64,000 bases of DNA from Candidatus Fibrimonadaceae bacterium (GTDB lineage Bacteria > Fibrobacterota > Fibrobacteria > Fibrobacterales > Fibrobacteraceae): NCBI GenBank assembly GCA_031281265.1, contig JAITFO010000015.1, positions 1-64,000 of the forward strand. Direction: 5' to 3'. The translations under genes and the position numbers were made by a program. The notes beneath the pieces are model-generated. The model did not search any database. It saw only the letters and a list, made by a program, of their open reading frames with translations, and was not told the DNA's origin. Numbering within the stretch: the first letter of the stretch is position 1; every line of letters starts with the position of its first letter. Below, piece after piece: positions 1 to 64,000 of this stretch.

Positions 1-168
1 CAAAAAAATCATTTGGGTTTATATGGGAGTATCCCTGAAATATTTAAAAATAAATTAAAAGAATATAAATGTACAAAAGGTGGTATTCAATTTCCATATA
101 AAAATCCCATTCCATATAAGCTAGTGGCAGAAATAATCCAATATAAAGCAAAAGAGATAAAAAAATAA
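1..168 (+). CDS. DUF1801/YdhG-like protein, C-terminal part (5' truncated by window)
   Basis: Open frame 1 from the window edge to TAA at 166-168: ...HLGLYGSIPEIFKNKLKEYKCTKGGIQFPYKNPIPYKLVAEIIQYKAKEIKK. Confidence 0.7.
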   Translation, partial: QKNHLGLYGSIPEIFKNKLKEYKCTKGGIQFPYKNPIPYKLVAEIIQYKAKEIKK

Positions 169-226
169 ATTATGAAAGAAATTGCTATATTTCTGTTTGG
201 GAAAACATATTAAGGAGATTTTGCGC

Positions 227-757
227 ATGGAATACAAATTAAGTGGAAAAGTAAGTTTGGATGATTATATTCAATTCAATAAAAATCATAGAAAACGCGG
301 ATTTTCACGAATTGTTAGATTAGTGTTCTATCCTTTGTTAATTATTTTTGTAGTTGTTTCCCTAATTCCACTTTTAGAAGATTTTGAATACATATATAGT
401 GTTTCCCCTTTAGAACTATTAAAAATATTTTTCCCTTTTATATTGCTTATAATTTTTTTGATTTTTTACTACACAATAGGAATGCGTTTAATCTGCAAAA
501 AACATTTTAATTCAAATAAGGCTATGCAACAATTCCAAAATATAATAATTAATGAACAATGTATTTCAATAACATCTGAATCTGGCAACGGAAATTTAAC
601 AAAAGAAAATATCAATAAAATTTATTATGATAAAGATTCCATATATGTATATACAGCGTTAAATATAGGGTATATAATAAAAAAACGATTTTTGGAAAAT
701 GAAAATGATTTTGAAGAATTAGTAAAATTCGTAAAAATAAACTTTGGAAAAAAATAG
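227..757 (+). CDS. YcxB-like membrane protein
   Basis: ORF with two hydrophobic segments and a YcxB-like C-terminal pattern; ATG at 227 follows AGGAG. Confidence 0.55.
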   Translation: MEYKLSGKVSLDDYIQFNKNHRKRGFSRIVRLVFYPLLIIFVVVSLIPLLEDFEYIYSVSPLELLKIFFPFILLIIFLIFYYTIGMRLICKKHFNSNKAMQQFQNIIINEQCISITSESGNGNLTKENINKIYYDKDSIYVYTALNIGYIIKKRFLENENDFEELVKFVKINFGKK

Positions 758-800
758 AAATATGCGATAGTAGAAGGGGAGCCTTGAAAAAGGAAACATA

Positions 801-1025
801 ATGGAAATTCAAATCAAAGTAACGCCCAACGCAAACAAAAACGAGCTTATAAAAACCGAAGCGGGTTACAAAGCTCGTATTCAATGCCCACCTGTGGATG
901 GCAAAGCAAACGATGCTTTAATCAAGCTGCTTTCCAAAGAATTTGGTGTTGCAAAAAATAGCATAGAGATAATCAAAGGCAAAACGAGCAGAAACAAAAT
1001 GGTTTTGATAAGAGATGTGGATTAA
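801..1025 (+). CDS. DUF167/YggU family protein
   Basis: IQIKVTPNANKNELIK...RIQCPPVDGKANDALIKLLSKEFGVAKNSIEIIKGKTSRNK is typical DUF167. Confidence 0.88.
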   Translation: MEIQIKVTPNANKNELIKTEAGYKARIQCPPVDGKANDALIKLLSKEFGVAKNSIEIIKGKTSRNKMVLIRDVD

Positions 1026-1190
1026 TCGCAGACGAGCCGTTGCAGAAGGGTTGAGGAAACACCCGAATTGCTGAAAAAACGGGGGGACGAACTTAAAACG
1101 CTGGAAATTGGACGCTAAGACGAGTAAATTTATATAAGACAGGATAATTTTCTATATTTTTACTTGAAAGAACTTATTTAGGAGAATAAA

Positions 1191-1568
1191 ATGAGTGAAG
1201 AAAGGAGTCTAAAAGAAGCGCTCAAAGAGCTTGATAAGGTACAGGTTGATGATTCACTTATAAGCGAGGTTGAAAATCTTTACGAAGTTGATTTATCCGA
1301 TGAACTCAAAAAAATTATCTCTTTAAATAAAGAAGGAGTTTTTTATAACGATATGAACTCACTTGAGGGATTGTCAGCTGATAACCTGCTAGATGAGTCC
1401 GATGATTTGGCAGCCGAGTGTACGGAATTGGATTTATTGCCGTTATTTGATATTGGCGATAGCAATTACATCGTTTATAATCTCAATAAAAAGTGCTGGT
1501 CTAAATTTAACCTTGGCGAAGGCTCTCTATTTGATGAAGCCAAGGATTTGCTGGAGTACCTAAAATAA
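1191..1568 (+). CDS. SMI1/KNR4-like protein
   Basis: Acidic 125-aa ORF with SMI1/KNR4-like pattern; RBS AGGAG upstream. Confidence 0.45.
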   Translation: MSEERSLKEALKELDKVQVDDSLISEVENLYEVDLSDELKKIISLNKEGVFYNDMNSLEGLSADNLLDESDDLAAECTELDLLPLFDIGDSNYIVYNLNKKCWSKFNLGEGSLFDEAKDLLEYLK

Positions 1569-1585
1569 TAAAAGGAGATAATTTT

Positions 1586-2338
1586 ATGAAAGCAAAGCAC
1601 TTTTCGATATTTGTTTTAGCATTGTTTGCTACATTCACATTAGGTTGCGCAGCGGGCAGCAACGGAGGAATTGGACCGCAAAACCAAAGCACCATTTCTG
1701 TTTCTGGAACAGGCACGGTATCGGCACAGCCGGATATGATTCAGATGAGCATTAATTTGAGCAAAGTTGCTCAAACAACTAAAATGGCTCAAGAAGAAGT
1801 GAACAAAATGGTTAGGCAGGCGTTGAAGGTATTAAAAGAAGCAAACGTTGAAGATAAAAATATAAACACCGCATCGCTTAGGTTTAGCTCAGAATATGAT
1901 TATAGCAAACATCCGCGTATTTTAATTGGGCAAAAAGCCGAACAGGGCATAACCTTTTCTATTGAGGGTATCAACAACGATAGCGGAAAGGCATCTGGAA
2001 TAATAGACCAGCTTATCCAAATAAATGGAATAGAATTAAATCAAATAAATTTTAGTGTAAAGAATCCAACTGAGTATTTTGTTAAATCCCGTGAGCTTGC
2101 GTATAAAAAAGCTGTTGAAAAAGCCAATCAATATGCAGAACTATCAAAACTCAAAATAGTCAAAGTATTGAGCGTATCGGAAAATGGATTTCAGCCAATT
2201 TCGCCAATACAAAATAGGTTATATAATCAAAGGGCTGCTTTTGCTGTGGTAGAACAAGCTGCTGCTGATGCAACGGTATTGCCTGTAGGCGAATTGGAAA
2301 TAACAACTAATATATCGGTAGTGTTTTTGTTGGAATAA
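1586..2338 (+). CDS. SIMPL-domain (DUF541) lipoprotein
   Basis: Signal peptide with lipobox (TLGC), then ISVSGTGTVSAQPDMIQMSINLSKVAQT, typical SIMPL. Confidence 0.85.
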   Translation: MKAKHFSIFVLALFATFTLGCAAGSNGGIGPQNQSTISVSGTGTVSAQPDMIQMSINLSKVAQTTKMAQEEVNKMVRQALKVLKEANVEDKNINTASLRFSSEYDYSKHPRILIGQKAEQGITFSIEGINNDSGKASGIIDQLIQINGIELNQINFSVKNPTEYFVKSRELAYKKAVEKANQYAELSKLKIVKVLSVSENGFQPISPIQNRLYNQRAAFAVVEQAAADATVLPVGELEITTNISVVFLLE

Positions 2339-2356
2339 AAATTTAGAGGAATATAT

Positions 2357-2524
2357 ATGCGAAAAATATTCGGAAAAACATTGTGCGAGCAATGCCAGGC
2401 TAAAGAGTCCACGATGACGGTTGCCGTTCATAACAAGAATGAGAACTATCCCAAACTGCACAATTTCTGCTCTGAAGAATGTAAGGAGCTGTGGAAAAAA
2501 GCAAATATGGACAGCTATGAATAG
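2357..2524 (+). CDS. Small Cys-containing zinc-binding-like protein (55 aa)
   Basis: Not in the supplied track; MRKIFGKTLCEQCQAKESTMTVAVHNKNENYPKLHNFCSEECKELWKKANMDSYE with CxxC and CSEEC. Confidence 0.6.
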   Translation: MRKIFGKTLCEQCQAKESTMTVAVHNKNENYPKLHNFCSEECKELWKKANMDSYE

Positions 2525-2945
2525 TAGCAACACGTGGATTCTATTTGCGTTCTTATCGGCGTTTTTCGCAGCATTGACTTCTATATTGGTGAAAATCGGT
2601 ATTCAAAACGTAAATTCAAATTTAGCAACGGCAATTAGAACCGTTGTTGTCTTGGTTATGGCTTGGGCTATAGTTTTTATCACCGGAAAACATAATGATA
2701 TTGCAAATATTGAACATAAAAATTTAGTCTTTTTGATTTTATCGGGAATTGCAACAGGCTTATCTTGGCTATGCTATTACAGAGCATTGCAACTCGGCGA
2801 AGCGTCAAAAGTGATACCTATTGACAAATTCAGTTTGGTAATTGGAATGGCAATGGCGTTTATAATCTTAAAAGAAGCGATAACCGCAAAGACAATTATC
2901 GGCGGCGTGCTTATCACAATCGGAACTTTTGTTTTGATACTTTGA
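2517..2945 (+). CDS. EamA/DMT-type single-domain transporter
   Basis: Four or five TM segments; ends ...FIILKEAITAKTIIGGVLITIGTFVLIL; ATG at 2517 overlaps the preceding ORF. Confidence 0.8.
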   Translation: MNSSNTWILFAFLSAFFAALTSILVKIGIQNVNSNLATAIRTVVVLVMAWAIVFITGKHNDIANIEHKNLVFLILSGIATGLSWLCYYRALQLGEASKVIPIDKFSLVIGMAMAFIILKEAITAKTIIGGVLITIGTFVLIL

Positions 2946-2953
2946 GATAGATT

Positions 2954-4279
2954 ATGGAAAGGAAATGGTTTGAAGATGCGCAGATTTACCATATTTACGC
3001 GCTTTCGGTTGCTGGAGCGCCGTTTATGAACGATTATGCGGTATTTGAGCATAAACTCGGCGTGATTGAAAAATGGATACCTCATATAAAAGGAATGGGG
3101 TTTAACACGGTATTGTTCAGCCCTGTGCTTAAATCTCGTAGCCACGGCTACGATGTATCGGATTATTTTGAGATAGATAATCGGCTTGGCACCAACGATG
3201 AATTTAAATCATTGGTAAAAAAAATGCACGATAATGGAATTCGTGTTTTATTGGACTCGGTTTTTAATCATAGCGGGCGAGATTTTTTTGCTTTCAACAA
3301 ATTGCAGCAAAATGAACGCAATTTTGCCAATTGGTTTTCCGGGGTAAATTTTGACAAGAGAAGCCCAATGGGCGACCAATTTGACTACCATACGTGGGCA
3401 GGTTTCTATGAATTGCCTAAATTCAACCTTCAAAATCCTGAAATAAAAAAATACCTGTTTGATGCGGCTCTGTTTTGGATAGATAATTTTGATATAGACG
3501 GTATGCGCGTAGATGCTGCCGATGTATTGGATTTTAATTTTATGAAAGAATTACGTAAAATTACAGAAGAGAGAAGAGCGGATTTTTGGCTTATGGGCGA
3601 GGTTGTTCACGGCGATTATTCAAGGTGGGTAAATAATTCTACACTGCACAGCGTTACCAATTATATGTTGTACAAGAGCATATTTTCCAGCCACAATAAT
3701 AATAATATATATGAACTAGCACATTGTTTAAAAAACGCCGTTCTTCAGAATGGATTGCCGTTATATACATTTTTGGATAACCACGACCAGCCACGTATTG
3801 CGAGCAATGTTTCTAAACCCGAATATTTATTCACATTATATACTCTGCTCTTTACAATACCCGGTATTCCTTCAATTTATTATGGAAGTGAATGGGGCAT
3901 AAAAGGCGTTAAAGAAAAAGGCAGCGACCAGGCTTTACGCCCTTATATAGATATTGAAAAAAGCTCTGATTATAGCAATGATTTAACAGGATATATCAGC
4001 AAATTAGCGCATCTAAGGCAGAATGAAAATGCGCTAAAATACGGCAAATATCAGGAAATATCTTTGGAATACAAAAAGCCTTTTATATTTGAGCGTTGTT
4101 TTGATGGAGAAAAAATATATATCGCTGTAAATATTGACGAAAGTGAGGCGTTTATAAATTTAAGCAATCGTTTCAAGGGTACATTATTGGATATGTTAAA
4201 TGATGAATATTTACATGATACGCATAATATTCAGATAAAACCATATACGGTAAAAATATTGAAGGAATGTAAAACTTAG
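2954..4279 (+). CDS. GH13 alpha-amylase family protein
   Basis: VLLDSVFNHSGRDF, DGMRVDAADVLDF, GEVVHGDY, FLDNHDQPRIAS: GH13 conserved regions. Confidence 0.93.
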   Translation: MERKWFEDAQIYHIYALSVAGAPFMNDYAVFEHKLGVIEKWIPHIKGMGFNTVLFSPVLKSRSHGYDVSDYFEIDNRLGTNDEFKSLVKKMHDNGIRVLLDSVFNHSGRDFFAFNKLQQNERNFANWFSGVNFDKRSPMGDQFDYHTWAGFYELPKFNLQNPEIKKYLFDAALFWIDNFDIDGMRVDAADVLDFNFMKELRKITEERRADFWLMGEVVHGDYSRWVNNSTLHSVTNYMLYKSIFSSHNNNNIYELAHCLKNAVLQNGLPLYTFLDNHDQPRIASNVSKPEYLFTLYTLLFTIPGIPSIYYGSEWGIKGVKEKGSDQALRPYIDIEKSSDYSNDLTGYISKLAHLRQNENALKYGKYQEISLEYKKPFIFERCFDGEKIYIAVNIDESEAFINLSNRFKGTLLDMLNDEYLHDTHNIQIKPYTVKILKECKT

Positions 4280-4334
4280 GGGGAAAATTTACTATATTAT
4301 TGTATTCATTTAAATATGAGGGTTACGTTGCAAT

Positions 4335-4442
4335 ATGGCAGACATGACACAAGAGCAGATCAACAAACTGATGGAATACATAGCCAAAGGCATGAGTCCA
4401 GACGAGGCTGCAAAAAAGGTGGAAGAAGAAGCCGGTAAATAA
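4335..4442 (+). CDS. Small hypothetical protein (35 aa)
   Basis: MADMTQEQINKLMEYIAKGMSPDEAAKKVEEEAGK; CTATATT motif at 4292-4298. Confidence 0.45.
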   Translation: MADMTQEQINKLMEYIAKGMSPDEAAKKVEEEAGK

Positions 4443-4448
4443 GAAAAT

Positions 4449-4958
4449 ATGCCATTTTTCTTATCGGTAATCACCTCGCCGGAAAATTTTGACGGCGAGC
4501 AAGTTCTTATAGAGCGTATGTTTGAACTTAACCTTGAAACCCTTTTTGTGCGAAAACCAAATTTATCTAAAGATTTAATAGAACAATGGATTTTAGGCAT
4601 AAACCGCAAATGGCGTGAAAAAATCCTGCCTTGGCAAGGCTCTGCCCATAGTTTTGAGGAACTAAAAGAAATGGGAAATAGGGAAATAGTTTTACTCAGC
4701 CCTGTTTTCGACTCTATCTCGAAACTCGGATATAAGAGCAAATTTTCCAAAGAGGAACTAAAAGCTGGCATTTCTGAGTGGCGCAAGTTTATGGGCGAGG
4801 GGAGCAGGGCAAAACTCTACGCTTTGGGCGGGATAAACGCGGGAAATATACGCGAGCTAAAGGAGGTGGGTTTTGACGGTGCGGCGGTTTTGGGCGGGGT
4901 TTGGAATTGTGCCGATCAGGTGGCGGCATTTGAGAGTATTTTATCAGCTATGCTTTGA
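4449..4958 (+). CDS. Thiamine phosphate synthase-like (ThiE/TenI family) protein
   Basis: TIM-barrel fragments: LLSPVFDSISKLGY, YALGGINAGNIRELKEVGFDGAAVLGGVW. Confidence 0.75.
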   Translation: MPFFLSVITSPENFDGEQVLIERMFELNLETLFVRKPNLSKDLIEQWILGINRKWREKILPWQGSAHSFEELKEMGNREIVLLSPVFDSISKLGYKSKFSKEELKAGISEWRKFMGEGSRAKLYALGGINAGNIRELKEVGFDGAAVLGGVWNCADQVAAFESILSAML

Positions 4959-6787
4959 CCGGAAAGCCCTAGACTTTCCCTCAATTCATCTATTTCCCCT
5001 TGCTCAACAAATGAATCCGGCAGCCCTACGCGAACCAAGCGTGGCGGGTTTTTCATCTCTGCCAAAATTTCTGCAATTGCAGAACCAAAACCACCCGTTG
5101 TGGAATTGTCTTCTACCGTTGCAACAACGCTGTGCTTGCTAAAAAGCTCCTTGTATGCTTCAACATCAAGAGGCTTTGCAAAGCGAGCGTCTATTATTGT
5201 GGGTTCATAGCCCTTCTTCTCCAAAACACCCGCTGCATCAAGGCATTTCGCGAGCAAAAAGCCTATGCCTATGATTAAAACCTTTTTGCCCTTGCGAACA
5301 ATGCGGAATTTGCCTATGGGCAACTCTGAAAATTCCGTGCGAATATCGTTTGTATAGGTAATTGCTCTTGGGTAGCGAAGAGCTATGGGGCCGTTTTTAT
5401 ATTGGGTTGCCGTGTAAATCATATTGCGCATTTCGTTTTCATCTGATGGAGCCATAATCACCATATTGGGAATTGTGCGCAAATAAGACAAATCCAGCGC
5501 GCCGTGGTGGGTTGGGCCATCTGAGCCTACCAAGCCTGCTCTGTCTAAAATAAAGACTACCGGTAGATTTTGCAAAGCCACGTCGTGTATAATTTGATCG
5601 TAAGCTCTTTGCAAAAATGTTGAGTAAATAGCAACCACCGGAGTGAAACCTTCACATGCAAGCCCGGCAGCGAATGTAACCGCGTGTTCTTCGGCTATGC
5701 CAACATCAAAGATTCTATCCGCTGTTTCGGGATCTTCTTTTAAAAAATTTAATCCGCATCCGTCCAGCATAGCGGCGGAAATACCTATAATTTTTTTATC
5801 CTGTTTTGCTAGAGTAAGTAAAGTTTTTCCAAAAATAGAGGTTAGGGTAGGGCGAGGTTTTTCCACGATTATAGAGCCATCTTCTATGTGGAACGGGTCT
5901 GAGCCGTGCCATTTTGCCGGATTTGTGGTGGCGAGTTCATAACCCTTGCCCTTTTGCGTTAAAATGTGAATAAGGCAAACGTCCGGCAATTCCTTTATAT
6001 CGTTGAAAGTTTCTATAAGTTCTTTTATGTTGTGCCCGTCAAAGGGGCCAAAATAGCGTATGCTCAAATCTCTGAAAAATTGCCCCGGAGTGGCTATATT
6101 TTCCAAAGCGAGCTTTCCGCTTTCCATAATTTCGCGGAGTTTGCCACCCACGTGCTCTGGGATGGAGCGGATAAATTTACCGAATTCTTCTAAATAAGAA
6201 TTGTGTTTAACAGATAATTTGCTCAAGTATTTTGATAGCGAACCCACGCTTGGGCTTATGCTCATCTTGTTGTCATTTAAAATAATGGTGAAATTCTTTT
6301 TTGTCTGCTTTAAATTGTTCAGGGCTTCAAAAACCATTCCGCCGGTCATTGAGCCATCGCCTATAACTGTGACTATATGATTGTTTTTTTGCATCAAGTC
6401 GCGTGCAATGGCAAAGCCAAGACCTGCGGAAACAGAAGTGCTTGCGTGCCCAACTCCAAAGGCATCGTAAACGCTTTCACTCCTTTTTGGGAACCCGGAT
6501 ATTCCGCCGCTTTGCCTGAGGGTGGAAAATTTTTCGTAGCGACCGGTTAGCAATTTGTGGGCATAAGCCTGATGACCAACATCCCAAATCAAAATATCAT
6601 TTGGAGTATCGTAAGCGTAGTGCAGTGCAATGGCAAGTTCAACGGTTCCCAAGCTGGAAGACAAATGCCCGCCGTGCTGAGATACTTGCTGTAGAATAAC
6701 AGTTCTTATCTCTTCTGCCAGAGCCTCAAGCTCTTGTATGCTTGCTCCTCTTATGTCCTTGGGAGAATTTATGTCTTTCAATTCCAT
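4916..6787 (-). CDS. dxs: 1-deoxy-D-xylulose-5-phosphate synthase
   Basis: HQAYAHKLLTGR, GDGSMTGGMVFEALNN, GLVGSDGPTHHGALDLSYLRTIPN; likely start MELKDINSPKDIRG at 6787. Confidence 0.96.
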   Translation of the reverse strand: MELKDINSPKDIRGASIQELEALAEEIRTVILQQVSQHGGHLSSSLGTVELAIALHYAYDTPNDILIWDVGHQAYAHKLLTGRYEKFSTLRQSGGISGFPKRSESVYDAFGVGHASTSVSAGLGFAIARDLMQKNNHIVTVIGDGSMTGGMVFEALNNLKQTKKNFTIILNDNKMSISPSVGSLSKYLSKLSVKHNSYLEEFGKFIRSIPEHVGGKLREIMESGKLALENIATPGQFFRDLSIRYFGPFDGHNIKELIETFNDIKELPDVCLIHILTQKGKGYELATTNPAKWHGSDPFHIEDGSIIVEKPRPTLTSIFGKTLLTLAKQDKKIIGISAAMLDGCGLNFLKEDPETADRIFDVGIAEEHAVTFAAGLACEGFTPVVAIYSTFLQRAYDQIIHDVALQNLPVVFILDRAGLVGSDGPTHHGALDLSYLRTIPNMVIMAPSDENEMRNMIYTATQYKNGPIALRYPRAITYTNDIRTEFSELPIGKFRIVRKGKKVLIIGIGFLLAKCLDAAGVLEKKGYEPTIIDARFAKPLDVEAYKELFSKHSVVATVEDNSTTGGFGSAIAEILAEMKNPPRLVRVGLPDSFVEQGEIDELRESLGLSGQSIADKILSNAAT

Positions 6788-6828
6788 TGCTCCTGTGAAT
6801 TTAGAAAAATTTTTTCTAGATTCACGAT

Positions 6829-7584
6829 ATGCGTCTTTCCCCGTTGCTTCTTTTAATCGCCGCGAGTTTCCTCTTTGCACAGGAAAGCCTTCCAGAAATT
6901 CAGCGCAATATAAAAACGGTGAAAGCGGAGACGGAGCGGGAAAAAACTTTGATGCAAGAAGAAGCCAAAAGGCATTCCGCTTTTGTGGAAAATGCAAAGC
7001 AAAAAACAGCGGTTTTGGAAACACAGGAAAGGGAATTGCTCAAACAAGCGGATTCTCTCAAAGCGGAAATAGAAAAGCTGAAAAACGCAAGGCAAAAGGC
7101 GTTGAACACGGCTCGCTACTATGAAAATCGCAAGGCAAAATACATAGAGGATTTGGCAATGGCTATAGATTCTCTCTCGTTGTTTGTGGAGAATGGATTT
7201 TCGCATAAGAACAACGAGGTGGCGGAGACCTTGCGTGAAATTTCTTCGCAGCTCAAAAAAGACCTCATAAGCCCAGAAGCTGCTTTTGGCAGGGCTTGGG
7301 AAGCTATGCTGGAGAGAGTTCGCATAGGTTATACGGCAGAGACTTGGAGCGGGAATTTGGAATTTGAAAACAAAAACATCGCTGGCAAATTTTTTCGCTA
7401 TGGGATGATTTCCGCAATTTTTATAAGCCAAAACGGGGAAACGGTTTTATGGCTGAATTCCAAAAGCGGTAAATGGGAAACCGTTGACGAAAATTTTACG
7501 CTACGTTCCGCTTTAAAAGAGACCATGCGGGTTGCAGAGGGCAAATCCGCTCCTAAACTCTCTCTTATCCCTATTCCTCGCTGA
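6829..7584 (+). CDS. DUF3450-like periplasmic coiled-coil protein
   Basis: Signal peptide, long coiled coil, ...LGWLNSKSGKW-type C-terminal region; linked to ExbB-like gene. Confidence 0.55.
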   Translation: MRLSPLLLLIAASFLFAQESLPEIQRNIKTVKAETEREKTLMQEEAKRHSAFVENAKQKTAVLETQERELLKQADSLKAEIEKLKNARQKALNTARYYENRKAKYIEDLAMAIDSLSLFVENGFSHKNNEVAETLREISSQLKKDLISPEAAFGRAWEAMLERVRIGYTAETWSGNLEFENKNIAGKFFRYGMISAIFISQNGETVLWLNSKSGKWETVDENFTLRSALKETMRVAEGKSAPKLSLIPIPR

Positions 7585-8230
7585 TAGGGCAGAGTGCCAG
7601 ATGCTTAAACCGGAAACATCAATTGCTTTTGAAAATTTTTGCGCAGAAGCGAAAAAGCACGGCTTTGAACCTAAAATAGAGAGCGGATATCGCAGCTTTG
7701 ACAGGCAGCTTTTGATTTGGAATGAGAAAGTTTTGGGAAAGAGAAAAGTTTTAGACAAAAATGGCAAGTCTGTGAACATAGCCGAACTTTCCGAACTTGA
7801 ACTGATGAAAACGATTTTGCTTTGGAGCGCGTTGCCGGGCACGAGCAGGCACGAATGGGGAACGGATATAGACGTGATAGATGCTGCCGCTGTTCCAGAG
7901 GGCTATGAGGCAGAGTTGACTATAGAGGAGTCCGCTGGGGTGTTTGGAAAATTCCACAAATGGCTGGACGTTCAAATTGAGAGCGGGAATTCTTTTGGCT
8001 TTAGGCGGGTATTTTTGTCGGGCATAGGCAGAGTGCAGCCGGAACCTTGGCATTTGAGCTATTCCCCAAAAGCAAAGGAAATTGAGCAGAGCTTCACGGC
8101 AAAAAATTTAACGGAGCGTTTGTGCGAAAATGATATTTTGCTATTGCCGCAAATTTTGGATAACTTGGATTGGATTTTGGAAAATCACGTCTCCTGTTAT
8201 TTTGAGAAAAGTTATTTTAAAAAAGGATAA
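7532..8230 (+). CDS. VanY-like D-alanyl-D-alanine carboxypeptidase (M15B)
   Basis: SGYRSFDRQLLIWNEK, GTSRHEWGTDIDVID, EPWHLSY. Confidence 0.88.
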   Translation: MQRANPLLNSLLSLFLADRAECQMLKPETSIAFENFCAEAKKHGFEPKIESGYRSFDRQLLIWNEKVLGKRKVLDKNGKSVNIAELSELELMKTILLWSALPGTSRHEWGTDIDVIDAAAVPEGYEAELTIEESAGVFGKFHKWLDVQIESGNSFGFRRVFLSGIGRVQPEPWHLSYSPKAKEIEQSFTAKNLTERLCENDILLLPQILDNLDWILENHVSCYFEKSYFKKG

Positions 8231-8248
8231 ATTTCTACATTGAAGCAG

Positions 8249-8602
8249 ATGTCTTCTCTGCATATTTACGAACAGGTTTTTGAGATGCTACGCAAGGGCG
8301 GTGTGGTTATGCCCGTTATTTTTGGTGTGGGTTGGCTGGCTTGGATTTTGGTTTTAACGAGAAAAAAGAAACAAGCAAAAAATATTGCTGCGCTTGCCGC
8401 TGTTGCCCCGTTACTCGGCCTTTTGGGAACGGTTATGGGCATGGTTCACACCTTTGAAACAATACAGCGTTTTGGCTTTGGCAACCCCGCTCTGCTCGCA
8501 GACGGAATCTCCGAAGCCCTGCTCACCACCCAAGCTGGCTTGCTGGTAGCTTTCCCTTTACTCTTAGCAAATACTTATATAAAAAGAAACGGTTTTGAAT
8601 AG
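8249..8602 (+). CDS. Short MotA/TolQ/ExbB proton channel family protein
   Basis: AAVAPLLGLLGTVMGMVHTFETIQRFGFGNPALLADGISEALLTTQAGLLVAFP. Confidence 0.88.
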   Translation: MSSLHIYEQVFEMLRKGGVVMPVIFGVGWLAWILVLTRKKKQAKNIAALAAVAPLLGLLGTVMGMVHTFETIQRFGFGNPALLADGISEALLTTQAGLLVAFPLLLANTYIKRNGFE

Positions 8603-8624
8603 AGGTATTTTCTATATTACCTAA

Positions 8625-9431
8625 ATGCCAAAGATAAGGTTCATAGTTCCGAATGCTTTTACAAGCTTGAATTTCTTGTTGGGTGCTGCTTCTATATGTT
8701 GGTCTGCTGGTTTGTTTTTGAGCCAAAATGAAGCTTTGGGTATTGCATACCCTGTGGTTATGGGAGCGCATTTCATAATCTTCTCTGCGTTGCTGGACAA
8801 ATTGGATGGTTTTGCTGCCCGTGCTTTTAATGCAAGCTCGGAATTTGGAGCACAGTTCGATAGCCTTGCGGATTTAATAGCTTTTGGCATAGCACCTGCA
8901 TTTATGGTGTTGTTCGCCTATAAAAACATATCGTCAGATTGGTATGAGTCGCATAAACTAGCCCTGTTCGCTGGAGCCGCGGTTTATATGGTGTGCGCCG
9001 CCATGAGGCTCGCCAAATACAATGCGATGGATAACGATTCTTACCCCGATTATTTCTCTGGAATGCCATCGACTTTTGCGGGGATTGTAAATGCCCTAGC
9101 TATAATTTTGCTCTGCAAATATAAGTTCTTTGATTATCACCCCGATATTCTCTACATTCCGCTGGTGATTATGTTGTTTACAGGGATACTCATGGTTAGC
9201 CCTTTGTTTCTTGCAAAACTTAAAAAAAGAAAAAGTCTCGCCATAAATATATTCCAAGTGGTAAACATAGCTGGGGCTTATATCGCTGGTTTTGCCATGA
9301 TTTTGCCCGAGTATTTAATGGCTTTGGTTTTAATATATTTCATAATCGGTTTTGGTCATGGCATAGTGAAACGGAACTCCATAATTAGCAGCCAAGAAAG
9401 TAAAAATGCATCAAAACAAGAAGAGGCATAA
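8625..9431 (+). CDS. pssA: CDP-diacylglycerol--serine O-phosphatidyltransferase
   Basis: PNAFTSLNFLLGAASI; CDP-alcohol phosphotransferase-like LDKLDGFAARAFNASSEFGAQFDSLADLIAFGIAPA. Confidence 0.93.
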   Translation: MPKIRFIVPNAFTSLNFLLGAASICWSAGLFLSQNEALGIAYPVVMGAHFIIFSALLDKLDGFAARAFNASSEFGAQFDSLADLIAFGIAPAFMVLFAYKNISSDWYESHKLALFAGAAVYMVCAAMRLAKYNAMDNDSYPDYFSGMPSTFAGIVNALAIILLCKYKFFDYHPDILYIPLVIMLFTGILMVSPLFLAKLKKRKSLAINIFQVVNIAGAYIAGFAMILPEYLMALVLIYFIIGFGHGIVKRNSIISSQESKNASKQEEA

Positions 9432-9643
9432 TGGAAACTCAAAATACAAGTGAAATTCTTTACTATATATGGTTCTTTGTAATCATATTTCTTTTGGTTG
9501 TTTTGTTTATAGCGAGATTAAAATTTGATGCTATGTTTAAAAGAAGGGAAGAGAGACGCAGAATGATATCTTATTCAAAGGTGAAATTAACGCCAACCGA
9601 AGAAGGGCAAACTAGAGCTTTGAAAATAAAAAGGATAAGATAA
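9431..9643 (+). CDS. Small hypothetical membrane protein
   Basis: One TM segment, coupled ATG/stop overlap with pssA and ispE. Confidence 0.55.
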   Translation: METQNTSEILYYIWFFVIIFLLVVLFIARLKFDAMFKRREERRRMISYSKVKLTPTEEGQTRALKIKRIR

Positions 9644-10465
9644 ATGCTGAGCGAATTTGCTCCTGCTAAGGTGAATCTTTTTTTATCCATAATAAAAAAA
9701 AGAGAAGACGGTTATCACGACATTGGCACCATGTTCCACACAATTTCTTGCGGAGATGTTCTCTTTGGCGAATTGAGTGCTGATGGGGAAATATCTATTT
9801 TTTACAACGAGTCGCAGGAATATCCGCCGGAAAAGGACTTGATTTATAAAGCCGCTGTTAAATTAAAAGAGGCGTTTGGGGTTTCTAGCGGTGTTAATTT
9901 TTATTTGGAAAAAAAACTGCCATTGGGTGCGGGGCTGGGCGGGGGGAGTTCCGATGCAGCCGCGGCTCTAAGGCTTTTGAATAAGCTATGGGGTTTAAAT
10001 GCCAGCTCTTTGGAATTGGAAAAAATAGGCTCGGGTTTGGGAGCGGATATTGCGTTTTTTGTGAAAGGCGGGGCGGCTCTTGCGGAAGGTATCGGCGATA
10101 TTTTAACACCGCGAAATCCAATAAACAGCGAGAGCTGTGCGATAGTGGTGGCTACCCCAAAGTGCGTTGTTCCCACCGCCGAGGCGTATAAAGACGTTAT
10201 CCCCTCCGGTGCCCTGCGCTGGCAAAACTTTGTGAAAAACATGGATCCATTGAACGATTTATACAATCAATTTGAAGATACGGTTCTAAAAAAATATCCT
10301 CTTATAAATTTTCTTAAGCAGAAATTAAATGCTTGTGGCGGAAAATCCCTGCTATCGGGTAGTGGTGCAAGTGTTTTTTCGCTGTTCTCTTCCTTAGAAA
10401 ACGCAACAAAGGCCTACGATTTGGTTAAAGCTGAATGCAGATTTTTGCAAATTTGCCATTTTTGA
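9644..10465 (+). CDS. ispE: 4-diphosphocytidyl-2-C-methyl-D-erythritol kinase
   Basis: FAPAKVNLFLSIIKKREDGYHDI and KLPLGAGLGGGSSDAAAALRLLN. Confidence 0.95.
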   Translation: MLSEFAPAKVNLFLSIIKKREDGYHDIGTMFHTISCGDVLFGELSADGEISIFYNESQEYPPEKDLIYKAAVKLKEAFGVSSGVNFYLEKKLPLGAGLGGGSSDAAAALRLLNKLWGLNASSLELEKIGSGLGADIAFFVKGGAALAEGIGDILTPRNPINSESCAIVVATPKCVVPTAEAYKDVIPSGALRWQNFVKNMDPLNDLYNQFEDTVLKKYPLINFLKQKLNACGGKSLLSGSGASVFSLFSSLENATKAYDLVKAECRFLQICHF

Positions 10466-10474
10466 TAAATATAT

Positions 10475-11680
10475 TTATTTAGAAGCGGGCTGTTTAGCAG
10501 CCGTTGAGTCAGTGCTTGTTTTGGAAATTGGCGGGACGCTTTTGCTCATATCATAGTAAATTCCCGATGCCAAGTTTCCCCTCACTTTCACTTTGCTCAC
10601 GTGCGATGAATCAAATGCTACATAAATCGTATCTCCGCTCGATTCATTTTTGCCTTCCACCTTTCTGTTGTTGTTGATGGAAAACAGAAGGCTGCTCGCA
10701 TTGCCCTTTACCTCCGCTAGTTTCATTTTCCCTGCGTCAAATGAAATATCCATCCTGTTCCCGTTCATTTTATTCACATAATTTGGTAAGTCTTCTTCGT
10801 AGAATAAACCTTTTGCATTTATATTTACATAGAGGCTTTGAGCTTTGTTGTTTTTTACCGCCAAAAAAAGAGTATCCCCAAAAACATCTGAATATTGGGC
10901 GGGTTTTCCAGATGTTGCTGCTGTTTGCTGCGCTCCATGTGCATTTTCTACAACTAAAATAAAATCTACTTCATTTTTTTCCAATTTTACAAACATGGAA
11001 TCCCCAGTGATGGTATAATCGTTTATTATGCATTTGGGTTTTCCTTTCAGAGATAAAAAACCATCTTTTTGGTTGTAAAATGCGGTATCGCCTGTGATAA
11101 TAAGGTCTTTTCTGGTGATTACAACGGAATTTGCGGCCACGGCTATTTGGCTACGTTGGTCGTAAGTCATCGTTTTGGATCTGATGGTAAGGGTATCTAA
11201 TTTTCCTTTTTCTTCAAAATAATAGTGGGCAAGCGGTTGAGTTGGGATTTCCAAAAAATATTCGTTTCGGTTATAAATTATTCTTTCGCCAAAAAATGCA
11301 CCTTTGCCAGCAGAATCACGTGCTACGGCATTTTCTTCCGCGACTGCTATGCTATTTTTTCTTGTGTAATTTCCCTTCTTTGCTTTCATGTTCCCTTTTG
11401 GATATAGAAAATAAAAGCCATCCTCGCTGTAAACCGCATCGGAATTTTTATCCCAGTGCGCACGTTCCGTTCTGAACTCAACGGAGTCGTGCGTGAATTT
11501 TACATTTCCTTTCAAATATAAATGCCCCGCCTTTCGCATTGCGTCAAGTGAGTCCGCACGTTCCATGATTAACGGCATAGAGCCTTTTTCAATTCTCGCA
11601 TTTGGCAGATGTTGAGTTTGTGAAAATATAATTTGCGTACATATCAGAACACCTGCTATTTGCCATTTACTGTTTATCAT
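10475..11680 (-). CDS. LptA/OstA-like LPS transport protein
   Basis: Signal peptide; repeated OstA-like beta repeats (GNVKFTHDSVEFRTERAHWDKNSD, ITGDTAFYNQKDGFLSLKGKPKCIINDYTITGDSM). Confidence 0.8.
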   Translation of the reverse strand: MINSKWQIAGVLICTQIIFSQTQHLPNARIEKGSMPLIMERADSLDAMRKAGHLYLKGNVKFTHDSVEFRTERAHWDKNSDAVYSEDGFYFLYPKGNMKAKKGNYTRKNSIAVAEENAVARDSAGKGAFFGERIIYNRNEYFLEIPTQPLAHYYFEEKGKLDTLTIRSKTMTYDQRSQIAVAANSVVITRKDLIITGDTAFYNQKDGFLSLKGKPKCIINDYTITGDSMFVKLEKNEVDFILVVENAHGAQQTAATSGKPAQYSDVFGDTLFLAVKNNKAQSLYVNINAKGLFYEEDLPNYVNKMNGNRMDISFDAGKMKLAEVKGNASSLLFSINNNRKVEGKNESSGDTIYVAFDSSHVSKVKVRGNLASGIYYDMSKSVPPISKTSTDSTAAKQPASK

Positions 11681-12345
11681 TGTGTATTTTCCTCAGGAGT
11701 GGGTTTGTTATCCTCAGGAGTAGGTTTGCTATCTTCTGGAGTGGGTTTGCTATCCTGTGGAATGAGTTTGCTGTCCTCTTCTTGCAACCTTTTTGCAGCC
11801 TCCTGAAAAATTCCAGTTACCTTTGAGAGTATTTGCCAGTTCTCCAGCCTTGAATCGGATATAAACCCGATGCCTTGCAAAACATCGCCTGTTTCGCCAA
11901 CAACCCTCACGGGGCCATCCGTGCGAATTTTATCATCCACTTTCAACCATAAAAGGGAGTCCGCTCTAACCGCCGCTCCTTTGGGCGAAAGTGCGTAAAC
12001 CCTGCCGTATGCTCTGACATAAGTCATGCGCATATTTAAATTTCCAGAATCTGCCCGCAAAAATGCGGCTTTGTTCCCCAACGAATCGTAGATATCTGCA
12101 AAAATCGGTTTCACAAACACACTGTCCGAACCACCCCATCTTTCCAAGTAAGCGGTTTTCACTTTCCAAGACAGCCTATTTCCCTCGTATAAATCCATAA
12201 CTGTTGTGTCAGAAAAAAGCATAACAGGATGCTCTTTAAGCTCCCAAGCCGTATATTCGTCATCTTTCGTTTTAGTGCAAGAGATTAAACTCAGTACCAA
12301 AAGCAAAGTCAAAAAATATTTCAATTCTTCATTCTCCGTTCTCAA
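11677..12345 (-). CDS. lptC: LptC-like LPS export protein with C-terminal (KPTPEDS)n repeat
   Basis: Lipobox LISCTKTK; LptC pattern ADSGNLNMRMTYVRAYGRVYALSPKGAAVRADSLLW. Confidence 0.75.
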   Translation of the reverse strand: MRTENEELKYFLTLLLVLSLISCTKTKDDEYTAWELKEHPVMLFSDTTVMDLYEGNRLSWKVKTAYLERWGGSDSVFVKPIFADIYDSLGNKAAFLRADSGNLNMRMTYVRAYGRVYALSPKGAAVRADSLLWLKVDDKIRTDGPVRVVGETGDVLQGIGFISDSRLENWQILSKVTGIFQEAAKRLQEEDSKLIPQDSKPTPEDSKPTPEDNKPTPEENTQ

Positions 12346-12348
12346 TTT

Positions 12349-13347
12349 TTATTTAAAAATAGTCGCATTCAAATCCAAGCCATCTTTTGTTATCTTTTTC
12401 ATCAGTTGTTCTGCGTCTTTAGAAATTTTCATCATTTCGTGTCTTAAATCTCCGTTTTGGCTTTTATCCAAAGTAAGGGAGATGGTATTATCACCGCTTT
12501 CCAAACTTTTTGCTATTAAAGTGATACTGTTTTCAATTTTTCTAAAAGAAATTTTCAAATTTTCAAAATTTTTCTGAAGCAATTCTAAATTATCAGATAT
12601 CCCATCAAAATTTGGTTTCATTTCATCTATAATTTCTAAAACTCTCTCTCTCGCTTCAACCAAAGAATCTATTGAAGCTATCGCAGAACGTTCTGCCGAA
12701 CTCACCATGCGTGAAGTTTTATCTCCAAGCAAGTTCGCTTTATGCTTAAGCGTTTTGTAATCCTTAAGCCTTTCTTCAGAAAATAGAGTGTCTAAGGCAT
12801 TTCCCAAAACATCAGCAATAGCTTTGGCTTCATCTAGAACGCCAACTATAATTATGCCCATGCTTGTACTTCCCATGTCAAAAGACCCTGCAAAACGCGC
12901 TCCGTCTTTGTAATAAACGCTCGAATTTCCAAGCGTTATCTCAATAACTCTGTCTCCCATCAAACCGATATTTGCAACGTGCAATTTGGAATTAACAGGG
13001 ATTTTTATTTTGGCGAGTACGGCAATTTTCGCCCAAACACATGAATCTGTCAATACAAATTCCTTTACTCTGCCCCTTGTCAACCCGTTTACATTAACGG
13101 CGTCATTGATTTTTAAATTGCCTATTTCGCTAAAACCTATATAATAATAATTTCTGGTGTGCCAAGGGCTATTGGGATGAATAAAGAACCATAAAGAAAG
13201 TGGTAGTAAAATTATCGATGCTACAACAGAGTAAAATGCCCAAGGCGGGCTTTTAGACAGTTTTCTGATTCTTCGCCTTTTTGCCCATATCCTAAAGAGA
13301 ATTATTGGATATCGCCACCAATAATCGGTTCTATTCTCTATGCGCAT
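12349..13347 (-). CDS. MlaD/MCE-domain protein
   Basis: INDAVNVNGLTRGRVKEFVL...GDRVIEITLG MCE core after one TM. Confidence 0.85.
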   Translation of the reverse strand: MRIENRTDYWWRYPIILFRIWAKRRRIRKLSKSPPWAFYSVVASIILLPLSLWFFIHPNSPWHTRNYYYIGFSEIGNLKINDAVNVNGLTRGRVKEFVLTDSCVWAKIAVLAKIKIPVNSKLHVANIGLMGDRVIEITLGNSSVYYKDGARFAGSFDMGSTSMGIIIVGVLDEAKAIADVLGNALDTLFSEERLKDYKTLKHKANLLGDKTSRMVSSAERSAIASIDSLVEARERVLEIIDEMKPNFDGISDNLELLQKNFENLKISFRKIENSITLIAKSLESGDNTISLTLDKSQNGDLRHEMMKISKDAEQLMKKITKDGLDLNATIFK

Positions 13348-14324
13348 TATCTCCTGCCCCCAATTTTTTGTTTTATCTTGTTGAGCAGAATGTCATTTAT
13401 GCTTTTAGAGCTGTTTAATCCATCTCTTTTTAACAGGTGATCCAGAGCAACGACTTCAGATATAACGGCTATATTTTTGCCAGGTAAAATGGGAATTACA
13501 ACATGGGGAATATCAAGGTCAAGAACTTTGTTGGTAAGGGTATCCAATCCTGTGCGGTTGTATTGTTCCGAATAATCCCATTTTTGAAGCTCTAAAATAA
13601 TATCCAGCCGTTTTTCGTGTCTAACCGCTTTTACACCAAACATCGAACGTACATCTACAATGCCAATGCCTCTGATTTCAATATAATTGTTAAAACCAGG
13701 TTTTCCTGTTCCAAAAACAAAGTCTCCAATACGTCTCAAATCTATGGCATCATCAGAAATAAGGCAGTGCCCGCGCTCAACTAAATCCAAAACACATTCA
13801 GATTTTCCAATTCCAGATTCTCCTATGAATAGAACGCCAACTCCAAAGATATCTATCATGCTCCCGTGCAAAAAGATTTTGCGTGCAAAATAATTTTCCA
13901 AGTGCCTTTGCAAAGGTCTTGCAAAATTTATGGTTGGCAATTCTGTTACGATAAGGGAAGAACCTACTTCCGAACACATATCCATAAATTCTTTATGAGG
14001 TTTTAACCCATGCGTTAAAATCCAAAGCGGAGATTTGTATTTAGAAATTCGTGAAAAGATGAGCTTTCTCTGTTCTTCACTGACGGATTCCAAATAATTC
14101 CATTCCGTATGCCCTAAAAGCTGTATATGTTCGTAGGCATAGCCTCCAAAAAAACCAGTTAAGGCAAGACCGGGGCGATGCAAATCCACGCTTGTTATTT
14201 TCGAATCGAAAAACTTATTTTTCAATGAAAATTTAAGTTCTGCTCCGTGGAGTTCCAGCAAATCCTTAACGCTAAAATGTTTATACGTTTGTTCCTGAAC
14301 TTGTGACAAATCGCGGTAATTCAT
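13347..14324 (-). CDS. hprK: HPr kinase/phosphorylase
   Basis: Walker A GESGIGKSECVLDLVERGHCLISDDA and EIRGIGIVDVRSMFG. Confidence 0.95.
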   Translation of the reverse strand: MNYRDLSQVQEQTYKHFSVKDLLELHGAELKFSLKNKFFDSKITSVDLHRPGLALTGFFGGYAYEHIQLLGHTEWNYLESVSEEQRKLIFSRISKYKSPLWILTHGLKPHKEFMDMCSEVGSSLIVTELPTINFARPLQRHLENYFARKIFLHGSMIDIFGVGVLFIGESGIGKSECVLDLVERGHCLISDDAIDLRRIGDFVFGTGKPGFNNYIEIRGIGIVDVRSMFGVKAVRHEKRLDIILELQKWDYSEQYNRTGLDTLTNKVLDLDIPHVVIPILPGKNIAVISEVVALDHLLKRDGLNSSKSINDILLNKIKQKIGGRR

Positions 14325-15052
14325 TTTACAACCTCGCTCGCTTTGTTAAAAGGTTTTGAGAGTCCCAATTCACTAAAAACTGATGCGCTTCTAGTAGCGT
14401 AATCTTTATTGCCAGTTATCTCTGCCAAACGCAACAAAATCATCGCAGATGTAAAATACTGTTTTTTTTCAACGGAAATACGCAAAGCTTCTTCGTAGAG
14501 TTTCGTTGAATTTTCACCGCTTAAATCTGCAACTTTAGCTTTATAAAAAGCCAATTGCCCTGGAGAATCGCGTTTGCTTATCTGCTTTAGGTAAGAAGAA
14601 GCCTCGTCTGCTCTTTTATTGCCGGCAGCTGCTGTGGCGGCTTCACCCCAAAATCCCGCAGAGGCTTTTTTGAACGAATTTCTGTTTGCAAATTCAAAGG
14701 CTTGTTTGTATTCACCCTGCGAGTTATAAAATTCCATATACGCTTTGTAAAAATTTTCCTTGCTCTTTTCATCTAGGGCATCGATGCGTACCAACTCCAA
14801 AAGTTTTTTTGCTTCTTCATATTCCATAGCGTGGGTTGCCAGTATTGCCATGGATATTAAAATTCTTCCCTCAGATATAAGGTCTGCCTCTTTGCGGGCT
14901 TCGGTCAGGGCAAATTCGTATTGAGCGTAAGCCAAGCCATAACGTCCTTGTGAAAAGTATTTTTTTGCCTGGTAAGCATAATCGCCCGAAGCAGCATAAG
15001 AGGTCTGAACCCCGATTATTAGGATTAACAGGATCGATAAGATTTTTACCAT
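14321..15052 (-). CDS. TPR-like secreted hypothetical protein
   Basis: Signal peptide and TPR-like helical repeats. Confidence 0.6.
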   Translation of the reverse strand: MVKILSILLILIIGVQTSYAASGDYAYQAKKYFSQGRYGLAYAQYEFALTEARKEADLISEGRILISMAILATHAMEYEEAKKLLELVRIDALDEKSKENFYKAYMEFYNSQGEYKQAFEFANRNSFKKASAGFWGEAATAAAGNKRADEASSYLKQISKRDSPGQLAFYKAKVADLSGENSTKLYEEALRISVEKKQYFTSAMILLRLAEITGNKDYATRSASVFSELGLSKPFNKASEVVK

Positions 15053-15987
15053 GTGTCCTCCAGGAGAGGGATGGAATCTTTTTGCGGAATTTTGTTGCGT
15101 ATAAACCAGAATTTTGACATTCCGCCTATAAAATCGTCCGCTTTATTGATAGTTTGTGAACCGTCTGAAACTAGGCTGCCGATGTCGCGTACGGTAGTGT
15201 CTAGCGAATTGATTAAAGTACCAGCTCTTTCCGTTAAATTATCCAAACTTCCCATTAAACCCACAACGCCTGTAGTTAGAGTATCTGCAAAAGACTTAGC
15301 TGCTGGCATACCGTCATTTATGGTTTTGAATAAGTTGTTAGCTCCTGACATCAGTTTGCCTCCACCGCCGAGCAATCTGTTTAGGCTAATAGTTGCGGTA
15401 TCTAGGCGATCGTATAAAAGGCGAGAGCCGAGCAACATTCCAACGGTGGTATTTGTATCCACAATTAGGTTTAAAAGGGAATCTATCCCCGAAACTAGAT
15501 TGCCTATGTTGTTCACAAGTTCATTGGCTGTTTTCAAAACGGTTTCAATGTCTTGTGCCGTGCCTGCTTTTATAAATTCCTCTTCCTCTAAAACCCTGCT
15601 GCCTTTAACCGAGACATCTATGTTTACAACACGCTCGGAAATTATGTTTTGGTCACGCGTGGCAAATAGAACAGATTCATTGGTGATATGGTTCTTATAT
15701 CTGGTATCGAGGACTAGCGTTAGCCTAACAAAACCTGTGTTAGTTAGGGTAATGTCTCCAATGCTCCCTATATCAACGCCGTTTATCTGTACGGTTGTGC
15801 CTTTGTGAAGCCCCTGGCTTGAAGTCATATCGCAATAGAGATTGTATTCGCTTTTCCCTAAAAAACCATCTCGTTGCAGCCATTTAACCATGACAATAGT
15901 CACAATGCATATAGAAATGGCGAGTACGGCTCCAACCATCAAGCCGGAAAGCTCAGACCAATTTATATACCGTAGCGTTTTAAACAT
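15046..15987 (-). CDS. MlaD/MCE-domain protein
   Basis: SSQGLHKGTTVQINGVDIGSIGDITLTNTGFVRLTLVLD MCE core. Confidence 0.85.
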   Translation of the reverse strand: MFKTLRYINWSELSGLMVGAVLAISICIVTIVMVKWLQRDGFLGKSEYNLYCDMTSSQGLHKGTTVQINGVDIGSIGDITLTNTGFVRLTLVLDTRYKNHITNESVLFATRDQNIISERVVNIDVSVKGSRVLEEEEFIKAGTAQDIETVLKTANELVNNIGNLVSGIDSLLNLIVDTNTTVGMLLGSRLLYDRLDTATISLNRLLGGGGKLMSGANNLFKTINDGMPAAKSFADTLTTGVVGLMGSLDNLTERAGTLINSLDTTVRDIGSLVSDGSQTINKADDFIGGMSKFWFIRNKIPQKDSIPLLEDTW

Positions 15988-16022
15988 TCACATTTTAATC
16001 TAGAAATTTCTAACTTCCTATT

Positions 16023-16565
16023 GTGCTTGTTGATTCCGCTCCCCGTTATCCATATTTGGCAAAACTTATAGCGTTTATAATAGTTCCGCAAAATTCATTT
16101 GAAAGTGCTTGGATTTCTGCGATTGAAGGTAAAGTCGGGGTTTTGGAGCATAAAGGTGAGTTTTTTCCTTTCTGCAAAACAGACTATTACAAAGCTGAGA
16201 TGGGGGAGAATTTGCATAGGTGCGTGGTTTCTTTTGAAGGGTTGGTGGAGCCGGAAAATATAGGTGCGTACAAAGCTAAGTCCATTGAATTGGAAAACAG
16301 TTTAAAGAACAAAACCGGATGCAGAACATTGAATATAGATACAGGTTATATGGATTCCGACAAAATAGTACTCCCTTCAACAAAGCGCGGCCCGTTTAAA
16401 CTCTATGCTGGCGATGGAATTTGGCTGGACATGGTTTTAACCTACGCAAAAGGGGATTTTAAGCCAACCGAGTGGGCTTTTGCGGATTTTAAGGAAAACC
16501 CTTACAAGCGAGATTTATTGTTGATAAGGGAAAAATATAAGAAGGCATTGCATGGAAAAACATAG
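16023..16565 (+). CDS. DUF4416 family protein
   Basis: RTLNIDTGYMDSDKIVLPSTKRGPFKLYAGDGIWLDMVLTY, typical DUF4416; GTG start. Confidence 0.8.
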   Translation: MLVDSAPRYPYLAKLIAFIIVPQNSFESAWISAIEGKVGVLEHKGEFFPFCKTDYYKAEMGENLHRCVVSFEGLVEPENIGAYKAKSIELENSLKNKTGCRTLNIDTGYMDSDKIVLPSTKRGPFKLYAGDGIWLDMVLTYAKGDFKPTEWAFADFKENPYKRDLLLIREKYKKALHGKT

Positions 16566-17202
16566 ATTAAAGCCCAATAGGCAAAGCCTGGACATATTGC
16601 TCCGCCGCCACGGCATAGAGTTGAAAAAGGAAACTTTGGATAAGCTATGGCTCTTTCACGGCTTATTGAGGGAGAATAATAAAGACCAAGATTTAACTCG
16701 CCTCAACGCCTTTGAAACCATAGTGGAGCGGCATTATGCGGACTGCATAATAATAAATTCCTTTGTCAAAAAATGGCCTGACAAAATGCTGGACATAGGC
16801 TCCGGTGCGGGTTTTCCCGGCATACCGCTTAAATTGACGAATCCGCAGATAAATCTGACTTTATGCGAGCCACGCCCCAATAGGATTAATTTTTTGGAAA
16901 TGGCTGTAAAGGAACTGAATTTGCAGGGCATAAGCGTTTTTGGGCATAAGGTTACGAGCTCATCTATGAAAGAGTCTGTTGGCGGCATTATCTGCCGTGC
17001 TTTTGGCAGCATTGCGGAAACATTGCCTCGTTTGGGCAGTTGTTTAAAAAAAGGCGGAAAAGCTTATTTTATGAAAGGTCCTGCCGTTAAAGATGAACTG
17101 CGCGATTTTAAATCCGATGAATACAAAATCTCAGAAACGCATTTTTACACCATACCCAGCAGCGTTCAGCAAAGAGCCTTGATAGTTTTGGAGCGGTTGT
17201 AA
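16552..17202 (+). CDS. rsmG: 16S rRNA (guanine527-N7)-methyltransferase
   Basis: MLDIGSGAGFPGIPLKLTNPQINLTLCEPRPNRINFLE. Confidence 0.93.
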   Translation: MEKHRLKPNRQSLDILLRRHGIELKKETLDKLWLFHGLLRENNKDQDLTRLNAFETIVERHYADCIIINSFVKKWPDKMLDIGSGAGFPGIPLKLTNPQINLTLCEPRPNRINFLEMAVKELNLQGISVFGHKVTSSSMKESVGGIICRAFGSIAETLPRLGSCLKKGGKAYFMKGPAVKDELRDFKSDEYKISETHFYTIPSSVQQRALIVLERL

Positions 17203-17223
17203 AAAAATTACTATATTTCTTTT

Positions 17224-17424
17224 ATGCTTATTTTACTGATACTTATTTCTTTGGCCGGGTTTTACTTGAGTGCTAGATATTTTTTGAAAAATTTAAAATT
17301 AATAGAACTCAGAAACCATAAAGAGAAATCCGCTTTGAAAAGAGCTTTGAATTATCCTTTTACTGTTGTATGGTATACCTACCTGCTGATATTTTTTATC
17401 TGCTTAACGGTGAATAATTTATGA
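17224..17424 (+). CDS. Small membrane protein
   Basis: Two TM segments; CTATATT-N6-ATG upstream. Confidence 0.5.
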   Translation: MLILLILISLAGFYLSARYFLKNLKLIELRNHKEKSALKRALNYPFTVVWYTYLLIFFICLTVNNL

Positions 17425-18158
17425 TATTTATACCTCGGCAGTTCTTTTTTCTTTTGCTCTTTTGCATAACCGCATTTTCAATGCAAAACGCCGAACAAGC
17501 TGCCAAGCGCGATGCTTTTAAATTTGAAGCTGTGGATTTGGGAGTTTTGCAGCAGGGAACTCGCAAAAATGTTGAAATCAACGGGAAAAATGTGTCTTCG
17601 CGGACAATAGAGTTGGAAAATGTTTTTAACCAAATGGTAGGTGGCGAAAACTTTATTTACCCACAAAAAATAGCCGCAGGGCAAAAGTTTAAAATCAATT
17701 TTACGCTTAACACCGCCTACATGGAAGGCCCTTTTCTTCACAACATAGTTTTAGTGGATACCAGCGGCTTTGCGTGGGTAGCTTTGGTACAAGGGCAAGT
17801 GGAGAATCCTATTGTATTTAACGAGAGAATTTTGGATTTGGGTTTTTATAAAAAGGGCGTAAAAAAAACTTGGGTATTTTACGCTTGGAGCACGGAGAAC
17901 AAACCTTTGAAGTTTAGGCTTGCTCCTTCTTCGCAAAAGGAATTTAAAGCGGAATTTTCAAATGTAAAATTGGATGTCAAGGATTTTGAAAACATAAAAG
18001 AGGGCGGAACAACGCCCGGTGTTAAAATAAGCCTATCTGTTATTGATTTAGAAACCCCAAAAAACGGGCAGAAAAGCATACGCAGAATAGTTTCCTTTAT
18101 CTGCGATGATTTCCCAAACGCAACCCCTGAGCTTTTAGTCACGGGCTATTGGGAGTAG
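17421..18158 (+). CDS. DUF1573-like secreted protein
   Basis: Signal peptide, FEAVDLGVLQQGTRKNVEINGKNVSSRTIEL beta-sandwich pattern. Confidence 0.5.
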   Translation: MIFIPRQFFFLLLFCITAFSMQNAEQAAKRDAFKFEAVDLGVLQQGTRKNVEINGKNVSSRTIELENVFNQMVGGENFIYPQKIAAGQKFKINFTLNTAYMEGPFLHNIVLVDTSGFAWVALVQGQVENPIVFNERILDLGFYKKGVKKTWVFYAWSTENKPLKFRLAPSSQKEFKAEFSNVKLDVKDFENIKEGGTTPGVKISLSVIDLETPKNGQKSIRRIVSFICDDFPNATPELLVTGYWE

Positions 18159-18165
18159 CTTCCTA

Positions 18166-18239
<74 letters not shown>

Positions 18240-18329
18240 AAACAATCTAAATGTAGAAAATTTCATAGCGAAAAAACATAGAGAATGCTTCTAGTTAGAG
18301 CCATAACCCCTCCGTATATTTTTTTGAAA

Positions 18330-18500
18330 TTAAAGTTTCATAAATTTTGTCGCCATAAATATCGTATCTTCGTCTATTCCTCGCTCTCTCATTTCTTTTT
18401 CCAATTTTTTGACGTCTCGCTTTTCCAATATATCGGCTATCTTCCAAAGAATCAGAACCGCAATAAGAGTCAAAAATGGAGCACCGCAATAGAATATCAT
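18330..18500 (-). CDS. Small membrane protein (56 aa)
   Basis: MIFYCGAPFLTLIAVLILWKIADILEKRDVKKLEKEMRERGIDEDTIFMATKFMKL; AGAGGTAAAG upstream; related to ORF 53931-54038. Confidence 0.65.
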   Translation of the reverse strand: MIFYCGAPFLTLIAVLILWKIADILEKRDVKKLEKEMRERGIDEDTIFMATKFMKL

Positions 18501-18586
18501 TTTCTTTACCTCTACCAATAAATATATATTTTTTTTCAGCAGAGAGCAGGCTCAATTTTTCTCAAATTCTTTCAAATAGGCAAAAA

Positions 18587-18613
18587 AGGCTCTTTTTATA
18601 GCAAAAAGAGCCT
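18587..18613. terminator. Rho-independent terminator-like hairpin
   Basis: AGGCTCTTTTT-ATAGC-AAAAAGAGCCT perfect 11-bp stem. Confidence 0.7.
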
Positions 18614-18638
18614 CAGGTAGAGGCTCTATGGGACAGGC

Positions 18639-18755
18639 TCATTTTTTTACTATATTACTATTGATGGGTGAGCTAGTTGCGGGGTTCGAGGCAACGCCCA
18701 ACGCAGTAATGCTTGATGTGTCTTCGTTCAGATAACCTTCTAGCTTGCCCATCAT
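18639..18755 (-). CDS. Short ORF (38 aa) overlapping the stop of the LPD3-like ORF
   Basis: MMGKLEGYLNEDTSSITALGVASNPATSSPINSNIVKK; start overlaps upstream TGA; competes with the ncRNA call on the + strand. Confidence 0.35.
   Translation of the reverse strand: MMGKLEGYLNEDTSSITALGVASNPATSSPINSNIVKK
18663..18753 (+). ncRNA. Candidate ~91-nt structured RNA
   Basis: GATGGG..AGCTAG / CTAGCT..CCCATC terminal stem (12 of 14 bp) with internal GTTGC..GCAAC hairpin; CTATATT at 18650-18656 just upstream. Confidence 0.35.
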
Positions 18756-19183
18756 TGCTTACTCATTTCTATAAGTTCTACTGAGTATATCCTTTTTCCG
18801 TGTTCAGTAGCCTCTTTAACGGTTATGTATGCCGCGTTGTCGTCAAATAACGGAGCCGCAAACCTATGGATAGCTTTAACATTCGGGTCATTGTTTCTAT
18901 CGGGGCGTGTTGATACTTTGAGTGAATTTCTAAATAAGTTATCAATATCTGCTACTACCGCATAATGCTGCTCTCTCGTAAAGTCGTTGTCTATAGATTT
19001 TTTAACGGCATCTTCCGATACTAATTTTTGGATAGAGTTCTTGCTTAACTTAGCTTCCTCACCGTCTTTGCTTCTTATTACAAGTGGCTTATTGTTGTTT
19101 TCTTTGATTAGGTTTTCTAGCCTCATTATCGCACTACTACGGTCTGTTCCTTTTCGGTACTTTACTTGTTCCATTTTTTGCAA
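18752..19183 (-). CDS. LPD3/MuF-C-terminal-like domain protein
   Basis: HYAVVADIDNLFRNSLKV...NDPNVKAIHRFAAPLFDDNAAYITVKEATEHGKRIYSVELIEM resembles large polyvalent protein-associated domain 3. Confidence 0.55.
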   Translation of the reverse strand: MQKMEQVKYRKGTDRSSAIMRLENLIKENNNKPLVIRSKDGEEAKLSKNSIQKLVSEDAVKKSIDNDFTREQHYAVVADIDNLFRNSLKVSTRPDRNNDPNVKAIHRFAAPLFDDNAAYITVKEATEHGKRIYSVELIEMSKQ

Positions 19184-19193
19184 AGGTAGAAAA

Positions 19194-20366
19194 TTAAAAA
19201 TACCCCTTCTCTAGCCACTCCCCCAACTCCTCCAACACTTCCCGAATGGAGATGCCTTTTTCCTGTGCGATTTTTGCGATGTCTTCGTATTCGGGTTTGG
19301 ATTTTGTTGTGCCATAACCGCTGGAGGTTTTTATCCTTACGGGACCGAATTTTGTTTGAATTTCTTTTTGCTCCCTTTGCAAAGCGTGTCGGTGGCAAAC
19401 ATATTCCCTAACGCCAAGCGTGCTCGTGTGCTCGAAAATGAGAGATAGCATTTTGTCTTTTGATTCCGCATTGCATATACAGGTGAAGAGCAAACCGGGG
19501 CGCCCCTTTTTCATAACTGTTGACGTAATGTAAACATCAAGCGCACCTTCCTTAAACAAAAGCTGCTGCGCGTAGGCAACGGCTTCTGGTGTAATGTCGT
19601 CCAGATTGCAGGCAAGCTCAATAATTTCTTCGCTCTTATCGCTGGTGTTCCCCATATAAGCGCGCAGGCAGTTCGCTTTTTCAAAATCTTTTTTCCCCAT
19701 GCCATAACCGAGTTTAGAAACCGTTAGCATAGGCATTTTGCAAAATTCCTTGGCAAAATATTTCAACAACGCTGCTCCGGTGGGCGTGCATAGTTCGCTT
19801 TTTATGTCATCGTTGTATATGGGTATGCCTTGCAGAATAAGCGATGTGGCTGGTGCGGGAACGGGTAAAATGCCGTGAGCGCAGCGAACCTGTCCGCTGC
19901 CAACATTGATAGGGGAGGCCAAAACCACTTCGGGAGCGAGTTCTTCCATAAGCATACAGACGCCCGTAATATCGGCAACCGCATCCATTTCCCCAACTTC
20001 GTGAAAATGAATTTTATCCACCGGAACACCGTGGACATGGCTCTCTGCTTCTGCTATTATTTTATAAACCTCAAGCACATTTTTTTTCACAGAATCTGAA
20101 ATTTTTAAATGCTCCATCAAGTGCTCAATGCCGTGGTAATCGTTGTGGTTGTGGTGTTCGTGGTGATGTTCATGTACTTCAATATTTATGTGCGTTCCCT
20201 TTATTCCGCATTTCACAACTGCCTCGGCTGTTGCAGTCACATTGGGAATACCAACATCATTCAACCTTTTCAAAAAATATTCGGGACTGTCGTGCAGTTC
20301 CAACAAGGCAGCCATCAGCATATCGCCTGCCGCGCCCATATTGCATTCAAGGTAGAGGGTTTTCAT
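19194..20366 (-). CDS. larC: Nickel insertion protein LarC
   Basis: LECNMGAAGDMLMAALLEL; His-rich VHEHHHEHHNHNDYHG; DITGVCMLMEEL; LACNLDDITPE. Confidence 0.92.
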   Translation of the reverse strand: MKTLYLECNMGAAGDMLMAALLELHDSPEYFLKRLNDVGIPNVTATAEAVVKCGIKGTHINIEVHEHHHEHHNHNDYHGIEHLMEHLKISDSVKKNVLEVYKIIAEAESHVHGVPVDKIHFHEVGEMDAVADITGVCMLMEELAPEVVLASPINVGSGQVRCAHGILPVPAPATSLILQGIPIYNDDIKSELCTPTGAALLKYFAKEFCKMPMLTVSKLGYGMGKKDFEKANCLRAYMGNTSDKSEEIIELACNLDDITPEAVAYAQQLLFKEGALDVYITSTVMKKGRPGLLFTCICNAESKDKMLSLIFEHTSTLGVREYVCHRHALQREQKEIQTKFGPVRIKTSSGYGTTKSKPEYEDIAKIAQEKGISIREVLEELGEWLEKGYF

Positions 20367-21121
20367 AATTTTTTATGATTTATAATACTCGCCAAATAAC
20401 CCGCTCCAAACCCATTGTCTATATTCACAACGCTCACGCCGCTCGCACACGAGTTGAGCATGGAGAGCAAAGCTGCTATGCCTCCGAATGATGCGCCGTA
20501 GCCCACGCTGGTCGGGACACCTATGACGGGGCAGTCGGTTAAGCCGCCTATGACGCTGGTCAACGCTCCTTCCATACCGGCAATTGAAATGATAACTTGG
20601 GCATTCATAATGGTATCAAACTGGGAAAGCAGTCTGTGAAAACCAGAAACGCCAACGTCGTATAAGCGGACAACTTCGTTGCCGAGCGCCTCTGCGGTTA
20701 ACGCGGCTTCTTCCGCGACTGGTATATCGCTTGTGCCGCCTGTTGCTATCACAATTTTCCCAATGCCGTTTGGCTTTGGCATTTCGCCTATTACGCCTAT
20801 TTTCGCTGTTTGGTGGTATTGCATTTTGGAACGTAGGCCTGCCCCCACGTGTTCGGCTATGTCTGGTGTTAATCTGGTTATCAAAATCAATTGCTGCCCT
20901 TTATCCAACATGGCGGTTGCAATGCCAATTATCTGTTCCGCTGTTTTTCCGGCTCCGTATATCACTTCGGGAACGCCTTTCCTCAATTCGCGGTGATGGT
21001 CAACTTTTGCGTAGCCCAAATTTTCAAAAGGCTCGGTACATAATTTCAACAAAGCATCTTCGGGCGAAATGCTCCCGCTTTTCACTTTTTCCAAAATACT
21101 CAGGGTTTCCTGTTTGTTCAT
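20363..21121 (-). CDS. larB: LarB (AIR carboxylase-like)
   Basis: FENLGYAKVDHHRELRKGVPEVIYGAGKT, GVGASFGG-type PTSVGYGASFGGIAALLSMLNSCA. Confidence 0.92.
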   Translation of the reverse strand: MNKQETLSILEKVKSGSISPEDALLKLCTEPFENLGYAKVDHHRELRKGVPEVIYGAGKTAEQIIGIATAMLDKGQQLILITRLTPDIAEHVGAGLRSKMQYHQTAKIGVIGEMPKPNGIGKIVIATGGTSDIPVAEEAALTAEALGNEVVRLYDVGVSGFHRLLSQFDTIMNAQVIISIAGMEGALTSVIGGLTDCPVIGVPTSVGYGASFGGIAALLSMLNSCASGVSVVNIDNGFGAGYLASIINHKKL

Positions 21122-21257
21122 ATCTCAATGGTAAATATAGTAAACGCCACTGTTTTACCGGACAATAGTGAGTAAACACCGATTAATCTCCCAATATCCT
21201 TCAAAGTTTTGTCAAAAAATTATATATTTTATTAAATTTCAAAATGGAGACAAAAAA

Positions 21258-21950
21258 ATGAGAACACAATTCTCTAAAATTGCGTTAGCGGCAGGCATTA
21301 TGCTTGCTATGGCATTTACTTTTTCCTGCTCATCGGGCAGCGGAGACGACAACAATGGCGGCAACGGTGGCGGTTCTTGCAGTATAAATGGTGGAACTGT
21401 TAAAATTGGCAGCCAAACTTGGATGGCGGAGAATTTGAACTGTAATGTTGCAGGTAGCAAATGTGGTGGAACAGACCAGCAAACTGGGGAAGACGAAGGA
21501 CACCTATATACATATTATCCTCTTGAAGATAAAAATACTGTGAACTGCGATAAATACGGACGTCTTTACAACTGGGTAGCAGCGAAGTCTGCTTGTCCTA
21601 GCGGTTGGCATTTACCGAGCGATGATGAATGGGAAGTACTCGTAAATTTTGTTGGAGGTGCATCTACCGCAGGAACTAAATTGAAGGCAACTAGTGGCTG
21701 GTACAACGATGGCGTAGATGGCAATGGCACGAATGAGTCTGGCTTTTCTGCCCTGCCGAGCGGTGCTGGCTATTCGGATGGCGATTTCAGCGTTTTCAAC
21801 GATGATGGCATACGCGGTTATTGGTGGAGTGCCAGTGAGTACAATAGCCACGACGCCTACCTCAGGGACATGAGCTACAGCCGCGAGTATGTCAACCACT
21901 ACTACTACGATAAGAGCAGTTTTTATAGCGTTCGTTGCATCAAGGACTAG
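21258..21950 (+). CDS. FISUMP-domain lipoprotein (paralog 1)
   Basis: Lipobox FSCSS; VKIGSQTWMAENLN, YGRLYNW, CPSGWHLPSDDEWEVL, GYWWSASEYN, SVRCIKD. Confidence 0.92.
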   Translation: MRTQFSKIALAAGIMLAMAFTFSCSSGSGDDNNGGNGGGSCSINGGTVKIGSQTWMAENLNCNVAGSKCGGTDQQTGEDEGHLYTYYPLEDKNTVNCDKYGRLYNWVAAKSACPSGWHLPSDDEWEVLVNFVGGASTAGTKLKATSGWYNDGVDGNGTNESGFSALPSGAGYSDGDFSVFNDDGIRGYWWSASEYNSHDAYLRDMSYSREYVNHYYYDKSSFYSVRCIKD

Positions 21951-22022
21951 TGCGTTCACTTCGGCTTCGCTCAGCGAACTTTGGTCGTTGAAAGCGATTT
22001 TTTTGTAATTTAATGACAAGAA

Positions 22023-22481
22023 ATGAAATATTATCTTGATAATTGCTGTTTTAATCGTCCTTTTGATGATCAAACTCAAGAAAAAATACATCTTGAGAGC
22101 GAAGCCATTTTGGCAATTATAAAAAAATGCAATCAATTGAACTATGAAATTTTAGGTAGTTCTGCTTTGGATTTGGAAATTTGCCAAATACCTGATATTT
22201 ACAAAAGGCAAAAAGTTAGTTTTTTTTATGAACGAGCAATAACAAGAAAAATAGGTTATAACCAGGCTATACTGAAAAGAGTTAAGGAATTGCAGGAAAT
22301 GTCTGCGATAAGAATGTTAGATAGATTCCATTTGGCTTTTGCGGAAAATGCCCAAGTGGATATATTGCTAACAACAGATTTACGATTTGAAAAAGCCTGT
22401 TCTAAAGTGAACCTTAATGTTAAGGTGTTAAATCCAATAAACTATTTTATGGAGGTATCGGAAGATGATAGCAATGGCTAG
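22023..22481 (+). CDS. PIN-domain protein (putative toxin)
   Basis: YYLDNCCFNRPFDD ... LTTDLRFEKAC, PIN-like acidic residues. Confidence 0.75.
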   Translation: MKYYLDNCCFNRPFDDQTQEKIHLESEAILAIIKKCNQLNYEILGSSALDLEICQIPDIYKRQKVSFFYERAITRKIGYNQAILKRVKELQEMSAIRMLDRFHLAFAENAQVDILLTTDLRFEKACSKVNLNVKVLNPINYFMEVSEDDSNG

Positions 22482-22665
22482 TTTAAGCAGTATGGCCGAA
22501 ATCAGGACAATAGGTTTAAAGGCTCTGTTAGAAGCATTGGGACCTATTGGCATGGCTAGATTTATGCAGCAATATGATGCTGGATATGGAGACTATACCA
22601 AAGAAAAATATGAACTTCCAGATATGGCTATGGAAGAAATAGTAACACATATCCAACAATCCTGA
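22465..22665 (+). CDS. Small partner of the PIN protein (putative antitoxin)
   Basis: 66-aa ORF overlapping the PIN gene by 17 nt. Confidence 0.6.
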   Translation: MIAMASLSSMAEIRTIGLKALLEALGPIGMARFMQQYDAGYGDYTKEKYELPDMAMEEIVTHIQQS

Positions 22666-22671
22666 CAAGAA

Positions 22672-23079
22672 ATGTCCTTCGTTAAAAAATTCAGAAACAA
22701 AGATAGCGGCGGCATAGATATCGCGCCTATGCTGGATATGGTTTTTATCTTGCTGATATTTTTTGTTGTCACCAGTTCTTTTGTTCGGGAGACGGGTTTG
22801 GATGTCAATAAACCCAAAGCCAGCTCCGCACAGGAGCTTGCTAGGGAAAGCATTTTGATAGGCATAAGCCGCGAAGGGACAATTCACATTAACGAAAGCC
22901 AAGTTGATTTGCGCGCTCTGCGTGCGATTTTACAACAGATGGTGGCGGAAAAACCCGACCGCGCCGCCGTTATTGTAGCCGACCGGGAAGCTCCCAGCGG
23001 CAAAATAGTTGATGTTCTTGACGAATGCAATTTTGCTCGCGTCAAGAAAGTTTCTATAGCCGCGAGCAAGGAAGAATAA
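22672..23079 (+). CDS. exbD: ExbD/TolR biopolymer transport protein
   Basis: GGIDIAPMLDMVFILLIFFVVTSSFVRETGLDVNKP. Confidence 0.93.
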   Translation: MSFVKKFRNKDSGGIDIAPMLDMVFILLIFFVVTSSFVRETGLDVNKPKASSAQELARESILIGISREGTIHINESQVDLRALRAILQQMVAEKPDRAAVIVADREAPSGKIVDVLDECNFARVKKVSIAASKEE

Positions 23080-24543
23080 CTACATATCTTCCAATTCCTT
23101 TCCTTTGGTTTCCTTAACTTTTTTGAGGACAAAGAATATGCTGATAAAGGCGAAGAAGCAGTAAATTCCGTAAGCACCACCCAAGCCTATTTTCCCCAGC
23201 AAAGCTGGGAACGAACCGGATATTGCAAAGTTTGAGAGCCATTGCGATAATCCACCCAAAGCGAGTGCTGCTCCACGGATGCGGTTGTTGAACATTTCGC
23301 CGAGCAATACCCAGCACACAGGTCCCCACGAGAATGCAAAAAACACCACATAGAAATTCGCGGATATCACCGCAGTGTAAGCAACGGCACCGCTTATTTC
23401 CGGGTTGCCGTGAGCGTCCACGCCTGCCGTGCCGAATATAGCAGCCATAATGCCAAGCGTTAGGAACATTCCAAGAGAACCTGCCAAGAGCAATGGTTTT
23501 CTGCCAATTCTATCCACCAGAGCTATGGCTATAACGGTGCTGGCTATGTTTACAACAGAAGAGAGAACGCTCGTTTTCATAGCGTCTTGCTGAGTAAATC
23601 CAACAGATTCCCACAGAACATTGCCGTAGTAGAAAATAACATTTATACCAACAAATTGTTGCAACGCCGCAATGCCTATTCCAACCCAAACGATTGGAAC
23701 CAAACGGGTTTTGCCAGCGACCTTTTCCAGCAAGTCGCTGAACTTAGGTGCAACTTCGGAATGCAAGCTCTTTTTAATATCCTCTATTTTTTGAGCTACA
23801 ACGCTGGGTGAAAGAATTTTGCCCAAAATTTCGCCAGCTTTCTGATTTTCCTTGCGAGCCACTAAATAACGAGGGCTTTCGGGGATAAACAGAACGAGCA
23901 GGCCGTAAAGGATAGCAGGGATGCACTCCACCCAAAACATCCATTGCCAAGTTTCAAAACTACCGATTCTCGTGACATCTTTGGCTGAGCGAGTCACCTC
24001 GTCCATAATCACAGCTCCGCCGCCAGCGATTTCGCCGAGGAAGTAGTTAGAAAGGAGTGCCGAGAAAATGCCTATCACTATAGCGAACTGCTGCATAGTC
24101 GCAAGCCTGCCGCGCAAAGGCGCGGGGGCAATTTCCGCGATATAAGCTGGAACAATAATGCTTGCCGCGCCAACGCCAACTCCGCCAATCACACGCCAAA
24201 CTATGAATTCTATCATATTTGCCGCACTTCCTGCTGTTGTGAAAAAGTAGGGATTACCAGAACCTATTGCACTGATTAAAAAGAGAATGCTAGAAGTTAT
24301 CATAACTTTGCGGCGACCGAACTTGTCTGCCAAGGTTCCAGCAAAGAAGGCTCCACCTGCTGCTCCCAAAACCGCTATTGATGCTGCAAGCCCAAGCTGT
24401 GCATCGTTTGCGCCTAGCTTAAATCTCAAGGCATCTAGGGTTCCGTTTATCACGGAAGTATCAAAACCGAACAAAAAGCCACCTATGGCGGCTGCACAGG
24501 CTATGAACAACGCATAGCCTACTGAGTATTCCTTTTGGGCCAT
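23080..24543 (-). CDS. MFS sugar porter family transporter
   Basis: GFDTSVINGTLDAL, DKFGRRKVM, PESPRYLVARKE, LVDRIGRKPLLLAG. Confidence 0.94.
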   Translation of the reverse strand: MAQKEYSVGYALFIACAAAIGGFLFGFDTSVINGTLDALRFKLGANDAQLGLAASIAVLGAAGGAFFAGTLADKFGRRKVMITSSILFLISAIGSGNPYFFTTAGSAANMIEFIVWRVIGGVGVGAASIIVPAYIAEIAPAPLRGRLATMQQFAIVIGIFSALLSNYFLGEIAGGGAVIMDEVTRSAKDVTRIGSFETWQWMFWVECIPAILYGLLVLFIPESPRYLVARKENQKAGEILGKILSPSVVAQKIEDIKKSLHSEVAPKFSDLLEKVAGKTRLVPIVWVGIGIAALQQFVGINVIFYYGNVLWESVGFTQQDAMKTSVLSSVVNIASTVIAIALVDRIGRKPLLLAGSLGMFLTLGIMAAIFGTAGVDAHGNPEISGAVAYTAVISANFYVVFFAFSWGPVCWVLLGEMFNNRIRGAALALGGLSQWLSNFAISGSFPALLGKIGLGGAYGIYCFFAFISIFFVLKKVKETKGKELEDM

Positions 24544-24605
24544 AGCTAGACCTCCCGTGTAAAATTTTTGTTAAATATAGAAAAGTTTGCTATATTTATT
24601 TTTAT

Positions 24606-25247
24606 ATGAAAAAAGCTATAATATTGCTGGTGTTGCTCGGCGCAATAGTATTGCTGGCGTTGTTTGGCACAGAAATTTTTATGCAAAAAAATGATATTTT
24701 TATCGATTCCAGAGATGAAAAAAAATACAGAATCGTTAAAATAGGTACTCAGACTTGGATGGCGGAGAACTTGAACCACAATGCAAGCGGTTCAAAATGC
24801 TACGACAACAAACCTGAAAACTGCGATAAATACGGCAGATTGTATGATTGGGGCACAGCGAAGAATGTTTGCCCAAACGGTTGGCATTTGCCGAGCAATG
24901 ATGAATGGGATGTTCTATACCACTACGTAGATGGCACAAGCGGTACGGAAAGCCCTTATGAAAGCGAGACAGCTGGCAAATACTTGAAATCAAAAAATGA
25001 CTGGAAAGATTATGAAGGGAGACCTGGCAACGGGGAAGATAAATTTGGCTTTTCTGCTCTTCCGGGCGGTAGCGGTTATTCTTATGGCGTATATTATGAT
25101 ATTGGCTATGATGGCTACTGGTGGAGTGCCAATGAGCACACTAACTACAACGCTTACAGCCGGCGCATATACTACTACAACGACCACGCCATCTGGTATT
25201 ATGGCGATAGGAATTTCTTGCACAGCGTTCGCTGCATCAAGAATTGA
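24606..25247 (+). CDS. FISUMP-domain protein (paralog 2)
   Basis: Signal anchor; VKIGTQTWMAENLNHNASGSKCY, YGRLYDW, CPNGWHLPSNDEWDVL, GYWWSANEH, SVRCIKN. Confidence 0.92.
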   Translation: MKKAIILLVLLGAIVLLALFGTEIFMQKNDIFIDSRDEKKYRIVKIGTQTWMAENLNHNASGSKCYDNKPENCDKYGRLYDWGTAKNVCPNGWHLPSNDEWDVLYHYVDGTSGTESPYESETAGKYLKSKNDWKDYEGRPGNGEDKFGFSALPGGSGYSYGVYYDIGYDGYWWSANEHTNYNAYSRRIYYYNDHAIWYYGDRNFLHSVRCIKN

Positions 25248-25260
25248 ATTTTGCAGCGAT

Positions 25261-27102
25261 TTATCTGTTTTTCACAACAAACTTTTTTGGTATTCCGTTG
25301 ACTTTCACGATGTAAACACCATTTTTGAGTTCGGAAAGGCTGTTTGCAAAAACTCTTTTTCCGCTTATATCATAAACTTTAGCCTTGGAAAAATCAATGG
25401 CGGATAGGTTTAGAGTAGAAGCATTTCTTTGTGAAATGACAGGGGTTGTGCTGCTCCTAGCAACTAGCGACACAGAGACTCCATCTACAGCTGAGTTCCA
25501 CTCGCTACCTGCCTCATTGAAATCAAAAAGCACTGTGCCGTCCACCTTGAAATTGTCAAATAGAATTGTACCGGTGTATGGCGTATCTTTGGCAAAATAC
25601 TGTATTACAAATTCTTTAACCGAAGCTGGATTGAATGTTTTTCCAGCTTCGCTTGCCTGAAACGCACTCACAGGGATTGTGACTGTGAACCATTCTCCTT
25701 GAGGTTTTTCGGCTAGGGAAAAACTTTCAGACTGTGCGGGACTCCATGTCCAATTGGCATCTTTTAACACAGGAACTATCGTCAGGTTCGTGTTACTCCC
25801 AGGCTCTATAAACATCTCAAAAGTGAGATTAGTCTTTCCGCTGAAGTTCGCATCTTTTAGGGTACCCAATTCGTTCCACGGACCACCATCAGAAGCGGTT
25901 CCTTCTTGTGGCAAGTTTGTCATCGCTAATTTCATAGCCAAATCGCCAGTTGGCACCACTATTTCTACATCTTTTATCTCTATGTCTGCTTTATGTTTTG
26001 CGTATAAATTTTCCAATGCGGGTTTGGTTGTGGTGAAACTTCCGAATTTGCTGGGATTACTTTCTGTCATTGACCAACTCAATGCTCCGCAATAGCCGTT
26101 GTCGTAGGCATATTCATAAGCAGCGGTTATAGTCATAGCTGTGCCTTGCTGTATATTGCTATACCCAGTTCCAGGCCCCCAGCTTTGAGCGGGAAACTCA
26201 CCTATAAGGATTGGCCTGTCCATTGCCCAAAAACTCGCTGGGTTATGGAATGGGGAACCTGTGGTTCCTATGTACTCTGGGTAATAATGAGCCATATAAA
26301 AGTCTAAATAAGCCTTTGATACAAGCGGATCACTGCCCGCCGCTTCTTTGAGTTTCTCATCGGAGTACCAAGTTTTCATCTTGCCATATTCGTGAATTCC
26401 AGTAGAAGCCATCTTCAATGTTTTATCATGCACCACGGCGGCTATTCTGGCGGTAAACCTCAAAATATCGCTCATCGGAACCTTGTCGCCGTCAGACCAA
26501 CCGTTTGCGTCCGATGACATCCCTTCCGGTTCGTTGAACACTTCCCAGCACATAATCGCCGGATGATTGCCCACAGCCTCCAACATCGGTTTAAGCACTT
26601 TGTTGATATAAGTATCTAAATTTGCTGGCACAGTGAGAAATTTTTTGTTTATGGCAACCTTATTGGCATCCTTGCCATCTAACTGCAACAAATCAAAAGA
26701 AAAAAGACACAACGATACTACAATCCCGTAACTGTATGCGCTATCAAGCACTTGCCGTATATTGTCAATGGTCTTTGTGCCTATCCTATCTACCGAGCCA
26801 TCGCTGTTCATTTTAGGCTCATTCCGTAAATCGGTATGCAACCACCATCTAACAGCATTCCCGCCAGCTCCTTTAATCTGCTTGAACTGGTTCACAAACG
26901 CATTGATGTTGACTGGTAGGTCCCCAACATCATTGCCAAAATTATTCCAAGCTATGTTCATCCCGGAGATAAACACAGTCTTGCCGTCAATGACGAGCCT
27001 GTTGTTTTCGGCACGATCCTGAGTTGTTTGCATTGGAACAGCGGCAAAAGCTGGAATGGAAGAAACTAACACGAGAAACAAAAATAGATGTTTCATTATC
27101 AC
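25261..27102 (-). CDS. GH5-type secreted glycoside hydrolase with C-terminal CBM11-like and sorting domain
   Basis: GNAVRWWLHTD, CWEVFNEPEG, ILIGEFPAQSWG; ...LFDNFKVDGTVLFDFNEAG; C-term VYDISGKRVFANSLSELKNGVYIVKVNGIPKKFVVKNR. Confidence 0.85.
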   Translation of the reverse strand: MIMKHLFLFLVLVSSIPAFAAVPMQTTQDRAENNRLVIDGKTVFISGMNIAWNNFGNDVGDLPVNINAFVNQFKQIKGAGGNAVRWWLHTDLRNEPKMNSDGSVDRIGTKTIDNIRQVLDSAYSYGIVVSLCLFSFDLLQLDGKDANKVAINKKFLTVPANLDTYINKVLKPMLEAVGNHPAIMCWEVFNEPEGMSSDANGWSDGDKVPMSDILRFTARIAAVVHDKTLKMASTGIHEYGKMKTWYSDEKLKEAAGSDPLVSKAYLDFYMAHYYPEYIGTTGSPFHNPASFWAMDRPILIGEFPAQSWGPGTGYSNIQQGTAMTITAAYEYAYDNGYCGALSWSMTESNPSKFGSFTTTKPALENLYAKHKADIEIKDVEIVVPTGDLAMKLAMTNLPQEGTASDGGPWNELGTLKDANFSGKTNLTFEMFIEPGSNTNLTIVPVLKDANWTWSPAQSESFSLAEKPQGEWFTVTIPVSAFQASEAGKTFNPASVKEFVIQYFAKDTPYTGTILFDNFKVDGTVLFDFNEAGSEWNSAVDGVSVSLVARSSTTPVISQRNASTLNLSAIDFSKAKVYDISGKRVFANSLSELKNGVYIVKVNGIPKKFVVKNR

Positions 27103-28577
27103 CTCACTACGATTTTTTTGACTGAATTCCCTTGTTTAACTATATAAACGCCTGCTTTTTGCGGCTTTGCATTGCCAAGCGGCTCGCCTTTTATTGTATA
27201 GTAATTGGTTGAAGAATTGAGAGTTGAAAGTTGAGAGTGGAGAATAGGGGAGACATCCTCGCCTTCGCTGCTGGAGCTGCTTGTATCAGCGTTGCTTTCA
27301 CTGCTAGAACTGCTCCCAGTGCCGCTGCTAGACGAAGATACTGCTACGCTACTGCTAGACGATACTGTGCTAGAACTGCTCGCTCCGCTGGAACTACTTG
27401 CCATGCTACTGCTACTTGCTTTGCTAGAACTACTTGCTGCGCTACTGCTACTCGCTTTGCTGCTTGACGATGTGTTAGACGTATAACCGCTAAGGTTAAT
27501 ATATTCTCCATATTGATTTGCTAAAGATTGTATTCCTGGTTTTGCTGCTGCGAAATTATGGGTAACAGCATTCCCAGCTACATCATCGTTGAAACCTCCG
27601 TAGTCCCAAGACAAGGCTCCAGCATAGCCATTCTCATAAGCGTATTTATAGAGTTGTTCTGGAGTTTTTGTGCTAACTTTATATGCTGGGAATCGTTCTT
27701 TATTCCAACCCGCAGCAGAAAATTCACCTATTATAAGCGGTTTGTTCAAACTCCAAAACGAGAATGGATGGTCAAAAGGATTTTCTGCTGTACCTTGATG
27801 TTCTGGATAAAAATGCAGTTGCAAAAAATCCAACCAGCTTTTGCTTTTCCAATATTGCAAATCAGAAGCACAATGAATTCCAGTAGAAACTAGAACTCCA
27901 GACACGTTATTATGAATGGCGTTTGCAAGCTTTTCAGAAAAATTGACAATGCTTTCTATGCTTATTTTTTCTGCTGTCCAGCCACCGTTTGCGATCATTC
28001 CTTCTGGTTCGTTAAAAAGTTCCCAAGTCATTAAAGCTGGATGATTGCCGATTGCTTTCACGACTGGAATAAGAGCATTGTCTATAAAAGCCTGAGCTGC
28101 TGCGTTATCACTGAAAAGGGCTTTATTTGCGGTTATGTCTATTTTGCCGTTATAGTTTCCCCACTGATTGCTTTCCATTAAATTATGACTAAACAAGCAC
28201 ATACTAACCATAACGCCATTTTCTGCCGCAATATCCAAGGCTTTTTTCATATTATTTATGGTATTTGCAGGCAAGCCCGTTACCCTATGAGTGCTTTGGT
28301 TTATAGTAGGGCTTATGCTCATATTGTTGAAAAGCCACCATCTTATTGCATTACCTCCAGCATCTTTAACATCTTTAACAGCTTTTCTCCATTTAGTTTC
28401 ATCTAGTGCTTCTGCTCCAACATCTGAGTTATAGTTTATCCAAGCAAGATTTATTCCGCTGAAAAATATTTTTTTGCCTTTGTATTTTAGTTGGGTTCCA
28501 TCAACTACAAGCTCAGGTGCTGCATTTGCCATTTGTGCAAGCATAAATAAAACCACTAAGAAAACATTTTTTCTCAT
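27099..28577 (-). CDS. GH5-type secreted glycoside hydrolase with Ser-rich linker
   Basis: GNAIRWWLFNN, TWELFNEPEGM, LIIGEFSAAGW; (SSSSKASSSSAA)n linker; C-term GVYIVKQGNSVKKIVVR. Confidence 0.85.
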   Translation of the reverse strand: MRKNVFLVVLFMLAQMANAAPELVVDGTQLKYKGKKIFFSGINLAWINYNSDVGAEALDETKWRKAVKDVKDAGGNAIRWWLFNNMSISPTINQSTHRVTGLPANTINNMKKALDIAAENGVMVSMCLFSHNLMESNQWGNYNGKIDITANKALFSDNAAAQAFIDNALIPVVKAIGNHPALMTWELFNEPEGMIANGGWTAEKISIESIVNFSEKLANAIHNNVSGVLVSTGIHCASDLQYWKSKSWLDFLQLHFYPEHQGTAENPFDHPFSFWSLNKPLIIGEFSAAGWNKERFPAYKVSTKTPEQLYKYAYENGYAGALSWDYGGFNDDVAGNAVTHNFAAAKPGIQSLANQYGEYINLSGYTSNTSSSSKASSSSAASSSSKASSSSMASSSSGASSSSTVSSSSSVAVSSSSSGTGSSSSSESNADTSSSSSEGEDVSPILHSQLSTLNSSTNYYTIKGEPLGNAKPQKAGVYIVKQGNSVKKIVVR

Positions 28578-28596
28578 TTCACCTCACTGCGATTTT

Positions 28597-30420
28597 TTAC
28601 CTCAACACAAATCTGACGCTTTTCATCCCACGCACTTTGGCGAAATACACCCCGCTTGGCAGGGATAATTTAACCGTTTGCGAGCCGGAGACATTCAAAC
28701 TCTTAACTTTATTCCCTCTCAGGTCAAAAATGTCCATAACGGTTGGGGCGTTTACTTCTATGCGCAAGGCTTTGTCGCTAAGCGTTTGAAGTGAGAAATG
28801 AGTTGCAGCAGGGATGCGGTTTTTCAAAATTGGACTTGGGTCTTCGCAAGGATTGGAGGGTGTTGACGGCTCTTCTTCTAAATAATGAAGAGTGATGTTG
28901 CTTAGAGTGACATTTCCAGTCGCCTGTCCAAGGTTAAATCCAATACGACCACTTTCATCACTTGCCGAATCCATTGGAAATTCATACGTAAATAGTTGCT
29001 TTGAGCTAGTTAAATCTATCTCTTTTTCAAAATAAGTGTCATATTTGCCGCCTGCCTTTTGTATAACCAAGCCTATTTTTCGTGCAGCTGAGGCAGAAGC
29101 TTCAAAAGTTATTTTGTAATTCATTCCTTCAACAAGGGTGATGCCATTTTGAACGAACTGTGGTTCCCACGGGTTATCTCCTTTTCTCGTTATATTTAAT
29201 CTGGCTTCGCCGCCTGATACATCAAAAGTTCCTTCGGAGTTGCCATAACTTGAACCAGTATTAAAAGTCCAACCCTCTTTATTCGCGAAATTACCATTGG
29301 TTACAAGGTTTTTATTGAGATCTACAATAGGGGTAAATTTCGCTGTGATTACCTTGTTTTTGTCCATAGTGATTGTCAATGGGCTTGTGGTTTGACATGC
29401 ATCACCGCTCCAACTGGCAAATTTCCAGCCTGCTGCTGGAGAGGCTGTGAGGGTTACGGTTGAACCAGGGGCATAAGAAGACTCTTTTGGGTTTCTGCTT
29501 ACACTACCACCCTCAGACGGAGAGGTCGCTATTTGAAGGGTGAAATTGCCAGCAGGAATATCAAAGCCGCAATCACCATTTCTAGAAAATTTAATCCAAG
29601 AGGCTTCAAGCCAACCAGTGCCGCCTTGTGCCTCCGCTAAAAATTTGGATTCATAAGTTTTATCATAGATATATTTAGCTGGGGATTGTCCGCTTTTTTC
29701 GGTTGTCATTTTTACCCATTCTTCAAAGTGCTTTGAAATGGAGATTGTTCCGCATGTGGGGGGGTGAGGGTTTCTCATGTCTTGGCGTATGCTAAAAACT
29801 TGCCCGAATTGTTGTCCGTTGCAAGTTACGCAACCAGAACCTGCTGGTCTTATGCAAGTGACAACTTTATATCTTTTCTCGTCCACCGTAATCTCGCCAT
29901 GCTCTTGGCAACCATTGCCTAAATTACCTGCAACCTGTTGATTTTCCCCAAACCAATCTTCAACTATATAATATTCAGCTTCGGTACCACCGCCAGCGTT
30001 TGTCCATCCATAAACTCCTATATAAGAATAGGAGCCGCCTGTACCATTGGCAGACCTTCTATAGTTGTAATCAACGCAGAGGTCTCCTAATTTGTCCCAT
30101 TTTTTTCCGTCAATACCCCAAAAATAACCAAAGCGACCTAAGTAATCTGTGGAATTTGTCCATTCCGCTCTATAAGCGAAACCGCCACCCTGATTTGGTC
30201 CAAACCATGTAAATTTAGTAGCGTCTCCACCCGCTTCCGTCCAAGTCTCAACTCCAAAAGCATCATCGGTGCCTTGCTTACCTAAGACTTCAGAGCCTTT
30301 TTTGCCAGTCCAGGTTTGTGCTCCTTGGGCGGTAGCATTTAATGGAGTATTTTGCAAACAAGCATCTTCTGCAAAGGCAAAAGTGATTGCAAGGGATAGG
30401 GCGATTGTGAGTTTTTTCAA
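28597..30420 (-). CDS. GH11 xylanase with InlB-type repeat and CBM4/9-like domain
   Basis: YIGVYGWTNAGGGTEAEYYIVEDWFG, YKVVTCIRPAG, FSIRQD; SEGGSVSRNPKESSYAPGSTVTLTASPAAGWKFASWSGD; LVTNGNFANKEGWTF. Confidence 0.9.
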   Translation of the reverse strand: MKKLTIALSLAITFAFAEDACLQNTPLNATAQGAQTWTGKKGSEVLGKQGTDDAFGVETWTEAGGDATKFTWFGPNQGGGFAYRAEWTNSTDYLGRFGYFWGIDGKKWDKLGDLCVDYNYRRSANGTGGSYSYIGVYGWTNAGGGTEAEYYIVEDWFGENQQVAGNLGNGCQEHGEITVDEKRYKVVTCIRPAGSGCVTCNGQQFGQVFSIRQDMRNPHPPTCGTISISKHFEEWVKMTTEKSGQSPAKYIYDKTYESKFLAEAQGGTGWLEASWIKFSRNGDCGFDIPAGNFTLQIATSPSEGGSVSRNPKESSYAPGSTVTLTASPAAGWKFASWSGDACQTTSPLTITMDKNKVITAKFTPIVDLNKNLVTNGNFANKEGWTFNTGSSYGNSEGTFDVSGGEARLNITRKGDNPWEPQFVQNGITLVEGMNYKITFEASASAARKIGLVIQKAGGKYDTYFEKEIDLTSSKQLFTYEFPMDSASDESGRIGFNLGQATGNVTLSNITLHYLEEEPSTPSNPCEDPSPILKNRIPAATHFSLQTLSDKALRIEVNAPTVMDIFDLRGNKVKSLNVSGSQTVKLSLPSGVYFAKVRGMKSVRFVLR

Positions 30421-30435
30421 GGTAAACCTCCGTTT

Positions 30436-32109
30436 TTATCTCAACACAAATCTAACGCTTTTTATTCCGTGAACTTTGGCGAAATATATCCCGCTAGGCA
30501 GGGATAATTTAACCGTTTGCGAACCGGAAACATTCAAACTCATAACTTTATTTCCTCTGAGGTCAAAAATGTCCACAACAGTTGGGGCATTTGCTTCTAT
30601 GCGCAAGGTTTTATCGCTTTGCGTTTGAAGGGAGAAATGGGTTACAGGGATGCGGTTTTTCAAAATAGGCTCTGTATCTTCGCCAGAAGAAGAGGAATCC
30701 TCCGCTACGTCACTAGAACTGCTTTGGTCAACGCTTGAGCTACTTTGGTCGATGCTTGAACTGCTTGAACTAACGCCGGAAGATGACGAAGCGGCTGTGC
30801 TTGAGCTGCTCGCTTGTGAACTAGACGAAGCTGCCACGCTAGACGAAGACGCCGCCATGCTTGAACTGCTCGGTTTAGAGCTGGAAGACACCGCCGCGCT
30901 TGAACTGCTCGGTTTGGAGCTGGAAGATACTGCCGCGCTGGAACTAGATGTGGCTGGGCAAGCAACTTCGTAATACCAGTATCCCTTCTCAATGTTGGAT
31001 TCTATTTGACCACCGCTCCACACCCAAGACGAAGCGCAAGTGTTTCCATCACCTTCGTTTTCCACTTTGCATACATAGCATTTGTTGTTTGTGTATTTAA
31101 AGCAAGCGGTGTATGGGTCTGAGGGAACGGTGCTTGTTGGATATGTTATTAAAGGGGTTTTGCAAGTTGTTGCTTGAGTTTTTGCCGCACTTGAACTGCT
31201 TTGAGTTGTGCTTCCGCCTACAGAACTGCTGGAAGTTCCACCACCTGTGGAATTGCTGGAAGTTGTAGATGTGCCGCCAACAGTCAAAAGATTCTTCGTT
31301 ACAGAAGCTGTTCCTTTCGCACCGCTTTCACTATAAGATTCAACTTTCAGTGCTACTTCGTATAACGGGCCGTCCATCAACATACCTACTCTTTTCCATT
31401 CTTTAAAATGCTCGGAAACGGAGATTTTACCGCTTGTTCTGTGGCTGGAAGTGTTTTTTGGAACACTGAAATATTGCTTGAAGTTGACGGAATTTCCAGA
31501 TATTGAGTTCCTACCTATTCTGTCGCATACTCTGTATTCATACGCAATACCGTCAATGGTTCCTTCACCCTTTACCGTGGATTTAGTATCTCCTCCCGTA
31601 GCCGCGTTATAGCTACCGCGGTCTTGAATAATGTAGTATTCAATTGCTTTGTCAAAACTTTTATTTTGACCATTTTCATCTTTTGTCGGCAGGCTTGATT
31701 GTGCGTAAAACGCCCAGCCATATACACCGAGCATTCTAACGTTGTCATTGGAAGACCATGTAGCGGCAAAATCAATGCTTATATTGCCGTAATCAAGTGC
31801 GGGTTTGGCAGGGTCACGACCCGATATATTCCCCCCTGAAGTGGTGGAAAATTTTCTGCCGCAGCGGAAAAGAATATTTTTTGTATTGCTCCATGAGGCG
31901 GTAAAGGTTCCGCCTTTAGCGTTTGCGCCAGTACCGTTATCTCCGTTGACGGTCATGGAAGTGGTGCCAGCATTATTTTCGCTCCAAAGCTCGCAATCGT
32001 AGCCGTTGTAAGTCCATGTTGTACTAGATGTTTTTGTTTCATCTGCCAGTACCGCAGTTGGCACGGCGAAGGCTAATGACAAGCATAAAGCAATTGCGAT
32101 TTTTTTCAT
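30436..32109 (-). CDS. GH11-type xylanase with Ser-rich linkers
   Basis: RMLGVYGWAF...AIEYYIIQDRGSYN, QYFSVPKNTSSHRTSGKISVSEHFKEWKRVGM; C-term shared with the neighbouring GH11. Confidence 0.85.
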   Translation of the reverse strand: MKKIAIALCLSLAFAVPTAVLADETKTSSTTWTYNGYDCELWSENNAGTTSMTVNGDNGTGANAKGGTFTASWSNTKNILFRCGRKFSTTSGGNISGRDPAKPALDYGNISIDFAATWSSNDNVRMLGVYGWAFYAQSSLPTKDENGQNKSFDKAIEYYIIQDRGSYNAATGGDTKSTVKGEGTIDGIAYEYRVCDRIGRNSISGNSVNFKQYFSVPKNTSSHRTSGKISVSEHFKEWKRVGMLMDGPLYEVALKVESYSESGAKGTASVTKNLLTVGGTSTTSSNSTGGGTSSSSVGGSTTQSSSSAAKTQATTCKTPLITYPTSTVPSDPYTACFKYTNNKCYVCKVENEGDGNTCASSWVWSGGQIESNIEKGYWYYEVACPATSSSSAAVSSSSKPSSSSAAVSSSSKPSSSSMAASSSSVAASSSSQASSSSTAASSSSGVSSSSSSIDQSSSSVDQSSSSDVAEDSSSSGEDTEPILKNRIPVTHFSLQTQSDKTLRIEANAPTVVDIFDLRGNKVMSLNVSGSQTVKLSLPSGIYFAKVHGIKSVRFVLR

Positions 32110-32227
32110 TATAAGCCCCCGGAACGGAATATATTATATATAATATACATTCTTTTTACAAAATAAGGACAAAAAATCCAAAGACCTTTAGTAAGTTTAT
32201 TGGCACGCTTTTTGCAATAAGGATTGT

Positions 32228-32965
32228 ATGGTCAATGGTCTATACACAGCGCGTAATGGCATGATGCTCCTGCAAGAGATGCTGGACAATACTGCCCACA
32301 ACCTATCAAACGCTAACACAACCGCTTTTAAAAAGTCCCTGATGGCGAGCATCACCCAGGTCGATATCAGGCATAATGATGAAATGAAGCTCCATCAGGA
32401 TGAAGACCATGTAATGTCCGAAAATTACATAGACTACTCGCAGGGTAGCATGATTATGACCGAAAATCCTTTTGACTTGGCTCTTGAAAATTCAGGTTTT
32501 TTTGAAATTGAAACGGAAAATGGAGTTCGTTATACGAGAAACGGCAGTTTTACCCGCAACGCAATAGGCCAGCTGGTGACCTTGCAGGGCAACAAAGTGC
32601 TAAGCGATGAAGGGCTTCCCATAGATTTAGAAGATTCTACCGTTTTTTCCGTTTCCTCTGCTGGCAGGGTTTATGCAGACGGGAAGATGGTAGGCAAACT
32701 TTCCATTGTGGATTTCGCTAACAAAAGAGAGGAACTCGGGCGCGAAGGCTATAATCTTTATTATTCAAAGAATAACGCGGTACCAGAACAAGCTGTCAAT
32801 ACCACGGTTAGGCAGGGTTTTTTGGAAAGCTCAAATGTGAGCGTTGTAGATTCAATGGTAGAAATGATAAGATTCCATCGCAACTACGAGGCAAACCAAA
32901 AATCCGTTCAGTCAGAAGACGATACTTTAAACAGAGCTGTGAATGATATAGGAAAGGTAGGCTAG
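32228..32965 (+). CDS. Flagellar basal-body rod FlgF/FlgG-like protein
   Basis: MVNGLYTARNGMMLLQEMLDNTAHNLSNANTTAFKKS ... LALENSGFFEIETENGVRYTRNGSFTRNAIGQLVTLQGNKVL ... VDSMVEMIRFHRNYEANQKSVQSEDDTLNRAVNDIG. Confidence 0.92.
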   Translation: MVNGLYTARNGMMLLQEMLDNTAHNLSNANTTAFKKSLMASITQVDIRHNDEMKLHQDEDHVMSENYIDYSQGSMIMTENPFDLALENSGFFEIETENGVRYTRNGSFTRNAIGQLVTLQGNKVLSDEGLPIDLEDSTVFSVSSAGRVYADGKMVGKLSIVDFANKREELGREGYNLYYSKNNAVPEQAVNTTVRQGFLESSNVSVVDSMVEMIRFHRNYEANQKSVQSEDDTLNRAVNDIGKVG

Positions 32966-32966
32966 G

Positions 32967-33644
32967 CTATTCTGTATGCTTAGTTCTTATGCTTATGGCA
33001 GCCATTATCAGAATTCCAATATAGGCTACTAATATTATAAAAGGCATATTGCCGTACCCCTCTACGCATACGCTTTCTATTTTCAATTCAAATTCGGTAT
33101 TTGCAGGATTTTTCCAGCCGGCGAATAATTCCAAACCGTTCACGAGGGAAAACCTCTTTGGATTGTTGATATATCTTGCTCCTTGCTGTTCAAACCAATA
33201 ATCTGGAGTGTAGAACTGGTTCATAGATAGCTCATAACGCTTTTTGCCAGTTAATTTCAGTTCCTTCATAACGGGTTTCAGAGAGCTACGATCGCCATCT
33301 TTTGTGTGGCTAGGGTCAAACGTCTGCACCGAAACTATTAATTCCTTTAAGTCTGCGGAGCTATGCAAATCCAGCACAAGGTAATCCATTAAATTCCAGT
33401 TCTTTTTTTCATCAAAAGAAAATCCAATTCCGCAATGTCCGTCTTCCTTTGATAACTTGCACTTAAACGCAAGGGGTTTAACTTCCACATAAGCCGCTCC
33501 GCTACCGTGATTTCCATAAGGGTAAAAATCCATGGAATCTTTATCAAAACATTCTTCATGTTTTTCAGTAGGGTAAAGTTCAAACGCGACAATTCCAGCT
33601 ATGCCGAGAATCAGCAATATGGCTCTTAGGTATCTGCTTTTCAT
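32967..33644 (-). CDS. Hypothetical membrane-anchored protein
   Basis: Complete ORF with N- and C-terminal TM segments. Confidence 0.55.
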   Translation of the reverse strand: MKSRYLRAILLILGIAGIVAFELYPTEKHEECFDKDSMDFYPYGNHGSGAAYVEVKPLAFKCKLSKEDGHCGIGFSFDEKKNWNLMDYLVLDLHSSADLKELIVSVQTFDPSHTKDGDRSSLKPVMKELKLTGKKRYELSMNQFYTPDYWFEQQGARYINNPKRFSLVNGLELFAGWKNPANTEFELKIESVCVEGYGNMPFIILVAYIGILIMAAISIRTKHTE

Positions 33645-34030
33645 AGGGATTTCACTTTAGGCGGGCGGCCCCTTTTGCGATTTTGAATATCTGGTTCAGC
33701 GGGTTTTGAAGAAGCGGAGCCAAGAGATACCCTTAGAGTTGGTTGCTTTGGTTTTATGGGAGAATCTGTATTCACATCGCTTAGAGAGAATTTTGTTCTT
33801 TCGTTTTTAGCAAATAGCGAACTGAGGCTATTGACGGTTTGTTTGGGTTTGTCTAATTCCTTTGTGATGGTTTGCAGCTTTGCCGTATCGTTCTCTTTTT
33901 TTATAGCAGCTCTTTCTTTTTTTCCGGGGCGTTTGCACGGCTTCCATTCCTTTTCCATATCAAGGACGGTTCTTCTTTCCAATTCCTCAACTGTGGGCAA
34001 AAGCAGTTCTGACGGAATTTCAATGTTCAT
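33641..34030 (-). CDS. Hypothetical protein with C-terminal AT-hook-like motif
   Basis: ORF ends QNRKRGRPPKVKSL; likely start MNIEIPSEL at 34030. Confidence 0.6.
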   Translation of the reverse strand: MNIEIPSELLLPTVEELERRTVLDMEKEWKPCKRPGKKERAAIKKENDTAKLQTITKELDKPKQTVNSLSSLFAKNERTKFSLSDVNTDSPIKPKQPTLRVSLGSASSKPAEPDIQNRKRGRPPKVKSL

Positions 34031-34838
34031 AATTTTCTCCTGTGTTCCAAAGCTGTAGTTCAGGTTCAACTGTTAAACCGTAATACACATGTTGCTGGAG
34101 CTGGTTTTCTATGTAATATAGAGTTCCTCCGTTTGCAGCCCCACAACCTGCGCAGGCACCGTTATAGCGAATCATAAGCGTTGTCCCGTCTTTAATGCCT
34201 AAAACTTCTAGGCCGCCGCCATCGCCTGCGAGCATAGTGCGTACGCTATCGTTCAAACATTCTTCTATCTTTTCAAGTTTTTGAGACTCGCTCAATGCTT
34301 CCCACTGTGCGTCCGCTTCTGTTCTGCCCTCTACGGTGTGAGCTTTTAGCTTTGCGCTTCCCATAGCGGCTCTTGCCGCAAGCGCAACATTCTTTTTTTC
34401 CGGGTAAGCCTCGGTCACCATTGCGGGTAGTTTTGCAACAGTTTGGAAGTCTTCGTTATCCGGCTTTACATCAAATTTTTCAAATAGATTTTCACAGGAT
34501 AAATCTTGAATTTCATTCACCTTTTTGCTCAAAAGCGCTTCGCATAGAATATCCGCCAAGGCGGTTAGCACAGGCCCGCCGTAGGTGAAGAATTTAGTGT
34601 CTAGAACTTGCTCTGCGTCTGGGTCTATCAAAACATAAACCTTAAGCGTTCCGGATTTAACATCCACCAAAGCAAGCCCTTTGTCATTTGCCTCCATCTG
34701 GAAAATAGCTCCCCGCCGCTTTGGAAAGCGGGCTATTTGCTCAAGGCTTTGTGGAATTTCCATTTCCCCCGTCATTATCTGGGAGAATATAGAAAAAATG
34801 TTCCCTTTGGCACTAATGTTTACGGATTTTTTCCCCAT
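34020..34838 (-). CDS. NifU-like Fe-S scaffold protein
   Basis: C-terminal NifU-like GGGLEVLGIKDGTTLMIRYNGACAGCGAANGGTLYYIENQLQ. Confidence 0.82.
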   Translation of the reverse strand: MGKKSVNISAKGNIFSIFSQIMTGEMEIPQSLEQIARFPKRRGAIFQMEANDKGLALVDVKSGTLKVYVLIDPDAEQVLDTKFFTYGGPVLTALADILCEALLSKKVNEIQDLSCENLFEKFDVKPDNEDFQTVAKLPAMVTEAYPEKKNVALAARAAMGSAKLKAHTVEGRTEADAQWEALSESQKLEKIEECLNDSVRTMLAGDGGGLEVLGIKDGTTLMIRYNGACAGCGAANGGTLYYIENQLQQHVYYGLTVEPELQLWNTGENYEH

Positions 34839-35395
34839 AAAATTGGGTTGTTACGGATGTATTTCGCAATTCTTGCGTATTCTGCCTTATCGCGGATTAT
34901 GCGTTCGTAATAATTGCGTTGCCATAATTTCCCCAAACCGCATTTATTTTGATTTGATATTTCCAAACATTTCGTAAAAACCAATGATTTATACGCCCCG
35001 ATAATACGTCCAATTGTAGGGGCGACCCTCGCGGTCGCCCCATTTGCATTCGTATTCGCATTTGCGGTGGTACCATCGTGGGTTTGGGCATCATTATGGA
35101 ATTGGGCGACCGCGAGGGTCGCCCCTACGTTGATTTCAATTATTCCGTGAATATGGTCTGGCATTATTTGGAAAATGTCGAATTTTGTTTCTAAATATCG
35201 TTCCGATAATTTTTTCCATTCATTATATGCAATATTGCCGTAATCATTAAATATCATTTTTTCGTTTTCAATTTCGCCAAAATAATGCATACGGTTTTGG
35301 CAACACACCGTAACAAAATATGCCCCAATGCCTGCATAATTATGGCTGCGTAAACGTATGGAATGCCTATCGTGCCGTTCAGGGTTATATTTCAT
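34820..35395 (-). CDS. REP-associated tyrosine transposase (RAYT, Y1_Tnp)
   Basis: YFVTVCCQNRMHYFGEI, IMPDHIHGIIEI, GRIIGAYKSLVF, LWQRNYYERIIRDKAEYARIAKYIRNNP. Confidence 0.93.
   Translation of the reverse strand: MKYNPERHDRHSIRLRSHNYAGIGAYFVTVCCQNRMHYFGEIENEKMIFNDYGNIAYNEWKKLSERYLETKFDIFQIMPDHIHGIIEINVGATLAVAQFHNDAQTHDGTTANANTNANGATARVAPTIGRIIGAYKSLVFTKCLEISNQNKCGLGKLWQRNYYERIIRDKAEYARIAKYIRNNPILWGKNP
35016..35041 (+). repeat. REP-like palindrome copy 1, inside the RAYT CDS
   Basis: GTAGGGGCGACCCTCGCGGTCGCCCC. Confidence 0.85.
35104..35128 (-). repeat. REP-like palindrome copy 2, inverted relative to copy 1
   Basis: GGGCGACCGCGAGGGTCGCCCCTAC = reverse complement of 35016-35040. Confidence 0.85.
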
Positions 35396-35545
35396 ATTTG
35401 CCTCCTATTTTTGAATTCTACCTATTAGACGAGTGTCACAGGGAAAAACCGATATTTTTTTTGCATTTTTATCATTTTTCGTTTTATTTATGGATAAAAG
35501 GTAATTTTTTAATGCCTTTGTCATTTTTTTATATATTCTATTCCT

Positions 35546-36544
35546 ATGAGAATCTGCCCCTTGTTTGCTAAACTGGCAGCCTTTGGGCTTGCTATGGCTT
35601 TAACCTTTGGCTGCTCATCGGAGGGTAACAACAATAGCGGCGGCGGTGGCGTGGTATGGAATACAACCTATTGCGTTGTTGAAAGCATGGGACTTTGCGT
35701 GACTGGCTTGACTGGCAAGCAATGCAGAGATGAAGGATACAAAGGGTATGATGGCTATTTTGATACAGAATGTCCTTCCGGCTATGACAAAGTAACAGTT
35801 TCGGGCGTTTCCTCCTCGTCCGGCGGTAGCGGTTCTAGCAGTTCCGCAACTGGCAACGTCGTCTCGTCTTCGTCCGGTGGCGGTAGCAACCCTGTAGGTT
35901 CATCTTCGTCAAGGGGCGGCGGTATTGTTTACGGAGTTGATGTATCTTATCAGGACGAGATTTACAAGACGGTTAAGATAGGCAACCAAACTTGGTTCCA
36001 GCGTAATTTGAATTACAATGCAAGTGGTAGCAAGTGTGGCAATGGCGGCAGCCTTAGCGATGCGAATACTACAACTTGCGATACCTATGGCAGGCTTTAC
36101 GACTGGGCTACGGCAATGGCACTGCCTTCCAAATGCAATAGTATTCTATCCACAAGCGATGCCGATTGTGCTATAACAACTCCCAACCATCGTGGCATTT
36201 GCCCCAGTGGTTGGCATATACCAAGCGATGCGGATTGGGAAGCGTTGATGACAGCAGTTGGCGGTTCTGGAACAGCGGGAACCAAATTGAAAGCCAATTC
36301 TGATTTGTGGGTCAGCAATGGCAAAGGCACGGACAATTACGGGTTTTCCGCTCTGCCGGGCGGCTACGGCGGTTCCGGTGGCTATTTCGGCAATGTCGGC
36401 AGCAACGGCTTCTGGTGGAGTGCCTCGGAGTACAATGCTAACTACGCCTACCGCCGGGACATGTACTACAGCTACGAGAACGTCAACTGGGACTACAACG
36501 ATAAGAGCAACTACTTGTTCAGTGTTCGTTGTCTCCAGGACTAG
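35546..36544 (+). CDS. FISUMP-domain lipoprotein (paralog 3) with Ser/Gly-rich linker
   Basis: Lipobox TFGCSS; SSSSGGSGSSSS linker; VKIGNQTWFQRNLNYNASGSKC, YGRLYDW, CPSGWHIPSDADWEAL, GFWWSASEYN, SVRCLQD. Confidence 0.92.
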   Translation: MRICPLFAKLAAFGLAMALTFGCSSEGNNNSGGGGVVWNTTYCVVESMGLCVTGLTGKQCRDEGYKGYDGYFDTECPSGYDKVTVSGVSSSSGGSGSSSSATGNVVSSSSGGGSNPVGSSSSRGGGIVYGVDVSYQDEIYKTVKIGNQTWFQRNLNYNASGSKCGNGGSLSDANTTTCDTYGRLYDWATAMALPSKCNSILSTSDADCAITTPNHRGICPSGWHIPSDADWEALMTAVGGSGTAGTKLKANSDLWVSNGKGTDNYGFSALPGGYGGSGGYFGNVGSNGFWWSASEYNANYAYRRDMYYSYENVNWDYNDKSNYLFSVRCLQD

Positions 36545-36736
36545 CGCGTTGTGAACGTCTGAACCCCACGCCCATACGCTACTTACTCGCTGGCGAACAT
36601 CCGCAGGATGGTCATTCGCCCGATTAAAAGGATTCACCCGATTTACCAGAATAATAAATGAAGCTCATCTATAAAATCTTTATCGAGTGTCTGTTATACT
36701 TACTAAGTCCCAATAATTAGTCCGTTTTACCCTAAA

Positions 36737-36772
36737 ATCGGTATTGTTTGCCCAAACAGTCCAAAAACCGAT
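36737..36772. promoter_or_regulatory. Candidate operator: nested inverted repeat upstream of the first phage gene
   Basis: ATCGGT-at-TGTTTG-CC-CAAACA-...-ACCGAT. Confidence 0.35.
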
Positions 36773-36786
36773 ATAGGAGAAACGGC

Positions 36787-36987
36787 ATGACAAAAGCGCA
36801 GAAAAACAAAGTTCCTAACGTTGTACATGGTGTTTTGAAGCACGTGTTAGGAATAACCGATTTTGATCCTGATAGGGAAGAATATGTCGTGAATTTTATG
36901 AATTTCCCCTTTTACATAAATAAAGGAGAATACGATCAGCTTCTCGGATTCGTTCAATCCGTTTCCGCGGGGGGAAATGTAAAATGA
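36787..36987 (+). CDS. Small phage early hypothetical protein
   Basis: MTKAQKNKVPNVVHGVLKHVLG...; AGGAG upstream. Confidence 0.55.
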   Translation: MTKAQKNKVPNVVHGVLKHVLGITDFDPDREEYVVNFMNFPFYINKGEYDQLLGFVQSVSAGGNVK

Positions 36988-37175
36988 ATAAAAACATTCC
37001 GCATGAGACAGTATCTAGAAAAGGTTTAACAGTTACTTCTAAGGCTTTTAATTTGGTGGAATCCGAGCGTCTGCGATTGCTCCGCCGCACTGGTAAGCTG
37101 AAACCAAGGTATGAAATTGTTAGCGATATTATTTGCGCTGCGCTTGGCGAGCGAGGGAAGGTAGGTAATGCCTAA
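36984..37175 (+). CDS. Small phage hypothetical protein
   Basis: 63-aa ORF, ATG overlaps previous stop. Confidence 0.5.
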   Translation: MNKNIPHETVSRKGLTVTSKAFNLVESERLRLLRRTGKLKPRYEIVSDIICAALGERGKVGNA

Positions 37176-37479
37176 TTGCTCAAATTGTGTAGATTGCCAG
37201 GTAGAAAAAACTCCCAAATGTCTAGAAACTCAATTAAATTTTTTAAACAGCGTAAAAGCAAATATAAATCTTCTTAAATCTTCAGTAAAAAGCCCTACGG
37301 AAGAAGGTAAAGATTACGACGTGATGTTGATAGTTGAGTTTGAACTTTTTATGTCTGAGCGAGAAGCACTTGCTTTGGCAAAAGAAATTCAGGACAGGTG
37401 GACAAATAAATCGAAAGACCATTTCGGAAAAATTTTAATAAGGACACTTGGTGCTAAAAGTAAGGAGGCAGAACTATGA
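37168..37479 (+). CDS. Small phage hypothetical protein
   Basis: 103-aa ORF overlapping neighbours by a few nt; CSNCVDC at N-terminus. Confidence 0.5.
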   Translation: MPNCSNCVDCQVEKTPKCLETQLNFLNSVKANINLLKSSVKSPTEEGKDYDVMLIVEFELFMSEREALALAKEIQDRWTNKSKDHFGKILIRTLGAKSKEAEL

Positions 37480-37646
37480 GCAAAGAAATAAAATGTGGTT
37501 GTTGTGGAAAAAAAACATCCTCGTGGATGATTTTGCATCTCTTAGATTCTATAAGAGCTAGACTATGCTATTCTTGCTCCAGCAGAGACGATGTTGATAA
37601 AATACTAACGCTAAAAAATAAGCAGAGGGTAAACAAATGCAAATAA
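37476..37646 (+). CDS. Small Zn-ribbon-like phage protein (56 aa)
   Basis: Not in track: MSKEIKCGCCGKKTSSWMILHLLDSIRARLCYSCSSRDDVDKILTLKNKQRVNKCK; two CxxC-like knuckles, ATGA overlap. Confidence 0.6.
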   Translation: MSKEIKCGCCGKKTSSWMILHLLDSIRARLCYSCSSRDDVDKILTLKNKQRVNKCK

Positions 37647-37867
37647 TAAACCCATTCACATTCTCCGTAAAAAAATATATAGTAGCTGTTAAAGTTCTAA
37701 CTACTAAAAAGCTCTTTGTTTCTTACAGCTGTGACACAATAGAAGAGGCGGAAAAATCTCTCAATACGCATAAAAGCTACTTCAGAAATTGCGTATCAGT
37801 AAAAATATTCGAGGCAATAGGTAATACGTGTAAAATGTACATAGATGCAAAGGCGGTAATAAAATGA
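37637..37867 (+). CDS. Small phage hypothetical protein
   Basis: 76-aa ORF coupled to neighbours. Confidence 0.5.
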   Translation: MQIINPFTFSVKKYIVAVKVLTTKKLFVSYSCDTIEEAEKSLNTHKSYFRNCVSVKIFEAIGNTCKMYIDAKAVIK

Positions 37868-38142
37868 AAAAATTTCTCCGTTGGCTTTTCAAAAAAGAAA
37901 TAGCAGAGGATAAATCAACACTTGACATCTTGATAAAGATACGTGCTCTAATAACTGGAGGTAATTTGCACAGTGTTTTTGTTAGGGATATGTCCGCAGA
38001 AATGTTGAACATACTTATCTATAAAACCACAGACAATAGAGGAAAGGCTTATTTTTTAGAGCAACTTTACTCTATTTACGCTGATATAGAACAAAAGATG
38101 AAGGAAGAAAAGGAGAGGACAAATGATTACCATGCCAGATGA
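37864..38142 (+). CDS. Small phage hypothetical protein
   Basis: 92-aa ORF coupled to neighbours. Confidence 0.5.
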   Translation: MKKFLRWLFKKEIAEDKSTLDILIKIRALITGGNLHSVFVRDMSAEMLNILIYKTTDNRGKAYFLEQLYSIYADIEQKMKEEKERTNDYHAR

Positions 38143-38326
38143 ATATGCTGACCTGTTCGATGACATCCGTAGCACGCTAATATGCTGCTCTCGGCAAGAT
38201 TGTGTTATATTAGCGCTAAATAGTATGCTTGAGGATATACTATCAAACCGCAATATCGAGGATTGGTACTACACTTTTCAACGTGCTCATGACCAGTTGC
38301 AAAAAGTTATGGAAGGTGTAAAATGA
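38123..38326 (+). CDS. Small phage hypothetical protein
   Basis: 67-aa ORF coupled to neighbours. Confidence 0.5.
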   Translation: MITMPDEYADLFDDIRSTLICCSRQDCVILALNSMLEDILSNRNIEDWYYTFQRAHDQLQKVMEGVK

Positions 38327-38718
38327 AAAAAAAGAAAACCGTACCAAAAAATAAATGCAAGTCCAGGAAGAAGTGGACTAAATGCGCGACCGAAGAAGAG
38401 CGCAAAGCTCGGCTTGCTGCCAGCCAGAAAAGATTCCGGGAGAGAAACAAAGAGAAAGTTAACGGATGGCAGAGAGACTGGCGGGAAAAGAACCCGGATA
38501 AAGTTGAGAAGTACAAAAAAGAGCAAACCGATGCGCGAGTTTTCTGGCGCAACTTTTCAGGCAAGTTTAACGCATCCGATTTGGAAGCAAGGATTGCGAA
38601 GCTGGAAAAGGAAAGCGAGAATTGGGCAAAGGAAAAAGCGGATATTTTGGCGGACTTGGAAGAAGTTTTGCAGGACAACAGGAAATTGCGGGAAGAAATA
38701 AAATGGGGGAAGAAATGA
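38323..38718 (+). CDS. Lys/Arg-rich coiled-coil phage protein
   Basis: Basic N-terminus, coiled-coil C-terminus; ATGA overlaps both sides. Confidence 0.55.
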   Translation: MKKKKTVPKNKCKSRKKWTKCATEEERKARLAASQKRFRERNKEKVNGWQRDWREKNPDKVEKYKKEQTDARVFWRNFSGKFNASDLEARIAKLEKESENWAKEKADILADLEEVLQDNRKLREEIKWGKK

Positions 38719-38924
38719 GCGAACTTACACAGGAAGAGCGGTGCGAGCTTAACAATATCCGTCACGAGATAGAGAGGATGGAAAAACTGACCACAAGCGA
38801 GAAGCTGAAAGCGGTGAGCGCGGTTCTGCGCGGTGTGCTTGAATTATACTCATCGAATTTCGTATTGGCTAATGCTAGGTACCAGCTTGAGCGTTGCTGC
38901 CAGAACAATATGGAGCGGCTATGA
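38715..38924 (+). CDS. Small phage hypothetical protein
   Basis: ATGAGCGAACTTACACAG start at 38715 coupled to previous stop. Confidence 0.5.
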   Translation: MSELTQEERCELNNIRHEIERMEKLTTSEKLKAVSAVLRGVLELYSSNFVLANARYQLERCCQNNMERL

Positions 38925-39676
38925 GCACAGCGGAGTATATGCGAAATTCCAGGCGGAGAATACCAGTGATGGTCAATGGTAAAGCTTTTGAAATAAATGG
39001 CAATGAGTTGTGCAAATTGAACGAAATTTTGTTCTTTATGAACGCGGAAGAGATGGAAACTTTGTTTGAGATGTTCAAAACGCACAATAAAGCGTTCAGA
39101 ATGAACATAGAATTGTGCGATATGAACACGAAAAACGGCGAAAATAGCGAAAAAACGCCATTTTCAGCGGAAAAAACCCTTCGCGGGGGGAGGGGGGGAA
39201 TTTTTTTATTAAATAATACGTCTAACCCTAGTGATACGTTTGATAGCACAAAAGTACAATTAAAAGAAAAAATAGAAAAAAAGAAACGCGAAAATCACAG
39301 CGAGGAAATTCTCAAAAATTTTGAAATTTTTTGGCAGGCTTGGCCCTGCAGTCATCGCAAAACGGACAAACAAGGCTCGCTGAAACGATTTGCGGCGGCG
39401 TTTAGAAATAACAAGGATTTGTCTTTTGAAACGATTATGAAAGGGCTTGAATGGTGGAAGAATAGCAACGGCTGGCGCGACCCGCAATACATACCGGCTC
39501 CTGAGGTTTGGCTTTACAAATGCCGCTGGCTATCAGTGCAAAACGAGCCATCGCAGCCAAGCGAACCTCAACACTTTGCCACTAGCGCACAGCCACCGCA
39601 GCCACAGGACGATACAAAGCGCATGAGCAACACAGAACTCGCAGAATTGTTCAGAACGGCGGGGGGTACGACATGA
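38921..39676 (+). CDS. Phage replication-module hypothetical protein
   Basis: FEIFWQAWPCSHRKTDKQGSLKRFAAAF...GLEWWKNSNGWRDPQYIPAPEVWLYKCRW, typical of phage replisome organiser C-termini. Confidence 0.5.
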   Translation: MSTAEYMRNSRRRIPVMVNGKAFEINGNELCKLNEILFFMNAEEMETLFEMFKTHNKAFRMNIELCDMNTKNGENSEKTPFSAEKTLRGGRGGIFLLNNTSNPSDTFDSTKVQLKEKIEKKKRENHSEEILKNFEIFWQAWPCSHRKTDKQGSLKRFAAAFRNNKDLSFETIMKGLEWWKNSNGWRDPQYIPAPEVWLYKCRWLSVQNEPSQPSEPQHFATSAQPPQPQDDTKRMSNTELAELFRTAGGTT

Positions 39677-40071
39677 AGCTCTATAGAGAGATAGATGTGC
39701 TTGCGTGTATTGATAGTATCATCACTAATTGGCGTTATATTAGCGATAGATATCATGACAAATATTATGTTGACGAAAAAACATTCCGGCGTATGCTTGG
39801 GCTTAGCCGCACTAAATTTTATGATATGAAAAAAGCAGGCAAGTTTGAGTTGGGAATGCAATCCGCAACTAGAGGAACAAGGCGTGTTAAATACCACATT
39901 CTTTTCAATTACCAGACCCAGAAAATAGAGATTGAGGGTCAAAAGAGATTACCCATTGAACCCAAACATAGGAGAAACAACAATGGCAAAAAAGCAGCAA
40001 AACAGCAAAGCCCTGAGCAAAAAAGCGAGCAAGGCTTTCAAGAAGGCAGCAGCGGAAACGCAAACCAATAA
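39673..40071 (+). CDS. Phage hypothetical DNA-binding-like protein
   Basis: HTH-like YYVDEKTFRRMLGLSRTKFYDMKKAGKF; overlaps parB-like gene. Confidence 0.5.
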   Translation: MKLYREIDVLACIDSIITNWRYISDRYHDKYYVDEKTFRRMLGLSRTKFYDMKKAGKFELGMQSATRGTRRVKYHILFNYQTQKIEIEGQKRLPIEPKHRRNNNGKKAAKQQSPEQKSEQGFQEGSSGNANQ

Positions 40072-41374
40072 CCTATCCGCAGCGGCAAAGCGCGAGACCA
40101 GGCGTTTGCCTATTAGCGAGATATGCACAGACCCGCAGAACCCGCGCAGGCGTGCCATAACGCCGGAGAATGATCCAGGGTTGCAGGACTTGGCGGATAG
40201 CATCGCAAAGTTCGGCGATGTTCTTGAGCCGCTTATAGTGCGGCTGAGGACAGAGGAAGAACGCGAGGGAGATGGATTCTTTCCTGATTGCCCGTATATG
40301 CTAATAAGCGGGCATCGCAGGAAAGCGGCGGCAAAGCTCGCGGGCATTGAGACGTTGCATTGCGTGGTGTGGGAGAACATAAGCCCTGCGGAGGCTTTTG
40401 AGATGCAACTGGTGGAGAACTTGCACAGGGCGGACTTGCTGCCAACCGAGGAAGCATTGGCGTATCAGCGGATGATTTCGGAGCTTCATTACACATATAA
40501 GGAAATCTCTTTGCGTGTTGGCAGGAGCGATAAGCATATTCTCCGTTATCTGCGTTTGCAAATGCTGCCAGAGGAATTGAAAGCAAAAATAGACAGCGGA
40601 GAATGTTCAATTCAAAAAGCGCTGTTCCTTTGCTCTTTGCCTGAAGGCATCGTAGAAAAGATTTTAGATGGCTACGATTATTTGCTCGGCTCTAGCATGA
40701 CATATAATAGTTTCAAAGATGCGCTTTTCAGAACCTTCATAAAGGATTTGGACGGCGACCTGCCATTCAAGCTGGACGGCAAGTATGGGAGCTTGCCGAA
40801 GTGCACCGAGTGCCCGCACAAAGGTTCGCATCCTGAGCTGTTTGCGGAGTATGCTGAAGATGACAAGGACAAATGCCCTCTCAAGCAATGTTTCAGAGAA
40901 AAAGAAGCCATTGCTGAGGAACAAAGAGAAAAGGCAAAAGCCAAAGCGCAGGCAAAGAAAGGGAATGCCAGGGAAGATGAAGATAATGCAAATGATGACG
41001 ATGATGATAATGAAGGAAGCTCTGGAAATGATTATTGGGATCAACACAAAGCGGTTCGCCAAGCTAGAGCAGCTTGGTATCTGGATAAGCTAATTGCTAT
41101 TAGAGGTCTCAATGTTTTTGATCTATTTGTTGAATGTATGGAAAACGATGATTTTCTTGATGATGATTGGGATGATTTATACAAGCAACATACAAGCAAA
41201 ACATCTGCCGAGTTGCAGCAGAGTGGAACCCCAGAAGAAATTTTAAAAGCAAAACTAATCAGCGACTTTTGCAATAAAGCTAGCGACTATGACGAGGATG
41301 AAATGGTTAAATGGCTTGGCTGCGAGGAATGTCCTGACGAGGTGTTAAACCGAGCGAGGGTTGCCGCGCTGTGA
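39983..41374 (+). CDS. ParB/Spo0J-like nuclease-domain protein (phage)
   Basis: ISEICTDPQNPRR...LEPLIVR...YMLISGHRRKAAAKLAGIETLHCVVWENISPAEAFEMQLVENLHRADLLPTEEALAYQRM; AGGAGA RBS. Confidence 0.9.
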   Translation: MAKKQQNSKALSKKASKAFKKAAAETQTNNLSAAAKRETRRLPISEICTDPQNPRRRAITPENDPGLQDLADSIAKFGDVLEPLIVRLRTEEEREGDGFFPDCPYMLISGHRRKAAAKLAGIETLHCVVWENISPAEAFEMQLVENLHRADLLPTEEALAYQRMISELHYTYKEISLRVGRSDKHILRYLRLQMLPEELKAKIDSGECSIQKALFLCSLPEGIVEKILDGYDYLLGSSMTYNSFKDALFRTFIKDLDGDLPFKLDGKYGSLPKCTECPHKGSHPELFAEYAEDDKDKCPLKQCFREKEAIAEEQREKAKAKAQAKKGNAREDEDNANDDDDDNEGSSGNDYWDQHKAVRQARAAWYLDKLIAIRGLNVFDLFVECMENDDFLDDDWDDLYKQHTSKTSAELQQSGTPEEILKAKLISDFCNKASDYDEDEMVKWLGCEECPDEVLNRARVAAL

Positions 41375-41477
41375 TAGGTTCTGGGGGCACCCCCGCCCCC
41401 CAAAACGTCGAAATGTCGAGTTCGTTAAAATTTAGGAATGGGACAAAATTACGGATGTCACAAAACAAGGAAAGGGA

Positions 41478-41879
41478 ATGAAGAATGAAGAAAATCAAGG
41501 CGAATTTTTTGAATCTGCGAAATCAGATTCAAAAGATGAATTGACAGAGTGGAAAATCCGCTCTGAAAAAGCGAAGGCTGAAAAACTGGAAACGGACAAT
41601 GCTTTGCGAAGCGGCAAACTTATCTATGCAGATAAAGCCGAGGAAAGTTTTCAGCAGATGTTGAATATAATCTACAGCTCTTTACAAGCAATACTATCTG
41701 AGTCGTTGCCTCACGAGCTTGTAAATTGCCAAACAACCGGGGAGATACGCGACAAACTAGTTGCGACTTACAACGATATTATAGCCAGAAGCAAAGAAGC
41801 CTTTGAGGATTTTTTGAGAAACGGGAACACGCAAAAGCTAGAGGATTTGGAAAAAGAAGATGCCGAGTCAGTTGCCTAA
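41478..41879 (+). CDS. Terminase small subunit-like protein
   Basis: EWKIRSEKAKAEKLETDNALRSGKLIYADKAEESFQQML, Nu1-like; immediately precedes terL. Confidence 0.6.
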   Translation: MKNEENQGEFFESAKSDSKDELTEWKIRSEKAKAEKLETDNALRSGKLIYADKAEESFQQMLNIIYSSLQAILSESLPHELVNCQTTGEIRDKLVATYNDIIARSKEAFEDFLRNGNTQKLEDLEKEDAESVA

Positions 41880-43827
41880 TTCTTTTCGACAATGCTTCAC
41901 GGCTGGATGCAACCGCCCCGTCCACGCTGATGGGCTTTGCAATACTTGCTATAAGCGAAGGTTAAGACAAAGAGAAAAAGAAACGGCAGTGGCAAAAGAC
42001 ACTTCATTCAGCATCGGAGAAACGTCCGGCGTGCTTGCTGTAGATAACAGCCGCTTTGCTATGCGTCTTGCTCAGATTGCTCTAAATATTCTTGCTAAAG
42101 AAAATTCAATTGACTTAAAATCTTGGATTGAGGAAAAAATAACTTTGCCACCTGGTAATGGATACAAAGGTGTGCCCAAAATGAACTTTAACACGTTCCC
42201 TCATATAAAGCAAATACTGAAATTAGTTGACAACCCGGACTGCAAAAAAATAGTTCTTTGCTTTGCAGCGCAAACGGGCAAATCCGATACGCTCGCCAGC
42301 ATAGCAGCTTATTTAACCGGTTATCGGAACCGGCGCGGTCTTTTTGTTTTGCCAACAGCGAAGATGGTGGACAAAGTGCGTGAAACGAGGCTGCTGCCGC
42401 TTTTTCAAAATTCGAGCAAAGATATTGGTTTTCAGTATTTAAAGGATAAGACGGTGTTCAATTTCTCAGGCAATTTCTTTTCCATGGCCCTCGCCAGCTC
42501 TCCGGCAACAATGGCGGAGCAAACAAGCACTTCTTGGGTAATCATAGACGAACACGACGAATTCAACCTTGAGGCTTCCAAGTCTGCGGATCCTGTGAAG
42601 CTCTCTGAAAGACGTATGCAGGCGAGCCAGAAAAAACTGCTGATACTTGCCAGCACTCCAAAAAAGACGGGCGCAGGCTACACTTACGACCACTACCGCC
42701 GCTCAAAAGAATTCATAGAGGAAATACAATGCCCCCTCTGCGGCAGCTGGTTTGTCCCGGATTTTTATAATCATTTTAAGTGGCCAAAAGAAGCGGAGAA
42801 TGGCGATTTGAGCGAGATAGAAATTTACAGCCTTGCTTGGGTTGAGTGTCCTCATTGCCTCGGCGAAATAACCGATGCAATGCACTTTGATATAGTTACG
42901 GAAAGGAAGCGTTGGAAAGATTTAGACCCTGATATGACAATAGCAGAATGCGGGTTCCGCTTGCCGTGCTATCTTACCCCTAACAGAAATTTTAGCTCCA
43001 TTGTGTCTGAATATCTAAAGGTCAAAAACAATCCGATGGAGCTGGACGACTTTAACAACTCCGTGCTCGCAAAACCTGTTGAGGCAATAAATTCCAGAAC
43101 AAGCGCGGAAATAGACTATTCAAAATTGAAAAGCAACTACTATATTGAAAATCTAGATATGCCAGAGGAAGTGTTTGCTCTCACCGCTGGCGCAGACATA
43201 GGAAAATCGGAAATATGGTTTACGCTTCTCGGCTGGGCTACCCGCGATAGAAAATTTGTGATAAGAAGTGAGAAGATTGAAAGGGGCAGGGGCGCAGATA
43301 GTTTAGAAATAGCGATGGATAAAGCGACAAAGCTATGCACAATGGATTACAAATACAAAGGTAGCTACAAGCCGCGTTTTTTTGGCGGTCTTGTTGATTC
43401 CGGTTATGACACTGATTTTGTCTATGATTATTGCCTTAAAAAACACCCGTTATGGACAGCTGCTAAAGGGTACACCGACCAGCTGCGGCTTTTTGAAGTA
43501 TCAACAGTTGACAAGAAAAATAAAATCTCAAAATACAGCGGGCTGCCTTTAGTTATCCTTAATACTGATATGCTAAACAGCAGTTTGCATGAATATTTGA
43601 GCACCCCGCCCGGTGAGCGTCACAGCATTGCCTTTCCCGCCGATGCTTCTTATTTTCTCTTCGAGCATCTGGCAGCCCAGGAACAGCACGAGATTCCAGG
43701 TAAATATAACACGATATACAGATGGGGCAAGTTGAAAGGCCGCCCTGACCATTTGCGTGATTGCCTTCTTCACGCTATAGCCATAGGCATCTATCGTGGT
43801 TTCAATAGCAAGGAAAGGGTTGAATAA
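41860..43827 (+). CDS. Phage terminase large subunit (GpA-like)
   Basis: KIVLCFAAQTGKSDTLASIAAYL (Walker A-like), WVIIDEHDEFN, LILASTPKKTGAGYTYDHYRRS, ALTAGADIGKSEIWFTLLGW. Confidence 0.9.
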   Translation: MPSQLPNSFRQCFTAGCNRPVHADGLCNTCYKRRLRQREKETAVAKDTSFSIGETSGVLAVDNSRFAMRLAQIALNILAKENSIDLKSWIEEKITLPPGNGYKGVPKMNFNTFPHIKQILKLVDNPDCKKIVLCFAAQTGKSDTLASIAAYLTGYRNRRGLFVLPTAKMVDKVRETRLLPLFQNSSKDIGFQYLKDKTVFNFSGNFFSMALASSPATMAEQTSTSWVIIDEHDEFNLEASKSADPVKLSERRMQASQKKLLILASTPKKTGAGYTYDHYRRSKEFIEEIQCPLCGSWFVPDFYNHFKWPKEAENGDLSEIEIYSLAWVECPHCLGEITDAMHFDIVTERKRWKDLDPDMTIAECGFRLPCYLTPNRNFSSIVSEYLKVKNNPMELDDFNNSVLAKPVEAINSRTSAEIDYSKLKSNYYIENLDMPEEVFALTAGADIGKSEIWFTLLGWATRDRKFVIRSEKIERGRGADSLEIAMDKATKLCTMDYKYKGSYKPRFFGGLVDSGYDTDFVYDYCLKKHPLWTAAKGYTDQLRLFEVSTVDKKNKISKYSGLPLVILNTDMLNSSLHEYLSTPPGERHSIAFPADASYFLFEHLAAQEQHEIPGKYNTIYRWGKLKGRPDHLRDCLLHAIAIGIYRGFNSKERVE

Positions 43828-45191
43828 TGGAGCTATCCCTTAACCCGGAGATTTTTCTGCTTGGCGGCATCTTTCAGGATGAACGAGCGATATTCAAAGT
43901 GTATTCCACGCTTTCCGCAAAAGATTTTTCTATGCAAAAATACGGCTATGTGTTTTCCGCGATGCAGCAGCTTGCAGCTGAAAATGCTCCGATAGATGTT
44001 CTTACCGTTTTTGACAAGATGCAAAAAAACAACACCGCCTGGTTGGACAGGGATGATTTGTTTAGCATAGTGGAGTCCGCGCCCTCGGCGGCGAACATAG
44101 AATATTACGCCAGCCTTATAAAAGAATCTTCCAACAAGCGATCGCTTTATTCTTTGGTAGGCAAGATAGCAGGGATGATAAAAGACGAAACGAAACCCTT
44201 TGAAGAAATACTCTCTTTTGCTTACGATGAATTGAGTTTGCTTGGCAAGCAAAAAAAGAAGGGGCCTATAACAGCAGCGGAAAGCGTTGAAAAGCTGAAG
44301 GAGATGATAGAGCAAAATCGGCATCTGGGATTGCAAACAGGACTGAATGCGCTTGACCGCAAAATTACTGGAATGAGACCGGGCGAGATGATTGTGCTCG
44401 CTGCCCCGCCATCGGTCGGCAAAACTGCGCTCGCAGCGAACATAGCAAACAATGTCCTGAAGCTAGGCAAAACGGTTGCTTTTTTCAGTCTTGAAATGAC
44501 GGATGCGGAGATAGCTACGCGGTTTATATCTCTGACCTCGCAGGTTAATTCAAAGTCTATAATAAATGGCCCGGATTATGGAGAAAGCGAGAAATTGCAA
44601 AAAGGCATAAACAGCTACAGGCAAACGAAACTTTTCATAGACGATTCCAGCGAGATAAAAGTACCGGAGATTAGGATGACTTGCAACGAGATAAAATGCA
44701 AAACCGGTTCCCTTGATTTGGTTGTGGTGGATTATTTGCAGCTGATAGAATCCGGTAAAAAAGAGAACCAGACAATAGCTATGGGCGATGTTAGCCGCAG
44801 CCTGAAAATACTGGCAAAAGAACTTGAGGTACCCGTGTTGTGTTTATCACAACTTAATAGGGGTTATAAGGATGGAAAGATAAGCCTATTTAATTTACGC
44901 GATTCCGGGAACATAGAACAGGATGCGAACCAGGTGTGGTTCATAACTTTCCCTATCGATTTCGCAAAAGATAGCGATAAGCATAAACACGACCCGAAAC
45001 TTGCAAAGCTGGAGATTGCGAAAAACCGTGGCGGGGAAAAAGGCGTTGTTGATTTGCAGTTTGAAGCGGAATACACTTTATTCACTGATTACGACCACAG
45101 CAGAATGAATCCAGCAATGAGAAACGGCGGCGCGGACAAAGACGGATTTTTTCCTGTGAACATTCCAACGGAGGCAATAAATGGAAAATGA
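43827..45191 (+). CDS. DnaB-type replicative helicase (phage)
   Basis: GEMIVLAAPPSVGKTALAANIANNVLKLGKTVAFFSLEM, LVVVDYLQLIESG, LSQLNRG, RDSGNIEQDANQVWFI. Confidence 0.95.
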   Translation: MELSLNPEIFLLGGIFQDERAIFKVYSTLSAKDFSMQKYGYVFSAMQQLAAENAPIDVLTVFDKMQKNNTAWLDRDDLFSIVESAPSAANIEYYASLIKESSNKRSLYSLVGKIAGMIKDETKPFEEILSFAYDELSLLGKQKKKGPITAAESVEKLKEMIEQNRHLGLQTGLNALDRKITGMRPGEMIVLAAPPSVGKTALAANIANNVLKLGKTVAFFSLEMTDAEIATRFISLTSQVNSKSIINGPDYGESEKLQKGINSYRQTKLFIDDSSEIKVPEIRMTCNEIKCKTGSLDLVVVDYLQLIESGKKENQTIAMGDVSRSLKILAKELEVPVLCLSQLNRGYKDGKISLFNLRDSGNIEQDANQVWFITFPIDFAKDSDKHKHDPKLAKLEIAKNRGGEKGVVDLQFEAEYTLFTDYDHSRMNPAMRNGGADKDGFFPVNIPTEAINGK

Positions 45192-45489
45192 ACAAGATGA
45201 AGAACCAGAAGTTGATGAATGGGCGGAATTTGAAAAAGACTGCCAAAAAATAAAATTTCATTTATCTAATGAGTATTGCGATTGGTGGTTTGGGCATTTT
45301 TTCTTGTGTGTAGAAAATTGCCAATTTTATAAGCAAGGTAAAAACGGAGGCTGTTGCCACGGCAGAGAGAAAATAGAATATGAATTTGTTATTGAAGATT
45401 GGGATGAAATAACGAATATTCTTTGTGCTTTAAAACAAGGTGGATATTCGGAGCTAAAATTTAAAGAGGATAAAAAAAGTGCGGACTAG
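45181..45489 (+). CDS. Phage hypothetical protein
   Basis: 102-aa ORF overlapping dnaB end. Confidence 0.5.
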   Translation: MENEQDEEPEVDEWAEFEKDCQKIKFHLSNEYCDWWFGHFFLCVENCQFYKQGKNGGCCHGREKIEYEFVIEDWDEITNILCALKQGGYSELKFKEDKKSAD

Positions 45490-45579
45490 CAGATACTAAA
45501 TCCCGCGCTTTGGTTCATTTTCAAAAAATATGTTTGGGGCATTTCCCCATTTTTATTTTTTTTGTGTTATATTTGTTTT

Positions 45580-45853
45580 AATGGCAACAGAACCCACCCA
45601 AACAACCGAGCCGGACAACGGAAAAAGTTTTTCTGACATCGCGCAGAAAACTAAAAATATTCTCAGCACCCGGAATGACAACGGGTTTTTGACAAAATCA
45701 CAGACAAACAGCGATGGCGCGCTCACTGAAAAATTCTCTCTCTCCGATACCGCGAACTTTACGGAGAAAATGAAAAAATTAGCCAAGATTGAGCAAACTG
45801 AAAAATATGCAGACGATATATACAAACCCATAAGAATGGCGCGTGCATTATGA
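45580..45853 (+). CDS. Phage hypothetical protein upstream of portal
   Basis: ORF 45530-45853; plausible start MATEPTQTTEPDN near 45581; coordinates approximate. Confidence 0.4.
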
Positions 45854-47304
45854 GACAGGCTTATAAACTTTTAGATACAAATATAGATCGCTGGCTCTCA
45901 ACGGTCAAAAGCGAGAATGAGCTTTTGCAGAACGGTGAGTATTCTAAAATAGTGGCAGCGGCAAAAGCATTTGTCCGTAACGAACAAATTGCAAACGCGG
46001 TAAAAGTTACGGCTGAAACATATTGTGGAAATATCACGCCAGACAAAGGGCACGCTGTTTCAAAAAAAGCATTTAACGAATGGGCAAAACACGCTGGATT
46101 GCGCTCTGGCGAAAGCCTCGGCGAACTGAACACGGAGCTGGTTGGTATATTGACTTGGGGTGATTGTCTAATTGTCCTTGACAGAACCCCCTATGCCCCG
46201 GCTGGTACAATTTCGGCACGGGTGAAACTGATAGACCCGCTTTGCGTGCAAACGCCCCCAAAATACCGAAACAAAGGTTTAGTATCCGGTATGAAAGTTA
46301 TACTTGGCGTTGTGTTTGATGTAAATGATATTGAAATTGGTTACTTTGTGCTTAAAGCAGGGCTTGACGGCAGCAAAGACGAACATTACCAATATATTCC
46401 CTGCTATGATGATAAAACTGGCCGCTTTGTGAGCGCGTTAGTATGTCGCCCTGGTTCCCGTTTCCCTGGACAAGCGCGTGGGTTCCCCATGCTTTTGGCT
46501 GCACTGTTTAGCATCAATGCAATAGACAAGCTGAGTGAGTTTACTGTTAGGGAAGCAAATGTTAAATCAATGTTAGGAATTGTTGTTACAACCGATTCCG
46601 TCAATGCACCCCCTGCGCTGGGTGTAGGCGATGAAGTTTTTAAACTAAATCCAGAGCCAAAGGAAGGCGAGGAAGGGAAAACCAATGAGGACAAGCCTAA
46701 AGTGAATATATCGCAGCTTGAATCTGGCGATGTCCCTGTGCTCCCACCAAACACGGATATAAAAACTATAAACAATGGCGGCAACCTTGACATATCGTCT
46801 GGAATAAAAGAGCAACTTAAACTTGTTGCAGCTGGAATGGGAATCCCTTATCATATTCTTTTGAAAGATTTTACGGGCATAAATTTTTCCGCTGGTAAAC
46901 TTGAAATAGATGCGCTTTTCCGTCTGTTTGATTTGTGGAATTATGGCCCTATAATGAGAGTGTTCAGCGAAATTTACAAATGGGTTGTTATTGAGTGGTG
47001 GCTTTTGCGAGGTGTGATACCAGTTCCCGCGATGTGGGAAAATGATTGGATAGGCCCCGGCGCACCAGACCCCGACCCCCTAAAAAGCGCACACGCTGAA
47101 TCTGTGCGACTTAGCACTGGAACTGTTGCCCGTTCAAGCCTCGCGGGAAAAAGAGGTGACGACTATGAGCAAACATTGCAGCAGATTAAAGACGATGGCG
47201 AAGCCGAGAAGCGCACGCTTGGCCGCAGTTTTGCCATAGGCTGGGCGGCTGAGAAATCCGCAACGATAGGAAGCTCAAAAGATGATGTGGAGGAAGATGA
47301 ATGA
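45850..47304 (+). CDS. Phage portal protein
   Basis: Position after terminase; RVKLIDPLCVQTPPKYR, GIKEQLKLVAAGMGIPYHILLKDFTGINFSAGKLEI, lambda-type portal pattern. Confidence 0.82.
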   Translation: MRQAYKLLDTNIDRWLSTVKSENELLQNGEYSKIVAAAKAFVRNEQIANAVKVTAETYCGNITPDKGHAVSKKAFNEWAKHAGLRSGESLGELNTELVGILTWGDCLIVLDRTPYAPAGTISARVKLIDPLCVQTPPKYRNKGLVSGMKVILGVVFDVNDIEIGYFVLKAGLDGSKDEHYQYIPCYDDKTGRFVSALVCRPGSRFPGQARGFPMLLAALFSINAIDKLSEFTVREANVKSMLGIVVTTDSVNAPPALGVGDEVFKLNPEPKEGEEGKTNEDKPKVNISQLESGDVPVLPPNTDIKTINNGGNLDISSGIKEQLKLVAAGMGIPYHILLKDFTGINFSAGKLEIDALFRLFDLWNYGPIMRVFSEIYKWVVIEWWLLRGVIPVPAMWENDWIGPGAPDPDPLKSAHAESVRLSTGTVARSSLAGKRGDDYEQTLQQIKDDGEAEKRTLGRSFAIGWAAEKSATIGSSKDDVEEDE

Positions 47305-47939
47305 TTAAGGCTAAATTTGAAAAACCAACGGTGATATTTTTCGAGTCGTCTGTGTTCCCTGAATCTCTTGACTACTTGGAAGCTGAATTGCGTAATGCTT
47401 TTGCAAGCGACTGCGATGCGGTTGTTCTTGCGATACGCTCTTACGGCGGCTATTCTTATAAGTTGCCTGAGATGTCAAGGCTTATTGACAAAGTGGCAAA
47501 GGATAAGCCCGTGTTTGCATATACGGACACTGTAATGGCAAGCGCGGCTTACTGGATAGGTGCTTGTGCAGACCGCGTTTACATTGCTCCGAGCGCAATA
47601 GTTGGCGCAGTTGGAGCGTATTCTGAACTTTACGATTTCTCAAAGTATTACGAGAAGCAAGGTATAGAGTATATGCTGTTCCGTGCTGGTGAGGACAAAG
47701 CAAGGATAGGCTTTGACGGACAAATGCGCGACACCGACAAAGCGGAATTGCAAACTGATGTTGAGGAATCTTGGAAAGAGTTTAAAAGTTGCATACTCGC
47801 GCATAGAAAAATAGACGATGCTCATTTGCAGGGCAAAGTGTTCAGCGGAGACAAAGCTCTTAAACTTGGATTTGTGGATGGCTTTTTTGATTCGATATAT
47901 GATTTAGTGGACACACTTAAAACCGGAGGTATAGAATAA
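47301..47939 (+). CDS. S49/ClpP-like phage head maturation protease
   Basis: IRSYGGYSYKLPEMSRLIDKVAKDKPVFAYTDTVMASAAYWIGACADRVYIAPSAIVGAVG. Confidence 0.9.
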   Translation: MIKAKFEKPTVIFFESSVFPESLDYLEAELRNAFASDCDAVVLAIRSYGGYSYKLPEMSRLIDKVAKDKPVFAYTDTVMASAAYWIGACADRVYIAPSAIVGAVGAYSELYDFSKYYEKQGIEYMLFRAGEDKARIGFDGQMRDTDKAELQTDVEESWKEFKSCILAHRKIDDAHLQGKVFSGDKALKLGFVDGFFDSIYDLVDTLKTGGIE

Positions 47940-48490
47940 TGCGAAAGTTATTAGAACTCTTGCGAGGAACAAAGCCCGTGCCAGTTTTGCCTATTCAGGC
48001 TGGCGCGGAAGTGGCGGGGGGCGGGCAGCCTTCCAACAGAATAGAGAGCGTAACCGTGGGCGGAGGCACAAGCGCGGCTGCGGCAGACGATGCCGTCCTT
48101 GCGGAGCGCAAACGCATTGCCGCGATAAATGCTGTGGCTTCGCCTGAGCAAGCGGAGACGCGCGACAAGCTCATAGCGGACGGGACATCCGCGCTTGATG
48201 CTGTGCTCGCACTTAACGCTGATGCAAAGGCACGGCCAAAGGCAGCGGCAGAACCGCAAATAACAGCGGCAGCAATTGCGGCAGCGATTCCTATGAAAGA
48301 AGTTGCGGCGGAGATGTTGAGCATGATAAACGCGGCAGCCCCTGCATCAACTCCAACAATAGACCAAGGAGACATAACCGCTAAAACCCAGCTCGCCAGC
48401 ATAAAAGACCCAAAGGAGTCTGTGGAATTTTATGCGGCAAACAGGAAAGAACTTGCAAACTCAAAAATCAACTTCAACAAGGAGGATTAG
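47939..48490 (+). CDS. Ala-rich probable scaffold protein
   Basis: Ala-rich helical ORF between protease and capsid. Confidence 0.55.
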   Translation: MRKLLELLRGTKPVPVLPIQAGAEVAGGGQPSNRIESVTVGGGTSAAAADDAVLAERKRIAAINAVASPEQAETRDKLIADGTSALDAVLALNADAKARPKAAAEPQITAAAIAAAIPMKEVAAEMLSMINAAAPASTPTIDQGDITAKTQLASIKDPKESVEFYAANRKELANSKINFNKED

Positions 48491-48493
48491 AAA

Positions 48494-49423
48494 ATGCCAA
48501 CTACCACAGTACTCGGCGGCGATTTGAAACTGATTGCCAATGAAGCGATAATAAACGTCGGAGAAATTCTCCTGCCGCTCAAAGCGTGCGCGAGAACAAT
48601 AGAGACGGAAAAAGAAGGCCTCAAGCAGAACGACAACATACAGGTGTTCGTTGCAGGAAGCATACCGGAAGCGGGTGAATTCAACGCTTCAACGAACAAC
48701 TACGGCACCGACAACGGCGGCGACCATGCGTTCAAGCCCGTCAAGCTGGATAAAAGATTCAAGCAGACATTTTCTCTGCAAGAGGATCAGCTTGACCGCA
48801 TTACCAGCGTTGCCGAGCTTGCGGAATTTTACAAGCCGTTCGCGCAGAATGTGGCCAAGCAGCTTTTGCTCAATGCCATTGCGCTTGTCACGGCGGCGAA
48901 CTTCCCCAACTCTTATAAAACGGCTGGAGCGGTTGTGTTCGATAAAAGCGATGCAGGCAAGGCAGAGACGGCTCTTGCAAAACTCGTGGGCATAGGGAAC
49001 CCGCTCAACTTGGTTTTGAACATGGAGTACTTTGACTATCTGCGCGATAGCCTGAGCTTCCTGCCTGCAAATCCAACGAGCAACGAAGTTTTGCGTCAAG
49101 GAACCATTCCGGGTATAGCGGGTTTTAGTGAGACCTTGCGCACTTCTATAATTCCAGATGTACCTGCTGAGGCAGGTACTTACACCGTCGGTTTTGCCAC
49201 CAACGGCAGCGGGTTGATAATAGCCAATGGGGTTTCGCCGTCAATAAGGGATAATAGCATAGATTACTCGGTTGCCACCGACCCAGTGACGGGCATAGCA
49301 ATGGCGTTCAGCGGGTTCTGGAAGCAGGACACGCGGACTTACATTGCAACGGTTGAGACATTGACCGGGGCGGCTGTTGGAAGCGATAAAGGTCTGTTGC
49401 GACTTGTGCAAACGGTAAGCTAG
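48494..49423 (+). CDS. Probable major capsid protein
   Basis: Position after protease/scaffold; 309 aa. Confidence 0.7.
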   Translation: MPTTTVLGGDLKLIANEAIINVGEILLPLKACARTIETEKEGLKQNDNIQVFVAGSIPEAGEFNASTNNYGTDNGGDHAFKPVKLDKRFKQTFSLQEDQLDRITSVAELAEFYKPFAQNVAKQLLLNAIALVTAANFPNSYKTAGAVVFDKSDAGKAETALAKLVGIGNPLNLVLNMEYFDYLRDSLSFLPANPTSNEVLRQGTIPGIAGFSETLRTSIIPDVPAEAGTYTVGFATNGSGLIIANGVSPSIRDNSIDYSVATDPVTGIAMAFSGFWKQDTRTYIATVETLTGAAVGSDKGLLRLVQTVS

Positions 49424-49431
49424 GGGGGATT

Positions 49432-49674
49432 ATGAGAACTGGCGTATTGATAGGATTTAAAGAATCCAAGCCTGAAATCATAAAAGCAGGCTCCTGCATT
49501 GCGGAACAACGAGCCGCTTACAAAAAGCTCGTCAAAGAGCTTTCGGAAGGCGGCGGCGATTACGACAGCGTGGAGCTTTATGCTGATCCTTTGCGGTTCG
49601 CCAGAAAAGGCGAGTCAAAAAAATCAGAGCTTTTCAACGATGACAAACCTGATTCCAAAAAAGGGAAAAAATAG
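49432..49674 (+). CDS. Phage hypothetical head-tail protein
   Basis: 80-aa ORF in late operon. Confidence 0.5.
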   Translation: MRTGVLIGFKESKPEIIKAGSCIAEQRAAYKKLVKELSEGGGDYDSVELYADPLRFARKGESKKSELFNDDKPDSKKGKK

Positions 49675-49676
49675 CT

Positions 49677-50246
49677 ATGCCAATCAAGGGAGACGTGAAA
49701 AAGGACTTTCTCAAAATGCGCGAGATGGTGCGGGATTCCGCTTCCCTTTCAACTAAACTTATTGTGGAGAAGGGCCTTGCGCTCGCAAGGCAGGACTCCA
49801 TAATAGCAAGCAGCTTTTCAGCTCCGACAGCAGTTCCTTATATATCAAAAACAGGCAAAAAGAATTATCGTTTTATAGAACGCCCGGAAATACCGGATAT
49901 GAACAGGTCAACAAAAGACCGCATGAGCAAAACGGGCAAAATAATAAAAGGCAAGAAAGTATTCAGCGCAAAAAAATTTGTTGACCGCACAGGGAGCTTG
50001 CTGAAAGCATTCACGCCAGCGGGAAGCTGGAGCGGCAACCGACTGCCAACAAGGGGCGACAGTGAAATCACTTTGCAAAGCACAAATGATGGCTATAAAG
50101 CCGAGCTGAAATTCACGGGAAGGCCGGAGCAAGCTCTGAGCCACCCCGGCGGCCGCAGGCCTATGGATGTATTTAAAAAACTTGTGAATGTTTGGAATTC
50201 AGCGCTCAAAAAAGAGCTTGACAAAAGAGCGAGGGAGATTAAATGA
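49677..50246 (+). CDS. Phage head-tail connector/tail completion-like protein
   Basis: Synteny; basic 189-aa ORF. Confidence 0.5.
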   Translation: MPIKGDVKKDFLKMREMVRDSASLSTKLIVEKGLALARQDSIIASSFSAPTAVPYISKTGKKNYRFIERPEIPDMNRSTKDRMSKTGKIIKGKKVFSAKKFVDRTGSLLKAFTPAGSWSGNRLPTRGDSEITLQSTNDGYKAELKFTGRPEQALSHPGGRRPMDVFKKLVNVWNSALKKELDKRAREIK

Positions 50247-50815
50247 TTTCCGAGGCCGCTGCGATTAACGAAGTATCTGCTGCTATTCATGCAGTTGACG
50301 GCGCGTGGAATTTGCAAGAGCAAACTAGACCTATTGAGCAATATTACGATTTGCCAAAAGACGACTTCCCGCTCGCAATAGTTTACATAGACGGCGAGGT
50401 GTACAACCAGGTTGCAAATGACCGCTTTGAAATATCGCTCAACTTCCGCATATCGCTTGCTTATAAATACAATAAAGGCGAAGATAAAAAAGATGCTTTG
50501 GAGCGTGGCAAGGCAAGTATTAGAAAGATATACCGGAAAATCAAAGAACGGCAAACCAGCGGCGAAGCGGAAGTTGCTTTTTATGATTATGTTGGCATTA
50601 AAGATATAAGAGCCGTGAACAACGACACGAACTCGGACGGCAATGATGAGATTTGCATAGTAACTGGAGAGATAACTTTCAATCAGCTTGAGTTTGCAGA
50701 GACTAAGCAAGTGCCCCGCCCGCCGATTGACCCCGGCACGCCCGGCGAGCCGGGCGGGGATAGCGTGTTTTTGGTGGCGCAGGATGGCAGGCGTTTAATA
50801 GCCGAGACGGGCTAG
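50243..50815 (+). CDS. Phage tail terminator-like protein
   Basis: Synteny; C-term FLVAQDGRRLIAETG motif. Confidence 0.5.
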   Translation: MISEAAAINEVSAAIHAVDGAWNLQEQTRPIEQYYDLPKDDFPLAIVYIDGEVYNQVANDRFEISLNFRISLAYKYNKGEDKKDALERGKASIRKIYRKIKERQTSGEAEVAFYDYVGIKDIRAVNNDTNSDGNDEICIVTGEITFNQLEFAETKQVPRPPIDPGTPGEPGGDSVFLVAQDGRRLIAETG

Positions 50816-50824
50816 GAGGATATT

Positions 50825-51721
50825 ATGGCAGAAATGAAAGCAACGCTTTTTGATATGGTTGATGTGCAAACATTGGAAAAAGCTGCCGAGCTGGGAGCGA
50901 TTTTCGCTTTAGCCACGGAAGCGGCAAACTACAAATACTCCGCTACGGTGCTTTTGGCCCAGCTTAACGCTAAATATATCAAGCCAAGCGGCGGCATACC
51001 GAAAAGCGATTTAGCGGAAGCCGTCCGCGATTCCTTGGATAAGGCACTTTCAGCATTGCAGCAAACAGATGCTGATTTGCTTAAATCTTTAATTAATGCC
51101 AAATACACCAAGCCAAGCGAGGGCATACCGGAAGAAGATTTAGCGCAGGCTGTCCGCGATGCCTTGAACAAGGCACTTTCAGCGTTGCAGCCAGCGGATG
51201 CCGCTGTGCTTCAATCTTTGATTGCCGCTAAATACACAAAGCCAAGCGAAGGCATACCAAAAGAAGATTTAGCGGAAGCTGTCCGCGATGCCTTGGATAA
51301 GGCATTTTCTGCGTTGCAGCCTGGGGATTTAGGAGATATTCCAGTTGGTGAATGGATAGACTGCCCTATACAGCTTGCCAGCGGTTTTAGTTCCACTGTG
51401 GGCGCAAGCGGAACTAGCATAAAAATAAATCCTCTTTCACGGCTTGTTCATTTAAAATTGGAAGGCCTAACGAAAAACGCGGCTTGGGGTGGTTCACAAA
51501 TAAAGATAGGAACTTTTACAATACCAAGCTCTATAACCATAAATGCTTCTTATATCCGGTTTTGGGGCATGGATTGGGACTCTAGCAATAAATGCGCAAC
51601 CGCCTATTGTGCGCTAGGTTTTAATTCAGCAACTCCATATATTGAAATAACGATACAAAACAGAACAAACCCGCCAGCTACGGCTAATGTATACTTTGAT
51701 AGCGTGAGTAGACTTTCTTAA
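50825..51721 (+). CDS. Phage appendage/fibre-like protein with 43-aa tandem repeats
   Basis: Repeats of AKYTKPSEGIPEEDLAQAVRDALNKALSALQPADAAVLQSLI; such KPSGGIPKxDLA repeats occur in phage fibre proteins. Confidence 0.65.
   Translation: MAEMKATLFDMVDVQTLEKAAELGAIFALATEAANYKYSATVLLAQLNAKYIKPSGGIPKSDLAEAVRDSLDKALSALQQTDADLLKSLINAKYTKPSEGIPEEDLAQAVRDALNKALSALQPADAAVLQSLIAAKYTKPSEGIPKEDLAEAVRDALDKAFSALQPGDLGDIPVGEWIDCPIQLASGFSSTVGASGTSIKINPLSRLVHLKLEGLTKNAAWGGSQIKIGTFTIPSSITINASYIRFWGMDWDSSNKCATAYCALGFNSATPYIEITIQNRTNPPATANVYFDSVSRLS
50981..51330 (+). repeat. Tandem 129-bp repeat, ~2.7 copies
   Basis: aagccaagcg(g/a) starts at 50981, 51110, 51239: exact 129-nt period. Confidence 0.9.
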
Positions 51722-51773
51722 GAGGCAGGTTATGGAAATAGAGCAACGGCAAATTTAACACAGGAGGACAATC

Positions 51774-52985
51774 ATGCTAGAAAAATCAGCATCACAGGCA
51801 TTCAAAATAAAATACGCGCTTCGCACTGAAAAGCAATGCGCGACAACAGAGGCAGACCGGTTTGGCGGCGACATAGCCAACTGGCCGGGTGAAGGCGACA
51901 GCTTCCCCGCTGAAAGCGATACCGACTTTCAGCAGGGAATAGAGTTCTACACAGATGCCTCAATGAACGGCACTCAGTTCAATGGGTTCAAGCAGCGCAC
52001 CGCTGAATTGCCGACAATATCGGGCTTGGCCGTGAAAGGCTATGTTCAGGGCTTGGAGCGTGTTCTGCTGGCGGGGCTTGGCTATGCTCCAGTTGACGGC
52101 CCCAAACCGATTGAGGCCAGCCCAGGGTTCTTCAGGCACTTCTTTGTCGTTCCGCCCCAAGGCAGGAACCAGAGACCGTATAGCGCGGAAGAAAAAGCGG
52201 CCATAGGCGATGACTACGATGAAGGCGATATAGTCAACGCCTATATATGCGTTTCGCAGGCGTTGGGGCCTTATGCCAGGCACGCCAGGAATGTCATCCT
52301 TAAAGATTTTGAAATTGCCTGTTCCGCTAAATCCGTTTTGCAGATAACGGCTAGCGGCCCTGCGGAGCGCATAGAGCGCGAGGATGACAAAGCGAGCGTT
52401 GCAAACTGGAGCACCGCTCCGGATTCGTGGCCTGAGAACGCGTTTCAATTATCCGATTTTAAAATTTTCATAGGGCCGTCAAACGGGCCGGAGCCGAGCG
52501 AGGCGCACTCGGCAACGGAATTTTCTTTGAAGATAAGCCACGGGCTTTCCGATGACAATGTCCCAACCGGAACAAGCAACAACGGCCTTTCAAGGGCCGA
52601 GCCTATGCCCAGCGGCAAAAGCACCATAACCCTTGACATGACAATTTACCTGCACGACAAAACTCTATATGAAGACTGGCTTAACAAAGAGAGCAAGCTG
52701 CAATGCAAGCTGGTTGCGCAAAGAGGCAAATACAGGTTTGCGATATTGCTTCCCCGCTTGCAGCTTGCACAGGCGCAGCCCAATTTTGACGGGGCTGGTT
52801 CAACCGCTTTGTCCTTTGAGGTCGCTTGGCCGTGCGATGAGGCGGAGCAAGCAGCGGCGGTCAATTCTTTCCCCTCTGAGCGCGGTGGCATGGCTTGGCC
52901 GCAGGCGAGCGTGCTTGGCATAGTTGCAACTAGCAAGGAAAACAGGAACCCAATGCGCGACATGGAAATAACCGGGGAGGCTTGA
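51774..52985 (+). CDS. Probable major tail tube protein
   Basis: Precedes tail assembly chaperone-like genes; 403 aa. Confidence 0.6.
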   Translation: MLEKSASQAFKIKYALRTEKQCATTEADRFGGDIANWPGEGDSFPAESDTDFQQGIEFYTDASMNGTQFNGFKQRTAELPTISGLAVKGYVQGLERVLLAGLGYAPVDGPKPIEASPGFFRHFFVVPPQGRNQRPYSAEEKAAIGDDYDEGDIVNAYICVSQALGPYARHARNVILKDFEIACSAKSVLQITASGPAERIEREDDKASVANWSTAPDSWPENAFQLSDFKIFIGPSNGPEPSEAHSATEFSLKISHGLSDDNVPTGTSNNGLSRAEPMPSGKSTITLDMTIYLHDKTLYEDWLNKESKLQCKLVAQRGKYRFAILLPRLQLAQAQPNFDGAGSTALSFEVAWPCDEAEQAAAVNSFPSERGGMAWPQASVLGIVATSKENRNPMRDMEITGEA

Positions 52986-53407
52986 TGTTCAGATTCAAAA
53001 AAGCGGAACCGGCTATATACCGCTCCGAGGCAACGGGCGCGGAGTTCAAGTTCAGGCAGAGCAGCGACAAGGAGCGCGAGAACCTTGCCGTGCTGGTTGA
53101 AACCGAAAGCGCTTACCAGAACAAGCAAAGCCAGCGCGTTTCCTATGTGATGGAAAAAGACGACTGGTATGCGGCGTGGCTTATGGAAGATTTCTCCGGC
53201 GTTGAGGATGAAAACGGAAAGTCCCATGTCTTTGCAAAATTCAACCTAGCGGATAAGGCGGGGCTTATTCAGTCGCTTAGGCAGACGGATTCGGAGTTTG
53301 CCGCTTGGTTTGCCGCTCACTGCGAGCCTGCGGAAAAAAAAACTGAGACAGCTCCTGTTGCTGAACAAGTGGTGGGAACCTCAGAACTGCCAGGCGTGCA
53401 GGGATAG
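52982..53407 (+). CDS. Tail assembly chaperone-like protein
   Basis: Position between tail tube and tape measure; A9 run at 53334-53342. Confidence 0.55.
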   Translation: MMFRFKKAEPAIYRSEATGAEFKFRQSSDKERENLAVLVETESAYQNKQSQRVSYVMEKDDWYAAWLMEDFSGVEDENGKSHVFAKFNLADKAGLIQSLRQTDSEFAAWFAAHCEPAEKKTETAPVAEQVVGTSELPGVQG

Positions 53408-53684
53408 CAACGGAGGCAGGTGCGAATGCGAGCGAGGCGGGAACTGCAAATGCTTAGACCACGATGCCGCGAGGCAGTCGGGTATAATGGGCAATCCGTG
53501 GCAGCTCACGGCCTGCCCCCTGATGGGCTTTTTTATCCTGGTGCGGAACGCCGTGGTTTTGGGTTCTGTTTCTCCCGGCGTTCCGACCTTAGAGGCCCTC
53601 TCCTGGTTCGACATAGAAACCCCCTACGACACACTGACCACCCAGATACTCGCAAACATGATTTTGCAGGATTTTCGGAGGTGA
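53334..53684 (+). CDS. Second tail assembly chaperone reading frame (possible frameshift product)
   Basis: Alternate frame of ORF 53298-53684: ...CQACRDSNGGRCECERGGNCKCLDHDAARQSGIMGNPWQLTACPLMGFF...; start uncertain. Confidence 0.45.
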   Translation, partial: KKKLRQLLLLNKWWEPQNCQACRDSNGGRCECERGGNCKCLDHDAARQSGIMGNPWQLTACPLMGFFILVRNAVVLGSVSPGVPTLEALSWFDIETPYDTLTTQILANMILQDFRR

Positions 53685-53687
53685 AAA

Positions 53688-53864
53688 GTGGAAGCTAAAA
53701 ATCTTGACTGCTGCATTTATGCCAAGCCTCAGTTTTGCAAATTTGAGCGTTTTAATTGCAGTGGATGTTCAAAGCAGGATTTGTGCTGCGCTCATATTCA
53801 TGATTGCGAACCGTGGCATTGCGGGATTTATAACGAGTATTTGCAGCAAGGGAGAAAACCATGA
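53688..53864 (+). CDS. Cys-rich small phage protein (58 aa, GTG start)
   Basis: Not in track: VEAKNLDCCIYAKPQFCKFERFNCSGCSKQDLCCAHIHDCEPWHCGIYNEYLQQGRKP; nine Cys; GGAGG upstream. Confidence 0.6.
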   Translation: MEAKNLDCCIYAKPQFCKFERFNCSGCSKQDLCCAHIHDCEPWHCGIYNEYLQQGRKP

Positions 53865-53930
53865 CAATATTTAGAAAAACCGTGCTATCTGCTGAAAAAA
53901 AATGTATATTTATTGGTAGAGGATATTGTT

Positions 53931-54038
53931 ATGTTTTTCCTTTCACTTTTGCTCTTTATTATAGTATTCGGCGCGCCTATTTGGGTATCTGTGCTTTTCT
54001 TGCTATTCTGCAAAATGTTGGACAAGTACGACATTTAA
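53931..54038 (+). CDS. Small membrane protein (35 aa), putative moron
   Basis: Not in track: MFFLSLLLFIIVFGAPIWVSVLFLLFCKMLDKYDI; upstream element shared with gene at 18330-18500. Confidence 0.6.
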   Translation: MFFLSLLLFIIVFGAPIWVSVLFLLFCKMLDKYDI

Positions 54039-54068
54039 TAAACAACGAAAAAAACGAGTGGGGGGTTT

Positions 54069-56252
54069 ATGGCGTTCGTGTATGAACTCACCGTCAAGGA
54101 CAATGGCACCGCTACATTAAAAAAAGTAGGTGGCGAGTTTGATAATCTAAAGAAAAAATCAGAAGATGCGGATAAGAGTATTGGTAAATTAGGCTTGGGC
54201 TTGGTAGCTCTCGGTGCTCAGGCTGCTAGTAAAGCAATTGGCGCATTATCCTCTTTTGGCAAGGAAATGATAGACAGCTACGATTCCGCTGCCAAATTGT
54301 CTCAGAACATAGGCATAACGGCTGAAAGCGTTATCGGTTTGCGGCACGCTGCGGAGTTGAGCGCGGTGGGTGCGGAGGCTATGGACAAGAACATGGAGAA
54401 ATTGTCCAAAACGATGTTTGATGCCGCGAGCGGAAACAAATCAGCAGGGGAATCTTTCAAGCAGCTTGGCATATCAGTGACGAACTCAGACGGCAGCCTC
54501 AAAAAATCGGATGCGGTTTTGATGGAGATGGCGGATAAATTCAAGGCTTTGCCGTCTGGTGCTGAAAGGGCCGCCGCCGCAATGAACATATTCGGCAAAA
54601 GCGGCGCGTCTATGGTTTCCATGCTCAAAGACGGCTCCGCCTCGTTGAAGAAAATGACTGATGAAGGTGCGGGTGCGGCAGGCAACATAGCGAGCGTATC
54701 GGAAACGATGGAAAAGCTCAACGATGCGGGAACCAAGGCAAAGGCTGTGTTAATGGGTTTGCTCGCGGGCATAGTGGATTCCGCCGCTTTCAAAACGATG
54801 ATAAGCGGATTCAACGCTATGTCCGATGCGCTGATAAAATGGCGAACGGAAAGCAAAGCTGTTGCTAAGGAAGAAGCTGATATCAACAAGTTAAATTTGG
54901 TATATTATACAGAACAGATAGCTAAACTGAATTTAATAAAAGAAACAAATGGCGAGCTAACTAGCGAACAAGAGAAACTTAAAATAGGCATAGGGAATCA
55001 AATAGTAGCCTTGAAAAAGAAGGTATCTCTAGAAGAATATGAAAATGAGTTAATGATAGCTAATGCGAATCTTATGGCAAGAAAAGAGCAATATCTACTG
55101 AGTGAAAATAGCATTGGCGAAGAAACGAAAAAACGATTGCAAAATAACATAAAATTTTACGAAAATCAAATAGCCACGCTGGAGAAAAAAAAGGCTGATG
55201 CAGCAAATGATGCCGCAGGGACATCTATAATACCCAAAGACGACAGCGCGGCCAAAGCATTAGAAGCAAAAAAGAAAATGCTTGAGGACTGGCTTGCTAA
55301 TTACCGCAAATCCAAGCTAACCGAGGAAGAGATAGCCGAGGCAGCCTACAACGAGGATTTGGCAAAATTCAAAGCCCTGAAAGACGAGAAAATGATAAGC
55401 GATGAGGCATACAACGATTTCCTTGGCGAGCTTCAGGTTAAAAGAAGCCTCGCGTCAATTGAATACAACGACAAGCAAAAAGAGCTTCGCGAAAAAGAGC
55501 AAGCCGAGCTGGCCGCCTCGCTGGAAAGGGAGGCGGAAGCCAGGCGGCAGCACGAGGATGTTTTGCGCGGCTACAGGGAGACGGCAGCCGGGAGCGATGC
55601 GGAGCGCATAGCCATCCAGATGGAAGGCATAAACGCGAGATACGATGCTGAGATAGAAAAAGCACGTGCTGCTGGAGAATCAGTATTGGAGATAGAGAGA
55701 GCCAAGAACGCTGAGATAGAGCGGATGGAGCGGCAGCTAGCCCAGATGCGGCAGGACGCCGCTATGCAGCAGATAGATGCGCAGTTCAAAATTGCTGAAG
55801 CCGCTGCCGTTTTCAGCAAGAATGGTGCTCAAGCCCAAAAAGCAATAGCAATGTCGCAGGCAACCATAAACACTGCCCTCGCAGCGACCAAGGCGGCAGC
55901 TGCTGCTCCTTTCCCTGTTAATATCCCCCTTGTTGCCGGAGCGATTGCCCAGGGTGCCGTGCAGCTTAAAACCATCTCCGCCCAGAAGTTCGCGGACGGC
56001 GGAATGATACCAGGCGTGAACACCCTCATAATGGCAAACGAGCAAGGGCGTGAAGCAATATTAAACCCTCGCGGCGTTAGAAATGCTGGCGGCGAGGCTG
56101 GTGTTAATGCACTGAATAGGGGCACTAGCAACACTTACAACAACAGCAGGTCTAATACCGTTAATGTGAATATAAGCACTTCCATATTGACCCAAAAAAC
56201 ATTCCGCGATGAAATTCAGCCCGTTCTCCGGCAGGCTGAAAGGAGACGTTAA
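54069..56252 (+). CDS. Phage tail tape measure protein
   Basis: Long coiled-coil ORF; MIDSYDSAAKLSQNIGITAESVIGLRHAAELSAVGAEAMDKNMEKLSKTMFDA; C-term FADGGMIPGVNTLIMANEQGREAILNPRG. Confidence 0.92.
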   Translation: MAFVYELTVKDNGTATLKKVGGEFDNLKKKSEDADKSIGKLGLGLVALGAQAASKAIGALSSFGKEMIDSYDSAAKLSQNIGITAESVIGLRHAAELSAVGAEAMDKNMEKLSKTMFDAASGNKSAGESFKQLGISVTNSDGSLKKSDAVLMEMADKFKALPSGAERAAAAMNIFGKSGASMVSMLKDGSASLKKMTDEGAGAAGNIASVSETMEKLNDAGTKAKAVLMGLLAGIVDSAAFKTMISGFNAMSDALIKWRTESKAVAKEEADINKLNLVYYTEQIAKLNLIKETNGELTSEQEKLKIGIGNQIVALKKKVSLEEYENELMIANANLMARKEQYLLSENSIGEETKKRLQNNIKFYENQIATLEKKKADAANDAAGTSIIPKDDSAAKALEAKKKMLEDWLANYRKSKLTEEEIAEAAYNEDLAKFKALKDEKMISDEAYNDFLGELQVKRSLASIEYNDKQKELREKEQAELAASLEREAEARRQHEDVLRGYRETAAGSDAERIAIQMEGINARYDAEIEKARAAGESVLEIERAKNAEIERMERQLAQMRQDAAMQQIDAQFKIAEAAAVFSKNGAQAQKAIAMSQATINTALAATKAAAAAPFPVNIPLVAGAIAQGAVQLKTISAQKFADGGMIPGVNTLIMANEQGREAILNPRGVRNAGGEAGVNALNRGTSNTYNNSRSNTVNVNISTSILTQKTFRDEIQPVLRQAERRR

Positions 56253-56756
56253 ATGGCACTTAGGGTTAGGCTTATCAGCAGTGGCAACTCGCTTGAGATA
56301 CCGGCGAACCCTTATCCCATGTACCCGCACGTGGAATGCCTCAACAGCGTAGCGCAGGATTCTGCAACCGGGCATAGGCACGTGTTTGTGCATGGGCCGC
56401 ACCGGGTCAACGCTTCCATAGAGTTTAAAAATCTATCCCGTGCATTTGTGAAAAGATACGAGGATTTTATCCTGAATGTCTTAAAGCTGGGGCAAGTGCC
56501 GTTCACCTTGGAATGTCCACCGTACATAGATTTCGGGCTTGGTATGGGTGTATCTATACCAGTCGCATACTATTCTGGGCCTCCAACTCTTAAAGACATA
56601 ATCACGACAAGGGATGATGCTGGATTGTTCTATGATATCGAATTGCCGTATATGTTCGTCCGTCCAAACGAGGGCGTATCGGATGGACGTTTGTTTGCAC
56701 AGGATAATAGAAGTTTGATAGCGCAGACCGGGGAGTATTTATATGCTCAGGGTTGA
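56253..56756 (+). CDS. Phage distal tail-like protein
   Basis: Follows tape measure; 167 aa; C-term RLFAQDNRSLIAQTGEYLYAQG. Confidence 0.5.
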   Translation: MALRVRLISSGNSLEIPANPYPMYPHVECLNSVAQDSATGHRHVFVHGPHRVNASIEFKNLSRAFVKRYEDFILNVLKLGQVPFTLECPPYIDFGLGMGVSIPVAYYSGPPTLKDIITTRDDAGLFYDIELPYMFVRPNEGVSDGRLFAQDNRSLIAQTGEYLYAQG

Positions 56757-59196
56757 GATACTTCTTGATGAAGGCAAGTCGTGGGTTGACCATGCTGGCA
56801 ATATTATAGACAAATTGATTTTCAGCAACGAATATAATAGCGGTTATGTTCGCGGGCATTATCCGGTTTCATCATTCGGCAGTTTGTATAGGAACATCGA
56901 TGATATTCGTGAAAGCCTGTTGCAGAGTCGCACTGATTGGGAGCTAAGAGTGCCGTCATTATACACTTCTGCGGACGGGGAGTTTCAAACGGTCGACTTG
57001 CTGTACGCGCTTGAAGATGCCAACGAAAAAGTTGGCAATGAATTCAATCTGATAGGCTGCAAGGCTGTTTTATATGACATCGATGATATACATAACGTCA
57101 ATAATATGATTTACAAAGGGGTTGTGGAATCGTTCACTTGTAGCGCGGGAACAGCATCGCTGCGCATAAGCGACTGGCTTGGCAACCCAAAACTCGCGCG
57201 AAGCGAGTTCCTCATAGTAATAGGCGAGGCTGGAGATGTTAAGTGGCCGGTGGAAGTAACTTATGAAAAAGGTATTGTGCGTTTAAAGCTATGGGATATG
57301 TCTTTTGAATACGAGCCTGATCTTTTTCTGAAAACTAAGGATGGATTCGCCAAGATTGAAAGGTTTACGCAGCGACTTTATCTTCAGCCGCTTTCAGTAG
57401 AATATTCTGACGGTTGGAAAAGCGGCGTGATACGCGATCGTGTCGGTGGCAAAGTAATAGGGCATTGGCCGTCGGATACCGGGCGTCGCTTAAACGTTTA
57501 TCTGACTTCTTCCTTCAGTGAGGCTTTTAAGGAGGACTTACTAATTCTAGGTCAAGTCGGGCGCACGGAACCAATCTATTACATGGTTGGTCGTGGCGAT
57601 GATTTCGAGGTTCTAGAGGCTTGGGCGATAACACCCTTGATAGGACAAAGATACCCGCTCGGCCGGAGCAAGTATCCCGACGAGCGGCGAGAGCATGAAA
57701 AAGACACTGAGATAAGAAGGCTCGATGAACTTAACGTCTTCGCAGCAGTTACCGTACGTCTTTTTGTCGAGTCTCTGATAGGCGGAGGAGAAATTTCTTC
57801 CGCCTATCTCGGCGGCAATCCTTCCCAGCTTGTACATAACAGCAGAGAAGGAGTCTTTGATTACGAGCCCTGTCCATATTTTATGAGAGCTATTTTAGCT
57901 GGGTTTACAGTCATGCTGTCGGACGCGAGACTGCCAGGCGACGCGATCACAGCGCAGGGTAAAGATGTAGGAAGTCTAAGGCTAAATATTGCGTTGAAAG
58001 GCAATCCGGCTTATTTCTGTATAGTGACAGTTGTATCGCAAGGCAATTACGCCGACTATCCAACCTCTTGGCAACAGTTTTATGTTAAGCTGGACGGGAG
58101 CTTGCACTCTTTTGAACTTGACTGGCAGCAACACAAAACGCTATCAGTAGTTCGCAAGTTTCAGTTTTTTATAAGCGTTGGAGAGCTCGCCGCTTCTAGT
58201 CCAGTTCATGTCAGCTATATTAGCATTGACTGCACTTTTCTTGTTCCAATCAAAGACCAAAAAATATATGTGTCTGGGAAAGCTGAAAAATCCTACGGCA
58301 ACGACAGCGCGGACATGACAGTCAAAGGCACCGTGCGGAGCTTGCTTGACGCGGTAGGCGTGAATAGCGAAGTCAGCGGCTCGTCCAATTCGCTTCTTTA
58401 CGGGCATGTAATAAATCGCGAGGCGGTGACATTCAGGGACATGCTGCGGAGCCTCGCGGCAGAATCGGCTACTTTGATTAAATTTTCTTCGAAAAAAGAA
58501 GAAATCATAGTTAAAAAGTCATTGCTCCAGGAAGAACAGGAAATCATATTTATACCCCTCAGTGCTTTTGTGCTGGAGAATAACATATATTCATTCAGCG
58601 TGGAAAGCCCTGACCGGAGCGAGCTTTTGAGCGGCGTTGAAATACACTGGAGCAAGGACATTGAAACGGGCAAATACGAGCATGTGTTTTCAGTGACCCC
58701 TGCGCTGGGAATTGTCAAAGATGGCAAACAAGCGGGTTATGATTATATACCCGAGGAAAAATGGGAAACGGTCAAAGCCGCCATGGCGCGAAATTTGAAT
58801 CGCGGCGTTGGCATTGACAAATTAGTGGAGAGCAAGTGGATAACAAACTGGGATGCCGCCGAGAACATGGCGTACAATCTGCTGCGCTGGAATACCAAGC
58901 CCATGCGCAAAGCGCAGGCAACATGTATTTTTACAGAACTGAATAAATGCGGCGATGTAGATATAGGAACTTTTGTTTACTTTAATTTACCGGGCTATCC
59001 CCAAAAATTCTCTCTAACCGCTTGGGCAGTGACCGGAAGGCACGACGACCTGAACGCTATGGTTAGCACGCTTGAATTGCTGGAGATACGCGACTTGCCA
59101 GTCGCGTCACCGGGTGGTTACTTATTGCTTGAGAATCGGCAGAATATGTTTTTTGAAGATAGCAAGAAAATAAAACTGGAGGAATTCAATGGCTGA
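56743..59196 (+). CDS. Phage tail hub/receptor-region protein
   Basis: 817-aa late ORF following distal tail protein. Confidence 0.55.
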   Translation: MLRVEILLDEGKSWVDHAGNIIDKLIFSNEYNSGYVRGHYPVSSFGSLYRNIDDIRESLLQSRTDWELRVPSLYTSADGEFQTVDLLYALEDANEKVGNEFNLIGCKAVLYDIDDIHNVNNMIYKGVVESFTCSAGTASLRISDWLGNPKLARSEFLIVIGEAGDVKWPVEVTYEKGIVRLKLWDMSFEYEPDLFLKTKDGFAKIERFTQRLYLQPLSVEYSDGWKSGVIRDRVGGKVIGHWPSDTGRRLNVYLTSSFSEAFKEDLLILGQVGRTEPIYYMVGRGDDFEVLEAWAITPLIGQRYPLGRSKYPDERREHEKDTEIRRLDELNVFAAVTVRLFVESLIGGGEISSAYLGGNPSQLVHNSREGVFDYEPCPYFMRAILAGFTVMLSDARLPGDAITAQGKDVGSLRLNIALKGNPAYFCIVTVVSQGNYADYPTSWQQFYVKLDGSLHSFELDWQQHKTLSVVRKFQFFISVGELAASSPVHVSYISIDCTFLVPIKDQKIYVSGKAEKSYGNDSADMTVKGTVRSLLDAVGVNSEVSGSSNSLLYGHVINREAVTFRDMLRSLAAESATLIKFSSKKEEIIVKKSLLQEEQEIIFIPLSAFVLENNIYSFSVESPDRSELLSGVEIHWSKDIETGKYEHVFSVTPALGIVKDGKQAGYDYIPEEKWETVKAAMARNLNRGVGIDKLVESKWITNWDAAENMAYNLLRWNTKPMRKAQATCIFTELNKCGDVDIGTFVYFNLPGYPQKFSLTAWAVTGRHDDLNAMVSTLELLEIRDLPVASPGGYLLLENRQNMFFEDSKKIKLEEFNG

Positions 59197-60013
59197 GGAT
59201 AATATAGGCAAAAAAATCTCGGAGCTTGGTGAATATCCCGGCGGGTTGCAAAAAGCGATGGAAGATGATGCGGTATTTCCCGTGGCGGCAAAGGTCAGCA
59301 ATTTCAAAATCTTTTTGAAAGAAATCAAAACCATGCTCGAAAACAAGATACAAGCCGCTCGCGAAGCAATAGAAGACTTAATTGACAAAGAGGCAGCGAG
59401 GTCTATTGCAGAGGATTCAAAGCATGACGGACAAATAGCAGGTTTGGGCAATAGCGTAATGGATTTGTACGCAAACAAGCAGGATAGATTGCCGCCTGGC
59501 GATATAATGCAACTCTTGAAAGGCAATTTAACATGGACTCCGGGTTACGTGGATTTTGTGCATAAGCTGGAAGGGGATTACGCAAATGCTCCTAATTTAC
59601 CAAGCGCTGTGAGCTATATGATACTTATGTCTAATGACAAAAGAGAAGTCTTTATAGTTTGCTCTCATTCCTGCGATAGTTCTGCCATGTATAATACTCC
59701 ATACATCAAGTATATTTACGGGCGGAGAAACGGCAGCACTGGTAAGTTTACTTTTAATCCGTGGAATGAAGTAGTATCAGATTATGAACTCAATGGACTG
59801 AAAATAACCTTGACTAATGATATTGATCATCTACGAAGTAGAATTTTCTCCCTAGAGAATGGCGTCTTTGGAACGGCCAACTTTAAATCAGGAACAATAG
59901 AATGTCTGCGACTGCTTGCTTATGCGCTTAACCTATTTGCATCCGGCGACACTTATGGTATGCAAAATGCACTTGCTATGCTTAACGTAAAACTTAATGA
60001 AATGTCAGATTAA
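59189..60013 (+). CDS. Probable tail fibre protein
   Basis: EDNIGKKISELGEYPGGLQKAMEDDAVFPVAAKVSNFKIFLKEIKTM; end of tail module. Confidence 0.5.
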   Translation: MAEDNIGKKISELGEYPGGLQKAMEDDAVFPVAAKVSNFKIFLKEIKTMLENKIQAAREAIEDLIDKEAARSIAEDSKHDGQIAGLGNSVMDLYANKQDRLPPGDIMQLLKGNLTWTPGYVDFVHKLEGDYANAPNLPSAVSYMILMSNDKREVFIVCSHSCDSSAMYNTPYIKYIYGRRNGSTGKFTFNPWNEVVSDYELNGLKITLTNDIDHLRSRIFSLENGVFGTANFKSGTIECLRLLAYALNLFASGDTYGMQNALAMLNVKLNEMSD

Positions 60014-60020
60014 ATAGGCT

Positions 60021-60680
60021 ATGACATATTTCCTTCTATCAATTACAAACAGATGCAATAAGGCTTGCAATTACTGCGTTGTAAAACCCTGGCTTAACAA
60101 CCATGATTTTCCCGATAAAATTACTGCTACGGATTTAATTTCATTTTTGGAAAAAGAGTTTTGTGAAGGCGATGTGGTTGAGCTTACTGGCGGAGAGCCT
60201 ACTTTATTCCGTGAACTAGAAACGCTTTTAGATTGGCTAAAAGAACATGGCGCAAAGGTTATCATCCGGACTAATGGCCTGAATCTTCGCGAGCGGCGAA
60301 AAAAATATGATAACATCGTGGTTGTTCTTGCTAAACACGACAGCTCCGACAGCTACATGAGCGAGCGCAAAACCTATTTACTGCCACATGATTTAGTCCT
60401 TGACGCTATACCGGATAGCATAAAACAGAAAGAGGGAGGCAAGCCTATATTTATTCCTAGCAATGAAAGCCCGTACACTTCCCATCCGTTTACGCGGAGC
60501 TTATTCATTTCCGCGGACGGCAAGGTGAAGGCTATGGCGTGTTGCTCGGTGGATATGGGTACAGTTTGGGATTATAAGTTGTTAAAATATCAAATGTGCG
60601 ACAAATGCGATACTATGCTCGGCGCGTGGAATTTGATTAACCGGATAGGGAATAAAACTTTTAAAAAGGAGGTAGCGTAA
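60021..60680 (+). CDS. Radical SAM protein encoded in the prophage
   Basis: ITNRCNKACNYCVV (CxxxCxxC), VVELTGGEPTLFRELETLL, IIRTNGLN; C-terminal Cys cluster ACCSVDMG...MCDKCDTMLGAW. Confidence 0.92.
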   Translation: MTYFLLSITNRCNKACNYCVVKPWLNNHDFPDKITATDLISFLEKEFCEGDVVELTGGEPTLFRELETLLDWLKEHGAKVIIRTNGLNLRERRKKYDNIVVVLAKHDSSDSYMSERKTYLLPHDLVLDAIPDSIKQKEGGKPIFIPSNESPYTSHPFTRSLFISADGKVKAMACCSVDMGTVWDYKLLKYQMCDKCDTMLGAWNLINRIGNKTFKKEVA

Positions 60681-61057
60681 TGGAATCACTTTTGGCACAA
60701 CTTGGAATAACTAGCGGGGCGGGCGTTTTACTCTTTTTTATTATGCAAAAAATGCTTGATCATAAAGAAAAACAAATAGATAAAAAAAATGCTGAGAATC
60801 AAGAATTGCAAAATGAAGCTACGAAGCATAGGAAAGAAGAAAGGGATGCGCAGATTCAGCACTTCAAAAGTGAAATGGAAACGAAAATAGATGCTCAAAA
60901 ACAAAAAGTAGAGGCATTGGAAAAGGCCGTTGAAAAGCATGTAGAAAAGAACGAGGATATGGAGAAAACGATTTTCGCAAAGCTGGATAATATGAGTGAT
61001 ACTTTAAGCGAGATAAAGGGTTATATGCGTGGTAAAAATGAAGGGGTAAAAAAATGA
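60680..61057 (+). CDS. Membrane-anchored coiled-coil phage protein (holin-region)
   Basis: One N-terminal TM then coiled coil; next to lysis genes. Confidence 0.55.
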   Translation: MESLLAQLGITSGAGVLLFFIMQKMLDHKEKQIDKKNAENQELQNEATKHRKEERDAQIQHFKSEMETKIDAQKQKVEALEKAVEKHVEKNEDMEKTIFAKLDNMSDTLSEIKGYMRGKNEGVKK

Positions 61058-61515
61058 TAAAAGTATATGATTTTACCGGTTCGCAAATAATAACCGAGTT
61101 TGCCGGGCAGGACTTGTGGCGTTTGAAAGAACTGGTGACCGTCAGCGTGTTCACTGATGAAGGCACGCTCCGCTACACGATGTTTCGTAAATTCCCAACC
61201 AATATGCGCAGCGGCTCCCACGCCATAGACTGGCTCATTCCAAAATTCACGGGGAACAATAAATATAATCTGGCGATTCTCTGCCACGATTTCGCGTACA
61301 CAAAACTGCCAAGCGGGGAAAATCCCATAAGCCGTGAACTGGCAGATGAGCTTCTTAGGCAGATGTGCATTTTATCCGGTGAGCTTGGAAGTGTGCGAGC
61401 TGGTATAATGTATAGGGCTTTGCGTATAGGCGGAAGTTCCGCATACGATTCGGAAAATGCCGGCGATTATAAAGATGCTGGGGAATATATGGATTTTAAA
61501 TGGGGGCACAAATGA
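61054..61515 (+). CDS. DUF1353 phage protein
   Basis: RNLRE-like KFPTNMRSGSHAIDWLIPKFTGNNKYNLAILCHDFAYTK. Confidence 0.75.
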   Translation: MIKVYDFTGSQIITEFAGQDLWRLKELVTVSVFTDEGTLRYTMFRKFPTNMRSGSHAIDWLIPKFTGNNKYNLAILCHDFAYTKLPSGENPISRELADELLRQMCILSGELGSVRAGIMYRALRIGGSSAYDSENAGDYKDAGEYMDFKWGHK

Positions 61516-61919
61516 ATATAAACGACATAATGCCACCTGATTGGCAATTGTTCAACTACTCGTTTGCAAGCTTTGATAAAAATCTTTTGACGATATATCT
61601 AAAGGTTAAGGCATTATTTCCTGAATTGTGGGTAAATGTAAAAGATGGCAAGCGCGTAAATAACTGGTGCGGTTTACGCTCGCCTTCCTGCGCAATAGGC
61701 GCTCCAAAATCTGCGCACCGGAGCGGCAAGGCTTTGGACTTGCATCATACAGATATTAAAGCGCTCCGCTCCTGGTGTATGTCATTTGAGGGCCTGAAAG
61801 CAGGTATTTTGCGAGTGGAAGCTGAGAGTGCTACGCCCACTTGGGTGCATATCGACGTGATTCAGCCTAATCCTGAAAGGTGGAAAGATAAAAGCGTTCC
61901 CTATGTATTTATGCCGTGA
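61500..61919 (+). CDS. M15-like peptidase, probable endolysin
   Basis: GLRSPSCAIGAPKSAHRSGKALDLHHTD ... WVHIDVIQ zinc-site pattern. Confidence 0.72.
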   Translation: MGAQMNINDIMPPDWQLFNYSFASFDKNLLTIYLKVKALFPELWVNVKDGKRVNNWCGLRSPSCAIGAPKSAHRSGKALDLHHTDIKALRSWCMSFEGLKAGILRVEAESATPTWVHIDVIQPNPERWKDKSVPYVFMP

Positions 61920-62411
61920 TTAGCTTTTCCAGAATTTTTCTATTGCTTTTTCGTTTTTGAAAGAGGTTGTCGTTTTCAAAATCCAAGGATTTTTTTTGTC
62001 CGTCTCGTAAGCGATGCAAACATCCGCTGCGCTTGTTTCTTTTTCATTTTCGGATTCAAATAATTCAATAGAGTTATTGACAATATTAACAAACCAACCA
62101 AGTTTCTCAAATTCTTTTCTATGCTTTTCTATCAGCTCCTTTAAATTTAACTGGCTTTTAGCGTCTTTGGATTTTTCTTCAACGATATAACTAACCGCAT
62201 CGCTTTCCGAAGCGATTTCAGTTTTGGATAAGCTAAAGCCTATGATTCTATCGGCTGCCTCGAAATAGGCATACAGCATATTTTTATTGTCGTCAATTTT
62301 TCTGGGAACTACTTCCCTGACCGTCCCAGGCTGCGAACCGCCAAAGTATTTTATCTTTATCACCTGGCCAGTGCTTATGGCTTCGCGGAAAATTTCTGTT
62401 TTGTCTTTCAT
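61920..62411 (-). CDS. WYL-like domain protein
   Basis: REAISTGQVIKIKYFGGSQPGTVREVVPRKIDDNKNMLYAYFEAADRIIGFSLSKTEI. Confidence 0.6.
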   Translation of the reverse strand: MKDKTEIFREAISTGQVIKIKYFGGSQPGTVREVVPRKIDDNKNMLYAYFEAADRIIGFSLSKTEIASESDAVSYIVEEKSKDAKSQLNLKELIEKHRKEFEKLGWFVNIVNNSIELFESENEKETSAADVCIAYETDKKNPWILKTTTSFKNEKAIEKFWKS

Positions 62412-63616
62412 ATTTTATCCTCAATTTTTATGCAGCGTACAGATAGCAAGTGAGATTTTCTAAAATAACTAATAATAATTTTATCTTTTAAATAATCCAT
62501 ATAGCAGCATGGCATATTTCTTTCATCATTTTTTACAATTTCTTCCTCTGGATCAATAATTTCTTTTTTTGTTGATTTTGATTTTTCAGATATCCACCAA
62601 TATCCGCATCCATTCAAATTTTCGCAGTCCTTGGAATCTAGTACATATAAAACATTGGGATTTCTAACACTAGCCATACCACCCGGAAGCGCATTAAATC
62701 CTACCGCATCTGCTCCATTGCCTATTGGCTTTCCAAAAAAATCGCTCCACCCTTCTTTAGATTTTAATTGCAATCCCGCATACTCATAATGTTTTATTTC
62801 CAATATCCCATTAGCTTCTAGCGTAACTGCATATTTTATAAGCCTGTTCCAATCTTCTTCACTTGGCAAACGCCATCCAGCTGGACAAGAATTTTTCGCC
62901 GTTTCCCAGTTGTATAGACGACCATATTTTTCTTCATTATCTGGATTGTCATTGTAGCATCTGCTGCCTTTGGCATTGTAAGCTAAATTTTCAGCCATCC
63001 AAATGTCCGTTTTAACTTTTAAAGTATCTTCATCCGCATAACTAAATTTAAAAGTTTTGTATTTCTTGCCATCACGTTTATCAATAAATGAATCCAATTC
63101 TATGATATTACCTTTTGGCAGCATAGACTTGTCAAAAGGTATATCATCTTCTGGTTCCCAATCTTCTGGAATTTTTATATCAGCAACATTGAATGTCTGG
63201 GTTCTATTTGCTTTCAAATCATGAGCACGTAATTTTCTGTTATCAGCTTCACCTATAACTTTAGTACCATATATATGAATATCTTTAACATTGTATATAG
63301 TTCCCATTTTTGAATCATTTTTGTACCACTTAATTCTTAAAGTTTCTCCTGTTTTTTCAGCATTTAATAAAATTTCCGTTTTCTTTGAATTGATTTTTGT
63401 CTCTACTGGAGCCATTCCTTCAATTTCAATTTTATCTATAAAAAATATCTTTTCAATTTTAGAAAAAGCATCTAAACATATTATTTGCTCTCTATTTAAT
63501 ATTTTTTTAGGAATTATGTCTATAACTTTTCCGGGCTCTGATCCACCATTGTATTTTATTTTAATTGCATTCCTTGTTTCTACGGCATCTTTAAGTATAT
63601 TTCCTCTGGATTTCAT
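62408..63616 (-). CDS. WYL-like N-terminal region fused to a C-terminal FISUMP domain
   Basis: N: DAVETRNAIKIKYNGGSEPGKVIDIIPKKILNREQIICLDAFSKIEKIFFIDKIE; C: TDIWMAENLAYNAKGSRCYND...YGRLYNWETAKNSCPAGWRLPSEEDWNRLI...GYWWIS...LLSVRCIK. Confidence 0.8.
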   Translation of the reverse strand: MKSRGNILKDAVETRNAIKIKYNGGSEPGKVIDIIPKKILNREQIICLDAFSKIEKIFFIDKIEIEGMAPVETKINSKKTEILLNAEKTGETLRIKWYKNDSKMGTIYNVKDIHIYGTKVIGEADNRKLRAHDLKANRTQTFNVADIKIPEDWEPEDDIPFDKSMLPKGNIIELDSFIDKRDGKKYKTFKFSYADEDTLKVKTDIWMAENLAYNAKGSRCYNDNPDNEEKYGRLYNWETAKNSCPAGWRLPSEEDWNRLIKYAVTLEANGILEIKHYEYAGLQLKSKEGWSDFFGKPIGNGADAVGFNALPGGMASVRNPNVLYVLDSKDCENLNGCGYWWISEKSKSTKKEIIDPEEEIVKNDERNMPCCYMDYLKDKIIISYFRKSHLLSVRCIKIEDKI

Positions 63617-63649
63617 GTTTTTGCTCCTTTAGGTTGTTTTCAACGAAAT

Positions 63650-63881
63650 ATACAAAAAAATGACAAATATCTAAACATTTGCAAAAAACTACCGATAAAC
63701 ACCATTACCCCGTGCGTAATGCCGACTGTTATACTGCACCTAGCGTGCGAAAAATAAGATGGTAGCGTATGGGCTGTGCTTGGCCAAATGCTCCGCCGAT
63801 TAAAACTTTGAACCTTTGAGTTCGTTTAGTAAGATGGCTTTTATTTGTCCCGGCGCAAAACTTTAACAAGCGAGGCGTTAT
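63650..63881 (+). ncRNA. Candidate IS110 left-end non-coding region (possible bridge RNA)
   Basis: ~230 nt without a supported ORF immediately upstream of an IS110 transposase start; exact ends not determined. Confidence 0.35.
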
Positions 63882-64000
63882 ATGAAAAACGACAAACGTT
63901 CTTTTGTGGGCATTGATATATCCAAGGATACTTTCAATGCCTATTGGGAAAACTGCGACAAAAAGTATTCCAACAACCGGAAGGGTTGGAATATGCTTTT
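63882..64000 (+). mobile_element. IS110-family transposase, N-terminus (truncated by window end)
   Basis: MKNDKRSFVGIDISKDTFNAYWENCDKKYSNNRKGWNMLF, DEDD-type N-terminal motif. Confidence 0.85.

Follow-up and report, generated by a model that had tools for sequence, protein, structure and literature searches.

At the right end of a siphovirus-type prophage, in the 64,000-nucleotide stretch of Candidatus Fibrimonadaceae bacterium DNA analysed here (the window), we found a gene that fuses two WYL-like domains to a FISUMP domain, is predicted to act in the cytoplasm and forms a translationally coupled pair with another WYL gene. An orthologous protein is encoded by the viral contig L049 (IMGVR_UViG_3300002449_000021), and WYL-FISUMP is a real protein design, of which two examples are known. 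FISUMP domains, which are assumed to work outside the cell, have multiplied enormously in Fibrobacterota: this draft genome alone has 83 matches. Here a FISUMP is phage-borne, predicted to be cytoplasmic and fused to WYL, and another phage has its orthologue, which suggests recruitment of the domain for a function within the cell.

The fusion gene (62408-63616, minus strand; GC 32%) is an intact open reading frame of 402 codons, and its ATG is preceded by the Shine-Dalgarno-like sequence AAAGGAG. The 402-aa product consists of a first WYL domain with the GGSEPG variant (63410-63604, minus strand; residues ~5-69), a second WYL-like domain, which is a degenerate repeat with a longer loop (63167-63385, minus strand; residues ~78-150), and a FISUMP domain (62426-63091, minus strand; residues 176-397), which contains a charged insert rich in Lys and Glu and resembles phage FISUMP models. 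Neither a hydrophobic N-terminus nor a membrane segment was found in the protein by hydropathy (19-residue maximum 1.08; N-terminal 12-residue maximum 0.73), in line with the original prediction that it lacks an export signal. The accompanying claim that the window's three other FISUMP proteins are exported or anchored also held, as those at 21168-21950 and 35546-36544 are lipobox proteins and that at 24606-25247 has an N-terminal membrane anchor. We also considered whether integration had split a single gene into the fusion and the FISUMP gene on the left flank (35546-36544); this was rejected, because the two lie on opposite strands and each domain is complete. A promoter and terminator scan gave hits at chance level only.

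The FISUMP domain was matched far above the curated cut-offs by both PF09603 (5e-27; 95.8 versus 33.9 bits) and TIGR02145 (3e-33; 115.9 versus 41.65 bits). The core following GF.ALPGG showed a GC fraction of 0.31 and an NNC codon fraction of 0.10, compared with 0.47-0.56 and 0.42-0.58, respectively, in the four other FISUMPs examined on the contig, which agrees with the earlier description of an AT-rich variable core lacking the NNC pattern. An RVT_1 reverse transcriptase was not found in the genome (assembly 77.6% complete), nor was a template-like (TR) copy of the core. On these three grounds, the candidate explanation that the fusion is the variable protein of a diversity-generating retroelement (DGR), or that its core originated from one, was discarded. 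The idea of a fixed, repurposed copy therefore fits the data, given also that the domain falls within the secreted FISUMPs of the genus (see below). Of 74 scorable FISUMP domains, 56 have a common Cys pair, whose second member is absent from both the window fusion and its L049 orthologue; the latter has also lost the last FISUMP Cys. These losses are consistent with a reducing compartment but are supportive only, since some secreted FISUMPs also lack the second Cys. Among solved structures, the FISUMP domain matched snake-venom C-type lectins weakly (E 0.06, prob 0.5-0.7).

Both WYL segments were supported by profiles and by predicted folds, as the original prediction of a fusion with two WYL-like segments had it. 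The first matched phrog_8498, a phage family of unassigned function (2.6e-8, residues 6-69), and scored 54 bits against a profile of nine GGSxPG modules from which the fusion protein had been left out. The second (segment 74-165) reached 22-28.8 bits with profiles that do not contain it, whereas the best of 2000 shuffles of the segment reached 8.8 bits, or 11.6 with the profile including the N-terminal module. The PADLOC WYL model matched the fusion protein weakly (0.0023), while Pfam WYL (PF13280) gave no match in it, 12.3 bits in the partner protein and 27.7 bits, against a curated cut-off of 21.8, in the L049 orthologue. In the AlphaFold model, residues 1-70 had a pLDDT of ~90, with DriD, BrxR and CapW as the closest solved structures. 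Modelled separately, the second domain had a pLDDT of 80 and was closest to CapW, BrxR and PafBC (E ~2e-3, TMq 0.6-0.7); this model was built from an alignment to WYL modules and is thus partly dependent on the profile result. The arrangement of the linker and second WYL domain in the full-length model was not confident. Overall, both segments are predicted to have the SH3-like WYL fold, and their best solved matches are WYL proteins.

No helix-turn-helix (HTH) was found in the fusion protein by Pfam, NCBIfam or the AlphaFold model, and the N-terminal winged HTH (wHTH) of WYL transcription factors is thus absent. Residues mapped by motif, without superposition, showed that the REIxP Arg, conserved in nearly all relatives and in all the other N-terminal modules compared, is replaced by I in the first and Y in the second WYL domain of the fusion. 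It is retained in the partner protein and in the first WYL domain of the L049 orthologue. In the RxFRxxK motif, mapped in the same way, R3 is replaced by F and N, respectively, and K0 and K6 are retained only in the first domain. Judged from these residues, the conserved basic ligand groove appears to be missing from the fusion's WYL domains, and the absence of the REIxP Arg from both makes classical ligand sensing by them doubtful.

The fusion gene does not stand alone; it opens a pair of coupled WYL genes, and the same holds in the second phage. The partner gene (61920-62411, minus strand), which overlaps the fusion gene at an ATGA, encodes a 163-aa protein with a WYL module and a C-terminal domain (phrog_8498 1.6e-14; PADLOC WYL 1e-4). 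The adjoining prophage (~36748-61919, plus strand; ends approximate) carries genes for replication initiation, ParB, terminase, DnaB, portal, protease, capsid, tail (including a tail measure protein) and lysis, the last of them encoding an endolysin-like M15 peptidase (61500-61919, plus strand; phrog_894 5e-7). The WYL pair lies at the right prophage end, beyond this last phage gene and on the opposite strand. Upstream of the fusion gene is an IS110-family transposase gene (63882-64859, plus strand, running past the window end at 64000; PF02371 4e-21, PF01548 1e-13), which confirms the placement of the fusion between a prophage end and an IS110. The GC content is 32% for the fusion gene, 37% for the partner and 45.5% for the prophage; this AT-richness, together with the extreme position and the opposite strand, is typical of morons. 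The two prophage flanks shared only 10-bp repeats at chance level as possible attachment sites. Five homologous endolysin loci were read by their open reading frames, and the genes past the endolysin, or past one more gene, looked like host genes. One of the five, which belongs to a different prophage in this genome (G000:C113; L232:60-1221), has an ordinary secreted FISUMP gene directly after its endolysin gene, at the site matching that of the window's WYL pair, which points to a plausible capture route. As a separate observation, the lysis region of the window prophage encodes a radical SAM protein (60021-60680; PADLOC pVip 2e-12; NCBIfam viperin 39.8 bits versus a cut-off of 180), which is more likely a generic radical SAM moron than a prokaryotic viperin.

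The L049 orthologue, which was found with a degenerate DNA pattern for YxGGSQPG, shows that the fusion is not a one-off. This 660-aa protein has the order WYL (above the Pfam cut-off), Cys-rich linker, FISUMP (PF09603 2.5e-25) and C-terminal WYL-like segment (44 bits), and neither a signal peptide nor a membrane segment is obvious in it. A second WYL gene, coding for a protein with a hydrophobic stretch at its C-terminus, begins 11 nt after the L049 fusion, and terminase genes come next. The FISUMP parts of the two fusions are 42-50% identical (43% over 246 alignment columns, 186 bits), and in a comparison with the window FISUMP by one and the same method, the L049 domain (155 bits) outscored the best bacterial FISUMP (122 bits). 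In a tree of 77 rows, the two were sisters (99/91), with L007 of the same genus adjoining (98/94) and the group placed among the FISUMPs of the genus; both fusion branches are long, and long-branch attraction is possible. The common architecture, gene order and charged insert agree in pointing to a single origin of the two fusions, and the nesting of the sister domains among the genus's secreted FISUMPs suggests one FISUMP capture followed by phage spread. The identity of 42-50%, with identical gene order in another phage, further argues for long-term selection. Searches for more fusions returned no relative in a scan of the genome contigs with the fusion protein, only an ordinary Bacteroidales FISUMP and the known GUT307 WYL gene in a contig scan with the fusion alignment, only distant FISUMPs for the fusion protein and nothing for P0002 in the phage collection, nothing in a viral scan with a three-sequence WYL alignment, and only L049 again, plus FISUMPs without WYL, in further viral scans.

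Other FISUMP domains were encountered in phages. A phage diversity-generating retroelement (L145:4690-8671; IMGVR_UViG_3300002552_000056) includes a tail-fibre-like protein with a terminal FISUMP domain; its downstream open reading frame runs through the template repeat into the reverse transcriptase (PF00078 3e-21), and 15 of the 17 differences between template and variable repeats are at template adenines. A 1288-aa phage tail-tip (J-like) protein (L146:3481-7344) contains an internal FISUMP domain. At L049:6423-8426, a primase-like open reading frame and a FISUMP lipoprotein gene are both truncated at a head-to-head overlap, which is either a recombination junction or an assembly chimera.

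The WYL module itself is sporadic. Matches to phrog_8498 occurred in 4 of 168 Fibrobacterota genomes, the window copy being the only FISUMP fusion among them, and several module genes in Fibrobacterota prophages adjoin XRE repressors. Another prophage of this genome has the module in convergent orientation to an XRE gene (L043). Elsewhere the module follows an XRE gene as a membrane segment-WYL-BRCT fusion (L040:607-1695, G025; WYL 1e-7, BRCT 3e-5), is partly masked in GUT307 (L039), and in G011 (L044) lies in the order XRE-WYL-TIR/SieB-membrane protein-SIR2-2TM, close to an integrase. Fusions of WYL to BRCT are already known (PMC4012209). The prophage immunity region of G011 (L044:909-7998, G011:C114), with a TIR+SieB fusion (PF10137 8e-35, PF14163 3e-12), SIR2-like and 2TM/SLATT-like genes and, by reading, PIN-like genes and a tyrosine integrase, resembles a defence cluster. 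In about 40 viral contigs, the module comes with various extensions. An E. coli relative was present in 52 of 5426 genomes, annotated as 'hypothetical' or 'WYL domain-containing protein', and the E. coli prophage copies lie between putative antiterminator (by reading) and DNA methylase genes. A phage WYL subfamily with CxxC motifs and C-terminal hydrophobic segments was also seen beside terminase genes (L049:2332-3402, L072:4447-5685, L147:3169-4122). For the suggested role in phage-defence regulation, the G011 WYL gene with the TIR/SieB-SIR2-2TM cluster speaks in favour, but other WYL genes lie beside terminase genes, the fusion has no HTH and the REIxP Arg is lost, leaving the link indirect.

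What might the pair do? The reading that we tentatively favour, although at somewhat less than an even chance, is a cytoplasmic two-protein exclusion or defence moron with FISUMP as the binding head. The prophage accessory operon would produce, from its two coupled genes, two cytoplasmic proteins with a common WYL module, the first of which also bears a FISUMP domain probably captured from the secreted adhesin-like proteins of the host genus. This C-type-lectin-type head would recognise a target in the cytoplasm, which most likely belongs to a competing phage or to the host machinery used by such a phage. The WYL domains of both proteins would assemble the complex, those whose basic residues are retained (in the partner) may have nucleic acid or nucleotides as ligands, and the net effect would be superinfection exclusion or defence for the lysogen. 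The loss of the Arg in the fusion and its retention in the partner suggest this division, with the fusion WYLs serving assembly with the partner, the partner perhaps binding nucleic acid and FISUMP acting as the recognition head. The moron-like position, the AT-richness and the TIR/SieB/SIR2 cluster around the G011 relative favour the reading. The retention of the pair in a second phage, the monophyly of the FISUMP parts (99/91) among the genus's secreted FISUMPs, the ssDNA sensing or defence regulation by WYLs elsewhere (PMC11804915, PMC9122588, PMC4012209), the proposals of cytoplasmic C-type-lectin conflict systems (PMC10907252, PMC7159879) and the Cys loss in both fusions also count for it. 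Counted against it are the pair's want of an enzymatic or toxic effector, the L049, L072 and L147 WYL genes that sit by terminase genes with no defence cluster, the missing REIxP Arg in both fusion WYLs, the mere two fusions known in all, the weak C-type-lectin likeness (E 0.06) and the Cys loss in some secreted FISUMPs. A broader proposal, which we regard as rather speculative, is that phages took a binding head from the large family of variable surface proteins of their host, relocated it to the cytoplasm and joined it to WYL domains, creating two-protein phage-versus-phage recognition as a phage-borne equivalent of the cytoplasmic lectin-type antigen sensors of multicellular bacteria.

A serious rival to the exclusion or defence moron is a replication or packaging regulator, that is, a WYL pair that serves the phage itself, in replication, late transcription or the packaging switch, and whose FISUMP provides a protein-protein contact. 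This is unlikely on balance, although the WYL genes just upstream of terminase genes in L049, L072 and L147, the E. coli relatives between putative antiterminator and methylase genes and the module genes beside XRE repressors speak for it; the sporadic distribution, the homologous loci that end without such genes, the convergence of the window pair to the late operon and the lack of an HTH argue otherwise. Counter-defence is improbable: Arg-less WYLs would compete as decoys with host CapW/BrxR-type regulators, or FISUMP would titrate a host factor, as the lost Arg in both WYLs and the closest folds (regulators such as DriD, BrxR and CapW) might suggest, but the L049 orthologue retains the Arg in its first WYL. 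We give just as little credence to the view that the captured gene has no function and is decaying after a chance fusion at a prophage end amid abundant host FISUMP genes. The 83 genomic matches, the FISUMP gene right after the endolysin in the G000:C113 prophage and the degenerate second WYL domain are compatible with decay, whereas the open frame, ribosome-binding site, coupled partner and L049 orthologue, with its 42-50% FISUMP identity and conserved gene order, are not easily reconciled with it. A surface or virion protein using a missed or non-classical export route is very improbable, because even though FISUMPs occur in other phages as tail-fibre tips or lipoproteins (L145, L146, L149), no signal peptide or membrane segment was found in the fusion and none is obvious in the orthologue, the WYL domains studied to date act in the cytoplasm, and Cys has been lost.

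Compared with known systems, the exclusion or defence moron proposed here combines familiar parts. WYL domains bind ssDNA or other nucleic acid via conserved arginines, as in PafBC (PMC11804915), regulate defence operons, as in CapW (PMC9122588), and are often duplicated or found in neighbouring genes, with Sm-like assemblies being possible (PMC4012209). The predicted fold of both fusion WYLs is like that of DriD, PafBC, CapW and BrxR, but no wHTH was found, the conserved Arg is missing and no promoter role is known. Like the fusions of Makarova et al. 2014 (PMC4012209), whose listed partners are Cas3, HNH, Mrr, exoRNase, helicase, AbiGII, BRCT and TerB, the present protein joins an SH3-like WYL, in two copies or adjacent WYL genes, to another domain; its partner, however, is a binding domain rather than an enzyme or HTH, and neither lectin nor FISUMP is in the list printed in that text. 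Phrog_8498 and E. coli prophage WYL proteins, of unassigned function, resemble the partner in domain plan and have the GGSxPG module, while FISUMP is added here. Known FISUMPs (Fib_succ_major; TIGR02145, PF09603) are inferred to be extracytoplasmic (PMC4704652) or are DGR-diversified (PMC4159848); the C-terminal FISUMP of the fusion is closest to the genus's secreted copies but is predicted to be cytoplasmic and is AT-rich, with a charged insert and no NNC pattern. For conflict systems, it has been proposed that cytoplasmic C-type-lectin domains sense antigens or act as neutralising effectors (PMC10907252, PMC7159879); there too, a lectin-type head is used within the cell and is preceded in the protein by other domains. 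Those sensors are of the FGE/FGS type, DGR-diversified and coupled to STAND/MoxR NTPases, whereas the fusion is phage-borne and has neither NTPase nor DGR. No description of a WYL-FISUMP fusion was found in the full texts searched, which are largely open-access. Precedents exist for WYL fusions and for cytoplasmic lectin-type sensors, and the combination WYL-FISUMP appears to be new, adding a binding domain to the known WYL fusion partners, which are mostly enzymes or DNA-binding domains, and offering in its two-gene pair a tractable system for finding what FISUMP heads bind.
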